A DNA stretch of 64,000 nt from Rhodococcus sp. Leaf247 (GTDB taxonomy: Bacteria > Actinomycetota > Actinomycetes > Mycobacteriales > Mycobacteriaceae): assembly GCF_001426185.1 (NCBI RefSeq), contig NZ_LMRP01000003.1, positions 310,001-374,000 on the forward strand, given 5' to 3'. This document shows positions 1 through 64,000 of this stretch, in pieces. Below the pieces are notes generated by a model that made no database searches, had not been told where the DNA came from, and saw only the letters and a program-made list of their open reading frames with translations. A program made the position numbers and the translations under genes. How positions within the stretch are numbered: position 1 is the stretch's first letter; every line of letters starts with the position of its first letter.

Positions 1-213
1 GGTGTGCCGCTCTACGTCGAGCTCCCCGTCACCGTCGAGCTGATCGTGCAGCACACGGACCCGGGCCTGCAGGGCGACCGCTCCACGGGTGGCACCAAGC
101 CGGCCACGCTCGAGACCGGCGCGGAGATCAACGTCCCGCTGTTCATCAACACCGGCGACAAGCTGAAGGTCGACTCGCGTGACGGCAACTACCTCGGGCG
201 CGTGAATTCCTGA
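1..213 (+). CDS. efp: Elongation factor P, C-terminal part (5' end outside window)
   Basis: Translation factor that binds the ribosome between the P and E sites and relieves stalling at proline stretches. Only the last 70 codons are visible. They contain the central/C-terminal OB-fold signature of [13 protein letters not shown], then [20 protein letters not shown], then a terminal [20 protein letters not shown]. The lysine-bearing N-terminal domain lies off the window. The TGA stop is followed directly by the nusB GTG with no gap, so the two genes are almost certainly co-transcribed. Confidence 0.96.
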
Positions 214-798
214 GTGAGCGAGACTGCTGGTACTCCGGACCGGTCCGCGGGCGCGGGCAAGCCGGCGACGAAGAAACTTGGCGCGCGTCACAAGGCGCGT
301 AAGCGCGCCGTCGACTTCTTGTTCGAGGCCGAGGCGCGGGATCTCGATCCCGTGACTCTGGCGACCGAGCGGAGCGAGCTGTCCGCCCACGAGGAGACGG
401 TGGCCCCGGTCAACGCCTACACTACGACTCTGGTGACGGGTGTCGCGGAGAACCTGGACCGTGTCGACTCGGTGATCGGTGATCACCTGCATCAGTGGAC
501 TCTGGCGAGGCTTCCCGCCGTCGACCGCGCGATTCTGCGGGTCGCGGTGTGGGAGCTGCTCAACGCCACCGATGTGCCTCCGGTCGTGGCGGTGGACGAG
601 GCGGTCGAACTGGCCAAGCAGCTGTCCACCGACGATTCGCCGTCCTTCGTGAACGGTGTTCTGGGGCAGATCGTGCTGGTTGCTCCGCAGGTCCGTGCCG
701 CCGCCGCAGCCAGGCCCGCCTCCGAGCGGGCAGCCGTCACCACCGACGACGTGACGGATACCACCGACGACGACGCCCGGCCGAGCACCTCGAGCTGA
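214..798 (+). CDS. nusB: Transcription antitermination factor NusB
   Basis: RNA-binding factor that, with NusE (S10), recognises boxA and supports antitermination during rRNA transcription. The 194-residue product has a basic start ([20 protein letters not shown], the usual NusB opening RxxAxxxLF) and the family core [17 protein letters not shown] followed by [18 protein letters not shown] and FVNGVLG. The last ~35 residues are an acidic, low-complexity tail beyond the normal NusB fold. The GTG start abuts the efp stop. A 90-bp gap to pyrR holds a promoter and the PyrR leader, so the next operon can start independently. Confidence 0.96.
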
Positions 799-819
799 GT
801 CGAGGGCCGGTCGCATTGC

Positions 820-825
820 TATGCT
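820..825 (+). promoter_or_regulatory. Candidate -10 box of the pyr operon
   Basis: TATGCT matches the actinobacterial TANNNT -10 hexamer and lies 22 bp after the nusB stop. It predicts a transcript starting near 832, giving a leader of about 57 nt that just contains the PyrR-binding loop. No convincing -35 box was seen. Inferred from sequence only. Confidence 0.45.
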
Positions 826-837
826 GATCGCGCAAGA

Positions 838-876
838 TTTCCTTTAACGATCCGTCCAGTGAGGCGGAGAAGGAGG
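838..876 (+). promoter_or_regulatory. PyrR-binding RNA loop overlapping the pyrR ribosome binding site
   Basis: The leader contains TTTAACGATCC followed by GTCCAGTGAGGCGG and then AAGGAGG. The core TCCAGNGAGG is the conserved PyrR-binding loop. CCGTC (852-856) pairs with GGCGG (863-867) around the loop CAGTGA. The Shine-Dalgarno AGGAGG (871-876) follows within 4 nt of the stem. No terminator hairpin is present, so this looks like the mycobacterial arrangement in which UMP/UTP-bound PyrR represses translation, and not the Bacillus attenuation mechanism. Confidence 0.8.
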
Positions 877-888
877 TCACCCACTCTC

Positions 889-1455
889 GTGTCCTCAGAC
901 GAGCCAGGTACCCCACCCCAGCCCCGGGAACTGTTGTCGTCGGCAGACGTCGGCCGCACGGTCGCCCGGATGGCCCATCAGATCATCGAGAAGACCGCGT
1001 ACGGCTCGCCCGACGCCGCGCCTCTCGTGTTGATCGGCATTCCGACACGCGGATCAATTCTGGCCACGCGGTTGGCGGATCGGATCGAGGAGTTCTCCGG
1101 AACCCGTCCTCCGGTCGGATCCCTGGATATCACGCTCTACCGCGACGACCTGCGGAGCAAGCCGCACCGCGCCCTCGAGCGCACGTCCGTCCCCGATACG
1201 GGTGTCGACGGCGCCCTCGTCGTGATCGTCGACGACGTCCTCTTCTCGGGTCGCTCGGTCCGCGCCGCGCTGGACGCGCTCCGCGACCTCGGTCGTCCCC
1301 GCGCTGTCCAGTTGGCCGTGTTGATCGACCGTGGACACCGCGAGCTTCCGCTTCGGGCCGACTACGTCGGCAAGAACGTGCCGACGGCGCGCACCGAGGA
1401 TGTCTCGGTACTGCTCGACGAGCACGACGGCCGAGACGGGGTGCAGATCTCGTGA
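889..1455 (+). CDS. pyrR: Bifunctional pyrimidine operon regulator / uracil phosphoribosyltransferase PyrR
   Basis: Binds pyr mRNA when UMP or UTP is high, and has weak uracil phosphoribosyltransferase activity. The 188-residue product carries the PRPP-binding motif [14 protein letters not shown] at residues ~111-124, the early signature LIGIPTRG, and the family C-terminus [16 protein letters not shown]. The GTG at 889 is chosen because AGGAGG (871-876) precedes it and the family starts there; an upstream in-frame start at 859 would fall inside the regulatory loop. First gene of the UMP operon; its stop overlaps the pyrB start by 4 nt (GTGA). Confidence 0.96.
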
Positions 1456-2420
1456 CCACGAGGCACCTGTTGTCGACGATGGATCTGAGCCGCAGCGATG
1501 CGACCGACATCCTCGACGAGGCGGAGCGGTTCGAACAGGCACTGCTGGGACGCGACGTCCGCAAGCTGCCGACGTTGCGCGGCAAGACGGTGATGACCGT
1601 CTTCTACGAGAACTCGACACGCACACGCGTGTCCTTCGAGGTCGCGGGCAAGTGGATGAGTGCCGACGTCATCAACGTCAGCGCGAGCAGTTCGTCCGCG
1701 TCCAAGGGCGAATCCCTGCGGGACACGGCGTTGACGCTGCGCGCGGCGGGTGCGGATGCTCTGATCGTCCGCCATCCCGCGTCGGGTGCGGCGCATCGCA
1801 TCGCGCAATGGACCGCGCTTCCCGACGGTTCCGGACCGGCCGTGATCAACGCCGGTGACGGCACCCACGAACATCCGACGCAAGCACTGCTGGACGCGTT
1901 GACATTGCGTCAGCGCCTCGGCGGGATCGAGGGCCGTCGCATCGCGATCGTCGGCGACGTGCTGCACAGTCGCGTCGCACGGTCCAACGCCTTCCTGTTG
2001 GCGACGCTGGGCGCGGACGTCATCGTGGTCGCGCCGAGGACTCTGCTGCCGGTCGGCATCGAGACGTGGCCCGTGACGGTCGCGTCGTCACTCGACGCCG
2101 AACTGCCCGCCCTCGACGCCGTCATGATGCTGCGTGTCCAGGCCGAGCGGATGAACGGCGGTTTCTTCCCGTCGGCCCGCGAGTACTCCATCGGCTACGG
2201 GCTGTCCCAGAAGCGGTTCGACATGCTCCCGAGTCACGCGGTGGTGCTGCACCCGGGTCCGATGCTGCGCGGAATGGAGATCGGTTTCTCCGTCGCCGAC
2301 GCGCCGGAAACCGCTGTCCTCCAACAAGTCCAGAATGGAGTCCACGTGCGCATGGCCGTGCTGTTCCGTCTCCTCATCGGGTCCGACGTCTCGGGCACGA
2401 CCGCATCGGGGGTGTCGTGA
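1452..2420 (+). CDS. pyrB: Aspartate carbamoyltransferase catalytic chain
   Basis: Joins carbamoyl phosphate and aspartate to N-carbamoyl-aspartate, the committed step of pyrimidine synthesis. The 322-residue length is normal. Visible motifs: the carbamoyl-phosphate loop [13 protein letters not shown] near residues 50-62, the second-domain [10 protein letters not shown] near 141-150, and the C-terminal [11 protein letters not shown]. No pyrI regulatory-chain gene is nearby, as expected for actinobacteria, where PyrB often works next to PyrC. Start GTG 1452 overlaps pyrR by 4 nt; the stop shares one base with the pyrC ATG (TGATG). Confidence 0.97.
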
Positions 2421-3736
2421 TGAGCGGCTCCGTGATCATCCGGGACGTGCGACCGTACGGCCAGGGCGAGCCGGTCGACGTGCTCATCACCGACGGAATC
2501 GTCGACGCCATCGGTGCCGACCTGTCCGCACCCGACGACGCCGAGGTGGTCGAGGGCGGTGGGGGAGTTCTCCTGCCGGGCTTCGTCGACCTGCATACGC
2601 ACGTCCGTGAACCGGGACGCGAGGACACCGAGACGATCGAGACCGGTTCCGCGGCAGCAGCACTCGGCGGATACACCGCCATCTTCGCGATGGCGAACAC
2701 GTCGCCGGTAGCGGATTCGGTCGTCGTCACCGACCACGTGTGGCGACGCGGACAGGAAGTCGGCCTCGTCGACGTGCACCCCGTCGGTGCCGTGACGGTA
2801 GGTCTGAAAGGCACCGCCCTCGCGGAGATGGCGACCATGAACGCCGGGGTCGGCGCCGTGCGGATGTTCTCCGACGACGGGCACTGCGTCGCGGATCCGC
2901 TGCTCATGCGGCGTGCGCTCGAGTACTCGGCCGGCCTTGGCGTGCTCATCGCGCAGCATGCGGAGGAACCTCGACTCACCGAAGGCGCTGTCGCACACGA
3001 GGGTCCGACTGCCGCGCGGCTGGGGCTGGCCGGGTGGCCTCGTTCGGCGGAGGAATCCATCGTCGCGCGCGACGCCATCCTGGCTCGTGATGCGCGAGCG
3101 CGCGTCCACATCTGCCACGCGTCCACCGCCGGCACCGTCGAACTTCTCGACTGGGCGAAGAAGCAGGGAATCTCGATCACCGCCGAGGTCACCCCGCATC
3201 ACCTGTTCCTCGACGACTCCCGCCTCGAGACGTACGACGCGGTGAACAAGGTGAACCCCCCACTGCGCGAGAGCAGCGATGTCGACGCGCTGCGCAGGGC
3301 CTTGGCCTCGGGCGTCGTCGACTGCGTCGCCACGGACCATGCGCCGCATGCGGAGCAGGACAAGTGCTGCGAATTCTCGCAGGCGCGTCCGGGCATGCTC
3401 GGACTCGAGACGGCGTTGTCCATCGTGGCATCGACGATGGTCGAGACCGGTCTGCTCGACTGGCGCGGCGTCGCGAGGGTCATGAGCGAGCGTCCCGCGG
3501 AGATCGTGGGACTGACCGATCAGGGCCGGCCCATCGCCGTGGGGGAGCCGGCCAACCTGACCGTCGTCGATCCCGACGTCCGGTGGACGGTCGACTCGCG
3601 CGCCCTGGCGTCGTTGTCGTCGAACACCCCGTTCGAGGCACTCGAACTGCCTGCCAAGGTCACCGCAACCCTGTTGCGTGGCCGCATCACCAGCCGCGAC
3701 GGTGTCGCCGCTGCTCCTTCAGGAGGCGCGAACTAG
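2420..3736 (+). CDS. pyrC: Dihydroorotase
   Basis: Zinc amidohydrolase that cyclises carbamoyl-aspartate to dihydroorotate. 438 residues, class I (long) type. The metal-binding [10 protein letters not shown] lies at residues ~56-65, with HICHAST in mid-protein, EVTPHHLFL following, and VATDHAPH near residue 304 supplying the catalytic Asp. ATG 2420 is preferred over GTG 2417 because it gives the overlapping stop-start TGATG with pyrB; both are in frame. The next gene starts directly after the TAG stop. Confidence 0.96.
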
Positions 3737-4249
3737 ATGGACAGAGTGTTGCTGGTCGCCGGATTCCTGGTGTTCTGGGCCGCGATGATCGCCCTCATCC
3801 TGTGGGGGTGGAGAAACCGCCAGAAGCGTCAGAGCGACGCGATCGGTGAGCTTCCGAGCGCACCGGACGCCCTCGGCGACGTTCGCGTGGCGTCCTGCAC
3901 CGGCCTCTACGTCGGCTCGACGCTGGCTCCGAGCTGGCAGAACCGCATCGCTGTCGGTGACATCGGCCATCGCGCCACCGGAACCCTCACGCGGTACGAG
4001 ACGGGCATCCTCCTCGAACGTCACGGGGAGACCGACATCTGGATGCCGCAGGACGCCCTGCGGGCGATACGCACCGAGCGCGGGCTGGCCGGGAAGGTCA
4101 TGACCAAGGACGGCCTGCTGGTCGTGCGATGGGAACTGCCCACCGGCACCGAGATCGACACCGGCTTCCGAGCCGACGACAAATCCGTCTACCCCGACTG
4201 GGTCGACGACACCACTTTCAGCAGCGAAGACGAGAAGGAGACCGCGTGA
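3737..4249 (+). CDS. Conserved membrane-anchored protein of the pyr operon (Rv1382-like), unknown function
   Basis: 170 residues: one N-terminal hydrophobic helix (residues ~4-22, LLVAGFLVFWAAMIALILWG), a short basic stretch (RNRQKRQ), then a soluble, beta-rich domain without a motif I recognise. The charge pattern suggests the C-terminal domain is cytoplasmic. The position between pyrC and carA matches the conserved small 'export or membrane protein' gene of mycobacteria. ATG follows the pyrC stop with zero gap, and its own stop overlaps carA by 4 nt, so it is translated with the pathway enzymes. No function is established; a role in anchoring or modulating the enzymes would be speculation. 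Confidence 0.88.
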   Translation: MDRVLLVAGFLVFWAAMIALILWGWRNRQKRQSDAIGELPSAPDALGDVRVASCTGLYVGSTLAPSWQNRIAVGDIGHRATGTLTRYETGILLERHGETDIWMPQDALRAIRTERGLAGKVMTKDGLLVVRWELPTGTEIDTGFRADDKSVYPDWVDDTTFSSEDEKETA

Positions 4250-5399
4250 GCACTCAGGACGCTGCGGCATTGGTCCTCGAGGACGGGCGGGTCTTCCGCG
4301 GAACCGCGTTCGGGTCCCGGGGTTCCACCCTGGGCGAGGCCGTGTTCTGCACCGGGATGACCGGCTACCAGGAGACACTGACCGACCCCAGCTACCACCG
4401 GCAGATCGTCGTGGCCACCGCGCCGCAGATCGGCAACACGGGGTGGAACGGCGAGGACAACGAGTCCGTCGGACCGACAGGAGAGGCCGACGACTCGAAG
4501 ATCTGGGTCGCCGGATTCGCGATCCGGGACGTCAGTCGACGCAGCTCGAGCTGGCGGTCCAGCGGAACCCTCGGCGACGAGATGGAGCGACAGAACGTCG
4601 TCGGCATCGCCGAGATCGACACCCGCGCCGTGGTGCGCCATCTCCGCACCCGCGGGTCGATGAAAGCGGGCATCTTCTCCGGTGACGCCCTCACCGACGT
4701 CGACTCCCTCGTCGCGACGGTGCGCGACCAGCCGAGCATGGCGGGCGCCGACCTCGCCGGCGAGGTCAGTACCGACACCGGGTACACCGTCGAGCCGGTG
4801 GGCGAGGCGCGCTACTCCGTCGTCGCCGTCGACCTCGGCATCAAGTCCAACACCCCCAGAATGTTCGCCCAGCGCGGTATCCGTGTGCACGTCGTTCCGG
4901 CGTACGCCGACATCGATCGGGTGCGCGCGCTCGGTGCGGACGGGGTGTTCCTGTCCAACGGGCCGGGTGACCCCGCGACCGCCGACTCCGTCGTGCGGCT
5001 CACCGAGCAGGTGCTGGGAGACGGAACACCGCTGTTCGGTATCTGCTTCGGCAACCAGATCCTCGGTCGCGCCCTCGGCCGCAGCACCTACAAGATGACC
5101 TTCGGACACCGCGGCATGAACATCCCGGTGATCGAACACGGCACCGGCCGCATCTCGATCACCGCGCAGAACCACGGCTTCGCGCTCGAAGGCGAGGCAG
5201 GGGAGGAGTTCGACACCCCGTTCGGACGCGCCGTGGTCAGCCACACGTGCGCCAACGACGGCGTCGTCGAAGGTGTCCGCCTGCTCGACGACTCGGCCTT
5301 CTCGGTGCAGTACCACCCCGAGGCCGCGGCCGGTCCGCACGACGCCGAGTACCTCTTCGACCGTTTCCTGCAGCTCCTCGACAAGAAAGCCGGCCAGTA

Positions 5400-5400
<1 letters not shown>
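4246..5400 (+). CDS. carA: Carbamoyl-phosphate synthase small (glutaminase) subunit
   Basis: Hydrolyses glutamine and channels ammonia to CarB. 384 residues. The N-terminal CPSase domain starts [16 protein letters not shown] and includes the family motif [20 protein letters not shown]. The C-terminal class I amidotransferase domain has the nucleophile Cys in LFGICFGNQ (near residue 267; many homologues read GICLGHQ) and the His-Glu pair in [12 protein letters not shown] 4246 overlaps the preceding gene by 4 nt. The TAA stop shares its last base with the carB ATG. Confidence 0.97.
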
Positions 5401-8800
<3,400 letters not shown>

Positions 8801-8804
<4 letters not shown>

Positions 8805-9646
8805 CTCCGGCGACGCCCGTCGGCGGCGTCTGGCGTTCGCGTCTGACGGCCGCCGTCCGGGCGCGAGGCCGACTGTGCGTCGGCATCGATCCGCACGCAG
8901 CGATGCTCGACTCGTGGGGTCTCGACGACTCGGTCGACGGGCTCGAGCGATTCTCACGGATCTGCGTGGAGGCGTTCGCCGACGACATCGGCGTCGTCAA
9001 GCCGCAGGTGGCGTTCTTCGAGCGGTTCGGGTCCGGCGGATTCGCCGTACTCGAGCGCACGATCGCCGATCTGCGCTCGGCGGGTGTGCTGGTGATCGCC
9101 GACGCCAAGCGCGGCGACATCGGCAGTACCTCCGAGGCATACGCGCGGGCATGGCTCGAACCGTCGTCACCTCTCGCGTCGGACGCAGTCACGGTCTCGC
9201 CCTACCTCGGGGTCGGTGCGCTGTCCCCGTTCGTGGAGCAGGCTGCTGAGCACGGCTGCGGGCTGTTCGTGCTCGCGCGGACGTCCAATCCCGACGGCGC
9301 GGGCCTGCAACGGGCCGTCACGGACGGCGGAGCCAGCGTCGGGCAGTCCGTCGTGGACGAGGCCGTGGTGGTGAACACCCGCCTGAACGACGACGTCATG
9401 GGCCTCGTGGTCGGCGCGACACGCGGACACGGGCTCGATCTCGAGAATTTTTCGGGGCCGATTCTGGCGCCGGGTCTCGGCGCCCAGGGGGCGACGGCGG
9501 CGGAATTGCCGGGCTTGTTCGGCGGATCGTCAGAGTTGTTGTTGCCCAACTCTTCCCGCGACGTGCTTCGGCACGGACCCGACGTCGCGGAATTGCGGGA
9601 CGCGGCGAGACGGGTGCGCGAGCAGGTCGAGGACGCGCTCGCCTAG
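8801..9646 (+). CDS. pyrF: Orotidine 5'-phosphate decarboxylase (type 2)
   Basis: Last step of UMP synthesis. 281 residues, the longer type 2 form found in actinobacteria. The catalytic motif [13 protein letters not shown] lies near residues 98-110. The substrate-binding [12 protein letters not shown] precedes it and the C-terminal phosphate-binding stretch is [12 protein letters not shown] 8801 overlaps the carB stop (GTGA). The dihydroorotate dehydrogenase gene (pyrD) is not in this window. The 183-bp gap that follows separates the pyr operon from mihF. Confidence 0.96.
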
Positions 9647-9829
9647 CCCACCGCCGGACCGACACGGCCGCGGGGGGCGGGTTCGCAATCGGCGCCCTCC
9701 GACGGGTACGGTCGCTATCGCCGCTGGTCAATCCGGTGGCAGTGACTGGATCCACCAGAACAAGTGATGCATGCCACACCGTGGCGCAGCACGAACGCAC
9801 AAGAGATTCACCGACGAGACGGAGGAACC

Positions 9830-10150
9830 GTGGCCCTTCCCCAGTTGACCGACGAGCAGCGCGCTGCTGCTTTGCAGAAGGCGGCAGCTGCACGTCGTGC
9901 CAGGGCTGAGCTCAAGGAGCGCCTCAAGCGCGGCGGCACCGACCTGAAGCAGGTACTCAAGGATGCCGAGACGGACGAGATTCTCGGCAAGATGAAGGTG
10001 TCCGCACTGCTCGAGGCCCTGCCGAAGGTTGGCAAGGTCAAGGCTCAGGAGATCATGACCGAGCTCGAGATCGCGCCGACGCGCCGCCTGCGTGGCTTGG
10101 GCGACCGTCAGCGCAAGGCGCTTCTCGCCAGGTTCGATTTCGAAGCCTGA
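9830..10150 (+). CDS. mihF: Integration host factor, actinobacterial type (mIHF)
   Basis: Nucleoid-associated protein that bends DNA; essential in mycobacteria and unrelated in sequence to E. coli IHF. The 106-residue product starts [20 protein letters not shown] and has the helix-two-turn-helix core [19 protein letters not shown], followed by [21 protein letters not shown] 9830 is chosen because GGAGGA (9821-9826) precedes it and conservation begins there; an in-frame ATG-like extension to 9764 is poorly coding. gmk follows 8 nt downstream, the usual order. Confidence 0.95.
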
Positions 10151-10158
10151 CGAGGACC

Positions 10159-12474
<2,316 letters not shown>

Positions 12475-12583
12475 CCCGCACCGCCCGAGACGTCGGTGGG
12501 CCCCGCTATCGTCGACAATCAGCTCGGGGAGCCGTTCGATCATGTCGACACACTCAGTCATGCGTGTACGAGAGGAAACATCT

Positions 12584-13798
12584 GTGAGCACGTCCGCAAG
12601 TCGGCTTTTCACCAGCGAATCGGTCACCGAGGGGCATCCGGACAAGATCTGTGACGCCATCAGCGATTCGATTCTCGACGCGCTCCTGACCGAAGATCCG
12701 CGCGCACGCGTCGCCGTCGAGACACTGGTCACCACCGGCCAGGTCCACGTCGCCGGCGAGGTCAACACCACGGCATACGCCGACATCCCGCACATCGTGC
12801 GCGAGAAGGTCCTCGAGATCGGCTACGACTCGTCGGCCAAGGGCTTCGACGGCAACTCCTGCGGCGTCAACGTCGCCATCGGAGCACAGTCGCCCGAAAT
12901 CGCTCAGGGCGTCGACAATTCGCACGAGTCGCGCGTCGAAGGTCTGACCGACGACGAGATCGACCGTCAGGGCGCCGGTGACCAGGGCCTGATGTTCGGC
13001 TACGCCATCAAGGACACGCCGGAGCTCATGCCTCTGCCGATCGCGTTGGCGCACAGGCTGTCCCGTCGGCTCACCGAGGTGCGCAAGACAGAGGTGCTGC
13101 CGTACCTGCGTCCGGACGGCAAGACTCAGGTCACCATCGAGTACGAGGGCAACAAGGCAGTCCGCCTCGACACCGTCGTCATCTCCACCCAGCATGCTGC
13201 CGACATCGACCTCGACAACATGCTGACTCCCGACATCCGTCGGCACGTCCTCGAGTCGGTGCTGTCCGAGCTCTCCCACGATTCGCTGGACACCTCGTCG
13301 GTGCGGTTGCTCGTCAACCCCACGGGCAAGTTCGTTCTCGGTGGACCGATGGGCGACGCGGGCCTGACCGGCCGCAAGATCATCGTCGACACCTACGGTG
13401 GCTGGGCCCGCCACGGCGGCGGCGCGTTCTCGGGCAAGGATCCGTCGAAGGTCGACCGCAGTGCCGCGTACGCGATGCGGTGGGTCGCCAAGAACGTGGT
13501 GGCCGCAGATCTGGCCGAGCGCGTCGAGGTCCAGGTCGCCTACGCCATCGGCAAGGCAGCGCCGGTCGGCCTGTTCGTCGAGACCTTCGGCTCGGAGAAC
13601 GTCGACCCCGTGAAGATTCAATCGGCCATCAACGACGTCTTCGACCTGCGTCCGGGCGCGATCATCCGTGACCTGGACCTGTTGCGTCCGATCTACGCGC
13701 AGACCGCCGCGTACGGCCACTTCGGCCGCACCGACATCGATCTGCCGTGGGAGAACACCGACCGCGCGGACAAGCTGAGGTCCGCCGCCGGCCTGTGA
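12584..13798 (+). CDS. metK: S-adenosylmethionine synthase
   Basis: Makes SAM from methionine and ATP. 404 residues, as in mycobacteria. Signature motifs: [20 protein letters not shown] at the N-terminus, [12 protein letters not shown] in mid-protein (the hexapeptide), and [21 protein letters not shown] 12584 is preferred: AGAGGA (12571-12576) is well placed and the conserved sequence begins soon after. In-frame ATGs at 12542 and 12560 would add a nonconserved leader. No SAM riboswitch was found in the 109-bp upstream gap. Confidence 0.96.
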
Positions 13799-13853
13799 GC
13801 CGAGTCCGGTCGATTCCACGAGGAGTGTTCGAGAGCTGAGGGGGTCGGGGTCG

Positions 13854-15890
13854 GTGAGTGCAGCCGCCGCGGGTGGTGTGCGCGCACCGGCCCCGTCCGC
13901 ACCGGTGGCGCGGGTGCTTCCGATGCTCGCGCTGTCCCACCTCGATCGCGACTTCGACTACCTTGTCCCCGCCGACCTGGACGAGGTGGCGCAGCCCGGC
14001 GTCAGAGTGCGTGTCCGTTTCGCGGGTCGGCTCGTCGACGGGTTCCTGCTCGAACGAATGGATGCCAGCGAGCATCCTGGCAAACTCGGGTTCCTCGACA
14101 AAGTGGTGTCCGCGGAACCCGTTCTGAACGACGAGTTGCTCGGTCTCACCGAGGCCGTGGCGGCGCGGTATGCCGGAACGCGCTCGGACGTCCTGCGTCT
14201 GGCGATTCCTCCACGGCATGCTCGCGTCGAGAACGAGATGGTCTCGCAGGGCGTCCACGCGACGCCGAGCCTGCGTCGCGACGCGTGGAGCGCCTACCGG
14301 CACGGCGGCGAGTTCCTCGACGCGCTCGCCGACGACCGAGCGCCCCGAGCGGTGTGGCAGGCACTGCCGGGGGAGGACTGGCCCGCCCGGTTGGCCGATC
14401 TTGCGGCGGTCACCGCATCCGTCGGCCGCAGCGCGATCGTCGTGGTGCCGGACCAACGCGACCTCGACCGCGTCGATGCTGCGTGCCGTGCTGTCCTCGA
14501 CGACTCCTCCGTGGTGGCACTCGCGGCCGGTCTCGGGCCGGCCGAACGCTACCGACGCTGGCTGGCCGCCTCACGCGGAAGCGCGCGCGTGGTTCTGGGT
14601 ACGCGCAGCGCGGTCTTCGCGCCGGTACGTGATCCTGGCCTCGTCGTCGTGTGGGACGACGGAGACGATTCGCTGTCCGAGCCACGCGCTCCCTACCCCC
14701 ATGCTCGGGAGGTGGCGCTTCTGCGTGCTCACCGCAGTCGCTGCGCTGCCGTCGTCGGCGGAATCTCGCGCACCGCGGAAGCCCAGGCGTTGGTCGACAC
14801 CGGGTGGGCACACGATCTGATCGCGACTCGCGACACGGTACGCGCGCGGGTTCCGCGCATCGTGGCGCTGGCGGACAGTGATCACGCACTCGCGCGGGAC
14901 CCCGGCGCACGGGCGGCCCGACTACCGGCCATCGCCTTCGCCGCAGCCCGAGCATCCTTGACGGCCGGACATCCGGTACTCGTACAGGTTCCACGGCGCG
15001 GATACGTTCCGTCCCTGGCATGCAGCAAGTGTCGAACCCCGGCTCGCTGCCGTCGGTGCCACGGACCGCTGGCGCTCCCGTCGGCAGCCGGTGCCGACGG
15101 CGCGGGCAGCCCGACCTGCAAGTGGTGTGGCACGGCCGATCCCGCCTATTCGTGCCCCACCTGCGGGTCCCGCGCCCTGCGTGCCGTCGTCGTCGGCGCC
15201 GGACGTACCGCGGAGGAACTGGGTCGCGCGTTCAGCGGGGTCACCGTGCGGCAGTCCGGCGGCTCCGCGGTGTTGGACACCGTGCCCGCCGGTCCCGCCA
15301 TCGTCGTGTCCACCGTCGGCGCCGAACCCGTCGCCGACGGCGGCTACGGAGCAGCACTGTTGCTCGACGGGTGGGCCCTGCTCGGCCGAGCCGATCTGCG
15401 TGCCACGGAACAGACTCTGCGTCGCTGGATGGGCGCGGCCGCTCTGGTCCGACCGTCGTCGGACGGCGGGGAAGTCGTCGTGGTCGCCGACTCGTCGCTA
15501 GCCACCGTCCAGGCCTTGGTCAGGTGGGATCCGGTCGGACATGCTCAGGTCGAACTGGCCGAACGCACCGAGGTCGGATTCCCGCCCGCCGTGCACATCG
15601 CCGCGGTGGACGGAACGTCGGAAGCGCTGCATGCGCTGCTCGACTCCGCCCGGCTGCCGGACGACGCCGTGACCCTGGGCCCGGTGGATCTCCCTCCGGG
15701 CGAACGACTGCCGTTCGGTAGCGAGGTGGATGCGGACTCGTCGGCGGCCATCGAACGGATGCTGGTGCGGGTACCTCGGGGTTCGGGTGGGGCACTGTCG
15801 CGCTCGCTCGGCGAAGCGCGCGCTGTGGTGGGCGCGAAGAAGACGGCGTCGGCGCTGCGAATCCAGGTCGATCCGCTCCGCATAGGGTGA
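13854..15890 (+). CDS. priA: PriA-type primosomal protein N', helicase motifs degenerate
   Basis: Replication-restart protein. 678 residues: N-terminal 3' DNA-end-binding domain ([15 protein letters not shown]), a helicase-like middle, and a zinc region (residues ~389-448) with four CxxC pairs: CSKC, CRRC, CKWC and CPTC. The Walker A loop expected after the winged-helix part is absent (the region reads [19 protein letters not shown]) and the DEEH box is replaced by WDDGDDS. Actinobacterial PriA is generally regarded as helicase-dead, so this is a family trait and not damage. Followed by fmt and rsmB. Confidence 0.92.
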
Positions 15891-15895
15891 ACGGC

Positions 15896-16819
15896 GTGCG
15901 CCTCGTCTTCGCCGGTACTCCCGAGCCTGCTCTCCCGTCCTTGCGACGACTCCTCGAGTCGAGTCGGCACGAGGTGGTCGGCGTCCTCACCCGGCCCGAC
16001 ACCACCGCGGGGCGAGGCCGCAAGGTCGTACGCTCACCTGTTGCGCAGCTTGCGGACGATCACGGGATTCCGGTCCTGCAGCCCGCCAAGCCGTCCGATC
16101 CCGAGGCCCTCGCGACTCTGCGTGAATGGGCCCCCGACTGTTGCCCCGTCGTCGCGTACGGCGCACTGCTGCCGCGTTCGGTGCTCGACATCCCACGGTT
16201 CGGCTGGGTCAATCTGCACTTCTCGTTGCTGCCGGCGTGGCGCGGTGCGGCGCCCGTCCAGGCCGCGATCGCGGCAGGCGACGACGTCACCGGTGCTTCC
16301 ACGTTCCTCATCGAGGAGGGCCTCGACACGGGGCCGGTGTTCGGCATCGTGACCGAACGTGTGCGACCCACCGACACTGCCGGCGATCTGCTCGGCCGCC
16401 TCGCCGACAGTGGGAGCGTGTTGCTCGAGTCGACGCTCGACGGGCTCGAAGAGGGTGCGCTGCAGGGTGTTCCGCAGTCGACGGATGGTGTGTCGCACGC
16501 GCCCAAGGTGTCGGTGGACTCCGCGAGGGTGGACTTCTCCCGCGCCGCGCATCTGGTCGACCGCCACATCCGGAGCGTGACACCGGCGCCCGGCGCGTGG
16601 ACGGAGATCGGTGACGTCCGCGTCAAGGTCGGTCCGGTGACGATGACCGAGGACGTACTCGAACCCGGTGTGGTCGAGGTGCGCAAGAAGGTGGTGCTGG
16701 TGGGCACCGGGACGACGGCTGTCGCACTGGGAACGGTGCAGCCGCACGGGAAGAAGCAGATGGCAGCGACGGATTGGGCGCGCGGCGCCCGCGATGTGAA
16801 CGGAGCGATCGCGCGATGA
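15896..16819 (+). CDS. fmt: Methionyl-tRNA formyltransferase
   Basis: Formylates initiator Met-tRNA. 307 residues. The start [19 protein letters not shown], the folate-site [15 protein letters not shown] and the C-terminal OB domain ending in ADWARGA-type sequence ([13 protein letters not shown]) are typical. Two in-frame GTGs exist: 15887 overlaps the priA stop, while 15896 gives the usual first residue (M)RLVFAG and has AGGG at 15884-15887; 15896 is chosen. The stop overlaps the rsmB ATG by 4 nt. Confidence 0.94.
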
Positions 16820-18354
16820 GTGGCGAACAGACGCCCGGAGCCGGCGGTGGCGGCCAGCGGAAGAGGAACGGCGGGAAGGCCGGAGGCCGGCCGGGAGAGG
16901 GCGGGAAGGCCGGAGGCCGGCCGGGAGGGGGCAGCGGGAAGGCCGGCGGGAAGTCGCGGTCGGGGAATTCCCGGCCGAAGCAACCCGGTCGCCCGAATCC
17001 GGCCGATGCGGGTCTGGATCCGGCGAGGATCGCGGCGCGCGATGTGTTGCGCGCGGTGCGGGAGCGGGATGCGTACGCGAATCTGGTTCTGCCAGGGCTC
17101 TTGCGCGACCGCAAGCTCGACGAGCGGGACGCGGCGTTGGCCACGGAGCTGGCCTACGGCTCGGCGCGCGCACAGGGCATTCTCGATGCCGTGATCGAGC
17201 ACGCGGCGTCGCGGCCGGTGTCCGACATCGATGGTCGACTGCTCGATGTCCTCCGCCTCGGCGCGTACCAGTTGCTGCGCACCCGTGTCGCGCCCCACGC
17301 TGCCGTTGCCACGTCGGTGGACATCGTCCGGAGCGAGGCGGGCCAGGGCCAGGCAGGTTTCGTCAACGCTGTCCTTCGACGGGTGTCGGAGCGTACGAGT
17401 GAGGAATGGATCGAGCTGCTCGCGCCGTCGGCCGATCGTGATCCCGTCGCGCACTCGGCCTTCCGTCACGCTCACCCCACCTGGATCGCGCAGGCGTTCA
17501 ACGACGCGCTCGGTGCCGATGCGGGCGAACTCGACGATGCGCTCGCGGCGGACGACGCACGGCCGTTGGTGCACCTCGTCGCCCGGCCCGGTGAGATCTC
17601 CGCGGACGAGCTGGCGTCGATCACGGGCGGCGAGGTGGGACAGTGGTCTCCCTACGCGGTACACCTCGACAGTGGTGGAGACCCCGGTCGCCTCGACGCA
17701 GTCCGTGAAGGGCTGGCGGCCGTGCAGGACGAGGGCAGCCAGCTGGTCGCACGCGCGCTGACTCTGGCCGAGCTCGACGGGCCGGACGGTGGTCGATGGC
17801 TCGACCTGTGTGCCGGACCGGGTGGGAAGGCTGCGCTGCTGGGCGCGATCGCGGCGATCGACGGTGCCACCGTCGATGCCGTCGAACCCTCCGAGCACCG
17901 GGCAGATCTGGTCCGTAAGACGGTGCGCGATCTGCCCGTCACCGTGCACGCCGTCGACGGTCGGGACAGTGGCCTCGAGGCCGGATACGACCGCGTCCTC
18001 GTCGACGCCCCCTGCACCGGTCTCGGCGCTCTCCGGCGCCGCCCGGAAGCTCGGTGGCGTCGGCAGGCGTCGGACGTGACCGGACTGGTCACGCTGCAGC
18101 GGGAGTTGCTCGCGGCGGCGGTCGACCTGGTGCGTCCGGGCGGCGTGATCGTCTACTCCACGTGCTCACCGCACCTCTCGGAGACCGTGGGAGTCGTCGC
18201 GGACGCGGTCCGGCGGCACGGACTGACCCCCCTCGACACGTCGACGTTGGTGCCGGAGGTGCCCCGCGCGGCGTCGGGGACCTCGGTGCAGCTGTGGCCG
18301 CACCGGCACGGCACCGACGCGATGTTCTTCGCGGCACTGCGGAAGGCCGTGTGA
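16816..18354 (+). CDS. rsmB: 16S rRNA (cytosine-C5) methyltransferase RsmB
   Basis: Methylates C967 (E. coli numbering) of 16S rRNA using SAM. 512 residues: a Gly/Lys/Arg-rich N-terminal tail (~60 residues) containing a tandem repeat, a NusB-like RNA-binding domain ([19 protein letters not shown]), then a Rossmann methyltransferase domain with SAM loop [14 protein letters not shown]. Both family cysteines are present, in [18 protein letters not shown] and in [11 protein letters not shown] 16816 overlaps fmt (ATGA). The basic tail probably binds RNA nonspecifically. Confidence 0.95.
16871..16930 (+). repeat. Two tandem 30-bp repeats inside rsmB
   Basis: Units 16871-16900 and 16901-16930 are identical except for one base near the end (A versus G), and a shortened third copy follows at 16931-16950. 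Each unit adds ten residues of the type [10 protein letters not shown] to the disordered N-terminal tail of RsmB. The length is a multiple of three, so copy-number changes keep the frame. Confidence 0.9.
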
Positions 18355-18401
18355 CGCGCGGTCGTCACGGGTCGGTAACGACCGCGGGGTACAACAGGGG
18401 A

Positions 18402-19142
18402 GTGACATCGTCCCGACGTTCCCACCGACACCGGTGGCCTCGCGCCGCGGTGGTGGGGGCGACAGTGCTGGTGTCGGCTGCGTGTTCGACGGGTGGTCAG
18501 AGTCAGCCTCGTCCCACCGATCACGTCGATCGCGTGATGGCCGAGCAGACCGCGGCGGCCACCGAGGACGCCGTCACGACTCGACGAGTGACCGTGTCGG
18601 TGATCGGCGACTCGTTCTCGGCCGGGTCGATGAACGACGTCGTGTGGCCCGACATCCTCGCCGAGGAACACGACTTCGCGGTGACCAATGCGAGTCTCGG
18701 CGGCGCGGGATACGTCGCCGGTGACGACTACCTGGGGACCTTCGCCGACCAGGTGCCGCTGGCGACCGACGGCGAACCGTCGGTGATTCTCGTGGTGGGC
18801 AGTGAGAACGACGCCGACGCGGACCCGTCGGACGTGCTGTCGAACGCGGGTGACCTGTACGCCGAGTTGCAGGAGCGATCACCCGGCTCGCGCATCGTCG
18901 TGATCGGGCCGATCTGGAGTGGGGGCGATGTCAGCGACGCGATGTTCGACGTCGACGCCGCCGTGGAAACGGCCGCGCTGACCGCGGGACTGGACTACGT
19001 CGACACCCTCGACGCCGGGTGGCTGGCCGACCCGACGATCATCCAGGACGACGGTGACCATCCGACCGACGAGGGACAGTATCTGCTGGCCGGGTACATC
19101 GACGACGCCGTTCTGGGTGTGGACCCCGATCTATTAGGCTGA
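18402..19142 (+). CDS. Secreted SGNH/GDSL-type hydrolase, putative lipoprotein
   Basis: About 246 residues. A basic n-region (SSRRSHRHRWPR) and hydrophobic stretch AAVVGATVLVSAAC suggest lipoprotein export, although the lipobox (VSAAC) has Ser at -3. The mature part has the SGNH blocks: VSVIGDSFSAGS (nucleophile Ser), VVGSENDADAD (block III, GSEND), and the catalytic DGDHPTDEGQ (Asp/His). The substrate is unknown; relatives include acyl esterases and polysaccharide deacetylases. GTG 18402 is chosen for a normal signal length; in-frame GTG 18351 overlaps the rsmB stop and could be used by coupling. rpe follows after 6 nt. Confidence 0.82.
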   Translation: MTSSRRSHRHRWPRAAVVGATVLVSAACSTGGQSQPRPTDHVDRVMAEQTAAATEDAVTTRRVTVSVIGDSFSAGSMNDVVWPDILAEEHDFAVTNASLGGAGYVAGDDYLGTFADQVPLATDGEPSVILVVGSENDADADPSDVLSNAGDLYAELQERSPGSRIVVIGPIWSGGDVSDAMFDVDAAVETAALTAGLDYVDTLDAGWLADPTIIQDDGDHPTDEGQYLLAGYIDDAVLGVDPDLLG

Positions 19143-19148
19143 CCGCTC

Positions 19149-19844
19149 GTGGCCGACCAGACTCCAGCGCACCCGATGATCGCTCCGTCCATCCTGTCCG
19201 CGGATTTCGCGCGGCTCGCTGACGAGGCCGCTGCCGTGGCCGGCAGCGACTGGTTGCACGTCGACGTCATGGACGCTCATTTCGTTCCCAACCTGACTCT
19301 CGGGTTGCCCGTCGTGAAGAGCCTGTTGAAGGCCACCGACATCCCCATCGACTGCCACCTCATGATCGAGGATCCGGCCCGCTGGGCCCCGCCCTACGCA
19401 GAGGCCGGCGCCTACAACGTGACGTTCCACGCGGAGGCAAGCGACGACCCGCGGGCGGTGGCCCGCGACATCCGGGCGGCCGGCGCGAAGGCCGGCCTCT
19501 CGGTCAAGCCCGGAACCCCCATCGAGCAGTACCTCGAGATCCTGCGCGACTTCGACACGTTGCTCATCATGAGTGTCGAACCAGGATTCGGCGGACAGAG
19601 CTTCATGCCGTCCGTGCTCGACAAGGCCCGGACCGTGCGGCGCCTGGTCGACTCCGGTGAACTCCGTCTCGTCGTCGAGATCGACGGGGGCATCAATGCC
19701 GACACCGTCGAGCAGGCCGCCGAGGCCGGAATCGATTGCTTCGTCGCGGGATCGGCCGTCTACTCCACCGAAGATCCGGCGCAGGCCGTGCGGTCGTTGC
19801 GCGCCGCTGCCGCAGCCGCATCGCCGCACCTCAGCGCGCCGTGA
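19149..19844 (+). CDS. rpe: Ribulose-phosphate 3-epimerase
   Basis: Interconverts ribulose-5-P and xylulose-5-P, linking to the pentose phosphate operon at 37582-43994 and supplying ribulose-5-P for the adjacent riboflavin genes. 231 residues, TIM barrel. Metal and catalytic motifs: [25 protein letters not shown] (usual G replaced by A), [25 protein letters not shown], and [14 protein letters not shown] start; the stop overlaps the ribD start. Confidence 0.96.
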
Positions 19845-20869
19845 TGCCGCTCCCGACCGACAGCCCGATCGAGGCGGCGATGCGCCGAGCCATCCTCGCC
19901 TCGGAGTCGGCTCGGGGAATCAGCACGCCCAATCCGCCCGTCGGAGCGGTGATTCTCGACGCGGACGGCCGGATCGTGGGCGTCGGTGCGACGTCGGCTG
20001 CAGGCGGCCCCCACGCAGAGATCGTGGCGCTGGCGCAGGCCGGCGAGAGGGCGCGCGGTGGTACGGCCGTCGTCACTCTCGAACCCTGTGACCACACCGG
20101 ACGCACGGGACCGTGCTCGGTCGCGCTCGTCGACGCAGGGATCGCTCGCGTCGTGCACGCGCTGTCGGACCCCAACCCGCTCGCGGCGGGAGGCGCGGGC
20201 ACTCTCGCTCGTGCGGGCGTCGTGGTCGACTCCGGCTTTCGTGCCGAAGAGGCTGCGGCGGGTCCACTCCGGGCGTGGCTGCACCGCCAGCGCACCGGGA
20301 GACCGATGATCACCTGGAAGTACGCGGCGACTCTCGACGGACGGACAGCGGCGCCGGACTCCACCAGCAAATGGATCACGGGGGTGACGGCGCGCGAGCA
20401 CGTCCACGCCGAGCGATCGCGGATCGACGCCATCGTCGTGGGAACCGGCACGGTGCTGGCCGACGACCCGGCGCTCACCGCTCGGATGCCCGACGGGTCA
20501 CCGGCGCAGCGTCAGCCGTTGCGCGTCGTCGTCGGCACCCGCGACATCCCGCCGACGGCACGAGTGTTGGACGATTCCGCGCCTACCCGGCTGATCCGGA
20601 CCCGCGATCCGCTCGAGGTGGTGGCTGCTCTGTCCGACGTGAACGACGTGCTGATCGAGGGCGGATCCGTTCTCGTCGGCGCATTCCTCCGGGCCGGAAT
20701 GGTCGACCGCGTCATGGCCTACATCGCGCCGATGGTGCTGGGCGAGGGCCCCTCGGCGGTGCGCGGCACGGGCGTCGGAACAATCGGGGACGCACTGAGG
20801 TTCCGACGAGTGTCGATGCAGGAACTGGGGGAGGACATCCTCCTCGAGCTCGTCCCGCGAGTGCTGTAA
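19844..20869 (+). CDS. ribD: Bifunctional diaminohydroxyphosphoribosylaminopyrimidine deaminase / 5-amino-6-(5-phosphoribosylamino)uracil reductase
   Basis: Second and third steps of riboflavin synthesis. 341 residues. The N-terminal zinc deaminase has GGPHAEIVAL and the cysteine pair in TLEPCDHTGRTGPC; the C-terminal reductase has the NADPH-fold start ITWKYAATLDGRTAA and VLIEGGSVLVGAF. ATG 19844 overlaps the rpe stop by one base (TGATG); an in-frame GTG at 19841 is the alternative. ribE follows after 10 nt. Confidence 0.95.
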   Translation: MPLPTDSPIEAAMRRAILASESARGISTPNPPVGAVILDADGRIVGVGATSAAGGPHAEIVALAQAGERARGGTAVVTLEPCDHTGRTGPCSVALVDAGIARVVHALSDPNPLAAGGAGTLARAGVVVDSGFRAEEAAAGPLRAWLHRQRTGRPMITWKYAATLDGRTAAPDSTSKWITGVTAREHVHAERSRIDAIVVGTGTVLADDPALTARMPDGSPAQRQPLRVVVGTRDIPPTARVLDDSAPTRLIRTRDPLEVVAALSDVNDVLIEGGSVLVGAFLRAGMVDRVMAYIAPMVLGEGPSAVRGTGVGTIGDALRFRRVSMQELGEDILLELVPRVL

Positions 20870-20879
20870 GGATGGACGG

Positions 20880-21482
20880 ATGTTCACCGGAATAGTCGAG
20901 GAACTCGGCAGTATCACCGCGAAGGAAGACCTCTCGGACGCAGCCCGTTTCACGGTCAGCGGGCCGTTGGTCACGTCGGATGCGTCCCACGGGGACTCGA
21001 TCGCCGTCAACGGAGTCTGTCTGACCGTCGTGGACGTGGTCGACGGAGCGTTCACCGCGGACGTGATGCAGGAGACTCTCGATCGGTCGTCGCTCCAGGC
21101 GTTGGCGGTGGGCAGTCGAGTCAACCTCGAGCGTGCGGCGTCCTTGGCGTCGAGGCTCGGCGGACACCTGGTGCAGGGACATGTCGACGGAACCGGCATC
21201 GTGCTCTCCCGCAACCCGTCGGACAACTGGACCGTCGTGCGCATCTCGCTGCCGCGCGACATCGCCCGGTACGTCGTGCACAAGGGATCGATCACGGTCG
21301 ACGGAGTATCGCTGACGGTGTCGGCGCTGGGCGGTCAGGGTGACGACCAGTATTTCGAAATCTCCCTGATTCCAACCACCCTGTCCCTGACCACGCTGGG
21401 CACGGCCGAGCCCGGGACGCCGGTCAACCTCGAGGTCGACGTGATCGCGAAGTACGTCGAGCGGCTGCAGACCGCCGAGTAG
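20880..21482 (+). CDS. ribE: Riboflavin synthase alpha chain
   Basis: Dismutates two lumazines to riboflavin. 200 residues with the N-terminal signature MFTGIVEELGSI and two lumazine-binding barrels in tandem, each with a matching motif (VNGVCLTVVDV in the first, VDGVSLTVSAL in the second). The C-terminal helix is typical (VNLEVDVIAKYVERL). Called ribC in mycobacterial nomenclature. Follows ribD closely; a 90-bp gap with hairpins separates it from ribBA. Confidence 0.95.
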   Translation: MFTGIVEELGSITAKEDLSDAARFTVSGPLVTSDASHGDSIAVNGVCLTVVDVVDGAFTADVMQETLDRSSLQALAVGSRVNLERAASLASRLGGHLVQGHVDGTGIVLSRNPSDNWTVVRISLPRDIARYVVHKGSITVDGVSLTVSALGGQGDDQYFEISLIPTTLSLTTLGTAEPGTPVNLEVDVIAKYVERLQTAE

Positions 21483-21489
21483 AGGAAGG

Positions 21490-21551
21490 GCCCCTCGCGT
21501 AGGGGTCGTAGGCTGGAAGCAAGAAACAGATCTGTCCGAGACTGCGGACAG
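21490..21551 (+). promoter_or_regulatory. ribE-ribBA intergenic region: two hairpins and a -10-like box
   Basis: CCCCT (21491-21495) can pair with AGGGG (21501-21505). TAGGCT (21509-21514) matches TANNNT. CTGTCCG (21532-21538) pairs perfectly with CGGACAG (21545-21551) around a 6-nt loop. The first hairpin has no T-tract. A transcript from the -10 would start near 21521 and carry the second hairpin in its leader. No FMN riboswitch consensus is present. Function is inferred only. Confidence 0.4.
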
Positions 21552-21572
21552 CAGACGTGGGGAGCGCACGGC

Positions 21573-23802
<2,230 letters not shown>

Positions 23803-23826
23803 CCTGCCGTTCGCGCGATCAGGCGC

Positions 23827-25773
23827 TCACCCGACACCGTCACCCATCACGACGCCCTCGCGACGCGGATCCGCTCCGCCCGTCCATCCGTCGTCGGTTC
23901 TGACCAGCGCGCTCGACCCGCTCGACTGGTCGGCGACCGAGACCTGGTGGCCCATGGCGCGCAGTTGCGTGACCAGGGGATCGGCGGCCCCGTCGGCTGC
24001 GGCGTCGATGTTCGGGTGCTCGCCACCGACGTTGGTCGTCGGGGCGTTGGCCGCACCCACGTTCGGCGCAGAAACCGCCTGCTGCGGGTCGAGTCCCCAG
24101 TCCAACATGCTCACGAGGTTCTTGACGACGAACTGGATGATCACCGATCCGCCCGGTGAGCCGGTGACGAGACGGACGTCCCCTCGACTGCCGTCGTCGC
24201 CACGCTCGAAGACGATGGTCGGCGCCATCGAACTCCGTGGACGTTTGCCCGGTTCGACTCGGTTGGCCACCGGCACTCCGTCGGGTCCCGCGGGTTGCGC
24301 GGAGAAGTCGGTCAGCTGGTTGTTCAGGACGAACCCCTCGGTCATGTGGAACGAGCCGAACGCCGATTCGACGGTGGTCGTCATGGCGGCGACGTTGCCG
24401 TAGCTGTCCGCGACGCTGATGTGACTCGTGCCCGCCTCGGGACCGGCGTAGCTGCTCAGAGGAACGGGACCGAAGTCTCCCGGCTGCGCGGTGCCCATGC
24501 TGCGCTCCGGATCGATGGACTTCGCCCGCTGTTCGAGGTAGTCGGGGTCCAGCAGAGGGTCGGGGCTTCCGCCCGGCAATGGGATGTAGTCCGGATCGGC
24601 CACGTACTTGTCGCGATCGGCGTAGGCGAGCCGTTCTGCCTCGGCGATTAGGTGAACGCCCTCCGCGGTGGGAACCCCGCCGTCGGCATCGAGCGTGGTG
24701 GGTGCGTATTTCGCCATGTCGAAGTTCGAGAGGATGCCCATCGTCGACGCGACCGCGATGCCACCGGACGACGGCCCCGGCATCCCGCAGATGTCGTTGT
24801 CGCGGTACGGGGTGCAGATCGCATCCCGCTCCCTGGCCTCGTACGCGGCCAGGTCGTCGAGCGTGATCCGACCGGGCGTGCGTCCGCCGGTGGTGTCGGC
24901 GGTCGCGTCGACGATCGATCGGGCGATGGTGCCGGTGTAGAACGCGTCGGCGCCGTCGGTGGCTATCGCACCGAGCGTCTTGGCCATTGCCGGATTCGTC
25001 AGGACGGTGCCGACGGCTTTCGGTGCGCCGTCCGGTTCGAGGAAGTACGCCGCCGATGCGGGATCGAGCGCTAATTTCTGCGCGGAGTCCGCGATGGACG
25101 AGGCCATCCGCGGACTGATCTCGAACCCGTTGTCGGACAATGTGATCGCAGGATCGAACAACGACTTCCAATCCTTGTCGCCGTAGTCGCGGTGAACGTC
25201 GTCGAGCATGCGCACCACACCGGGCACGCCGATGGACCGGCCACTTCCTCGCGCGTCGGGCAGCGGAGCGGACAGGTTCGCCGGGGCTCCGGGGGCGGCC
25301 GCGTCGTCGACGAACCGGAGATAGTTTTCGGTGGCCGAGGCCGGCGCCGTCTCGCGGCCGTCGTAGGCCTGCAGGTTCTTCGACTCCGCGTCGTAGTACA
25401 GCAGGAACGCGCCACCGCCGAGGCCGGAGCTCTGCGGTTCCACCAGGCCCAGAACGGTCTGCGCGGCGACCAGCGCATCGGCTGCCGTGCCGCCGTCGCG
25501 GAGCACCTCGCAGGCGGCCTCGGTGGAGACGGGATTCGCGGTGGACACCGCGTACGTCGCCGTCCTCACGGCAGTCATGCCGCTGCGGTAACCGGTAGCG
25601 ACTTCCGGTGCGCCGTCCGCACCCGTTCCCGGCTCTGCCGTCACGGGTGTTCCCCCGCCGCCGACGACACACGTCGGCGCGTACCGCGCGGTGTCGGTGG
25701 TGGACGAGCACGCGGTGGCGACGAGCACGGTCGCGGCGGTCAGGGCGACTAGGCGCAGAGGAAGTCCGGTCAC
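23827..25773 (-). CDS. ggt: Gamma-glutamyltransferase (gamma-glutamyltranspeptidase), lipoprotein
   Basis: Cleaves gamma-glutamyl bonds of glutathione-like or other gamma-glutamyl compounds outside the membrane. 648 residues. The signal peptide ends in a lipobox (VATAC near residue 21). The large-subunit signature [14 protein letters not shown], the self-cleavage/nucleophile Thr in [18 protein letters not shown], and the oxyanion-loop [10 protein letters not shown] are all present. [14 protein letters not shown] is typical of the small subunit. GTG 25773 is the first start giving a normal signal peptide; the longer open reading upstream is antisense to uvrC. Convergent with the PH gene, divergent from uvrC. 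Confidence 0.93.
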
Positions 25774-25887
25774 GTGTCCATGAAACCGCGAACCGGCCGG
25801 CGCCGCCGGGTATCGGACCGATCGCTGCCGCCCGAGGTGCTCGTCGCCCCGGGGCACGGTGTCACACCCGGCGACTACCGTGGGGGT

Positions 25888-28047
25888 GTGTCCGACCCTG
25901 CTACCTACCGCCCGGCCACCGGAACCATTCCGGTCGAGCCAGGTGTCTACAAATTCCGCGACCCACACGGTCGAGTGATCTACGTCGGCAAGGCCAAGAG
26001 CCTGCGCAGCCGCCTCAACTCCTACTTCGCGGACATCGCCGGTCTGCACCCCCGTACGCGGCAGATGGTCACGACCGCGGCCAGCGTCGAGTGGACGGTG
26101 GTCACCACCGAGGTGGAGGCGCTGCAGCTCGAGTACAACTGGATCAAGGAGTTCGATCCTCGCTTCAACGTCCGCTACCGGGACGACAAGAGTTACCCGA
26201 TGCTCGCCGTCACTCTGAACGAGGAGTACCCGCGGCTCTTCGTCTATCGCGGGCCGCGTCGCAAGGGTGTCCGGTATTTCGGCCCGTACGCCCACGCGTG
26301 GGCCATCCGCGAGACGCTGGACCTGCTCCTGAGAGTCTTTCCCGCGCGCACGTGCTCGGCCGGAGTGTTCAAGCGGCACAACCAGATCGGTCGTCCCTGC
26401 CTGCTCGGATACATCGACAAGTGTTCCGCACCGTGCATGGGCCGTGTGTCCGCCGCCGAACATCGCGCCACCGTCGAGAACTTCTGCGACTTCCTCTCGG
26501 GCAAGACGGACAAGCTGGTGCGCGAGCTCGAGGGCAAGATGCAGACCGCGTCGGAAAACCTCGACTTCGAGGCCGCCGCACGCTTGCGCGACGACGTGGG
26601 GGCGCTGCGCCGCGCCTTGGAGAAGCAGGCCGTCGTTCTGGGAGACGGCACCGACGCGGATCTCGTGGCGTTCGCGAGCGACGAGCTCGAGGCGGCCGTC
26701 CAGGTGTTCCACGTGCGCGGCGGCCGAGTGCGCGGTCAGCGTGGATGGGTGGTCGAGAAGGCCGGTGACGTCATCGACGCCGCCGCGCCTGCCGCAGACG
26801 AAGTGGACGACGAGGCCGACGCGACGACGGACGAGGCGACCGCATCGGACCTTCCGGCTCTCGTGGAGCAGTTCCTGACCCAGTTCTACGGCGAGCAGGC
26901 ATCGCTGTCGGCGTCGACGGAGGACGGAGCGACCAACGCGGTGCCGCGTGAGGTGCTGGTTCCGGTGCTGCCGCCGAACGCCGACGAGGTGCAGGCGTGG
27001 CTGTCCTCCTTGCGCGGCAGTGCCGTGCAGCTGCGCGTTCCGCGTCGTGGAGACAAGCGGGCGCTCGCGGAGACCGTGCACCGCAATGCGATCGAGGCCC
27101 TGCAGCAACACAAGATGAAGCGCGCGGGTGACTTCACGTCTCGATCGGCCGCACTGCAAGGCATCCAGGAAGCTCTCGACCTCGACAGTGCGCCTCTCCG
27201 CATCGAGTGCATCGACATCTCGCACGTGCAGGGCACCGACGTCGTCGCGTCCCTCGTGGTCTTCGAGGACGGTCTCCCGCGCAAGAGCGACTACCGGCAC
27301 TACTCCATCAAGGAAGCTGCCGGGGACGGCCATTCCGACGACGTCGCCAGCATCGCGGAGGTGACGCGCCGCCGCTTCCTGCGGCACGGCAAGGACTCCG
27401 GCGGTGACCTCGCTCCCGAGGCGTCGCTCGACCCGCAGACCGGGCGTCCCCGTCGGTTCGCGTATCCGCCCAACCTGTTCGTCGTCGACGGCGGCGCTCC
27501 TCAGGTCGCGGCGGCCGCCGAGGTGCTGGGCGAACTCGGTGTGACGGACGTCGCGGTCGTCGGTCTCGCGAAGCGCCTCGAAGAGGTGTGGGTACCGGGC
27601 GAAGCTGATCCGGTCATCCTTCCCAGGACCAGCGAGTCACTGTTCCTGCTGCAGCGCGTCCGGGACGAGGCCCACCGGTTCGCCATCACGTTCCATCGCA
27701 GCAAGCGCTCGAAGCGCATGACGGCGTCGGCTCTGGATTCGGTCCGAGGACTCGGCGAGGCCCGCCGCACGGCTCTGGTCACGCACTTCGGTTCGGTGGC
27801 CAAGCTGAAGCAGGCGAAGGTCTCGGAGATCGTCGAGGTGCCGGGCATCGGGGAGACCACCGCCCGCGCCGTGCTGGAGGCGCTCGGGGTGCCCGCGGAG
27901 ACTCCCGATGTCGGTTCTGTCGGAAACGAGAACGGAGCGGATGCGGTCGCAGTAGGCAATGATGAAGCGACCGACGAGGCCGGCGGGACGGCGTACCGCG
28001 ACACGGTGACGGCAACGCAGCGAGGAACAGGACACCCGGGCGAGTGA
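25888..28047 (+). CDS. uvrC: Excinuclease ABC subunit C
   Basis: Makes both incisions in nucleotide excision repair with UvrA and UvrB. 719 residues: N-terminal GIY-YIG nuclease ([20 protein letters not shown], residues ~17-36), UVR domain ([20 protein letters not shown]), RNase H-like second nuclease ([20 protein letters not shown]), and tandem helix-hairpin-helix ([16 protein letters not shown]). It is longer than the ~646-residue mycobacterial protein because of an acidic Ala/Asp/Thr-rich insert (residues ~292-325) and a ~50-residue acidic C-terminal tail. GTG 25888 gives the conserved start; an in-frame extension to 25774 is discarded. The stop overlaps rapZ. Confidence 0.95.
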
Positions 28048-28967
28048 ACATGCAGCGAGAGCAGGTGGGGTTCACCGCCGAACCGGAGTCGCTCGCCGAC
28101 ATCGACGTGGCCCTGGTGACAGGGCTGTCCGGCGCGGGACTGGGAACGGCGGCCAAGGTCCTCGAGGACCTGGGGTGGTACGTGGCGGACAACATGCCGC
28201 CCGAACTCATCACACGGATGATCGAGATCGGTCGCACGTCGACACCGGGCATCGAGCGCCTCGCCCTGGTCGTCGACGTCCGCAGCCGCCTGTTCAACGG
28301 TGATGTCGCCACCCTGCTGTCGGATCTGACGGCGGTGGGTGTGCGCCCGCGCGTGCTGTTCCTCGACGCGTCCGACGGTGTGCTGATCCGACGGTTCGAA
28401 TCCGTGCGTCGCAGCCACCCGCTGCAGAACTACGGCTTCGACGGCACCCTCACCGAAGGCATCGCGGACGAGCGCGAGCGTTTGGCGTCGGTCAAGGAAG
28501 CGGCCGACATCGTCATCGACACGACGTCCCTGTCGGTGCACGGTCTCCGGGACCGCATCGCAGCAGGCTTCGGCACCGACATGGCGAACACCATCGCCGT
28601 CACGGTCGAGTCCTTCGGTTTCAAGTACGGCGTTCCGTTGGACGCGGACGTGTTGTGCGACATGAGGTTTCTGCCCAACCCCCACTGGATTCCCGAGTTG
28701 AGGGCGCTCACCGGGAAGGACGAGGGAGTGCGCGACTACGTCCTCGGACAACCGGGCGCCGAGGAGTACCTCGACCTGTACCACCGATTGGTCGGCATGA
28801 CGCTCGCCGGCTACCGGCGGGAGGGCAAGAGATACATGACCATCGCCATCGGGTGCACCGGCGGCAAACATCGCAGTGTCGCGATGGCCGAGGCGTTCGC
28901 GGACCGCCTGCGCGACGACGCGGACACCAGCGTGCGCGTCGTCCATCGCGACCTGGGCCGCGAGTGA
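28044..28967 (+). CDS. rapZ: RapZ-family nucleotide-binding RNA-associated protein
   Basis: In E. coli RapZ controls glmS through small RNAs; the actinobacterial role is not settled (Rv1421 family). 307 residues. The N-terminal P-loop is degenerate: [10 protein letters not shown] (residues 27-36), with Leu and Gly where Lys and Ser/Thr are expected. The C-terminal domain is well conserved: [28 protein letters not shown], and [20 protein letters not shown] 28044 overlaps uvrC by 4 nt and the stop overlaps yvcK by 4 nt, the conserved uvrC-rapZ-yvcK-whiA order. Confidence 0.93.
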
Positions 28968-30019
28968 GTGCGGCCGGACCACGCGACGAGAACTCCCCGA
29001 GCATCGTCGCGTTGGGAGGTGGGCACGGGCTGTACGCCACGTTGTCCGCCGTGAGAACTCTGTCGAGGAACGTCACCGCTGTCGTGACCGTCGCCGACGA
29101 CGGCGGGTCGTCCGGGCGCCTACGGGCCGAGCTCGGAATGATCCCGCCCGGTGACCTCCGGATGGCGCTCGCTGCGCTGGCCGCGTCGGATCCCCGCAGC
29201 GCGCTGTGGGCCGACGTCCTCCAGCACCGGTTCGGCGGAAGCGGCGCACTCGCAGGACACTCCGTGGGCAATCTTCTTCTCGCCGGATTGACGGAGGTCG
29301 TCAAGGACCCCGTGGTCGCACTCGACGAGGTCGCCCACCTCCTCGACGTCGACGGACGTGTCCTGCCGATGTCGCCCATCGCCTTGGACATCGAGGCCGA
29401 TGTCTCCGGGCTCGAGTCGGATCCGCGAGTGAGCCGGGTCATCCGAGGTCAGGTAGCGGTGGCCACCACGCCCGGCAAGGTCCGACGAGTGCGTCTGCTG
29501 CCCGTCGATCCACCGGCGACCGAACAGTCGGTGCGCGCGATCGAACGCGCCGACCTCGTCGTTCTCGGACCGGGATCGTGGTTCTCCAGTGTTCTGCCCC
29601 ACGTTCTCGTTCCCGACCTGGCGGCGGCTCTGCGCAGAACAGACTCCCGCAAGGTGCTGGTACTGAACCTCGGACCGGAGCCGGGGGAGACCACAGGATT
29701 CTCGGCGGAGCGCCATCTCCACGTACTGTCCCAACACGCACCGGGTTTTCGGGTGCATCACGTGGTGGTCGACTCGGCGTCGGTACCGCCGGGTTCCGAG
29801 CGCGAACATCTGGCACGGGCCGCCGCAGTCTTCGGTGCGGACGTGATCTACGCCGATGTCGCGGGGGCGACACCACACGCACACGACGTCGCCAAGCTCG
29901 CGGCCGTGTTCGGCGCCGTTCTGGGCGCGGGTAGACCCGCGTCCGCGGTCGACGACACGCGCCCTAACGACGGCGACACCAGCAGTGACAGCAGGAAGGA
30001 ACCGACATCGTGGCCATGA
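28964..30019 (+). CDS. yvcK: YvcK/CuvA-family gluconeogenesis factor (UDP-sugar-binding)
   Basis: Needed for growth on gluconeogenic carbon and for cell-wall integrity in Bacillus and mycobacteria; binds UDP-sugars. 351 residues with the Rossmann-like [14 protein letters not shown] at the start, [14 protein letters not shown], and the central [14 protein letters not shown] 28964 overlaps rapZ (GTGA); the upstream continuation is out of register with family length. The stop lies inside the start region of whiA, so all four genes are coupled. Confidence 0.94.
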
Positions 30020-30993
30020 CAGCCGATGTCAAGGACGAACTCAGCAGGCTCACGATCACGCAGGTCAGCTGCCGCAAGGCAGAGGTCGCCGCGTTGCTGC
30101 GCTTCGCCGGAGGCCTGCACATCGTGGCCGGGCGCGTCGTGGTGGAGGCGGAGGTCGACCAGCTGTCCATCGCCCGACGCCTCAAGCGCGAGGTCTTCGA
30201 GTTGTTCGGGTACAGCGCCGACGTGCACTCCATCGGCGCGGGCGGACTGCGGAAATCGACGCGCTACATCGTGCGCGTCGCCAAGGACGGTGAGGCGCTC
30301 GCGCGTCAGACGGGTCTGCTGGACATGCGCGGCCGTCCCGTTCGCGGGCTCCCGGCGCAGGTGGTCGGCGGCACGGTCGCCGACGCGGAAGCCGCCTGGC
30401 GAGGCGCCTTCCTGGCACACGGCTCGCTGACCGAACCCGGGCGCTCCTCGGCTCTCGAGGTCAGTTGCCCCGGACCGGAGGCAGCGCTGGCTCTCGTCGG
30501 TGCCGCTCGTCGGCTGGGTGTCGCCGCCAAGGCGCGCGAGGTCCGCGGCGCCGACCGCGTCGTCGTTCGCGACGGTGAGGCCATCGGCGTGCTGCTCACC
30601 CACATGGGCGCCCAGGACACTCGCCTGACCTGGGAGGAGCGACGCATGCGCCGCGAGGTGCGGGCGACGGCCAACAGGCTCGCCAACTTCGACGATGCCA
30701 ATCTGCGCCGGTCCGCGCGGGCCGCCGTCGCCGCCGCCGCGCGCGTGGAACGGGCGTTGGCCATCCTCGGGGAAGACGTCCCCGACCATCTCGCCGCGGC
30801 CGGTCATCTGCGCGTCGAGCATCGGCAGGCGTCGCTCGAGGAACTGGGTCAGCTGGCCGACCCGCCGATGACCAAGGACGCCGTCGCCGGTCGGATCCGC
30901 CGGTTGTTGTCGATGGCGGATCGCAAGGCGAAGGACACGGGCATCCCGGACACCGAGTCCGCCGTGACCGCGGACCTGCTCGACGACGCCTGA
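30010..30993 (+). CDS. whiA: Sporulation/cell-division transcription factor WhiA
   Basis: DNA-binding regulator that works with WhiB in Streptomyces to switch on division genes; conserved in non-sporulating actinobacteria. 327 residues: N-terminal LAGLIDADG homing-endonuclease-like domains ([19 protein letters not shown] ... [13 protein letters not shown]-type sequence) and C-terminal helix-turn-helix ([20 protein letters not shown]). GTG 30010 overlaps the end of yvcK by 10 nt; ATG 30016 is an alternative start two codons in. Confidence 0.94.
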
Positions 30994-31023
30994 GCGGGAC
31001 GAGGCGGCTGACCGAGAGATGCA

Positions 31024-32207
<1,184 letters not shown>

Positions 32208-32211
32208 CCCG

Positions 32212-33423
32212 ATGGCTGTCAAGACACTGCAGGACCTGATCGACGAGGGCGTCGACGGACGTGGCGTCCTCGTGCGGGCAGACTTCAACGTTCCGCTCGA
32301 GAACGGGCAGATCACCGACGCGGGTCGCATCGAGGCGTCGCTCCCGACGCTGCAGACGCTTCTCGAAGCCGGTGCCAAGCTCATAGTCACCGCCCACCTC
32401 GGTCGGCCCGACGGCACTCCGGACGCCAAGTTCTCGTTGGCACCGGTGGCCGCCAAGCTGGGTGAACTGCTGGGACGCCACGTCCAGCTCGCCGGTGACG
32501 TCGTCGGCCAGGACGCCGAGGCTCGCGCCGAGGGTCTGACCGACGGTGACGTTCTCCTCCTCGAGAACATCCGCTTCGATCCTCGTGAGACCAGCAAGGA
32601 CGATGCCGAGCGGCTGGCGTTGGCGAAGGAACTGGCCACGCTGGCCGGCGACGGCGCCGCGTTCGTCTCCGACGGTTTCGGTGTCGTGCATCGCAAGCAG
32701 GCGTCGGTGTACGACGTGGCGACACTCCTCCCGCACTACGCGGGAAACCTGGTCGCCACCGAGGTCGACGTGCTCACCAAGCTGACCGAGACCCCCGAGC
32801 GGCCGTACGCGGTCGTGCTCGGCGGCTCCAAGGTGTCCGACAAGATCGGTGTCATCGAGGCACTCGCTCCCAAGGTCGACACCCTGGTCATCGGCGGCGG
32901 CATGGCCTTCACGTTCCTTGCGGCACAGGGGTATTCGGTCGGAACCTCCCTGCTGCAGGAAGATCGCATCGAGACGTGCAAGGACCTGCTCGAGCGTTTC
33001 GGTGACGTCATCCACCTCCCGACGGACTTCGTCGTCGCCGACAGCTTCTCCGCCGACGCGGAGTCGAAGACGGTGAAGGCGTCGGAGATCCCCGACGGCT
33101 GGATGGGTCTGGACGTGGGACCCGACTCGGTGGATCGGTTCGAAGCGGTGCTCAGCAACGCCAAGACCATCTTCTGGAACGGTCCCGCCGGAGTCTTCGA
33201 GTTCGAGAAGTTCTCGAAGGGCACCGAAGGTATCGCCCGGGCGATCATCGCGGCGACCACGAAGGGCGCGTTCAGTGTCGTCGGTGGTGGCGACTCCGCC
33301 GCGGCCGTGCGCACTCTGGGTCTCCCGGATGCCGGCTTCTCCCACATCTCCACCGGTGGCGGTGCCTCCCTCGAGTACCTCGAGGGCAAGCAGCTCCCCG
33401 GCCTGTCGATCCTGGAGGGCTGA
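32212..33423 (+). CDS. pgk: Phosphoglycerate kinase
   Basis: Transfers phosphate from 1,3-bisphosphoglycerate to ADP. 403 residues. N-terminal substrate site [26 protein letters not shown], and the C-terminal nucleotide loop [11 protein letters not shown] with [19 protein letters not shown] are the family marks. ATG 32212. Lies 4 nt from gap and 3 nt from tpiA. Confidence 0.97.
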
Positions 33424-33426
33424 CAC

Positions 33427-34212
33427 ATGGCACGGACCCCGTTCATCGCCGGCAACTGGAAGATGAATCTCAACCATCTCGAAGCCATCGCGCTGGTGCA
33501 GAAGATCGCGTTCTCACTGCCCGCGAAGTACTTCGAGAAGGTCGACGTCGCGGTCATCCCGCCGTTCACGGACATCCGCAGCGTCCAGACGCTGATCGAG
33601 GGCGACAAGCTGCTGCTCACCTTCGGTGCGCAGGACCTGTCGCCGCAGGACTCCGGCGCGTACACCGGTGACATCAGCGGCGCGTTCCTGGCGAAGCTGG
33701 GATGCACCTACGTCGTGGTCGGTCACTCCGAGCGTCGCGCCGGACACGGCGAGGACAACGAGACGGTGCTGGCCAAGACCAAGGCTGCGCTCAAGCACGG
33801 ACTGATCCCGATCGTGTGCATCGGCGAGGGCCTCGAGGTCCGCGAGGCGGGCGAGCATGTGGCCTTCAACGTCGAGCAGCTCCGCGGTTCGCTCGCGGGA
33901 CTCGGGGCGGACGAGATCGCCAAGATCGTCGTCGCCTACGAACCCGTGTGGGCCATCGGGACCGGCCGTGTGGCCAGTGCTGCGGACGCCCAGGAAGTCT
34001 GTGGGGCCATCCGAGAAGAGCTGGTCTCCCTGGCCGACGTGGACACCGCCGCGAAGGTTCGCGTGCTGTACGGAGGTTCGGTCAGCTCCAAGAACGTCGG
34101 CGAGATCGTCGGCCAGACCGATGTCGACGGGGCACTCGTCGGCGGAGCGTCGCTCAAGGCGGACGAATTCGCCACCTTGTGCGCCATCGCTGCCGGGGGA
34201 CCGCTTCCCTGA
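33427..34212 (+). CDS. tpiA: Triosephosphate isomerase
   Basis: Interconverts dihydroxyacetone phosphate and glyceraldehyde-3-phosphate. 261 residues, TIM barrel. [11 protein letters not shown] carries the active-site Asn and Lys, VVVGHSERR the catalytic His, [11 protein letters not shown] the catalytic Glu, and [11 protein letters not shown] the phosphate loop. ATG 33427, 3 nt after pgk. A strong hairpin starts 19 bp after the stop and probably ends the glycolytic transcript. Confidence 0.97.
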
Positions 34213-34231
34213 CACACCGCGCATCACCGAT

Positions 34232-34265
34232 CGAAGGGCACGTCGCGCACGCGACGTGCCCTTCG
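34232..34265 (+). terminator. Terminator-like hairpin after tpiA
   Basis: A perfect 15-bp stem, arms 34232-34246 and 34251-34265, with a 4-nt loop (GCAC). It is GC-rich and is not followed by a T-run, the form often seen in high-G+C actinobacteria. It sits between the end of gap-pgk-tpiA and the separate secG promoter. Confidence 0.7.
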
Positions 34266-34287
34266 TCGTCCCGCCCGCTCCGACCTG

Positions 34288-34293
34288 TAGGAT
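34288..34293 (+). promoter_or_regulatory. Candidate -10 box of secG, probably leaderless
   Basis: TAGGAT fits TANNNT and ends 8 nt before the secG ATG (34302), so transcription would begin at or within 1-2 nt of the start codon. No Shine-Dalgarno is visible in front of secG, consistent with a leaderless message. Inference from spacing alone. Confidence 0.45.
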
Positions 34294-34301
34294 TGCCGAT
34301 C

Positions 34302-34535
34302 ATGCGCACGTTCCTGGACATCCTGCTGGTGATCACCAGCATCGGCCTGCTCGTCTTCATCCTGCTGCACCGCGGCAAGGGTGGCGGCCTGTCCAGCCTC
34401 TTCGGTGGCGGCGTCCAGTCGTCGTTGTCCGGATCGAGCGTCGTGGAGAAGAACCTCGACCGCGTCACCGTGTTCACCGGCGTCGTGTGGCTCATCTGCA
34501 TCCTCGGCATCGGCCTGGAGATCAAGTTCGCCTGA
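34302..34535 (+). CDS. secG: Preprotein translocase subunit SecG
   Basis: Auxiliary membrane subunit of the SecYEG channel. 77 residues with two membrane helices (residues ~5-22 and ~57-75) joined by the Gly/Ser-rich cytoplasmic loop GKGGGLSSLFGGGVQSSLSG, which is the family signature. ATG 34302; the longer upstream reading overlaps tpiA in another frame and is not real. Order tpiA-secG-ppc is the same as in mycobacteria and corynebacteria. Confidence 0.94.
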   Translation: MRTFLDILLVITSIGLLVFILLHRGKGGGLSSLFGGGVQSSLSGSSVVEKNLDRVTVFTGVVWLICILGIGLEIKFA

Positions 34536-34594
34536 CACGCCGGGCCTGACATCCCTGCGCTGCGCCGGACAGCGAGGCCGACAATACTGTTCCC

Positions 34595-37363
<2,769 letters not shown>

Positions 37364-37380
37364 AGGGAACCGTCGGGGCT

Positions 37381-37423
37381 CTCCCGGCGTCGAACAGAGC
37401 AGGACCACATTCGACGCCGGGAG
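37381..37423 (+). terminator. Hairpin between the convergent ppc and pgl genes
   Basis: Perfect 14-bp inverted repeat: arms 37381-37394 and 37410-37423, loop of 15 nt. It begins 17 bp after the ppc stop. Because the stem is symmetric it could also act on transcripts coming from pgl on the other strand. No T-run follows on either strand. Confidence 0.65.
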
Positions 37424-37434
37424 GGCACCTCGAC

Positions 37435-37578
37435 ATGAAGCAGTTCAGCGACAACCGTTGCGACGCACCAGCATCCGCGTGGCGGCGCGGAATTCCCCGT
37501 CGTCGCCACGCGCCGGTTCCCACGCAGGTACGCCAGGACGGCCCGGCCGACGAGCGCCCGGGTCGATCGCCGGCATGA
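37435..37578 (+). CDS. Possible small basic protein (47 residues), doubtful
   Basis: ATG 37435 opens 47 codons (start KQFSDNRCDAPASAWRRG) rich in Arg, Pro and Ala, ending 3 bp before the pgl stop on the other strand. GGGAGG just upstream could serve as ribosome binding site but is part of the terminator stem. No family recognised; composition resembles random high-G+C sequence. Reported because it is the only open reading in the 218-bp ppc-pgl gap. Confidence 0.2.
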   Translation: MKQFSDNRCDAPASAWRRGIPRRRHAPVPTQVRQDGPADERPGRSPA

Positions 37579-37581
37579 CGG

Positions 37582-38310
37582 TCACAGACGCGAGGCGGAC
37601 CCCTCGTCGAGGAACCAGACGGTGGACTCGGTGCCGTGGGCACCGGCAGCCGGGTGCTCGATCGGATCCGCGCCGCCGACACATGCCGCGACCGCGTCGG
37701 CCTTCCCCTCACCCGACACCAGGAACCACACGTGCCGGGAACGGTTCACCGCCGGAAGGGTGAGGGTGATGCGGACCGGCGGCGGCTTGGGGGAGTCGGT
37801 GACGGCGAGGACGAGGCTGCTGTCCTCGCGCACCGCATCGCTGTGGGGGAACAGCGAGTTGATGTGGGAGTCCGGGCCCATGCCCAGGAGGTGCACGTCG
37901 AACACCGGGCCGTCGGTGCCGCCGAATGCGGCGACGGCCTGAAGGTAGGCCACGGCGGCCGCGTCGACGTCGTCACCCAGCGGGGAGTCCGACGGCGCCA
38001 TGACGTGCACGCGTGCCTCGTCGACGCCGACGTGATCGAGCAACGCGTCCTTCGCCTGGACGTAGTTCCTCTCCGAGTCGCCCTCGGGAAGAAAGCGTTC
38101 GTCGCCGAAGAAGACGTCGACCGCCGACCAGTCGATGTCACCGCCGAGATCTTTGACGGCCTTCAGCGTGGCGACGCCGGTACCGCCACCGGTCAGCACC
38201 ACGAACGCACTGCCGCGAGTCTTCTGTGCGTCGACGACGACGGCCACGAATCGTTCGGCCGCGGCGCGTGCGAGTGCCGCGGTGTCCGGGGAGCGGTGTA
38301 TCTCACTCAT
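37582..38310 (-). CDS. pgl: 6-phosphogluconolactonase
   Basis: Hydrolyses 6-phosphogluconolactone, second step of the oxidative pentose phosphate pathway (DevB type). 242 residues. Motifs: VLTGGGTGVATLKAV, VDVFFGDERFLPEGDSERNY, LLGMGPDSHINSLFPHS with the catalytic His, and a C-terminal VWFLDEG. The start overlaps the opcA stop by 8 nt. Last gene of tkt-tal-zwf-opcA-pgl. Confidence 0.96.
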   Translation of the reverse strand: MSEIHRSPDTAALARAAAERFVAVVVDAQKTRGSAFVVLTGGGTGVATLKAVKDLGGDIDWSAVDVFFGDERFLPEGDSERNYVQAKDALLDHVGVDEARVHVMAPSDSPLGDDVDAAAVAYLQAVAAFGGTDGPVFDVHLLGMGPDSHINSLFPHSDAVREDSSLVLAVTDSPKPPPVRITLTLPAVNRSRHVWFLVSGEGKADAVAACVGGADPIEHPAAGAHGTESTVWFLDEGSASRL

Positions 38311-39220
38311 AGGTCACCTTCGCGAGGCCGGCGAGTGCCTCTTCGTAGATCTCGTCACGGTCGAGGCGCCGTAGCTCTTCCGCCAGGCAATCACGCGTCT
38401 CCCGTCGTGCGAGAGACACCAGAGTGTCGGGTTGTCCCGTCCTGATCAGCGTCGCCGTGGTTCCGGTCTGCGGACGGCTGATGGAGACGGTGCTGTCCGC
38501 CAGCACCATCTCGACGCGCAGATCACCGACGTTGCGGTGCACGGGAACGCCCAGACGGCCGGCGAGCCATCCGGCGAGGATGTCGAGCGCCGGCTCGTCC
38601 CGCAGTCCCGAGACCGTGACCGAGCGCACGGCCTCGGCCTGCTGGTCGAGCGCGGTGGTGAGCAACGCTCGCCAGTACGTGATGCGCGACCACGCCAGGT
38701 CGGAGTCGCCCTCGGAGTAGGACTCGAGCCGCGACGCGATCGCGGCCCGCGGATCGGGGGCCATGGTGGCGTCGGTGATCCGTCGGATGGCAAGGCGTCC
38801 CACCGGGTCCTTGGCGGGCACGTCGGGCGCCCCACCGGGCCACCACGCGACGACGGGTGTGTCCGGCAGCAGGAAGGGGAGCACCACGCTCTGCTCGTGC
38901 TCGGACAGCTCGCCGCGCAGACGCAGCACGACCACCTCGGAGGCACCCGCGTCACCTCCGACGCGGATCTGCGCGTCGAGACCGTCCTCGTCACTGCGCT
39001 CGCCGCGCGCCAACACGATCACGCGGCACGGATGCTCGCGGCTGGCTTCGTTGGCTGCTTCGATCGCCGCTTCGAACTTGGACGGGTCACGGATGACGAC
39101 CACGAGAGTGAGGACGCGTCCGAGCGTGACGGCGCCTCCCGACTCGCGGAGTTCGACGAGTTTCTTCGAGACGGCGCGGGTACTGGTGGCCGGAAGGTCG
39201 ACGATCACGGTCTTCTCCAT
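38303..39220 (-). CDS. opcA: Glucose-6-phosphate dehydrogenase assembly protein OpcA
   Basis: Redox-sensitive activator of Zwf, described in cyanobacteria and found beside zwf in actinobacteria. 305 residues with the family's N-terminal IVDLPATSTRAVSKKLVELR and middle PFLLPDTPVVAWWPGGAPD. No catalytic motif of its own. ATG 39220 lies inside the end of zwf (16-nt overlap), so translation is coupled and a fixed ratio of the two proteins is likely. Confidence 0.94.
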   Translation of the reverse strand: MEKTVIVDLPATSTRAVSKKLVELRESGGAVTLGRVLTLVVVIRDPSKFEAAIEAANEASREHPCRVIVLARGERSDEDGLDAQIRVGGDAGASEVVVLRLRGELSEHEQSVVLPFLLPDTPVVAWWPGGAPDVPAKDPVGRLAIRRITDATMAPDPRAAIASRLESYSEGDSDLAWSRITYWRALLTTALDQQAEAVRSVTVSGLRDEPALDILAGWLAGRLGVPVHRNVGDLRVEMVLADSTVSISRPQTGTTATLIRTGQPDTLVSLARRETRDCLAEELRRLDRDEIYEEALAGLAKVTYE

Positions 39221-40761
39221 TCACGTCCGGTGCGCTGCATCATCTCGTTCGCGGAGTCCGGACCCCACGTCCCGGCCTCGTAGGGGTCGGCGGTGCCGCC
39301 CGACGCCCAGTACTCGAGGATCGGGTCGAGGATCTTCCAGGACAGCTCGACCTCGGCATTGACCGGGAAGAGCGACGGTTCACCGAGCAGGACGTCGAGA
39401 ATGAGACGCTCGTACGCCTCGGGGGAGGATTCGGTGAATGCCTGCCCGTAGCTGAAGTCCATGCTGACGTCGCGCACCTGCATGCTCGAACCCGGCACCT
39501 TCGACCCGAAGCGAAGCGTCACGCCCTCGTCCGGCTGCACCCTGATCACCAGGGCGTTCTGACCCAACTCCTCGGTCATGGTCGCGTCGAACGGTAGATG
39601 GGGAGCACGCTTGAAGATCATCGCGATCTCGGTGACCCGTCGTCCCAGCGATTTGCCGGTGCGCAGGTAGAACGGGACTCCGCCCCACCGTCGGGTGTCG
39701 ACCTCGAGCGTGATGGCCGCGTACGTCTCGGTCGTGGACTCGGCGTCGAAGCCTTCTTCTTCCTTGAGTCCCTTGACCTTCTGACTGCCCTGCCATCCGC
39801 TGGTGTACTGGCCGCGTGCCGCGGTCTCCGCGAACGGTTCCGCCAACCGCGTCGCCGACAACACCTTGATCTTCTCGGACTGCAGTTCGCTGGGGCTGAA
39901 GCTGACAGGCTCCTCCATCGCGGTGATGGCGAGCAACTGCAGCAGGTGATTCTGAATGACGTCGCGGGCAGCGCCGATGCCGTCGTAGTACCCGGCTCGG
40001 CCGCCGAGACCGATGTCCTCGGCCATCGTGATCTGCACGTGGTCCACGTAGTGGGCGTTCCAGATCGGGTCGAACAACTGGTTCGCGAAGCGCAGCGCCA
40101 GGATGTTCTGGACCGTCTCCTTGCCCAGGTAGTGGTCGATGCGGAACACCCGGTCCTCCGGGAACACCCGGTTGACGACGGCGTTGAGTTCCTTCGCGCT
40201 CTGCAGATCGTGGCCGAAGGGCTTCTCGATGACGACGCGTCGCCACTGGTCGGGCCCACCCTCGACGACCTGACCTGTCGCCAGGCCGGACGTGGAGAGT
40301 TGCTCGAGGACGACGGGGAACGCGCTGGGCGGGATCGACAGGTAGAACGCGTGATTGCCACCCGTTCCGCGTTGGACATCGAGTTCGGCGAGCGTCGTCG
40401 CCAACCGGTCGAAGGCGTCGGCGTCGTCGAAGGTGCCCTGGACGAAGCGGATGCCCTCGGCGAGACGCTCCCAGACGCTCTCACGGAACGGCGTGCGAGC
40501 ATGCTCGCGAACCGAATCGTGGACGATGGTCGAGAAGTCCTGGTCCTCCCATTCGCGTCGTGCGAAACCGACGAGGGCGAAGCCGGGGGGCAACAGCCCG
40601 CGGTTCGCCAGGTCGTACACGGCCGGCATCAGCTTCTTGCGCGCGAGATCGCCCGTCACCCCGAAGATCACCAGGCTGCAGGGCCCGGCGATCCTCGGGA
40701 GACGCTTGTCCCGGTTGTCACGAAGCGGATTGACCCAGGGGGCGTCCTCCGTCGTCGTCAT
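39205..40761 (-). CDS. zwf: Glucose-6-phosphate 1-dehydrogenase
   Basis: NADP-dependent entry enzyme of the pentose phosphate pathway and a main NADPH source. 518 residues. Nucleotide-binding IFGVTGDLARKKLMPAVYDL and the active-site VFRIDHYLGKETVQN with the catalytic Asp-His are intact; FNGWTR-like IEKPFGHDLQSA is also present. ATG 40761, 3 bp from the tal stop. Corresponds to Rv1447c (zwf2). Confidence 0.97.
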   Translation of the reverse strand: MTTTEDAPWVNPLRDNRDKRLPRIAGPCSLVIFGVTGDLARKKLMPAVYDLANRGLLPPGFALVGFARREWEDQDFSTIVHDSVREHARTPFRESVWERLAEGIRFVQGTFDDADAFDRLATTLAELDVQRGTGGNHAFYLSIPPSAFPVVLEQLSTSGLATGQVVEGGPDQWRRVVIEKPFGHDLQSAKELNAVVNRVFPEDRVFRIDHYLGKETVQNILALRFANQLFDPIWNAHYVDHVQITMAEDIGLGGRAGYYDGIGAARDVIQNHLLQLLAITAMEEPVSFSPSELQSEKIKVLSATRLAEPFAETAARGQYTSGWQGSQKVKGLKEEEGFDAESTTETYAAITLEVDTRRWGGVPFYLRTGKSLGRRVTEIAMIFKRAPHLPFDATMTEELGQNALVIRVQPDEGVTLRFGSKVPGSSMQVRDVSMDFSYGQAFTESSPEAYERLILDVLLGEPSLFPVNAEVELSWKILDPILEYWASGGTADPYEAGTWGPDSANEMMQRTGREWRRP

Positions 40762-40764
40762 GTG

Positions 40765-41889
40765 TCAGCTCTTGCTCTGTGCCTGATCGAGCTGCTGGCG
40801 AGTGGCCTCGTTGAGTTCGGCCCAGGCGCTCTCGAACTTCTCGACACCCTCGTTCTCGAGGACGAGGAACACGTCCGTGAGGTCGATGCCGAGGGCGCTG
40901 ATCGCGTCGAACACGGCCTGCGACTCGGGACCCTTGCCCGAGATCGTGTCGCCCGTGATCTCACCGTGGTCCGCCACCGCGTCCATGGTCTTCTCCGGCA
41001 TCGTGTTCACCGTGTTGGGTGCGACGAGTTCGGTGACGTACAGGGTGTCGGGGAGCGTCGGATCCTTGACGCCGGTCGAGGCCCACAGCGCGCGCTGCGG
41101 ACGTGCATTGCTCTCCAGGAGGCCCTGGAACCGCGAGCCGACCTCGAAGACCTGCTGGTAGGCGACGTACGCGAGGCGCGCGTTGGCCAGTCCGGCCTTG
41201 CCCTTCAGCTCGGTGGCCTCGGGGGTGCCGATGGCATCGAGACGCTTGTCGATCTCGGTGTCGACGCGCGAGACGAAGAACGATGCCACCGAGTGGATCG
41301 AGGACAGGTCATGTCCGGCGGCCTTGGCGGACTCGAGTCCCTCGAGGTACGCGTTCATGACGGCTTCGTACCGCTCGACCGAGAAGATCAGCGTGACGTT
41401 GACGCTGATGCCTTCGCCGATGACCTTGGCGATCGCGGGAATGCCGGCTTCGGTCGCGGGAATCTTGATGAGGACGTTGGGGCGGTCGACGATCTTCCAC
41501 AGCTCGATCGCCTGCGCCACGGTCTTGTCGGTCTCGTGCGCCAGGCGAGGATCGACCTCGATGGACACGCGGCCGTCGACACCGTTGGACGCCTCGTAGA
41601 CGGGTGCGAAGATGTCGCACGCGTTGCGGACGTCGTCGGTGGTGACGGTGCGGATGACCGCGTCCACGTCGGCGCCGCGGGCCGCGAGCTCGTTGACCTG
41701 ATCGTCGTAGGCGGTGCCCTTGCTGAGCGCAGCCTGGAAGATCGACGGGTTCGTGGTGACACCGACGACCGACTTGCCCTCGATCAGCTCGGTCAGGTTG
41801 CCGGACGAGATGCGGTCACGTGAGAGGTCGTCGAGCCACACGGACACTCCGGCGGCCGACAGATCTGCGAGATTCTTGTTCTGGGTCAT
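40765..41889 (-). CDS. tal: Transaldolase
   Basis: Moves dihydroxyacetone units between sugar phosphates in the non-oxidative pentose phosphate pathway. 374 residues, the long actinobacterial type. The Schiff-base lysine is in [16 protein letters not shown] (Lys near residue 142); [16 protein letters not shown] marks the N-terminal substrate loop. ATG 41889 is the family start ([20 protein letters not shown]), with AAGGGA upstream. The longer open reading to 42399 is antisense-like overlap with tkt and not real. Confidence 0.96.
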
Positions 41890-41894
41890 GGCGG

Positions 41895-43994
41895 TTATCC
41901 CTTCACATTGGTGATGGAGCGCTGCGCGGCGGCGACCACGGCCTCGGCCGTGAATCCGTACTCGCGGAACAGCGTGGCTGCGTCGGCGGACTCGCCGAAG
42001 TGCTCGAGCGAGATGATCTCGCCGAAACCGCCGACGAGCTTGTACCACGGCATCGCGATGCCGGCCTCGATCGAGACGCGTGCCTTGACGGTGGGCGGCA
42101 GCACCTGGTCGCGGTAGTTCTGGTCCTGGCTCTCGAACCACTCGACACACGGCATGGAGACCACGCGTGCGGCGATGTCCTGCGCCTCGAGCAGCTTCTG
42201 GGCCTCGACGGCGTACTGCACCTCGGATCCGGTGGCGATCAGGATGACGTCGGGAGCAGCCTTCGACGACTCGACCAGGGTGTAGCCACCCTTGGACACG
42301 CCCTCGTAGCTGGTGCCTTCGAGCACGGGGATGCCCTGACGCGTCAGCGCCAGACCGACCGGGCCGCTGCTGGAGGACTTCGCCAGCACGGCGCGCCATG
42401 CGTGTGCGGTCTCGTTGGCGTCACCGGGACGGACGACGGACAGGTTCGGGATCGCCCGCAACGCAGCGAGGTGCTCGACCGGCTGGTGGGTCGGGCCGTC
42501 CTCGCCCAGACCGACGGAGTCGTGAGTCCAGACGTAGATCGGATCGATGTCCATCAGTGACGCGAGTCGGACGGCCGGGCGCATGTAGTCACTGAACTGC
42601 ATGAACGTGCCGCCGTAGGCGCGGGTCGGTCCGTGCATGACGATGCCGGACAGGATCGCGCCCATGGCGTGCTCACGGATACCGAAGTGCAGGGTGCGCC
42701 CGTACGGCTCGGCGTCCCAGTCGTCGGTGGAGATCGACGTGGGGCCGAAGGACTTGGCGCCCTTCATCGTCGTGTTGTTGCTGCCGGCCAGGTCGGCGGA
42801 GCCGCCCCACAGCTCGGGCAGCACGGGCGCGACGGCACTGAGCACGTCACCGGACGCGGCACGCGTGGCGACGGCCTTGCTTCCCGGCTCCCAGGTGGGG
42901 AGGACGTCGGACCAGCCCTCGGGCAGCTCTTCCGCCGTGAGGCGGTCGAGCAGCTTCTTGCGCTCGGGCTCGCGTGCCGCCCAGGCGTCGAACTGCTCGG
43001 TCCAGGCGGCGTGCGCCGCACGGCCGCGCTCCTGCAACGAGCGGGTGTGCGCGATGACCTCGTCGGTGACCTCGAAGGTCTTGTCCGGATCGAAGCCGAG
43101 CGCCTTCTTGACCGCGGCGACCTCGTCGTCGCCGAGAGCCGCGCCGTGCACTGCGCCGGTGTTCATCATCGTCGGCGCGGGGAAGCCGATGATGGTGCGC
43201 AGCACGATGATCGACGGCTTGTCGGTGACGGCCTTCGCGGCCTCGACAGCCTCTTCGATGGCGGTGACGTTCTCGCCGCCCTCCACGACCTGAACGTGCC
43301 AGCCGTAGGCCTCGTAGCGCTTGGCCGTGTCCTCGGACAGGGCGATGTCCGTCGAGTGCTCGATGGAGATCTTGTTGTCGTCGTAGAACAGGATCAGGTT
43401 GCCCAGCTGCTGCGTACCGGCCAGTGACGACGCCTCGGAGGTGATGCCCTCCTCGATGTCGCCGTCGGAGGCGATGACGTAGATGAAGTGGTCGAACGGG
43501 CTCTCACCGAGGGCGGGCTCCGGGTCGAACAGTCCGCGTTCGCGGCGTGACGCCATCGACATGCCGACGGCGGAGGCCAGGCCCTGCCCCAACGGGCCGG
43601 TGGTGATCTCGACGCCCTTGGTGTGGCGGAACTCGGGGTGGCCCGGAGTCTTCGACTTGAACGTACGCAGCGCCTCGAGGTCGGACAGTTCGAGCCCGAA
43701 GCCGCCGAGGTACAGCTGGATGTAGAGGGTGAGGCTCGAGTGGCCGCACGAGAGCACGAACCGGTCGCGACCGATCCACGTCGTGTCGGTGGGGTCGTGG
43801 CGCATGGTGCGCTGGAAGAGCGTGTAGGCGAGAGGCGCGAGGCTCATCGCGGTACCGGGGTGGCCGTTGCCGACCTTCTGCACGGCGTCGGCCGCGAGCA
43901 CTCGAACAGTGTCCACCGCCCGCGTGTCCAGATCGGTCCAGTCGCTCGGATGGTGAGCGCTGGTGAGAACGGTGATGTCGTCTGTGATCGACAC
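41895..43994 (-). CDS. tkt: Transketolase
   Basis: Thiamine-diphosphate enzyme of the pentose phosphate pathway. 699 residues. N-terminal [20 protein letters not shown] (residues 41-60), the thiamine motif [17 protein letters not shown], and the pyrimidine-binding [20 protein letters not shown] with the catalytic His/Glu are all present. GTG 43994 is the start, with AGGAG upstream on this strand. First gene of the pentose phosphate operon; candidate promoters lie in the divergent region shared with ctaB. Confidence 0.97.
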
Positions 43995-44307
43995 GAGCGG
44001 AAATCTCCTGACACTGTCGGGGTGTGTGGCCAGTACCTGCGTGCGAACGGCGCGACTGATCGCATCGTCCGCGGGTGGAGCCTAGTTCCCCGACGGATCC
44101 GTCGGAGATACCCGGTTCGGGGCCCAGCCTAGTTCCGTCGGGGACCCCCCGCCGACTCGTACGAGCAACGCCCGCGCAGATCGACGTGGTGACTCCGACC
44201 TCAGGACTACCCGCCGATTGGGGTGATGACACAGGCGGCGTCTACCATCGCTTGTAGTAGCGCCACCTGTTCGGTGGTGAAGCGCAGGTCGTGTGAGGGA
44301 GATTCGA
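43995..44307. promoter_or_regulatory. Divergent tkt/ctaB control region with palindrome and direct repeats
   Basis: The only gene-free stretch over 300 bp. It holds a perfect 16-bp palindrome (44090-44105), and two copies of AGCCTAGTTCC (44079-44089 and 44126-44136), 47 bp apart, flanking it. On the minus strand each copy contains TAGGCT, a TANNNT -10 box pointing at tkt, so tandem tkt promoters are possible. For ctaB, TACCAT (44243-44248) with TTGGGG (44218-44223) about 19 bp upstream is a candidate promoter. Palindrome and repeats could be an operator. No coding sequence is supported here. Confidence 0.55.
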
Positions 44308-45291
44308 GTGGGGATGCGGCAGAGCCCGAGCGGACACGGGTTCGCCGACAGTCCGGCCGCGGACTCGTCTCCGGCGCCCACGACGCTCCCGGGACGACTC
44401 CTCGCGCGGGCCGGCGCCTACATCGCACTGACCAAGCCTCGTGTCATCGAGTTGCTCCTCGTCGCCACCATCCCCACGATGCTGCTGGCCGATCGTGGTT
44501 CGGTGGACCTGCCTCTGCTCTTCGCCACACTGTTCGGCGGTTGGATGGGTGCAGCCAGCGCGAACACGTTGAACTGCGTCGTCGACGCCGATATCGACAA
44601 GGTCATGAAGCGCACGGCGCGCCGTCCCCTCGCCCGTGAGGCAGTGCCCACGTCGCACGCCTTCGTCTTCGGCACACTGCTCGGCATCGCGTCGTTCGCC
44701 TGGTTGTGGTGGGCCGCGAACCTGCTCAGCGGCGTTCTCGTCGTCGTGACCATCCTGTTCTACGTGTTCGTCTACACGATGGGCCTCAAGCGTCGGACCT
44801 CGCAGAACGTCGTCTGGGGCGGTGCTGCGGGTTGCATGCCGGCGTTGGTGGGATGGTCGGCGGTCACCGGAACCGTCGGCTGGCAAGCCGTCGTGCTGTT
44901 CCTGGTCATCTTCTTCTGGACGCCGCCGCACACCTGGGCCCTGGCCATGCGTTACAAGGACGACTACGCCGCAGCCGGTGTGCCCATGCTTCCCGTCGTT
45001 GCCACCGAGCAGGTCGTCACACGACAGATCGTCATCTACACCTGGCTCACCGTCGCCGCGACCGCCGCGCTGGTCCCCGCCGCGGGTGTCGTGTACGCCG
45101 CGGTGGCACTCGTCGCGGGCGCCTGGTTCCTCCTGATGGCTCATCAGCTCTACGCGGGTGTACGCCGCGGCGAGCCGGTCAAGCCCCTGCGTCTGTTTCT
45201 CCAGTCGAACAACTACCTGGCCGTCGTCTTCATCGGCCTGGCCGTCGACTCGGTGCTCGGCATGAACACCGTGTCGCAGTTCTTCTCCTGA
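44308..45291 (+). CDS. ctaB: Protohaem IX farnesyltransferase (haem O synthase)
   Basis: Adds the farnesyl tail to haem B, first step to haem A for cytochrome c oxidase. 327 residues with about nine membrane helices. The prenyl-diphosphate Asp-rich motif is [20 protein letters not shown], preceded by [10 protein letters not shown]; the second is [23 protein letters not shown] 44308 has GAGGGAG upstream at a good distance; GTG 44293 and ATG 44314 are in-frame alternatives. Works with CtaA at 46752-47726. Convergent with qor. Confidence 0.94.
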
Positions 45292-45301
45292 CAGCCGTGA
45301 C

Positions 45302-46270
45302 TCAGGGCTCCAGAACCAAGGAGCCGGTGGTCCGGCGTGCTTCGAGTTCGGTGTGCGCCCGGCGGGCCTCCGCCAGCGGGTAGCGGTGCTCGACCCGCAC
45401 CGACAACGTCCCGTTCGCGACGGCGCCCATGACGGCCCCACCGCGCCACTCGAGCTCGGCTCGGTCGCGAATGTGGTGGGCGAGGGTCGGCCGAGTCAGG
45501 AATACCGATCCGGCCTTGTTGAGCCGCTGAGGGTCGACCGGCGGAACCGGTCCGCTGGCCGCCCCGAACAGGGCGACGGTGCCGCGGATCCGCACGCTGT
45601 CGAGACTTGCGTCGAAGGTCGTCCTGCCGACGCCGTCGTAGACCGCCGCCACCCCCTCGCCACGGGTGATGTCGCGTACCCGGGCTGCGATGTCGTCGTC
45701 GTACCGCAGGACATGGGACGCTCCCGCGTCGCGGGACAAGGCGTCCTTGTCGTCCGACGAGACGGTCGTGATCACCTCGACCCCCTTCGCGACCGCGAGC
45801 TGGGTGAGCAGCAACCCGACTCCGCCGGCCCCGGCGTGCACCAGCACGGTGTCCCCGGACACGGCCGCGTAGGTCGACTCGACGAGGTAATGCGCCGTCA
45901 TCCCCTGCAGCAGCACCGACGCTGCTCGAGGGAAATCGACGCCGTCGGGAACCGGGACGGCCGCGGCCACGGGCACGACCGCGAGTTCGGCGTAGCTACC
46001 GGGCGCGCTGGCCCATGCGACCCGGTCACCGACCCGGATGTCGGTGACGTCGGATCCGATCTCCTCGACGACCCCGGCGCCCTCGTCGCCGGGAACGTAC
46101 GGCAATTCTCGGGGGTAGGCCCCGCTCCGGAAATAGGTGTCGATGTAGTTGATGCCGGCGGCCTGCACTCGGACGAGGAGGTCGGTGGGGCCGGGACGTG
46201 GATCGGGGGCCTCGGTGTACTCGAGAACGTCGGGTCCGCCGGTCCTGGTGATCACCACTGCTCGCATCAC
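45302..46270 (-). CDS. qor: Quinone oxidoreductase, zinc-free MDR family
   Basis: NADPH-dependent reductase of quinones or enones. 322 residues of the medium-chain dehydrogenase fold: N-terminal GroES-like VVITRTGGPDVLEYTEAPD, QAAGINYIDTYFRSGAYP, and nucleotide-binding VHAGAGGVGLLLTQLA. Zinc ligands of alcohol dehydrogenases are missing, as in QOR. ATG 46270. A 6-bp inverted repeat GGCTCC/GGAGCC (45306-45325) at its 3' end may help terminate the convergent ctaB transcript. Equivalent to Rv1454c. Confidence 0.93.
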   Translation of the reverse strand: MMRAVVITRTGGPDVLEYTEAPDPRPGPTDLLVRVQAAGINYIDTYFRSGAYPRELPYVPGDEGAGVVEEIGSDVTDIRVGDRVAWASAPGSYAELAVVPVAAAVPVPDGVDFPRAASVLLQGMTAHYLVESTYAAVSGDTVLVHAGAGGVGLLLTQLAVAKGVEVITTVSSDDKDALSRDAGASHVLRYDDDIAARVRDITRGEGVAAVYDGVGRTTFDASLDSVRIRGTVALFGAASGPVPPVDPQRLNKAGSVFLTRPTLAHHIRDRAELEWRGGAVMGAVANGTLSVRVEHRYPLAEARRAHTELEARRTTGSLVLEP

Positions 46271-46363
46271 CGGAGTCTTGCACTACCGGCGCGGACGCGG
46301 GGGACGGGACACGAGGTTACCGATGGGTAGGAGTGCGGCGGAGGCACCGGGTATTCTCACGGC

Positions 46364-46744
46364 ATGAGTACCGAGAGCATCGAGAACGCACCCAAGGGCT
46401 CGTCCGGCATGAGCACCGAGACGGCTGCACCACCGTCGAGTCTGGTGTCGTCCATCGAGTCGTTCGTTGCCGCCCACGGCGGCTCGGCGACGGTCGTGTT
46501 GCAGCCCCTGGGGCGTGCGGGCGTTCGCATCACACTGGTCGGTGAGGACGGTGTCCTGGGGGACCGCGTCGCCGCCGATCTGGCGACCGCGCACGCGGTG
46601 GTGGATTCGTTGGATTCGGTGACCATCGGCGAGTGGGATCGCGAACTGACGAGCATCGTCACCCCCCGCAAGGGTCATTTCGCGCAGATGGCCGGGTGGG
46701 TCGCGGGCCAGACCAAGTTCCCGAAGGCACGCAACGGCCAGTAG
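46364..46744 (+). CDS. Small conserved actinobacterial protein of unknown function
   Basis: 126 residues. A disordered Ser/Thr/Ala-rich start (~25 residues) precedes a compact alpha/beta segment, TVVLQPLGRAGVRITLVGED then VAADLATAHAVVDSLD and a basic end GQTKFPKARNG. No signal peptide, membrane helix or catalytic motif. TATTCT (46352-46357) fits a -10 box 6 nt before ATG 46364, so the message is probably leaderless. Sits between qor and ctaA as does Rv1455 in M. tuberculosis; I do not recognise a function. Confidence 0.8.
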   Translation: MSTESIENAPKGSSGMSTETAAPPSSLVSSIESFVAAHGGSATVVLQPLGRAGVRITLVGEDGVLGDRVAADLATAHAVVDSLDSVTIGEWDRELTSIVTPRKGHFAQMAGWVAGQTKFPKARNGQ

Positions 46745-46751
46745 GGACTGC

Positions 46752-47726
46752 TCAGCGAACGTGCTCGGGTCGCACGTTCTCGGCGTCGGGTGCCGGGATG
46801 GACTCCCGGTGACGTGACGCCGACCAGACCGCAGCAGTCGCCGCGGTACACGCGGCGGCTCCCGCGACGTGCACCGCCACCAGCGCGGCAGGCACGTCGG
46901 TGAAGTACTGGACGATGCCGACCGACGCCTGCGCAACCACCAGCGCGATCAGGATGTGAAGCCGCTTCTTCACGGCAGTCGCTCCCGAGGGGCTGACCGC
47001 GTAGACGCCGAAGGTCAGTCCGACGAGCAGGGCCAGGTAGCCGACCAGTAGTTCCGCATGGAGATGCACGAGGGTGACGATCTCCACCTCGAGTCGTGCC
47101 ACGTCCGCGTCGCCGGCGTGCGGTCCGGCTCCGGTGACCATCGTGCCCGCCACCAGAACACCGGTGAGCAGGACCGCCGACAGAACGGTCAGCCACCGCA
47201 GGGGAGCCGGAACGGACGGCACGGACACACCGTCGTCGGCCTCGCCGATCTTGTGGAACAGCAGAGTCGCCAGCCACACCATCAGCATCGAGATGATCAG
47301 GTGCACGGCGACCGTCCACCACAGCAGACCGGTGAGAACGGTGATTCCGCCGACGCCGGCCTGCAGCACGGTTCCGGCGGGCATCAGCCACGCGTAGACG
47401 ACCACTTCGCGCCGACGCCGTGCGCGGATGACGGCGAGCACGATGGCCGCGGCTGTCAGCACGACGGCGAAGGTCAGCATGCGGTTGCCGAATTCGACCG
47501 CCTGATGCAACACCGGGACCTCGGACACGCCCACGGGAGTGAAGCTGCCGGGGAAGCACTGGGGCCACGTGGGGCACCCCAGGCCGGATGCCGTGACGCG
47601 CACGATGGCGCCGGTGACGGAGATGCCGCCCTGGGTCACGATCACGACGAACGCGATGATCCGCTGCACGCGCACGGAGGGCAGCGGCAGGCGATCGACC
47701 AGGGACAGGAACGCACGAGAAAGCAC
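46752..47726 (-). CDS. ctaA: Haem A synthase (CtaA/Cox15 family)
   Basis: Oxidises the methyl group of haem O to the formyl group of haem A. 324 residues with about eight membrane helices. First extracellular loop has the conserved pair CPTWPQC (Cys51 and Cys57) after IVRVTASGLG; His ligands lie in LHQAVEFGNRML and further helices (HLIISML, VHLHAELLVG, VHVAGAA). GTG 47726 is the family start; the longer open reading upstream runs into non-membrane sequence. Partner of ctaB. Confidence 0.93.
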   Translation of the reverse strand: MLSRAFLSLVDRLPLPSVRVQRIIAFVVIVTQGGISVTGAIVRVTASGLGCPTWPQCFPGSFTPVGVSEVPVLHQAVEFGNRMLTFAVVLTAAAIVLAVIRARRRREVVVYAWLMPAGTVLQAGVGGITVLTGLLWWTVAVHLIISMLMVWLATLLFHKIGEADDGVSVPSVPAPLRWLTVLSAVLLTGVLVAGTMVTGAGPHAGDADVARLEVEIVTLVHLHAELLVGYLALLVGLTFGVYAVSPSGATAVKKRLHILIALVVAQASVGIVQYFTDVPAALVAVHVAGAAACTAATAAVWSASRHRESIPAPDAENVRPEHVR

Positions 47727-47790
47727 GACTCGATCGTAGACGCCGAGTCCTACACGGTGTAGTTGGCCCGCGTCCGGCCGGACGGTTCGC

Positions 47791-48591
47791 CTAGGTGAAG
47801 GAGAACTTGCGGGTGGCCCAGAACCCGCACACCGCGGCCCACACGGCAAGCACCAGGACGCCGAACAGGTCCACGCGCCCCACCACGGCCTGCTCGAGTG
47901 TTTCCGCCATCGCGCCCGACGGCACGAGACGCGCGATCATCCGCACGGCCCCGGGAAGCGAGTCGTCGGCGAAGATCACACTGCCGATACCGAGCATCAC
48001 GAACCACGCGATGTTGGCCAGAGCGAGCACGATCTCTGCTCGAAGTGTTCCGCCGAGAAGAAGGCCCATCGTCGCGAACGTCACGGTGCCCAGGGCGATG
48101 ACGACGGCCCCGAGGAGCAGCCCGCCGGGAGTCGGACGCCATCCGAGGACGAGCCCGATGACACCCAGCAGAACCGACTGCGCGGCAACGACGATCAGGA
48201 CGGCGATCGACTTGCCCGCGATCGCGCCCCACTTCGGCAGAGCGGTCGCCCCCAGTCTCTTCAGGGCGCCGTAGCGTCGATCGAAGCCCACAGCGATGGC
48301 CTGACCGGTGAAAGCCGTCGACATCACGGCGACCATCATCACGGCGGGAACGACTGTTCCGACGCGCTCGGAGCCGAAGTCGCCGAACGGCAGAAGTGTC
48401 AGACCGATGAGCAACGTGACCGGGATGAACATGGTGAGCAGCAACTGCTCACCGTTGCGGAGGAGCAGGACGAGTTCGAGTCGGGACTGCGCCGCGAGCA
48501 TGCGACCGCGAGGCGCCGCCTGCGGATTCGGTGTGAACGTCCCCGGTTCGAATCTGTCCGTCGTGCGTTCGGACCGTGATGTCACGCTCAC
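47791..48591 (-). CDS. ABC-2 type transporter permease
   Basis: Membrane half of an exporter. 266 residues: soluble start, then about six helices, e.g. LLLTMFIPVTLLIGLTLL, VVPAVMMVAVMSTAFTGQAI and the end VLVLAVWAAVCGFWATRKF. ABC-2 family proteins export drugs or cell-envelope polymers; the substrate here is unknown. GTG 48591 overlaps the ATPase stop by 4 nt; GTG 48585 is an alternative. Corresponds to Rv1457c. Confidence 0.9.
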   Translation of the reverse strand: MSVTSRSERTTDRFEPGTFTPNPQAAPRGRMLAAQSRLELVLLLRNGEQLLLTMFIPVTLLIGLTLLPFGDFGSERVGTVVPAVMMVAVMSTAFTGQAIAVGFDRRYGALKRLGATALPKWGAIAGKSIAVLIVVAAQSVLLGVIGLVLGWRPTPGGLLLGAVVIALGTVTFATMGLLLGGTLRAEIVLALANIAWFVMLGIGSVIFADDSLPGAVRMIARLVPSGAMAETLEQAVVGRVDLFGVLVLAVWAAVCGFWATRKFSFT

Positions 48592-49556
48592 CCTCTCAGT
48601 TCCCGCCCCGTCAGATCGAGGAACACGTCCTCGAGGCTGCGCTGCTCCACGCGGAGATCGGTGGCCAGCACGTTGAGTCGAGCACACCACGAGGTCACCG
48701 TCGCCAGTACCTGGGGGTCGATGGTTCCTTCGAGCAGATAGGACCCCGGCGAGCTCTCGACGGGGTCGAAGCCCTCGGGCAGCACCATCTGCAACAACGA
48801 GAGATCGAGTCCGGCCGGTGCGGAGAACCGCAGCTGCCCCTCGGCTCCACGTCGAGTGAGTTCCGTCGGTGTCCCCGACGCCACGACGCGGCCGTGGTCG
48901 ATGATCACCAGATCGTCGGCCAGCTGCTCCGCCTCGTCCATCAGGTGGGTTGTCAGCAGGATGCTGACGCCGTCCCGGCGGAGGGCATCGATCATGTCCC
49001 ACACCAGGAGTCGCGCCTGTGCGTCGAGTCCGGCGGTGGGCTCGTCCAGGAAGACGAGTTCCGGTCGTCCCACCAGCGCGCAGGCGAGGGAGAGTCGCTG
49101 TTGCTGCCCGCCGGACAGGCGTCGGTACGGGGTGCGGACGGCGTCGGTGAGACCGAGCTGCGCCATCAACCACGCGGGGTCGAGCGGATCGGCAGAGTAG
49201 GACGCGACCAGGTTCAGCATCTCGCCCGCACGGGAGCCCGGGTAGGCGCCGCCGCCCTGGAGCATCACACCGATGCGGGGCTTGACACGCTCCGCGTCTC
49301 CGACGGGATCGAGCCCGAGAACGCGGACGTCGCCGGAGTCGGGGGAGAGAAACCCCTCGCACATCTCGACGGTCGTCGTCTTGCCGGCGCCGTTGGGTCC
49401 GAGCAGAGCGAGCACGCGGCCGCGGTGGAGAGTCAGGTCGAGACCGTCGACCGCCGTCGTCGATCCGAAGTGGCGGACGACGTTCGTGAGCGACACCGCA
49501 GGCGTCAGCGTCGCGGACGAACCGGACGCGGGTGGGGAGGCGGGTCGCGAGGTCAC
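48588..49556 (-). CDS. ABC transporter ATP-binding protein
   Basis: ATPase half of the exporter. 322 residues. Walker A LLGPNGAGKTTTVEM, Q-loop VMLQGGGAYPG, signature LSGGQQQRLSLACALVG, Walker B LVFLDEPTAGLDAQAR and switch LLTTHLMDEAE are all present. The last ~90 residues form the C-terminal domain typical of DrrA/CcmA-type exporters (SLEDVFLDLTGRELRG). GTG 49556 overlaps the mannosyltransferase stop by 4 nt, and the permease follows with a 4-nt overlap, so three genes are coupled. Corresponds to Rv1458c. Confidence 0.93.
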   Translation of the reverse strand: MTSRPASPPASGSSATLTPAVSLTNVVRHFGSTTAVDGLDLTLHRGRVLALLGPNGAGKTTTVEMCEGFLSPDSGDVRVLGLDPVGDAERVKPRIGVMLQGGGAYPGSRAGEMLNLVASYSADPLDPAWLMAQLGLTDAVRTPYRRLSGGQQQRLSLACALVGRPELVFLDEPTAGLDAQARLLVWDMIDALRRDGVSILLTTHLMDEAEQLADDLVIIDHGRVVASGTPTELTRRGAEGQLRFSAPAGLDLSLLQMVLPEGFDPVESSPGSYLLEGTIDPQVLATVTSWCARLNVLATDLRVEQRSLEDVFLDLTGRELRG

Positions 49557-51292
49557 GATGATCCAGCGTAGGCGTCCGAGGAGGGCTCGGACGCCGCCGC
49601 CCCGTCGCGTGCTCTCCACGGAAGGATTCTTCTGGTCGCGGCGATGATCAGGGCGACGGTCAGAACCGTGGCCACGGCCGCCTGCACGATGACGAACGGC
49701 TGCACCTCGCCTCCCGTCGGCATGACGATGAGAGAGACGAAGGCGGAGAAGGCGATCACCGGTACTCGGAACGCGGGCCGGGTGGCCCAGGCCGCGAGCG
49801 GGGTGACGGCCCACAGCAGGTACCAGGGCTGGACGACGGGGAAGAGCAGCACCAGAGCGCCGAGCGACACTCCGAGAGCACCGATCGGATGCAACCGTCC
49901 GAGGAGCACCGAGACGAGCATCCGGACGATGATGACGGCCGCGACGAACGATGCGATCGGACGGGTGAGGGACAGCACGGCCGTGGTGTGGTCGCCGATA
50001 CCCAGCAGCACCCCGGCGCCTCCGGTCGCGAGACCGAGAAGTGTGGGCAACGACATCCAACTGCGTACGGCACTGGCCGTGTTCAAGGTGCCCAGCCATC
50101 CGAATCCGAGGCCGCTCGCCGTGCTCACCGCGAGGAACACCACCAGGGTGACGGCCCCGAGCACCGCCGCGGCGACGGCGACGTCGCGCGCCCTGCCGCC
50201 GCGCCGTCGTGCCAGCGCCATGCCGACGAAGCCCAGGGCGAGGATCGACGGGATCTTGATGGTCGCGGACAATGCGATGATCGCCGCCCCGGCGAGAAGC
50301 AGTCCGATCTCCCGTCGATTCATCGGTCCGGTCCGGCCGGCCGACTCGATGGCACGGAAGGCGATTTCGAGGCCGGCGAGCATCAGGCCGAGCATGGCCG
50401 CCTCGTTGTGGATCCCGGCGACCAGATGGAACAGCAGCAACGGGTTCGCGGCGCCGAGCCACAGCGCAGCCACGCTCGACACCCCGCACCGGGCCGCGAG
50501 TCTGGGCAGCGCCCACACGATGAGGACGACTCCGGCCAGGGCGACGATGCGGTGCAAGAAGATGCCGGCCACGATGTTGTCGCCGGTGATCGCGGTGATA
50601 CCCCGCCCGATCCACAGGAAGAACGGCCCGTACGGCGCCGGGGTGTCGCGCCAGATGTTGGGAACCGTCCGGGTGAGGACGTGGTCGACGCCGAGCGCGG
50701 CCTGCGGTCCGATGGAGTACGGATCCAGTCCGCGGGCCGTGATCTCGCTCTGCGCCAGGTACGAGTAGACGTCCTTGCTGAACATCGGGGGAGCGACGCA
50801 CAGGGGAACGATCCACAGTGCGAGTGTCCGGTCGAGTTGCGACCTGGACAGACGTCGCGGCGACGAGCCCGCTCCGAAGGAGCCGACGGCGAGCCGGCCG
50901 AGCAGGAGCCACGCGAGCACGACGATCGCCGTGCCGATCATCGTCACGGTCAGCGCGGCGGGGAGTGCGCGAGCGAACAGGCCCAGGACGCGGACGCCCT
51001 GGACGGGGTTCTGCAGGACGGGTTGCGCGCCGGCCCCCAGAGCGCCGAGCGCCATCATCGCGGCTCCGGTGGCACCGAATCGGCGGATGTGGCTCAGGTC
51101 GCGCTCTTCCGCGGCGTTCAGACCCGGACGGTCGGGTTCGTTGTCGTGCAGGACCGCGACACGGTCGCTGCGCGGGGAGCCGTCGATGCCGAGGACGCGG
51201 CGCGTCACGCGAACGACCGTCGTCCGGGTCGTCCTCGCCGACTGCGCGACGCGCGACTCCGTCACCGGGACGTTGTCGTCGGAGGGGGGCAC
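49553..51292 (-). CDS. mptB: Polyprenol-phosphomannose alpha-(1->6)-mannosyltransferase, MptB-like
   Basis: GT-C glycosyltransferase that builds the mannan core of lipomannan/lipoarabinomannan outside the membrane (Rv1459c family). 579 residues with ten or more hydrophobic helices, e.g. [19 protein letters not shown] and [18 protein letters not shown]. The family's [17 protein letters not shown] with the catalytic acidic residue, and [14 protein letters not shown], are visible. GTG 51292 start. Divergent from sufR by 130 bp; coupled to the ABC pair, hinting at an envelope role for the exporter (inference). Confidence 0.88.
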
Positions 51293-51411
51293 AGGGCGAA
51301 GCGTATCGACACCTCGGTCACCGCCACCACAACGGCCGATGTCGCGCCCGTGCGAGGGCGGCGTCCGTCGACCCAGGGTGCCCTTGCTGGAACCTGTCCG
51401 GTAATTCGGTC

Positions 51412-51426
51412 ACACTGGTGTTGTGA
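51412..51426 (+). promoter_or_regulatory. Candidate SufR operator across the sufR start codon
   Basis: ACACT (51412-51416), five bases, TGTGA (51422-51426): an exact match to the ACACT-N5-TGTGA inverted repeat that I recall as the mycobacterial SufR binding site. The right arm includes the GTG start (51423-51425). Binding would block both initiation of transcription near here and access to the start. Confidence 0.65.
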
Positions 51427-52277
51427 AAACGACTACCGAACGTTCCAGCGAGCGCGCAGGCGCCCGCGACGACGTCCCGTCGGTCACCTCCGCAGCCGGA
51501 TCTGCGGTCGCCGCCGAGGGGCGCACGCGCTCGTCGGTCATCACCCTTCTCCTGGAGGAGGGGCCGATCAGCGCGACCGACGTCGGTTCCCGGCTCGGGA
51601 TCAGCGCGGCCGGAGTGCGCAGGCACCTCGATGCTCTCATCGACGCGGGCGACGCGCGCGTCACCATGACGCCGCGGCCCGGCTCCCGCACGCGTGGCCG
51701 TCCGGCCAAGATGTTCTCGCTCACCGCCCGAGGACGATCACGGTTGGGGCACTCGTACGACGACCTGGCCGGCGCGGCCATGCGTCACCTCCGGGAGATC
51801 GGCGGCGACGATGCGGTCCGCACCTTCGCGCGTCGTCGCATCCAGTCCATCGTCGCCGACGTCGAGCCCGCGGACACCTCGTCGCACGAATCGGTGTCAC
51901 GCACGGCCGATGCCATCGCCGAGGCGCTGACGGACTCCGGATTCGCCGCCTCCACCAGGCCGGTCGGGAACGGCGTCCAGATCTGCCAGCACCATTGCCC
52001 GGTGTCGCACGTCGCCGCAGAGTTCCCGGAACTGTGCACCGCGGAGAGGGAAGCCTTCGCCGACCTCCTCGGAACGCACGTCCAGCGCCTCGCGACCATC
52101 GCCAACGGCGATTGCGCGTGCACGACACATGTGCCCCTTCGCACACTGTCGACCCCCGATTCCGGCAATACCGACGACGACGTCGGTGTTGCACCAGGCG
52201 AAGTCGCACACGACGACGCCGCCACCGACCCCACAGTCAGTCTCACGCTCGATCGCCTCCGGAAGGAGCCCGCATGA
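51423..52277 (+). CDS. sufR: Fe-S cluster-sensing repressor SufR
   Basis: Represses the suf operon when holding a 4Fe-4S cluster. 284 residues: disordered start, winged helix-turn-helix (residues ~35-105, [19 protein letters not shown]), dimerisation region, and the cluster-binding cysteines 188, 192, 205 and 231/233 ([30 protein letters not shown]). The C-terminal ~40 residues are acidic and nonconserved. GTG 51423 lies inside its own operator. First gene of sufR-B-D-C-S-U-T; the stop overlaps sufB (ATGA). Confidence 0.95.
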
Positions 52278-53725
52278 CCGTCACACCAGACCAGGTGACC
52301 CCCACGGTGCCCGCGACACTCACGCAGGACGAGACCATCGCCTCGCTGGGTACCTACGGATACGGCTGGTCGGACTCCGACGTCGCCGGCGCGAGCGCGA
52401 AGCGAGGCCTCTCCGAGGCCGTCGTGCGTGACATCTCGCAGAAGAAGAGCGAGTCCGAGTGGATGCTCGAGACGCGTCTGAAGGCCCTCAAGACCTTCGA
52501 CCGCAAGCCCATGCCCAACTGGGGTTCGAACCTCGACGGCATCGACTTCGACAACATCAAGTACTTCGTGCGCTCCAGCGAGAAGCAGGCCGCGACCTGG
52601 GACGACCTGCCGGCGGACATCAAGAACACGTACGACCGTCTCGGCATCCCGGAGGCGGAGAAGCAACGCCTCGTGTCCGGTGTCGCGGCACAGTACGAGT
52701 CCGAGGTCGTCTACCACTCGATCCGCGAGGACCTCGAGGAGCAAGGTGTCATCTTCATGGACACCGACACGGGCCTGCGTGAGCACCCGGAGATCTTCAA
52801 GGAGTACTTCGGCTCGGTCATCCCGGCCGGAGACAACAAGTTCTCGGCGCTGAACACCGCCGTGTGGTCCGGTGGATCCTTCATCTACGTGCCCCCGGGC
52901 GTCCACGTCGACATCCCGCTGCAGGCGTACTTCCGCATCAACACCGAGAACATGGGCCAGTTCGAGCGGACGCTCATCATCGTCGACGAGGGTGCCTACG
53001 TGCACTACGTCGAGGGATGCACCGCGCCGATCTACAAGTCCGACTCGCTGCACTCCGCCGTCGTGGAGATCATCGTCAAGAAGGGTGGTCGGTGCCGCTA
53101 CACCACCATCCAGAACTGGTCGAACAACGTCTACAACCTGGTGACCAAGCGCGCCAAGGCAGAGGCCGGCGCCACCATGGAGTGGATCGACGGCAACATC
53201 GGCTCCAAGGTCACCATGAAGTACCCCGCGGTCTGGATGACCGGTGAGCACGCCAAGGGCGAGGTTCTCTCCGTGGCGTTCGCCGGTGAGGGTCAGCACC
53301 AGGACACCGGGTCCAAGATGCTGCACCTCGCGCCGAACACGTCCTCGAACATCGTCAGCAAGTCCGTGGCACGCGGCGGCGGCCGCACGTCCTACCGTGG
53401 TCTGATCCAGATCAACAAGGGCGCGCACGGGTCTCGCTCCACCGTCAAGTGTGACGCCCTGCTGGTCGACCAGATCAGCCGCAGCGACACCTACCCGTAC
53501 GTCGACATCCGCGAGGACGACGTGACGATGGGTCACGAGGCCACCGTGTCCAAGGTCAGCGACGACCAGCTCTTCTACCTGATGAGCCGCGGGCTCACCG
53601 AGGACGAGGCGATGGCCATGGTTGTCCGCGGCTTCGTCGAGCCCATCGCGAAGGAGCTCCCCATGGAGTACGCCCTCGAACTCAACCGCCTGATCGAACT
53701 GCAGATGGAGGGATCGGTCGGATGA
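52274..53725 (+). CDS. sufB: Fe-S cluster assembly scaffold protein SufB
   Basis: Forms the SufBC2D scaffold on which clusters are built. 483 residues, so no intein, unlike the interrupted M. tuberculosis gene. Conserved stretches: [55 protein letters not shown] and the C-terminal [17 protein letters not shown]. Cys in the core [11 protein letters not shown] is kept. ATG 52274 has GGAAGGAG upstream. In-frame open sequence extends to 49889 but lies antisense to mptB. Confidence 0.96.
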
Positions 53726-54939
53726 CCTCGCCCCACAGTGATGTCACCACCGGCTCTGCCGGCGTGATCGGCGCCGTCGTCGGCGAGAACAAGCGTGAGA
53801 TCGTCGCGAACAAGGGCGCGCAGTTCTCGTCGTACGACGTCGAGGCGTTCGAGATCCCGTCCGGTCGCGACGAGATCTGGCGCTTCACGCCGCTGCGTCG
53901 ACTCCGCGGTCTGCACGACGGGTCGGCGACAGCGACCGGCACCGCCCGTGTGACGGTGTCCGACGCTCCGGAGTCGGTGCGCGTCGAGACCGTCGGTCGT
54001 GAGGACCAGCGTCTCGGCAAGGCCGGCGTGCCCGCCGACCGTGTCGCGGCGCAGGCCTACTCGTCGTTCGAGTCCGCCACCATCGTCACCGTCGCCGGTG
54101 AGGCCGAGCTCTCCGAGCCTCTCACCATCACGGTCGACGGCCCCGGCGCCGACTCGGTCGCCTACGGACACCTCCAGATCCGGGTCGAGGCGTTCGCTCG
54201 CGCCACCGTCGTGCTCGAGCAGCGCGGCGGCGGCACCTACGCCGAGAACGTCGAGTTCCTCGTGGCCGACAGCGCACAGCTCACGGTCGTGGCGCTGCAG
54301 GAGTGGGACGACGACGCCGTGCACGTGGCGTCGCATCACGCCTCGGTCGGACGCGACAGTGTCCTGCGGTACTTCTCGGTCAGTCTCGGTGGAGACCTGG
54401 TGCGGCTCACCCCGACCGTCAACTTCACCGGTCCGGGCGGCGACGCCGAACTGCTCGGCCTGTACTTCGCCGACGACGGTCAGCACCTCGAGCAGCGGTT
54501 GCTGGTCAACCACACGGCGCCCAACTGCAAGTCGAACGTCGTCTACAAGGGCGCGCTGCAGGGTGACCCCGCGTCGAAGAAGCCCGATACGCGCACTGTG
54601 TGGATCGGCGACGTCGTCATCGGCGCCAAGGCGGAGGGCACGGACACCTTCGAGCTCAACCGCAACCTGATCCTGACCGACGGTGCGCGCGCGGATTCCG
54701 TGCCGAACCTCGAGATCGAGACAGGGGAGATCGCCGGCGCCGGGCACGCGAGTGCCACCGGACGGTTCGACGACGAGCAGCTCTTCTACCTGCGGTCGCG
54801 CGGTATCCCCGAGGATCAGGCGCGCAAGCTCGTGGTGCGTGGGTTCTTCCACGACATCATCGCCAAGATCCCCGTCGATTCGATCCGGACACGCTTGTCC
54901 GACGCGGTCGAAGCAGAACTCGCCATCACCGGCGTCTGA
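53722..54939 (+). CDS. sufD: Fe-S cluster assembly protein SufD
   Basis: SufB paralogue that completes the SufBCD scaffold. 405 residues. Beta-helix core with [38 protein letters not shown], and the end [20 protein letters not shown] that matches SufB. ATG 53722 overlaps sufB by 4 nt. A 51-bp gap with AAGGA precedes sufC. Confidence 0.95.
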
Positions 54940-54990
54940 TCGCTCGACCCACCACACTCTCGTCACCATTTCCGACAGGCAAGGAACTTC

Positions 54991-57495
<2,505 letters not shown>

Positions 57496-57499
<4 letters not shown>

Positions 57500-57843
57500 C
57501 CGATACCGACAGCAGCGCAGCGGCGCCCGATTCCGTCATCGAGGACCTCGAGGAGGCCATGCGTGACGTCGTCGACCCCGAACTGGGCATCAACGTCGTC
57601 GACCTGGGTCTCGTCTACGGGATCTCCATCGACGACGCGGCAGTGGTGACACTGGACATGACGCTCACGTCCGCGGCGTGCCCGCTGACCGACGTGATCG
57701 AGGATCAGAGCCGCACGGCCCTGGTGCGGAGCGGGTTGGCCGAGGAACTCAAGATCAACTGGGTCTGGATGCCGCCGTGGGGTCCGGACAAGATCACCGA
57801 CGACGGACGCGAACAGCTTCGCGCCCTCGGATTCACGGTCTGA
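57496..57843 (+). CDS. sufT: SufT-like DUF59 (MIP18) Fe-S maturation protein
   Basis: Helper for Fe-S protein maturation (Rv1466 family). 115 residues. Family motifs DPELGINVVDLGLVYGI and MTLTSAACPLTDVI with the reactive Cys, then WMPPWGPDKITDDGREQLRA. ATG 57496 has GGAGGA upstream and overlaps sufU. Its last 11 bp overlap the end of the convergent GNAT gene. Confidence 0.93.
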
Positions 57844-59017
57844 CCGTCTTGCTGAAGATGCGGTACGTCCTGCTCGGGTCCACCGGGTAGGACGCCCGCA
57901 CCGAGCGGAACCAGCCGCCGTCAGCGAGTACCGGTGCAGCTTCGATGGAGTCGTATCCGCGGTCGTGGATGCGCTGGAACAGTTCGAAGATCAGTAACGC
58001 CGACGTGCCCTTGTCCGGGCACTCGGGATCGACGAACATCATGTCCAGACGCACGTGCGAGCGGTGCTTGCGACCGCCGGGCCCACGCCACCGCGCGATG
58101 GTGTGAAGATCTCGCAGGACGCCGAAGCGTGAGCGCACCGCCCCGAGCGCAGCCTTGTTGACGTCTGGAATGCCCATGACGAAACCGACCACCGTGCCGT
58201 CGAGCTCGGCAAAGAGCACGATCTCGCGGTCGAGGATCGGTCGCATCGTCGCGACCAGCTCCTGGATCTCGTCGGGTTCGACCGGGGTGAATCCCCAGAA
58301 CGAGCTGAACGCCGAGTTGTAGAGCACGCGCAGCTTCTCGACGTCCTCGTCGAAGGTGGCGTCGTTCATCGGTCGGATGGTCACCGACGACCGAGCTTTC
58401 CACCGCTGGCCCATCGCGTACTTGCGTTCGAACGGCTTCGTCTGGACCAAGCTGTGCGGATCGTCGTGATAGAAGCTGTGGAACTCCTTGATGCTCGTCA
58501 TGCCCCAGCTCTCGACGAGCTCGGCGTAGTACGGCGGGTTGTGCGGCATGCCGACCAACGGCGGAATGTCGTTGCCGTGCACCAGTATTCCCGCGCTCCA
58601 CAACAGCGACGGGCTCATGGGTCCCACCAGTGTGGTCAGCGACTTCGCAGTGGCCCACTCGGCTGCCGCATCGAGCAGCGCGTGCGCCGCCTCGACATCG
58701 TCGAGGCATTCGAAGTACCCGAAGTACGCCGTGGGTTCGTCGTAGTGAGCGATGAACACCAGGTCGGCGATGGCGGCGATGCGCCCCACCAGTGTCGAGC
58801 CGCGGTAGGCGAGGAAAGCCTGGCTGGTCATGCGACCGCTCGTCTTCTCCGACGGCTTCCGCAACATCGTGCCGACGTCCGCGATGTCGCCGGGGATCCA
58901 GTTGCGATCCGACGCGTACACGACGAAGGGGACCTTCGAGAACGCTGCCCAGTCCCGTCGAGAACGGACGGGCGTCACGGTGACCGTGCCGACGGCCGTG
59001 TCGGTCTTCGTTGTCAT
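57833..59017 (-). CDS. GNAT-fold acyltransferase-like protein (YghO-type), fourth gene of lipid-like cluster
   Basis: 394 residues. Two halves: an N-terminal segment PFVVYASDRNWIPGD with TLVGRIAAIADLVF and YFGYFECLDDVEAAHALLDA, then GPMSPSLLWSAGILVHGND and MPHNPPYYAELVESWGM; the C-terminal half has a second acetyltransferase-like fold (ELDGTVVGFVMGIPDVN, DMMFVDPECPDKGTSALLIF). This resembles a widespread, poorly characterised GNAT group that some bacteria use for lipid amine acylation; that link is from memory and unproven here. ATG 59017 overlaps the PSD-like stop by 4 nt. Ends in an 11-bp overlap with sufT. Confidence 0.75.
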   Translation of the reverse strand: MTTKTDTAVGTVTVTPVRSRRDWAAFSKVPFVVYASDRNWIPGDIADVGTMLRKPSEKTSGRMTSQAFLAYRGSTLVGRIAAIADLVFIAHYDEPTAYFGYFECLDDVEAAHALLDAAAEWATAKSLTTLVGPMSPSLLWSAGILVHGNDIPPLVGMPHNPPYYAELVESWGMTSIKEFHSFYHDDPHSLVQTKPFERKYAMGQRWKARSSVTIRPMNDATFDEDVEKLRVLYNSAFSSFWGFTPVEPDEIQELVATMRPILDREIVLFAELDGTVVGFVMGIPDVNKAALGAVRSRFGVLRDLHTIARWRGPGGRKHRSHVRLDMMFVDPECPDKGTSALLIFELFQRIHDRGYDSIEAAPVLADGGWFRSVRASYPVDPSRTYRIFSKTVRP

Positions 59018-59766
59018 GACACTCCTCCGAGTACCTGTTCGTGTGCCTGGACGCGAGCGCGGGCCACCACCGACTCCCCGGCCCACACGTACTGGCCGGG
59101 TCGGACCAGAATCGCGTCGTCGCCGTCGAGGAGGTCGTCGGGCAGGAACACGTCGCACTGGGAGCCGAATCGGATGAGGCCGTACTGCTCGCCGCGTTCG
59201 AGTCGGTCGTCGACGTCGGTGTGGGCGACGATCCGGTCGACCCACAGGTCTGCGATCTGAGTGACGAAGACCGTGGAACCGGCGTCGTGTCGGATGCCGA
59301 TGGTGAGGCGTTCGTTGGTCAGCAAGTAGTCGCACCCCTCGTCGTACGGGGTGCGGTGCAACACCAGATTGGCCGTCATGCGGGCCATCGACCTGTTGAA
59401 CGGGGCGGCGCCGCGATGTTCACGGAGCACGACTGTCCCTCCGACGGGGGCGCGGTTGCGGTGGACGGAGTGCTCCGTCATGTACGTCCCGATCAGCCAC
59501 CCGCTGGCATCGGACTCGACGCCCGCGTACTCGGACAACCGTATGGAGCGTCGCTTCTTCACGGCGATGGGCAGTTCGCCGCGCTCGACCCGTTTGACGT
59601 ACGTGACGTAGCCGTCGGCCGCCGACACGATCGACGACGGGTCTGCCGGCGGTGTGCGGTCGGGGTCGCGCAGGAACGCCGCGGTCCGCCAATACGAGTA
59701 GCCGCCGACGAGGAGCGCGGCGGCGGCCGATCCGAGGACCCCCACTGCGGGTAGTCGGGATGTCAC
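59014..59766 (-). CDS. Phosphatidylserine decarboxylase-like protein
   Basis: 250 residues. An N-terminal hydrophobic segment (residues ~7-23) may anchor it. The catalytic set of PSDs is kept: Asp51 in VSAADGYVTYV, His102 in EHSVHRNRAPVGG, and a Gly201-Ser202 cleavage site in LIRFGSQCDVFLP, where self-cleavage would make the pyruvoyl group. The GSQ form differs from GSS/GST of classical PSDs and is closer to the short class, so the substrate could be another phospho-serine lipid. GTG 59766 and the stop both overlap their neighbours by 4 nt. Confidence 0.82.
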   Translation of the reverse strand: MTSRLPAVGVLGSAAAALLVGGYSYWRTAAFLRDPDRTPPADPSSIVSAADGYVTYVKRVERGELPIAVKKRRSIRLSEYAGVESDASGWLIGTYMTEHSVHRNRAPVGGTVVLREHRGAAPFNRSMARMTANLVLHRTPYDEGCDYLLTNERLTIGIRHDAGSTVFVTQIADLWVDRIVAHTDVDDRLERGEQYGLIRFGSQCDVFLPDDLLDGDDAILVRPGQYVWAGESVVARARVQAHEQVLGGVS

Positions 59767-60023
59767 GAGGGGCTCTTTCCGTGATCGATCCGTTCGACGA
59801 GCGCGATGAACGCGTCGTACAGCCGTGTGCGGAGGACGCTGTCGAGTGCGACCGCTGCGAGTCCGAGTGTGCCCAGGGCGACGTAGTAGAGAAGGCCCAG
59901 GGTGAACTCGACGAAGTCGCCGGCGAACACGCGTACGCGGTAGCGCAGGCCCGACTCGAGGAAGACCGGCTGAGGGGGCACCCGGCCGGCGCGTGCCGGC
60001 CGGGGAGTGGGGCGCACCGTCAC
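59763..60023 (-). CDS. Small membrane protein (86 residues) in the lipid-like cluster
   Basis: A Pro/Arg-rich N-terminus (~25 residues), then FLESGLRYRVRVFAGDFVEF, a hydrophobic helix LGLLYYVALGTLGLAAVAL (residues ~45-63), and a short amphipathic end RTRLYDAFIALVERIDHGKS. No family recognised. GTG 60023 overlaps the reductase stop (GTGA) and its stop overlaps the PSD-like start by 4 nt; GTG 60017 is an alternative start. Its tight coupling suggests it is a subunit or membrane anchor for the neighbours. Confidence 0.7.
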   Translation of the reverse strand: MTVRPTPRPARAGRVPPQPVFLESGLRYRVRVFAGDFVEFTLGLLYYVALGTLGLAAVALDSVLRTRLYDAFIALVERIDHGKSPS

Positions 60024-61378
60024 GCAGTGACCAGCCGCGTCCGGGTGCCGGCGTGACGGAACTGGATCTTCGACAGGTAGAGCGCGAACAGCGCGTCGTG
60101 ATCCCACGTCGATCCGTCGAAGCCGGCCGGCATACGCGACGGGGCGTTGGACCGCCGGATGAGGTCGTTGACGTCGGAGCCCAACAGAGATGCGGTCTTC
60201 TCGACGGGAATCTTGCTGTCGACGATCGCCTTGAACTCCGTCCACGGCACCAGCTTCAGTCCGAGTGCATTCGCGATCACCGCATTGCTGTACTCGACGG
60301 GATTCGACGGCACCAGGTGGTGCATCGTGTCGTCGCCGAGTGCGTTGTCGGTGAGCACGCGGGCGAGAACGTCGACCGGGGCGTAGTTCATGCCCGGTCC
60401 GTCCCACATGACTCCGACGGCGTTCGCGAGTTCGATGGCGCGCCAGAAGCTGTACACGCGACCCGGGTCCTTACCCACCGTCGTGCTGCCCAGGACGTAG
60501 GGGGACTGCGCCAGGGTCACGGACGCGACGCCGTCGCGTGCGAGCCACCCCAGGAGTTCACCGTTGATCCACTTCATCTGGCAGTAGCCGGAGTACCACC
60601 AGGAATCGGGTCGCTGGAAGTCCTCGGGGCTGGTGTAGATGAAGGCACCGATCGACCCCATGTACGTCAGATGCTTGCGACGGTCCTCGAGAGTGAACTG
60701 GACGACGCGCAGGAGGCTCTCGAACCAGTCCTGGCGCAGCTCGACGTAGGAGGAGTCGTAGTCGGTCGAGCTGGCCGAGTTGAACACCTGGTCGACGGTT
60801 CCGCGGAGTTCGAGGTAGGTGTCCTCGTCCAGACCGAACCGCGACCGCGTCGGCACCGCCTCGAGGACGACGATCTTCGAGCGGTCGATCGCCGTGATCG
60901 AGTAGTTCTCGACCGTCTCGTAGAACCGCTCCACCGCGGTGGAGTCGCCCGCGGACCGCACGCCGGCGTACACGCGTGTCACCTCGGGACGCGTCGACAG
61001 TTCGGCGACGAGGTGAGCGCCGACGAATCCGTTCGCGCCGAAGACGAGGGCGACCTCCGCAGCGGGGGCGGCCATCTGCTGGACGAGCTCCACCGTGGCC
61101 GGGTCGACGACCGGCCGGAGAAGCTCGGGGGAGCCGGCGCTGAGCGCGGCGATGTCCGCGTACTTCCGGGAGAACAGCAGCGACGGTGCGTCGGCCGTCA
61201 GCGGTACGACAGGGCTGACGAGGTGGCCGTCGTTGGCAACGGTGGTGAACGTGTAGTCGTCGAACAATGTGACTCCCCCGAGTAGTGGTGCATGTGCGAT
61301 ACGACGCACGATTTCTTCTACGACGACAGTAGGAGCGTCGTTCGGGAGACCAACCGCGTTCGGCGTTGTGAGCCACAC
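60020..61378 (-). CDS. SDR / thioester-reductase-like oxidoreductase, first gene of lipid-like cluster
   Basis: 452 residues. Residues ~1-108 match nothing I recognise. From ~109 comes an extended SDR fold: VALVFGANGFVGAHLVAEL (Gly114, Gly117, Gly120), the mid-strand FNSASSTDYDS, LTYMGSIGAFIYTS and the catalytic Tyr265/Lys269 in SGYCQMKWINGELL. The C-terminal third resembles thioester/fatty-acyl reductase substrate domains (PNMYAPVDV-like GMNYAPVDVLARVL). Likely reduces an acyl thioester or a related carbonyl with NADPH (inference). GTG 61378 is the chosen start; support for it is moderate. Lies 62 bp downstream of ku. Confidence 0.75.
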   Translation of the reverse strand: MWLTTPNAVGLPNDAPTVVVEEIVRRIAHAPLLGGVTLFDDYTFTTVANDGHLVSPVVPLTADAPSLLFSRKYADIAALSAGSPELLRPVVDPATVELVQQMAAPAAEVALVFGANGFVGAHLVAELSTRPEVTRVYAGVRSAGDSTAVERFYETVENYSITAIDRSKIVVLEAVPTRSRFGLDEDTYLELRGTVDQVFNSASSTDYDSSYVELRQDWFESLLRVVQFTLEDRRKHLTYMGSIGAFIYTSPEDFQRPDSWWYSGYCQMKWINGELLGWLARDGVASVTLAQSPYVLGSTTVGKDPGRVYSFWRAIELANAVGVMWDGPGMNYAPVDVLARVLTDNALGDDTMHHLVPSNPVEYSNAVIANALGLKLVPWTEFKAIVDSKIPVEKTASLLGSDVNDLIRRSNAPSRMPAGFDGSTWDHDALFALYLSKIQFRHAGTRTRLVTA

Positions 61379-61439
61379 GGATTCAGGGCGCCGCGTTTGT
61401 GAAGGTCGTGCTCGCGTGCACGTCGGGGCGGAATCGTCG

Positions 61440-62414
61440 TCAGGCTCCCTTGCGGTGCTGCTCCTGCGAGTCGGCCTTCTTCGCCGCGGTCTTCTTGGCG
61501 GGGGCTTTCTTGGCGGGAGCCTTCTTCGCGGCCGCTTTCTTCGCCGGAGCCTTCTTGGCGGGTGCCTTCTCGGCCGGAGCCTTCGACGACTCGCCGCCCG
61601 AGGTGTCGCTGCGACCCTTGCCGGAGCGACCGGCCGCTTCGACGCTGCGTTGCAGCGCGGCGACGAGGTCGACCACCTCGGCGTCCTCGCCGGAGTCCGC
61701 GTCGTCGTCGCGTTCGGCGTGGATGACCTTCTCGCCACCGTTCTCGATCGCCTCGTCGAGCACCTTGCGGAGCTCGATCTGGTAGTCGTCGGTGTACTCG
61801 GACGGGTCGAAGTCACCGGACATGCTCTCGACGAGCGCACCGGCCATCTTCAGCTCCTGGGGCCGGGGAGCGGTGACGTCGTCCAGGGACGAGAACTCGG
61901 CCGCGCGGACCTCGTCGGGCCACAGCAATGTCTGGATCATGAGCACGTTCTCGTGCACGCGCAGCGCAGCCAATCGCGTCTTCTGACGGAGAGTGAAGTG
62001 CACCAGCGCCGTGCGATCGGTCTCGGCCAGCGTTTCCCGCAGCAGGACGTACGCCTTCGGCGAGGTGGAGTCCGGTTCGAGGTAGTAGCTCTTGTCGAAG
62101 AGGATGGGGTCGATCTGCTCGGTGGGCACGAACTCGAGTACCGGAATCTCGTGCTTCTCCGCTGCGGGGAGCGTGGAGAAGTCCTGATCGGTCAGGACGA
62201 CCCGGTCACCGTCCGGCGACTCGTAGGCCTTGTCGATGTCCGCGAACTGGACCGACTCGCCGCAGACCGAGCACTTGCGGTCGTACTTGATGCGCCCGCC
62301 GTCCTTGCCGTGGACCTGGTGGAATTTGATGTCGTGGTCCTCGGTGGCGGTGTACACCTTGACCGGCACGTTCACCAGGCCGAAGGCGATGGCGCCTTTC
62401 CAGATCGATCGCAT
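61440..62414 (-). CDS. ku: Non-homologous end-joining protein Ku
   Basis: Homodimeric DNA-end-binding ring that recruits LigD. 324 residues. Core start RSIWKGAIAFGLVNVPVKVY, the CxxC-containing YDRKCSVCGESV (a feature of some bacterial Ku), and VLEFVPTEQIDPILFDKSYY. The last ~50 residues are a Lys/Ala/Pro tail of PAKKA-type repeats, found in many actinobacterial Ku proteins and thought to aid DNA binding. ATG 62414. No ligD in the window. Confidence 0.95.
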   Translation of the reverse strand: MRSIWKGAIAFGLVNVPVKVYTATEDHDIKFHQVHGKDGGRIKYDRKCSVCGESVQFADIDKAYESPDGDRVVLTDQDFSTLPAAEKHEIPVLEFVPTEQIDPILFDKSYYLEPDSTSPKAYVLLRETLAETDRTALVHFTLRQKTRLAALRVHENVLMIQTLLWPDEVRAAEFSSLDDVTAPRPQELKMAGALVESMSGDFDPSEYTDDYQIELRKVLDEAIENGGEKVIHAERDDDADSGEDAEVVDLVAALQRSVEAAGRSGKGRSDTSGGESSKAPAEKAPAKKAPAKKAAAKKAPAKKAPAKKTAAKKADSQEQHRKGA

Positions 62415-62457
62415 GTGTCCAATCTTGGGCCACGCGCGGTCACATTTCCAGCACCCG

Positions 62458-63594
62458 TCACCCGGATTCCGATGCCGCGCCGGGAACAGCGGACATCACG
62501 GTGCGCCGGACCGCCCCCAGGATGACTCGTCTGTCCGCGTGGTCGATGCGCGAGAACACCGTCAGCATGGCGCGCGACATACCGGTCACGTCGTCGTCGG
62601 ACGACAGGTAGGCGCGTTGCGACGCGTCGCTCATGTCGAAGAACGTGTCGAAGAACGTCGCGATCGCGCCCGGGGCAAGATCCAACAGCGCATCGGCGCC
62701 GATGGACCTCAGCCGATTCACGGTGCGGGACCGAACCGTGTCGACGCGGCCTCCGGTCAGGACTGCGCCGGTGATGGCGTCGGCGCGCCGGAGCGACGCC
62801 GCCACGCTGTATCCGGTGGCCGTGTGAAGAGCGGGGCTCCGCGTGCCCGTGGTCAGCACCCCCGCGACGGTGGTTGCCGGCGGACGCATCGCGAAGCGGA
62901 CCCGTTCGACCGGTTCGTCGCCCGTGGGGGACAGCCCGCGGCCCTCCAGACGAACCGTGAGTCGACGCGACAGCTCGCTGAACGGCAGGCCCGGTCGGCC
63001 GACCAGACAGGTTTCCTCGAGCAGTACCGAGCCGTCGCCGAGCGGGACCGCATAGAGGAAGGACGGGGTCGCACCGACCACCGAACCGTTGTCCTGACGC
63101 CAGTCCATGACCAACGTGGGCGCATCGTCCATGGTCCGGGCCGCGACGTCGGCATCGACGACGATCCCGTAGGCGGTCTGTTCGGGTATCCCCGGTCCGA
63201 CGGCCGAACCGCGGGCGTCGACGACTGTTCCGGCCGTCACGACGGTCCCGTCGGCGGTGGTCACCGATCGCGAGTCGACGGCCGCCGCGTGCGCCGCGAC
63301 GACCGTCACCCCGTCGAGGGTCAGGCAATCCTGGAGCCGCGAGGTGTCCAGGACCGTGTAGCTACGACCCACCACGTGACGTCGCTCACCGATCACGACG
63401 GGGGAGTCGACTGTGCTCGCGCGGACGGACGCGGGTACCCAGCCGGGCACCTCGTCCGCCCACGTCCCGTAGGTGTTGATCCACCGCCGATCGGGATGGG
63501 GATCCATCAGGGTCACCGACGCCCCCGCTCGCGCGCAGCGATGAGCCGCAGCACGGCCGGACGGGCCGGCCCCGAGGACCAGGACGTCGGTCAG
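62458..63594 (-). CDS. crtL: Lycopene beta-cyclase-like FAD/NAD(P)-binding protein
   Basis: Closes the ends of lycopene to beta-rings for carotenoid pigments. About 378 residues. Dinucleotide motif VLVLGAGPSGRAAAHRC at residues 4-20, the cyclase motif WINTYGTWADEVPGW (residues 38-52), FLYAVPLGDGSVLLEETCLV, and ATGYSVAASL. Similar to the CrtL-b type of Rhodococcus. No ATG/GTG/TTG lies at the natural start; a CTG at 63594 sits in CTGA overlapping the upstream SDR stop, with GGGG nearby. GTG 63651 is an alternative that adds 19 residues. Confidence 0.8.
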   Translation of the reverse strand: MTDVLVLGAGPSGRAAAHRCARAGASVTLMDPHPDRRWINTYGTWADEVPGWVPASVRASTVDSPVVIGERRHVVGRSYTVLDTSRLQDCLTLDGVTVVAAHAAAVDSRSVTTADGTVVTAGTVVDARGSAVGPGIPEQTAYGIVVDADVAARTMDDAPTLVMDWRQDNGSVVGATPSFLYAVPLGDGSVLLEETCLVGRPGLPFSELSRRLTVRLEGRGLSPTGDEPVERVRFAMRPPATTVAGVLTTGTRSPALHTATGYSVAASLRRADAITGAVLTGGRVDTVRSRTVNRLRSIGADALLDLAPGAIATFFDTFFDMSDASQRAYLSSDDDVTGMSRAMLTVFSRIDHADRRVILGAVRRTVMSAVPGAASESG

Positions 63595-64000
63595 AGGGAC
63601 CCCGTCGCCAACAGTCCGCCGTCGACGCGCACCGTCTCTCCGGTGATCCACGACGATGCGTCGGACACCAGGAAGCCGACGAGTTCGGCGACATCCTCGG
63701 GAGTTCCGAGCCGCTTCATGGGGTAGCCCGCGGCCGCGGCCTCCTCGCCCCCGGCGACGAGCGCCTCGGCGAACTTGGTCTTGACGACGCCGGGAGCCAC
63801 CGCGTTGACCCGGATCGACGGTCCGAGCTGCCAGGCGAGCTCCTCCGTGAGGCGGATAAGTGCCGCCTTCGACGCACCGTATGCCGCGATGACACCGGTC
63901 GACCGGATGCCCGCGACGCTGGCGAGGTTGACGACGGCGCCGCCGTGTTCGCCCATCCACGCTCGGTGCGCCTGCTGGATGTAGGCGAGTGACGCGACGA
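63591..64000 (-). CDS. Short-chain dehydrogenase/reductase, C-terminal part (5' end outside window)
   Basis: At least 136 codons, running off the right edge. Contains the SDR catalytic core: VNLASVAGIRSTGV, Tyr-x3-Lys in AAYGASKAALIRLTEEL, and NAVAPGVVKTKFAEALV, then SSWITGETVRVDGG. The Gly-rich cofactor loop lies outside the window. An ATG at 63956 is internal, as coding continues upstream without a stop. Substrate unknown; overlap with the cyclase gene suggests the two are co-transcribed. Confidence 0.85.
   Translation of the reverse strand, partial: VASLAYIQQAHRAWMGEHGGAVVNLASVAGIRSTGVIAAYGASKAALIRLTEELAWQLGPSIRVNAVAPGVVKTKFAEALVAGGEEAAAAGYPMKRLGTPEDVAELVGFLVSDASSWITGETVRVDGGLLATGSL

What the first reader, a model, noticed from the sequence alone, without database searches (positions are those of the whole stretch)
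57833..61378. Four-gene, fully coupled cluster: SDR/thioester reductase-like, 86-residue membrane protein, PSD-like, GNAT-like
Seen: the genes at 60020-61378, 59763-60023, 59014-59766 and 57833-59017 (-) follow each other with exactly 4-nt stop/start overlaps at all three junctions. The mix is unusual: a reductase acting on thioesters or lipids, a decarboxylase of phosphoserine lipids, a tiny membrane protein and a GNAT acyltransferase. Known: PSDs make ethanolamine lipids and GNAT-fold enzymes can acylate lipid amines (for example in bacterial ceramide synthesis, from memory). Inference: the set makes or remodels an amine-headed or N-acylated lipid. I do not recall a described pathway with this layout, and it is not part of the mycobacterial synteny seen in the rest of the window.
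Basis: partly seen in the sequence, partly recalled or inferred. Interest (0 to 1): 0.75.

Follow-up and report, generated by a model that had tools for sequence, protein, structure and literature searches.

The report
Mobile operon for an N-acylated lipid
Four tightly linked genes, carried together between unrelated bacteria, look like a small assembly line for an unknown fatty lipid, and one of the enzymes is related to the bacterial enzyme that finishes ceramides although the usual first enzyme of ceramide synthesis was not found here.

Summary
The cluster is real, with 4-nt overlaps at all three junctions; only gene A's start is off (better TTG 61267). It is a conserved, rare, mobile unit. 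A (lone thioester-reductase-type SDR) and C (a distinct phosphatidylserine-decarboxylase subfamily) occur in the same 30 of 401 sampled family genomes. A+C+D occur together in 25 of 30 named loci: Rhodococcus/Rhodococcoides, Williamsia, Nocardia vinacea, a Prochloron scaffold. B, a one-helix protein, goes with them. Other carriers add an MmpL exporter or, in Prochloron, a fatty-acid hydroxylase. D is a full-length homologue of tandem-GNAT proteins that elsewhere lie beside serine-palmitoyltransferase-like and CerR-like genes, i.e. of the bacterial ceramide-synthase kind (Caulobacter CerS itself was not compared). The window genome gave no SPT-like match. Best reading: an envelope N-acylated aminolipid whose amine comes through C and whose second chain comes through A. 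Not excluded: a ceramide-like lipid made without serine palmitoyltransferase. The product is unproven. My paper searches listed no description of this set.

The parts
60020..61267 (-).
   Evidence: PF07993 2e-21, TIGR01746 1.6e-30 but below its cut-off; the 7 PDB sequences at E<=0.001 are all thioester-reductase or CAR chains; start:
61273..61279 (-). GGGGGAG ribosome-binding-like box of gene A
   Evidence: similar G-rich boxes in the 12 relatives printed
60584..60586 (-). Tyr228 of A, of the Tyr-x-x-x-Lys pair
   Evidence: invariant in alignment A4, 12 rows; aligned with GYAQSKW of MxaA; catalytic role recalled
60572..60574 (-). Lys232 of A, of the same pair
   Evidence: invariant in A4, 12 rows
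59763..60023 (-). Gene B, 86 aa, one predicted membrane helix, no known family; C-terminal Asp conserved
59014..59766 (-). Gene C, 250 aa, phosphatidylserine-decarboxylase-family protein, own subfamily
   Evidence: PF02666 9e-36; model matches E. coli PSD and PsiD; second copy beside the psd at G000:C2
59161..59163 (-). Ser202 of C, in FGSQCD; pyruvoyl-forming Gly-Ser cleavage site of the PSD family (role recalled)
   Evidence: G201 and S202 invariant in 22 of 22 rows
59461..59463 (-). His102 of C, with Asp51 (59614-59616) the presumed triad partners of Ser202 (role recalled)
   Evidence: both invariant in 22 of 22 rows
57833..59017 (-). Gene D, 394 aa, tandem-GNAT N-acyltransferase related to proteins beside SPT-like genes

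Best explanation
The cluster is a horizontally moving operon that makes an N-acylated, amine-derived lipid of the cell envelope. Most likely course (all chemistry inferred): C matures to a pyruvoyl enzyme and decarboxylates a serine-bearing lipid or lipid precursor to an ethanolamine-type primary amine; D, an N-acyltransferase of the ceramide-synthase kind, puts a long acyl chain on that amine; A reduces an acyl thioester to a fatty aldehyde or alcohol that becomes another chain of the same lipid; B is a small membrane partner that holds or regulates the enzymes. Where present, MmpL exports the product, or a fatty-acid hydroxylase modifies it. Shown: gene order, linkage, shared distribution, families, conserved catalytic positions, kinship of D. 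Inferred: substrates, order of steps, product, role of B.
For: A and C in the same 30 of 401 family genomes; D in the same 24 of 37 genomes of the genus; A+C+D in 25 of 30 named loci. 4-nt coupling, also in relatives. D aligns over its length with GNATs beside SPT-like genes: 33% identity, 6e-48, with the Streptomyces plasmid protein; 32%, 1e-46, with the Rubrobacter one; and with 13 cyanobacterial proteins of which 9 have the SPT-like gene in the stretch read. Partner genes: MmpL in fascians-type, Williamsia and Nocardia cassettes, FA hydroxylase in Prochloron. C keeps the PSD-family catalytic positions. A falls with thioester reductases.
Against: No substrate or product is known. Kribbella and L096 have A-B-C without D anywhere at E<=1e-5, and three named loci plus one cyanobacterium (L153) have A alone, so the parts are separable. 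The SPT-like neighbour scores best with the BioF model and stays below every SPT cut-off, and the CerR-like one scores best with HpnA, also below cut-off, so the loci that define D's kin are themselves inferred. No dedicated acyl carrier or ligase lies in the unit. The window's cassette lacks the MmpL gene, and its genome has no MmpL over 35% identical to it. C scores below all PSD equivalog cut-offs.
Confidence: 0.45

Rival explanations
1. N-acyl-phosphatidylethanolamine route: C is a true second PS decarboxylase, D N-acylates the resulting PE, and A only supplies or salvages fatty aldehyde or alcohol.
For: C is a PSD-family protein with the catalytic positions kept; D's kin presumably acylate a primary amine on a lipid (inference); PS and PE supply exists (psd with a phosphatidyltransferase-like neighbour).
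Against: The housekeeping Psd makes a second one unnecessary; A is unexplained although it is the part never missing in my A-seeded scan and shares C's distribution; C has two subfamily insertions; Kribbella keeps A-B-C without D.
Confidence: 0.25
2. SPT-independent ceramide route: A makes a fatty aldehyde; C decarboxylates serine, phosphoserine or phosphatidylserine on its pyruvoyl group and the carbanion adds to the aldehyde instead of a proton, giving a sphinganine-type base directly; D N-acylates it to a ceramide-like lipid. It would be the reverse of sphingosine-phosphate lyase chemistry, driven by loss of CO2.
For: It gives every enzyme a job, replaces SPT plus ketone reductase by A plus C, and fits D's kinship, the lack of an SPT-like match in the window genome and in 20 of 24 carriers, the FA hydroxylase next to D in Prochloron and next to the D homologue in Roseomonas, and A-B-C cassettes without D.
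Against: I know of no pyruvoyl enzyme that forms a C-C bond (recall; the one search, listed nothing, which is no proof). Nothing in the sequence shows an aldehyde site in C; the model is under pLDDT 50 exactly in the larger insertion. No ceramide in Rhodococcus turned up in the listing or in the passages of PMC10383236.
Confidence: 0.1
3. A secreted small amide or other natural product rather than a structural lipid: C decarboxylates a free amino acid, A releases an aldehyde, D acylates.
For: PsiD and a fungal arginine decarboxylase, which act on free amino acids, are among the structural matches of C; an A relative lies beside ATP-grasp, PLP-decarboxylase and semialdehyde-dehydrogenase genes (L100); distribution is patchy (2 of 396 phylum genomes).
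Against: No adenylation or carrier-protein gene lies in the unit; C and B have a membrane helix; partners are MmpL and FA hydroxylase.
Confidence: 0.1

Closest known systems
Bacterial ceramide synthesis (spt, cerR, cerS/bCerS; Caulobacter CC_1162-1165 and CC_1154; PMC11324152, PMC11087976, passages)
   Same: D is kin to GNATs beside SPT-like and epimerase genes, and to the Roseomonas protein whose neighbours resemble those of CC_1154; an N-acylated lipid is the likely outcome
   Different: No SPT-like match in the window genome and no CerR-type gene in the cassette; instead a PSD-type enzyme and a thioester-reductase-type enzyme; cassette D proteins form their own clade
Phosphatidylserine decarboxylase, short bacterial type
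   Same: Family, D/H/S positions, Gly-Ser cleavage motif, N-terminal membrane helix
   Different: Two conserved insertions, including N-[RK]-S-x-A-R, absent from the genome's own Psd; below all equivalog cut-offs
Thioester reductase domains of NRPS, PKS and carboxylic acid reductases (MxaA 4u7w, CAR 5msc)
   Same: Sequence profile and the Tyr-x-x-x-Lys-Trp signature
   Different: Stand-alone, no carrier or adenylation domain; 106.6 bits against a TIGR01746 cut-off of 213.35
MmpL lipid exporters
   Same: Fifth gene of fascians-type, Williamsia and Nocardia cassettes (PF03176; 275 bits to the MmpL3 model)
   Different: Far below the MmpL3 cut-off of 1400; absent from the window's cassette

Membership tests
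Phosphatidylserine decarboxylase family (C) | PF02666 over the gathering score | tested here: met
   123.8 bits, cut-off 22
Phosphatidylserine decarboxylase family (C) | Asp/His/Ser positions and Gly-Ser self-cleavage motif | tested here: met
   D51, H102, G201-S202 invariant in 22 of 22 rows; roles recalled
Phosphatidylserine decarboxylase family (C) | Score over an NCBIfam equivalog cut-off for phosphatidylserine decarboxylase | tested here: not met
   best 114.2 bits against 252; none of 12 models over its cut-off
Phosphatidylserine decarboxylase family (C) | Decarboxylation of phosphatidylserine | not testable with these tools
   needs an assay or complementation
Bacterial ceramide synthase kind (D) | Full-length homology to the GNAT beside SPT-like genes | tested here: met
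   E 6e-48 and 1e-46 to two plasmid SPT-GNAT-epimerase loci; E 2e-32 to 3e-45 to the 13 cyanobacterial proteins
Bacterial ceramide synthase kind (D) | Homology to the characterised Caulobacter CerS (CC_1154) itself | not tested
   sequence not at hand; only neighbour resemblance through Roseomonas (27%, 1e-28)
Bacterial ceramide synthase kind (D) | SPT in the same genome | tested here: not met
   no match at E<=1e-20 in G000; 20 of 24 carriers none
Bacterial ceramide synthase kind (D) | N-acylation of a long-chain base | not testable with these tools
   needs an assay
Thioester reductase domain (A) | Profile similarity and Tyr-x-x-x-Lys | tested here: met
   7 of 7 PDB sequences at E<=0.001; pair invariant in 12 rows
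Thioester reductase domain (A) | TIGR01746 curated cut-off | tested here: not met
   106.6 against 213.35 bits
Thioester reductase domain (A) | Reduction of a carrier- or CoA-bound acyl thioester | not testable with these tools
   needs an assay

The most novel reading that the evidence does not exclude
The operon is a ceramide-like lipid pathway that does without serine palmitoyltransferase: a thioester reductase makes a fatty aldehyde, a pyruvoyl decarboxylase of the PSD family joins it to decarboxylated serine (free, phospho- or phosphatidylserine), and a ceramide-synthase relative N-acylates the base, with MmpL export in mycolic-acid bacteria.
Probability: 0.1. Interest if true: 0.92.

Novelty: new variant of a known kind. 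Interest (0 to 1): 0.62.

Why it matters
It would be a new membrane-lipid pathway shared by mycolic-acid bacteria and a cyanobacterial symbiont, with a ceramide-synthase-type enzyme working without the enzyme that normally makes its substrate. It would extend the PSD family to a new task and give the cassette's MmpL proteins a candidate cargo. It can be tested with four or five genes in E. coli and one lipidomic run.

Tried and rejected
Considered and set aside. (1) Generic GNAT for D: rejected because full-length homologues sit beside SPT-like genes. (2) C as a mere duplicate of the housekeeping Psd: less likely because a psd lies elsewhere in the genome and C forms its own subfamily. (3) Plasmid- or virus-borne cassette: A gave no match among 72,556 plasmids at E<=1e-20; C gave 6 Paracoccus records at about 35% identity; viral contigs gave none. 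(4) Promoter: no sigma-70-type site in 57600-61600 (other promoter types not covered). (5) Wide spread in the phylum: 2 of 396 sampled genomes, both of the window's genus; 1 of 38 in the group around Kribbella, itself. (6) A solved D relative by sequence: no convincing one. (7) An SPT-type enzyme as the hidden partner: the alpha-oxoamine synthase matches in the genus are commoner in non-carriers (11 of 13) than in carriers (4 of 24). (8) Literature: searches (9 of 10 used). Three returned no paper; no listed title names this set. I saw listings with starts of abstracts, and passages only of PMC11324152, PMC11087976 and PMC10383236. (9) The insertion of C could not be placed (pLDDT under 50 at 124-134 and 138-149).
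Full report
What is there. The minus strand holds four genes, A 60020-61267, B 59763-60023, C 59014-59766 and D 57833-59017, joined by 4-nt overlaps. Upstream on the same strand is a Ku-like gene (61440-62414, identified by recall); downstream the suf operon converges on D (suf names recalled). The genome has 4.53 Mb in 5 contigs. The nearest carriers are G036 and G022 (D 84 and 83%; A 86% to G036); the contig length of G036 equals that of Rhodococcus sp. UNC23MFCrub1.1, so the organism is very likely a Rhodococcus/Rhodococcoides.

Conservation as a unit. In 37 genomes of the genus (own included), 24 have D, and the same 24 have A and C. The named scan for A gave 30 loci: 25 with A, C and D, 2 with A and C, 3 with A alone. 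Over 18 loci that I chose, the identity matrices correlate at 0.92 (A-C), 0.98 (A-D) and 0.93 (C-D); without a housekeeping control this partly reflects species kinship.

Mobility. In the window lineage the cassette is between Ku and SufT; in R. trifolii elsewhere; in fascians-type genomes it lies near ribosomal genes (rplK-rplA on one side, rplJ-rplL on the other where the stretch reaches; names recalled) with a fifth MmpL gene; in Williamsia beside a two-component system or a large reductase, also with MmpL; in Nocardia vinacea with MmpL. The fascians-type A is 69-74% identical to the Williamsia and Nocardia copies but 49% to the window's, so the genus appears to have obtained it at least twice. 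A Prochloron didemni scaffold carries A-B-C-D followed by a fatty-acid hydroxylase. In its phylum, 2 of 244 sampled genomes have A at E<=1e-40, and the other one (L153) has it without C and D in the 18 kb read.

What each protein is. A: PF07993; all 7 PDB sequences at E<=0.001 are thioester-reductase or carboxylic-acid-reductase chains; GYCQMKW aligns with GYAQSKW of MxaA. C: PSD family; D51, H102 and G201-S202 invariant in 22 of 22 rows, one of them the genome's housekeeping Psd, 32% identical. The predicted model (pLDDT 80) matches E. coli PSD and, next, the tryptophan decarboxylase PsiD. The 21 cassette-type rows share insertions that the housekeeping Psd lacks, including N-[RK]-S-x-A-R. 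D: Pfam sees only a weak GNAT; the predicted model (pLDDT 81) is a tandem GNAT.

D is kin to ceramide-synthase-type proteins. The Prochloron genome has a second D homologue in a locus with a Rieske protein, an alpha-oxoamine synthase and an epimerase. The synthase's best PDB match is serine palmitoyltransferase (2.5e-39), but its best NCBIfam model is BioF and it is below every SPT cut-off; the epimerase scores best with HpnA, also below cut-off. I therefore write SPT-like and CerR-like. In that phylum 20 of 244 sampled genomes have a D homologue at E<=1e-40. I read 13 of the 20 (one locus each): 9 have the SPT-like gene in the stretch read, 6 the CerR-like one, 4 neither. Plasmids of a Streptomyces and of Rubrobacter carry the order synthase, GNAT, epimerase. 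On a Roseomonas plasmid the homologue follows LptF/LptG and a sterol-desaturase-family gene and precedes a nucleotidyltransferase; in Caulobacter CC_1154 (cerS) lies between the LptF2/LptG2 genes and the nucleotidyltransferase-like CC_1153 (PMC11324152, passages). [quoted passage not shown] I had no Caulobacter sequence, so the kinship rests on these neighbours. In the tree the 14 cassette D proteins used form one clade (100/100) on a long branch, and the program warns that long branches meet there.

What is missing. The window genome has no SPT-like match at E<=1e-20; 20 of 24 carriers have none; 4 carriers have weak ones (about 30% identity), as do 11 of 13 non-carriers. In the 4 matches that I opened (L143-L146, two from carriers) the gene adjoins a polyketide ketoreductase/carrier gene. 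So D must acylate something not made by an SPT, or by one not recognised. C is the only obvious amine-maker in the unit.

Mechanism. Shown: linkage, shared distribution, families, conserved positions. Inferred: C yields an ethanolamine-type amine from a serine-bearing lipid or precursor, D N-acylates it, A turns an acyl thioester into an aldehyde or alcohol for a further chain, B is a membrane partner. The conservative rival is N-acyl-PE. The bold one is decarboxylative joining of a fatty aldehyde to serine, giving a sphingoid base without SPT. Kribbella (A-B-C, no D in the genome at E<=1e-5) and L096 (another GNAT between A and B, also no D) fit the idea that A+B+C make an amine that different acyltransferases, or none, can finish. 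Against a narrow reading: A homologues also occur without C and D (L100, L102, L106, L153), and L100 lies in a natural-product-like cluster.

Verdict. A conserved, rare and mobile lipid-type operon for which my searches listed no description (open-licence papers only). I file D as related to bacterial ceramide synthases, C as a PSD-family member below the equivalog level, and A as thioester-reductase-like below the TIGR01746 cut-off. The product is unknown.

Noticed in passing
L143 (G010) 1489-4037, and L144-L146: An alpha-oxoamine synthase gene overlaps a polyketide ketoreductase/carrier-protein gene, with an MmpL-like frame behind it in L143. SPT-like matches in the genus are commoner in cassette non-carriers (11 of 13) than carriers (4 of 24), Fisher p 9e-5 without correction for kinship; 4 of the 19 matches were opened.
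   Followed up: partly
L126 155-4998 (Prochloron): A sphingolipid-like locus with a Rieske-domain protein, SPT-like and CerR-like genes and a second D homologue, apart from the A-B-C-D cassette.
   Followed up: partly
L100 5621-14790 (Streptosporangiaceae MAG): A relative of A upstream of ATP-grasp, MFS, HMGL-like, PLP-decarboxylase, RimK/LysX-like and semialdehyde-dehydrogenase genes: an unread natural-product-like cluster.
   Followed up: no
L153 7802-9953: A cyanobacterial A relative beside an iron-containing redox enzyme of the haem-oxygenase-like fold (PF14518).
   Followed up: no
L037 7078-10186 and L038 7095-10320: Very distant D-like proteins (about 23% identity) in a conserved set with a 148-aa and a 146-aa protein, a 526-566 aa protein that looks like an adenylating enzyme, and a further conserved gene, in two families of the order.
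   Followed up: no
L102 3051-4250 and L106 8153-9216 (Paraburkholderia): A relatives of A without C or D, one seemingly broken, in contigs with transposase-like frames.
   Followed up: no
L096 8004-11171: A-B-C cassette in a contig labelled Rhodobacteraceae MAG with a different GNAT (330 aa) between A and B.
   Followed up: partly
window 62458-63956: Beyond Ku on the same strand, an oxidoreductase-like frame (lycopene-cyclase-like by recall) and an SDR-like frame, in the same order in the nearest carriers.
   Followed up: no
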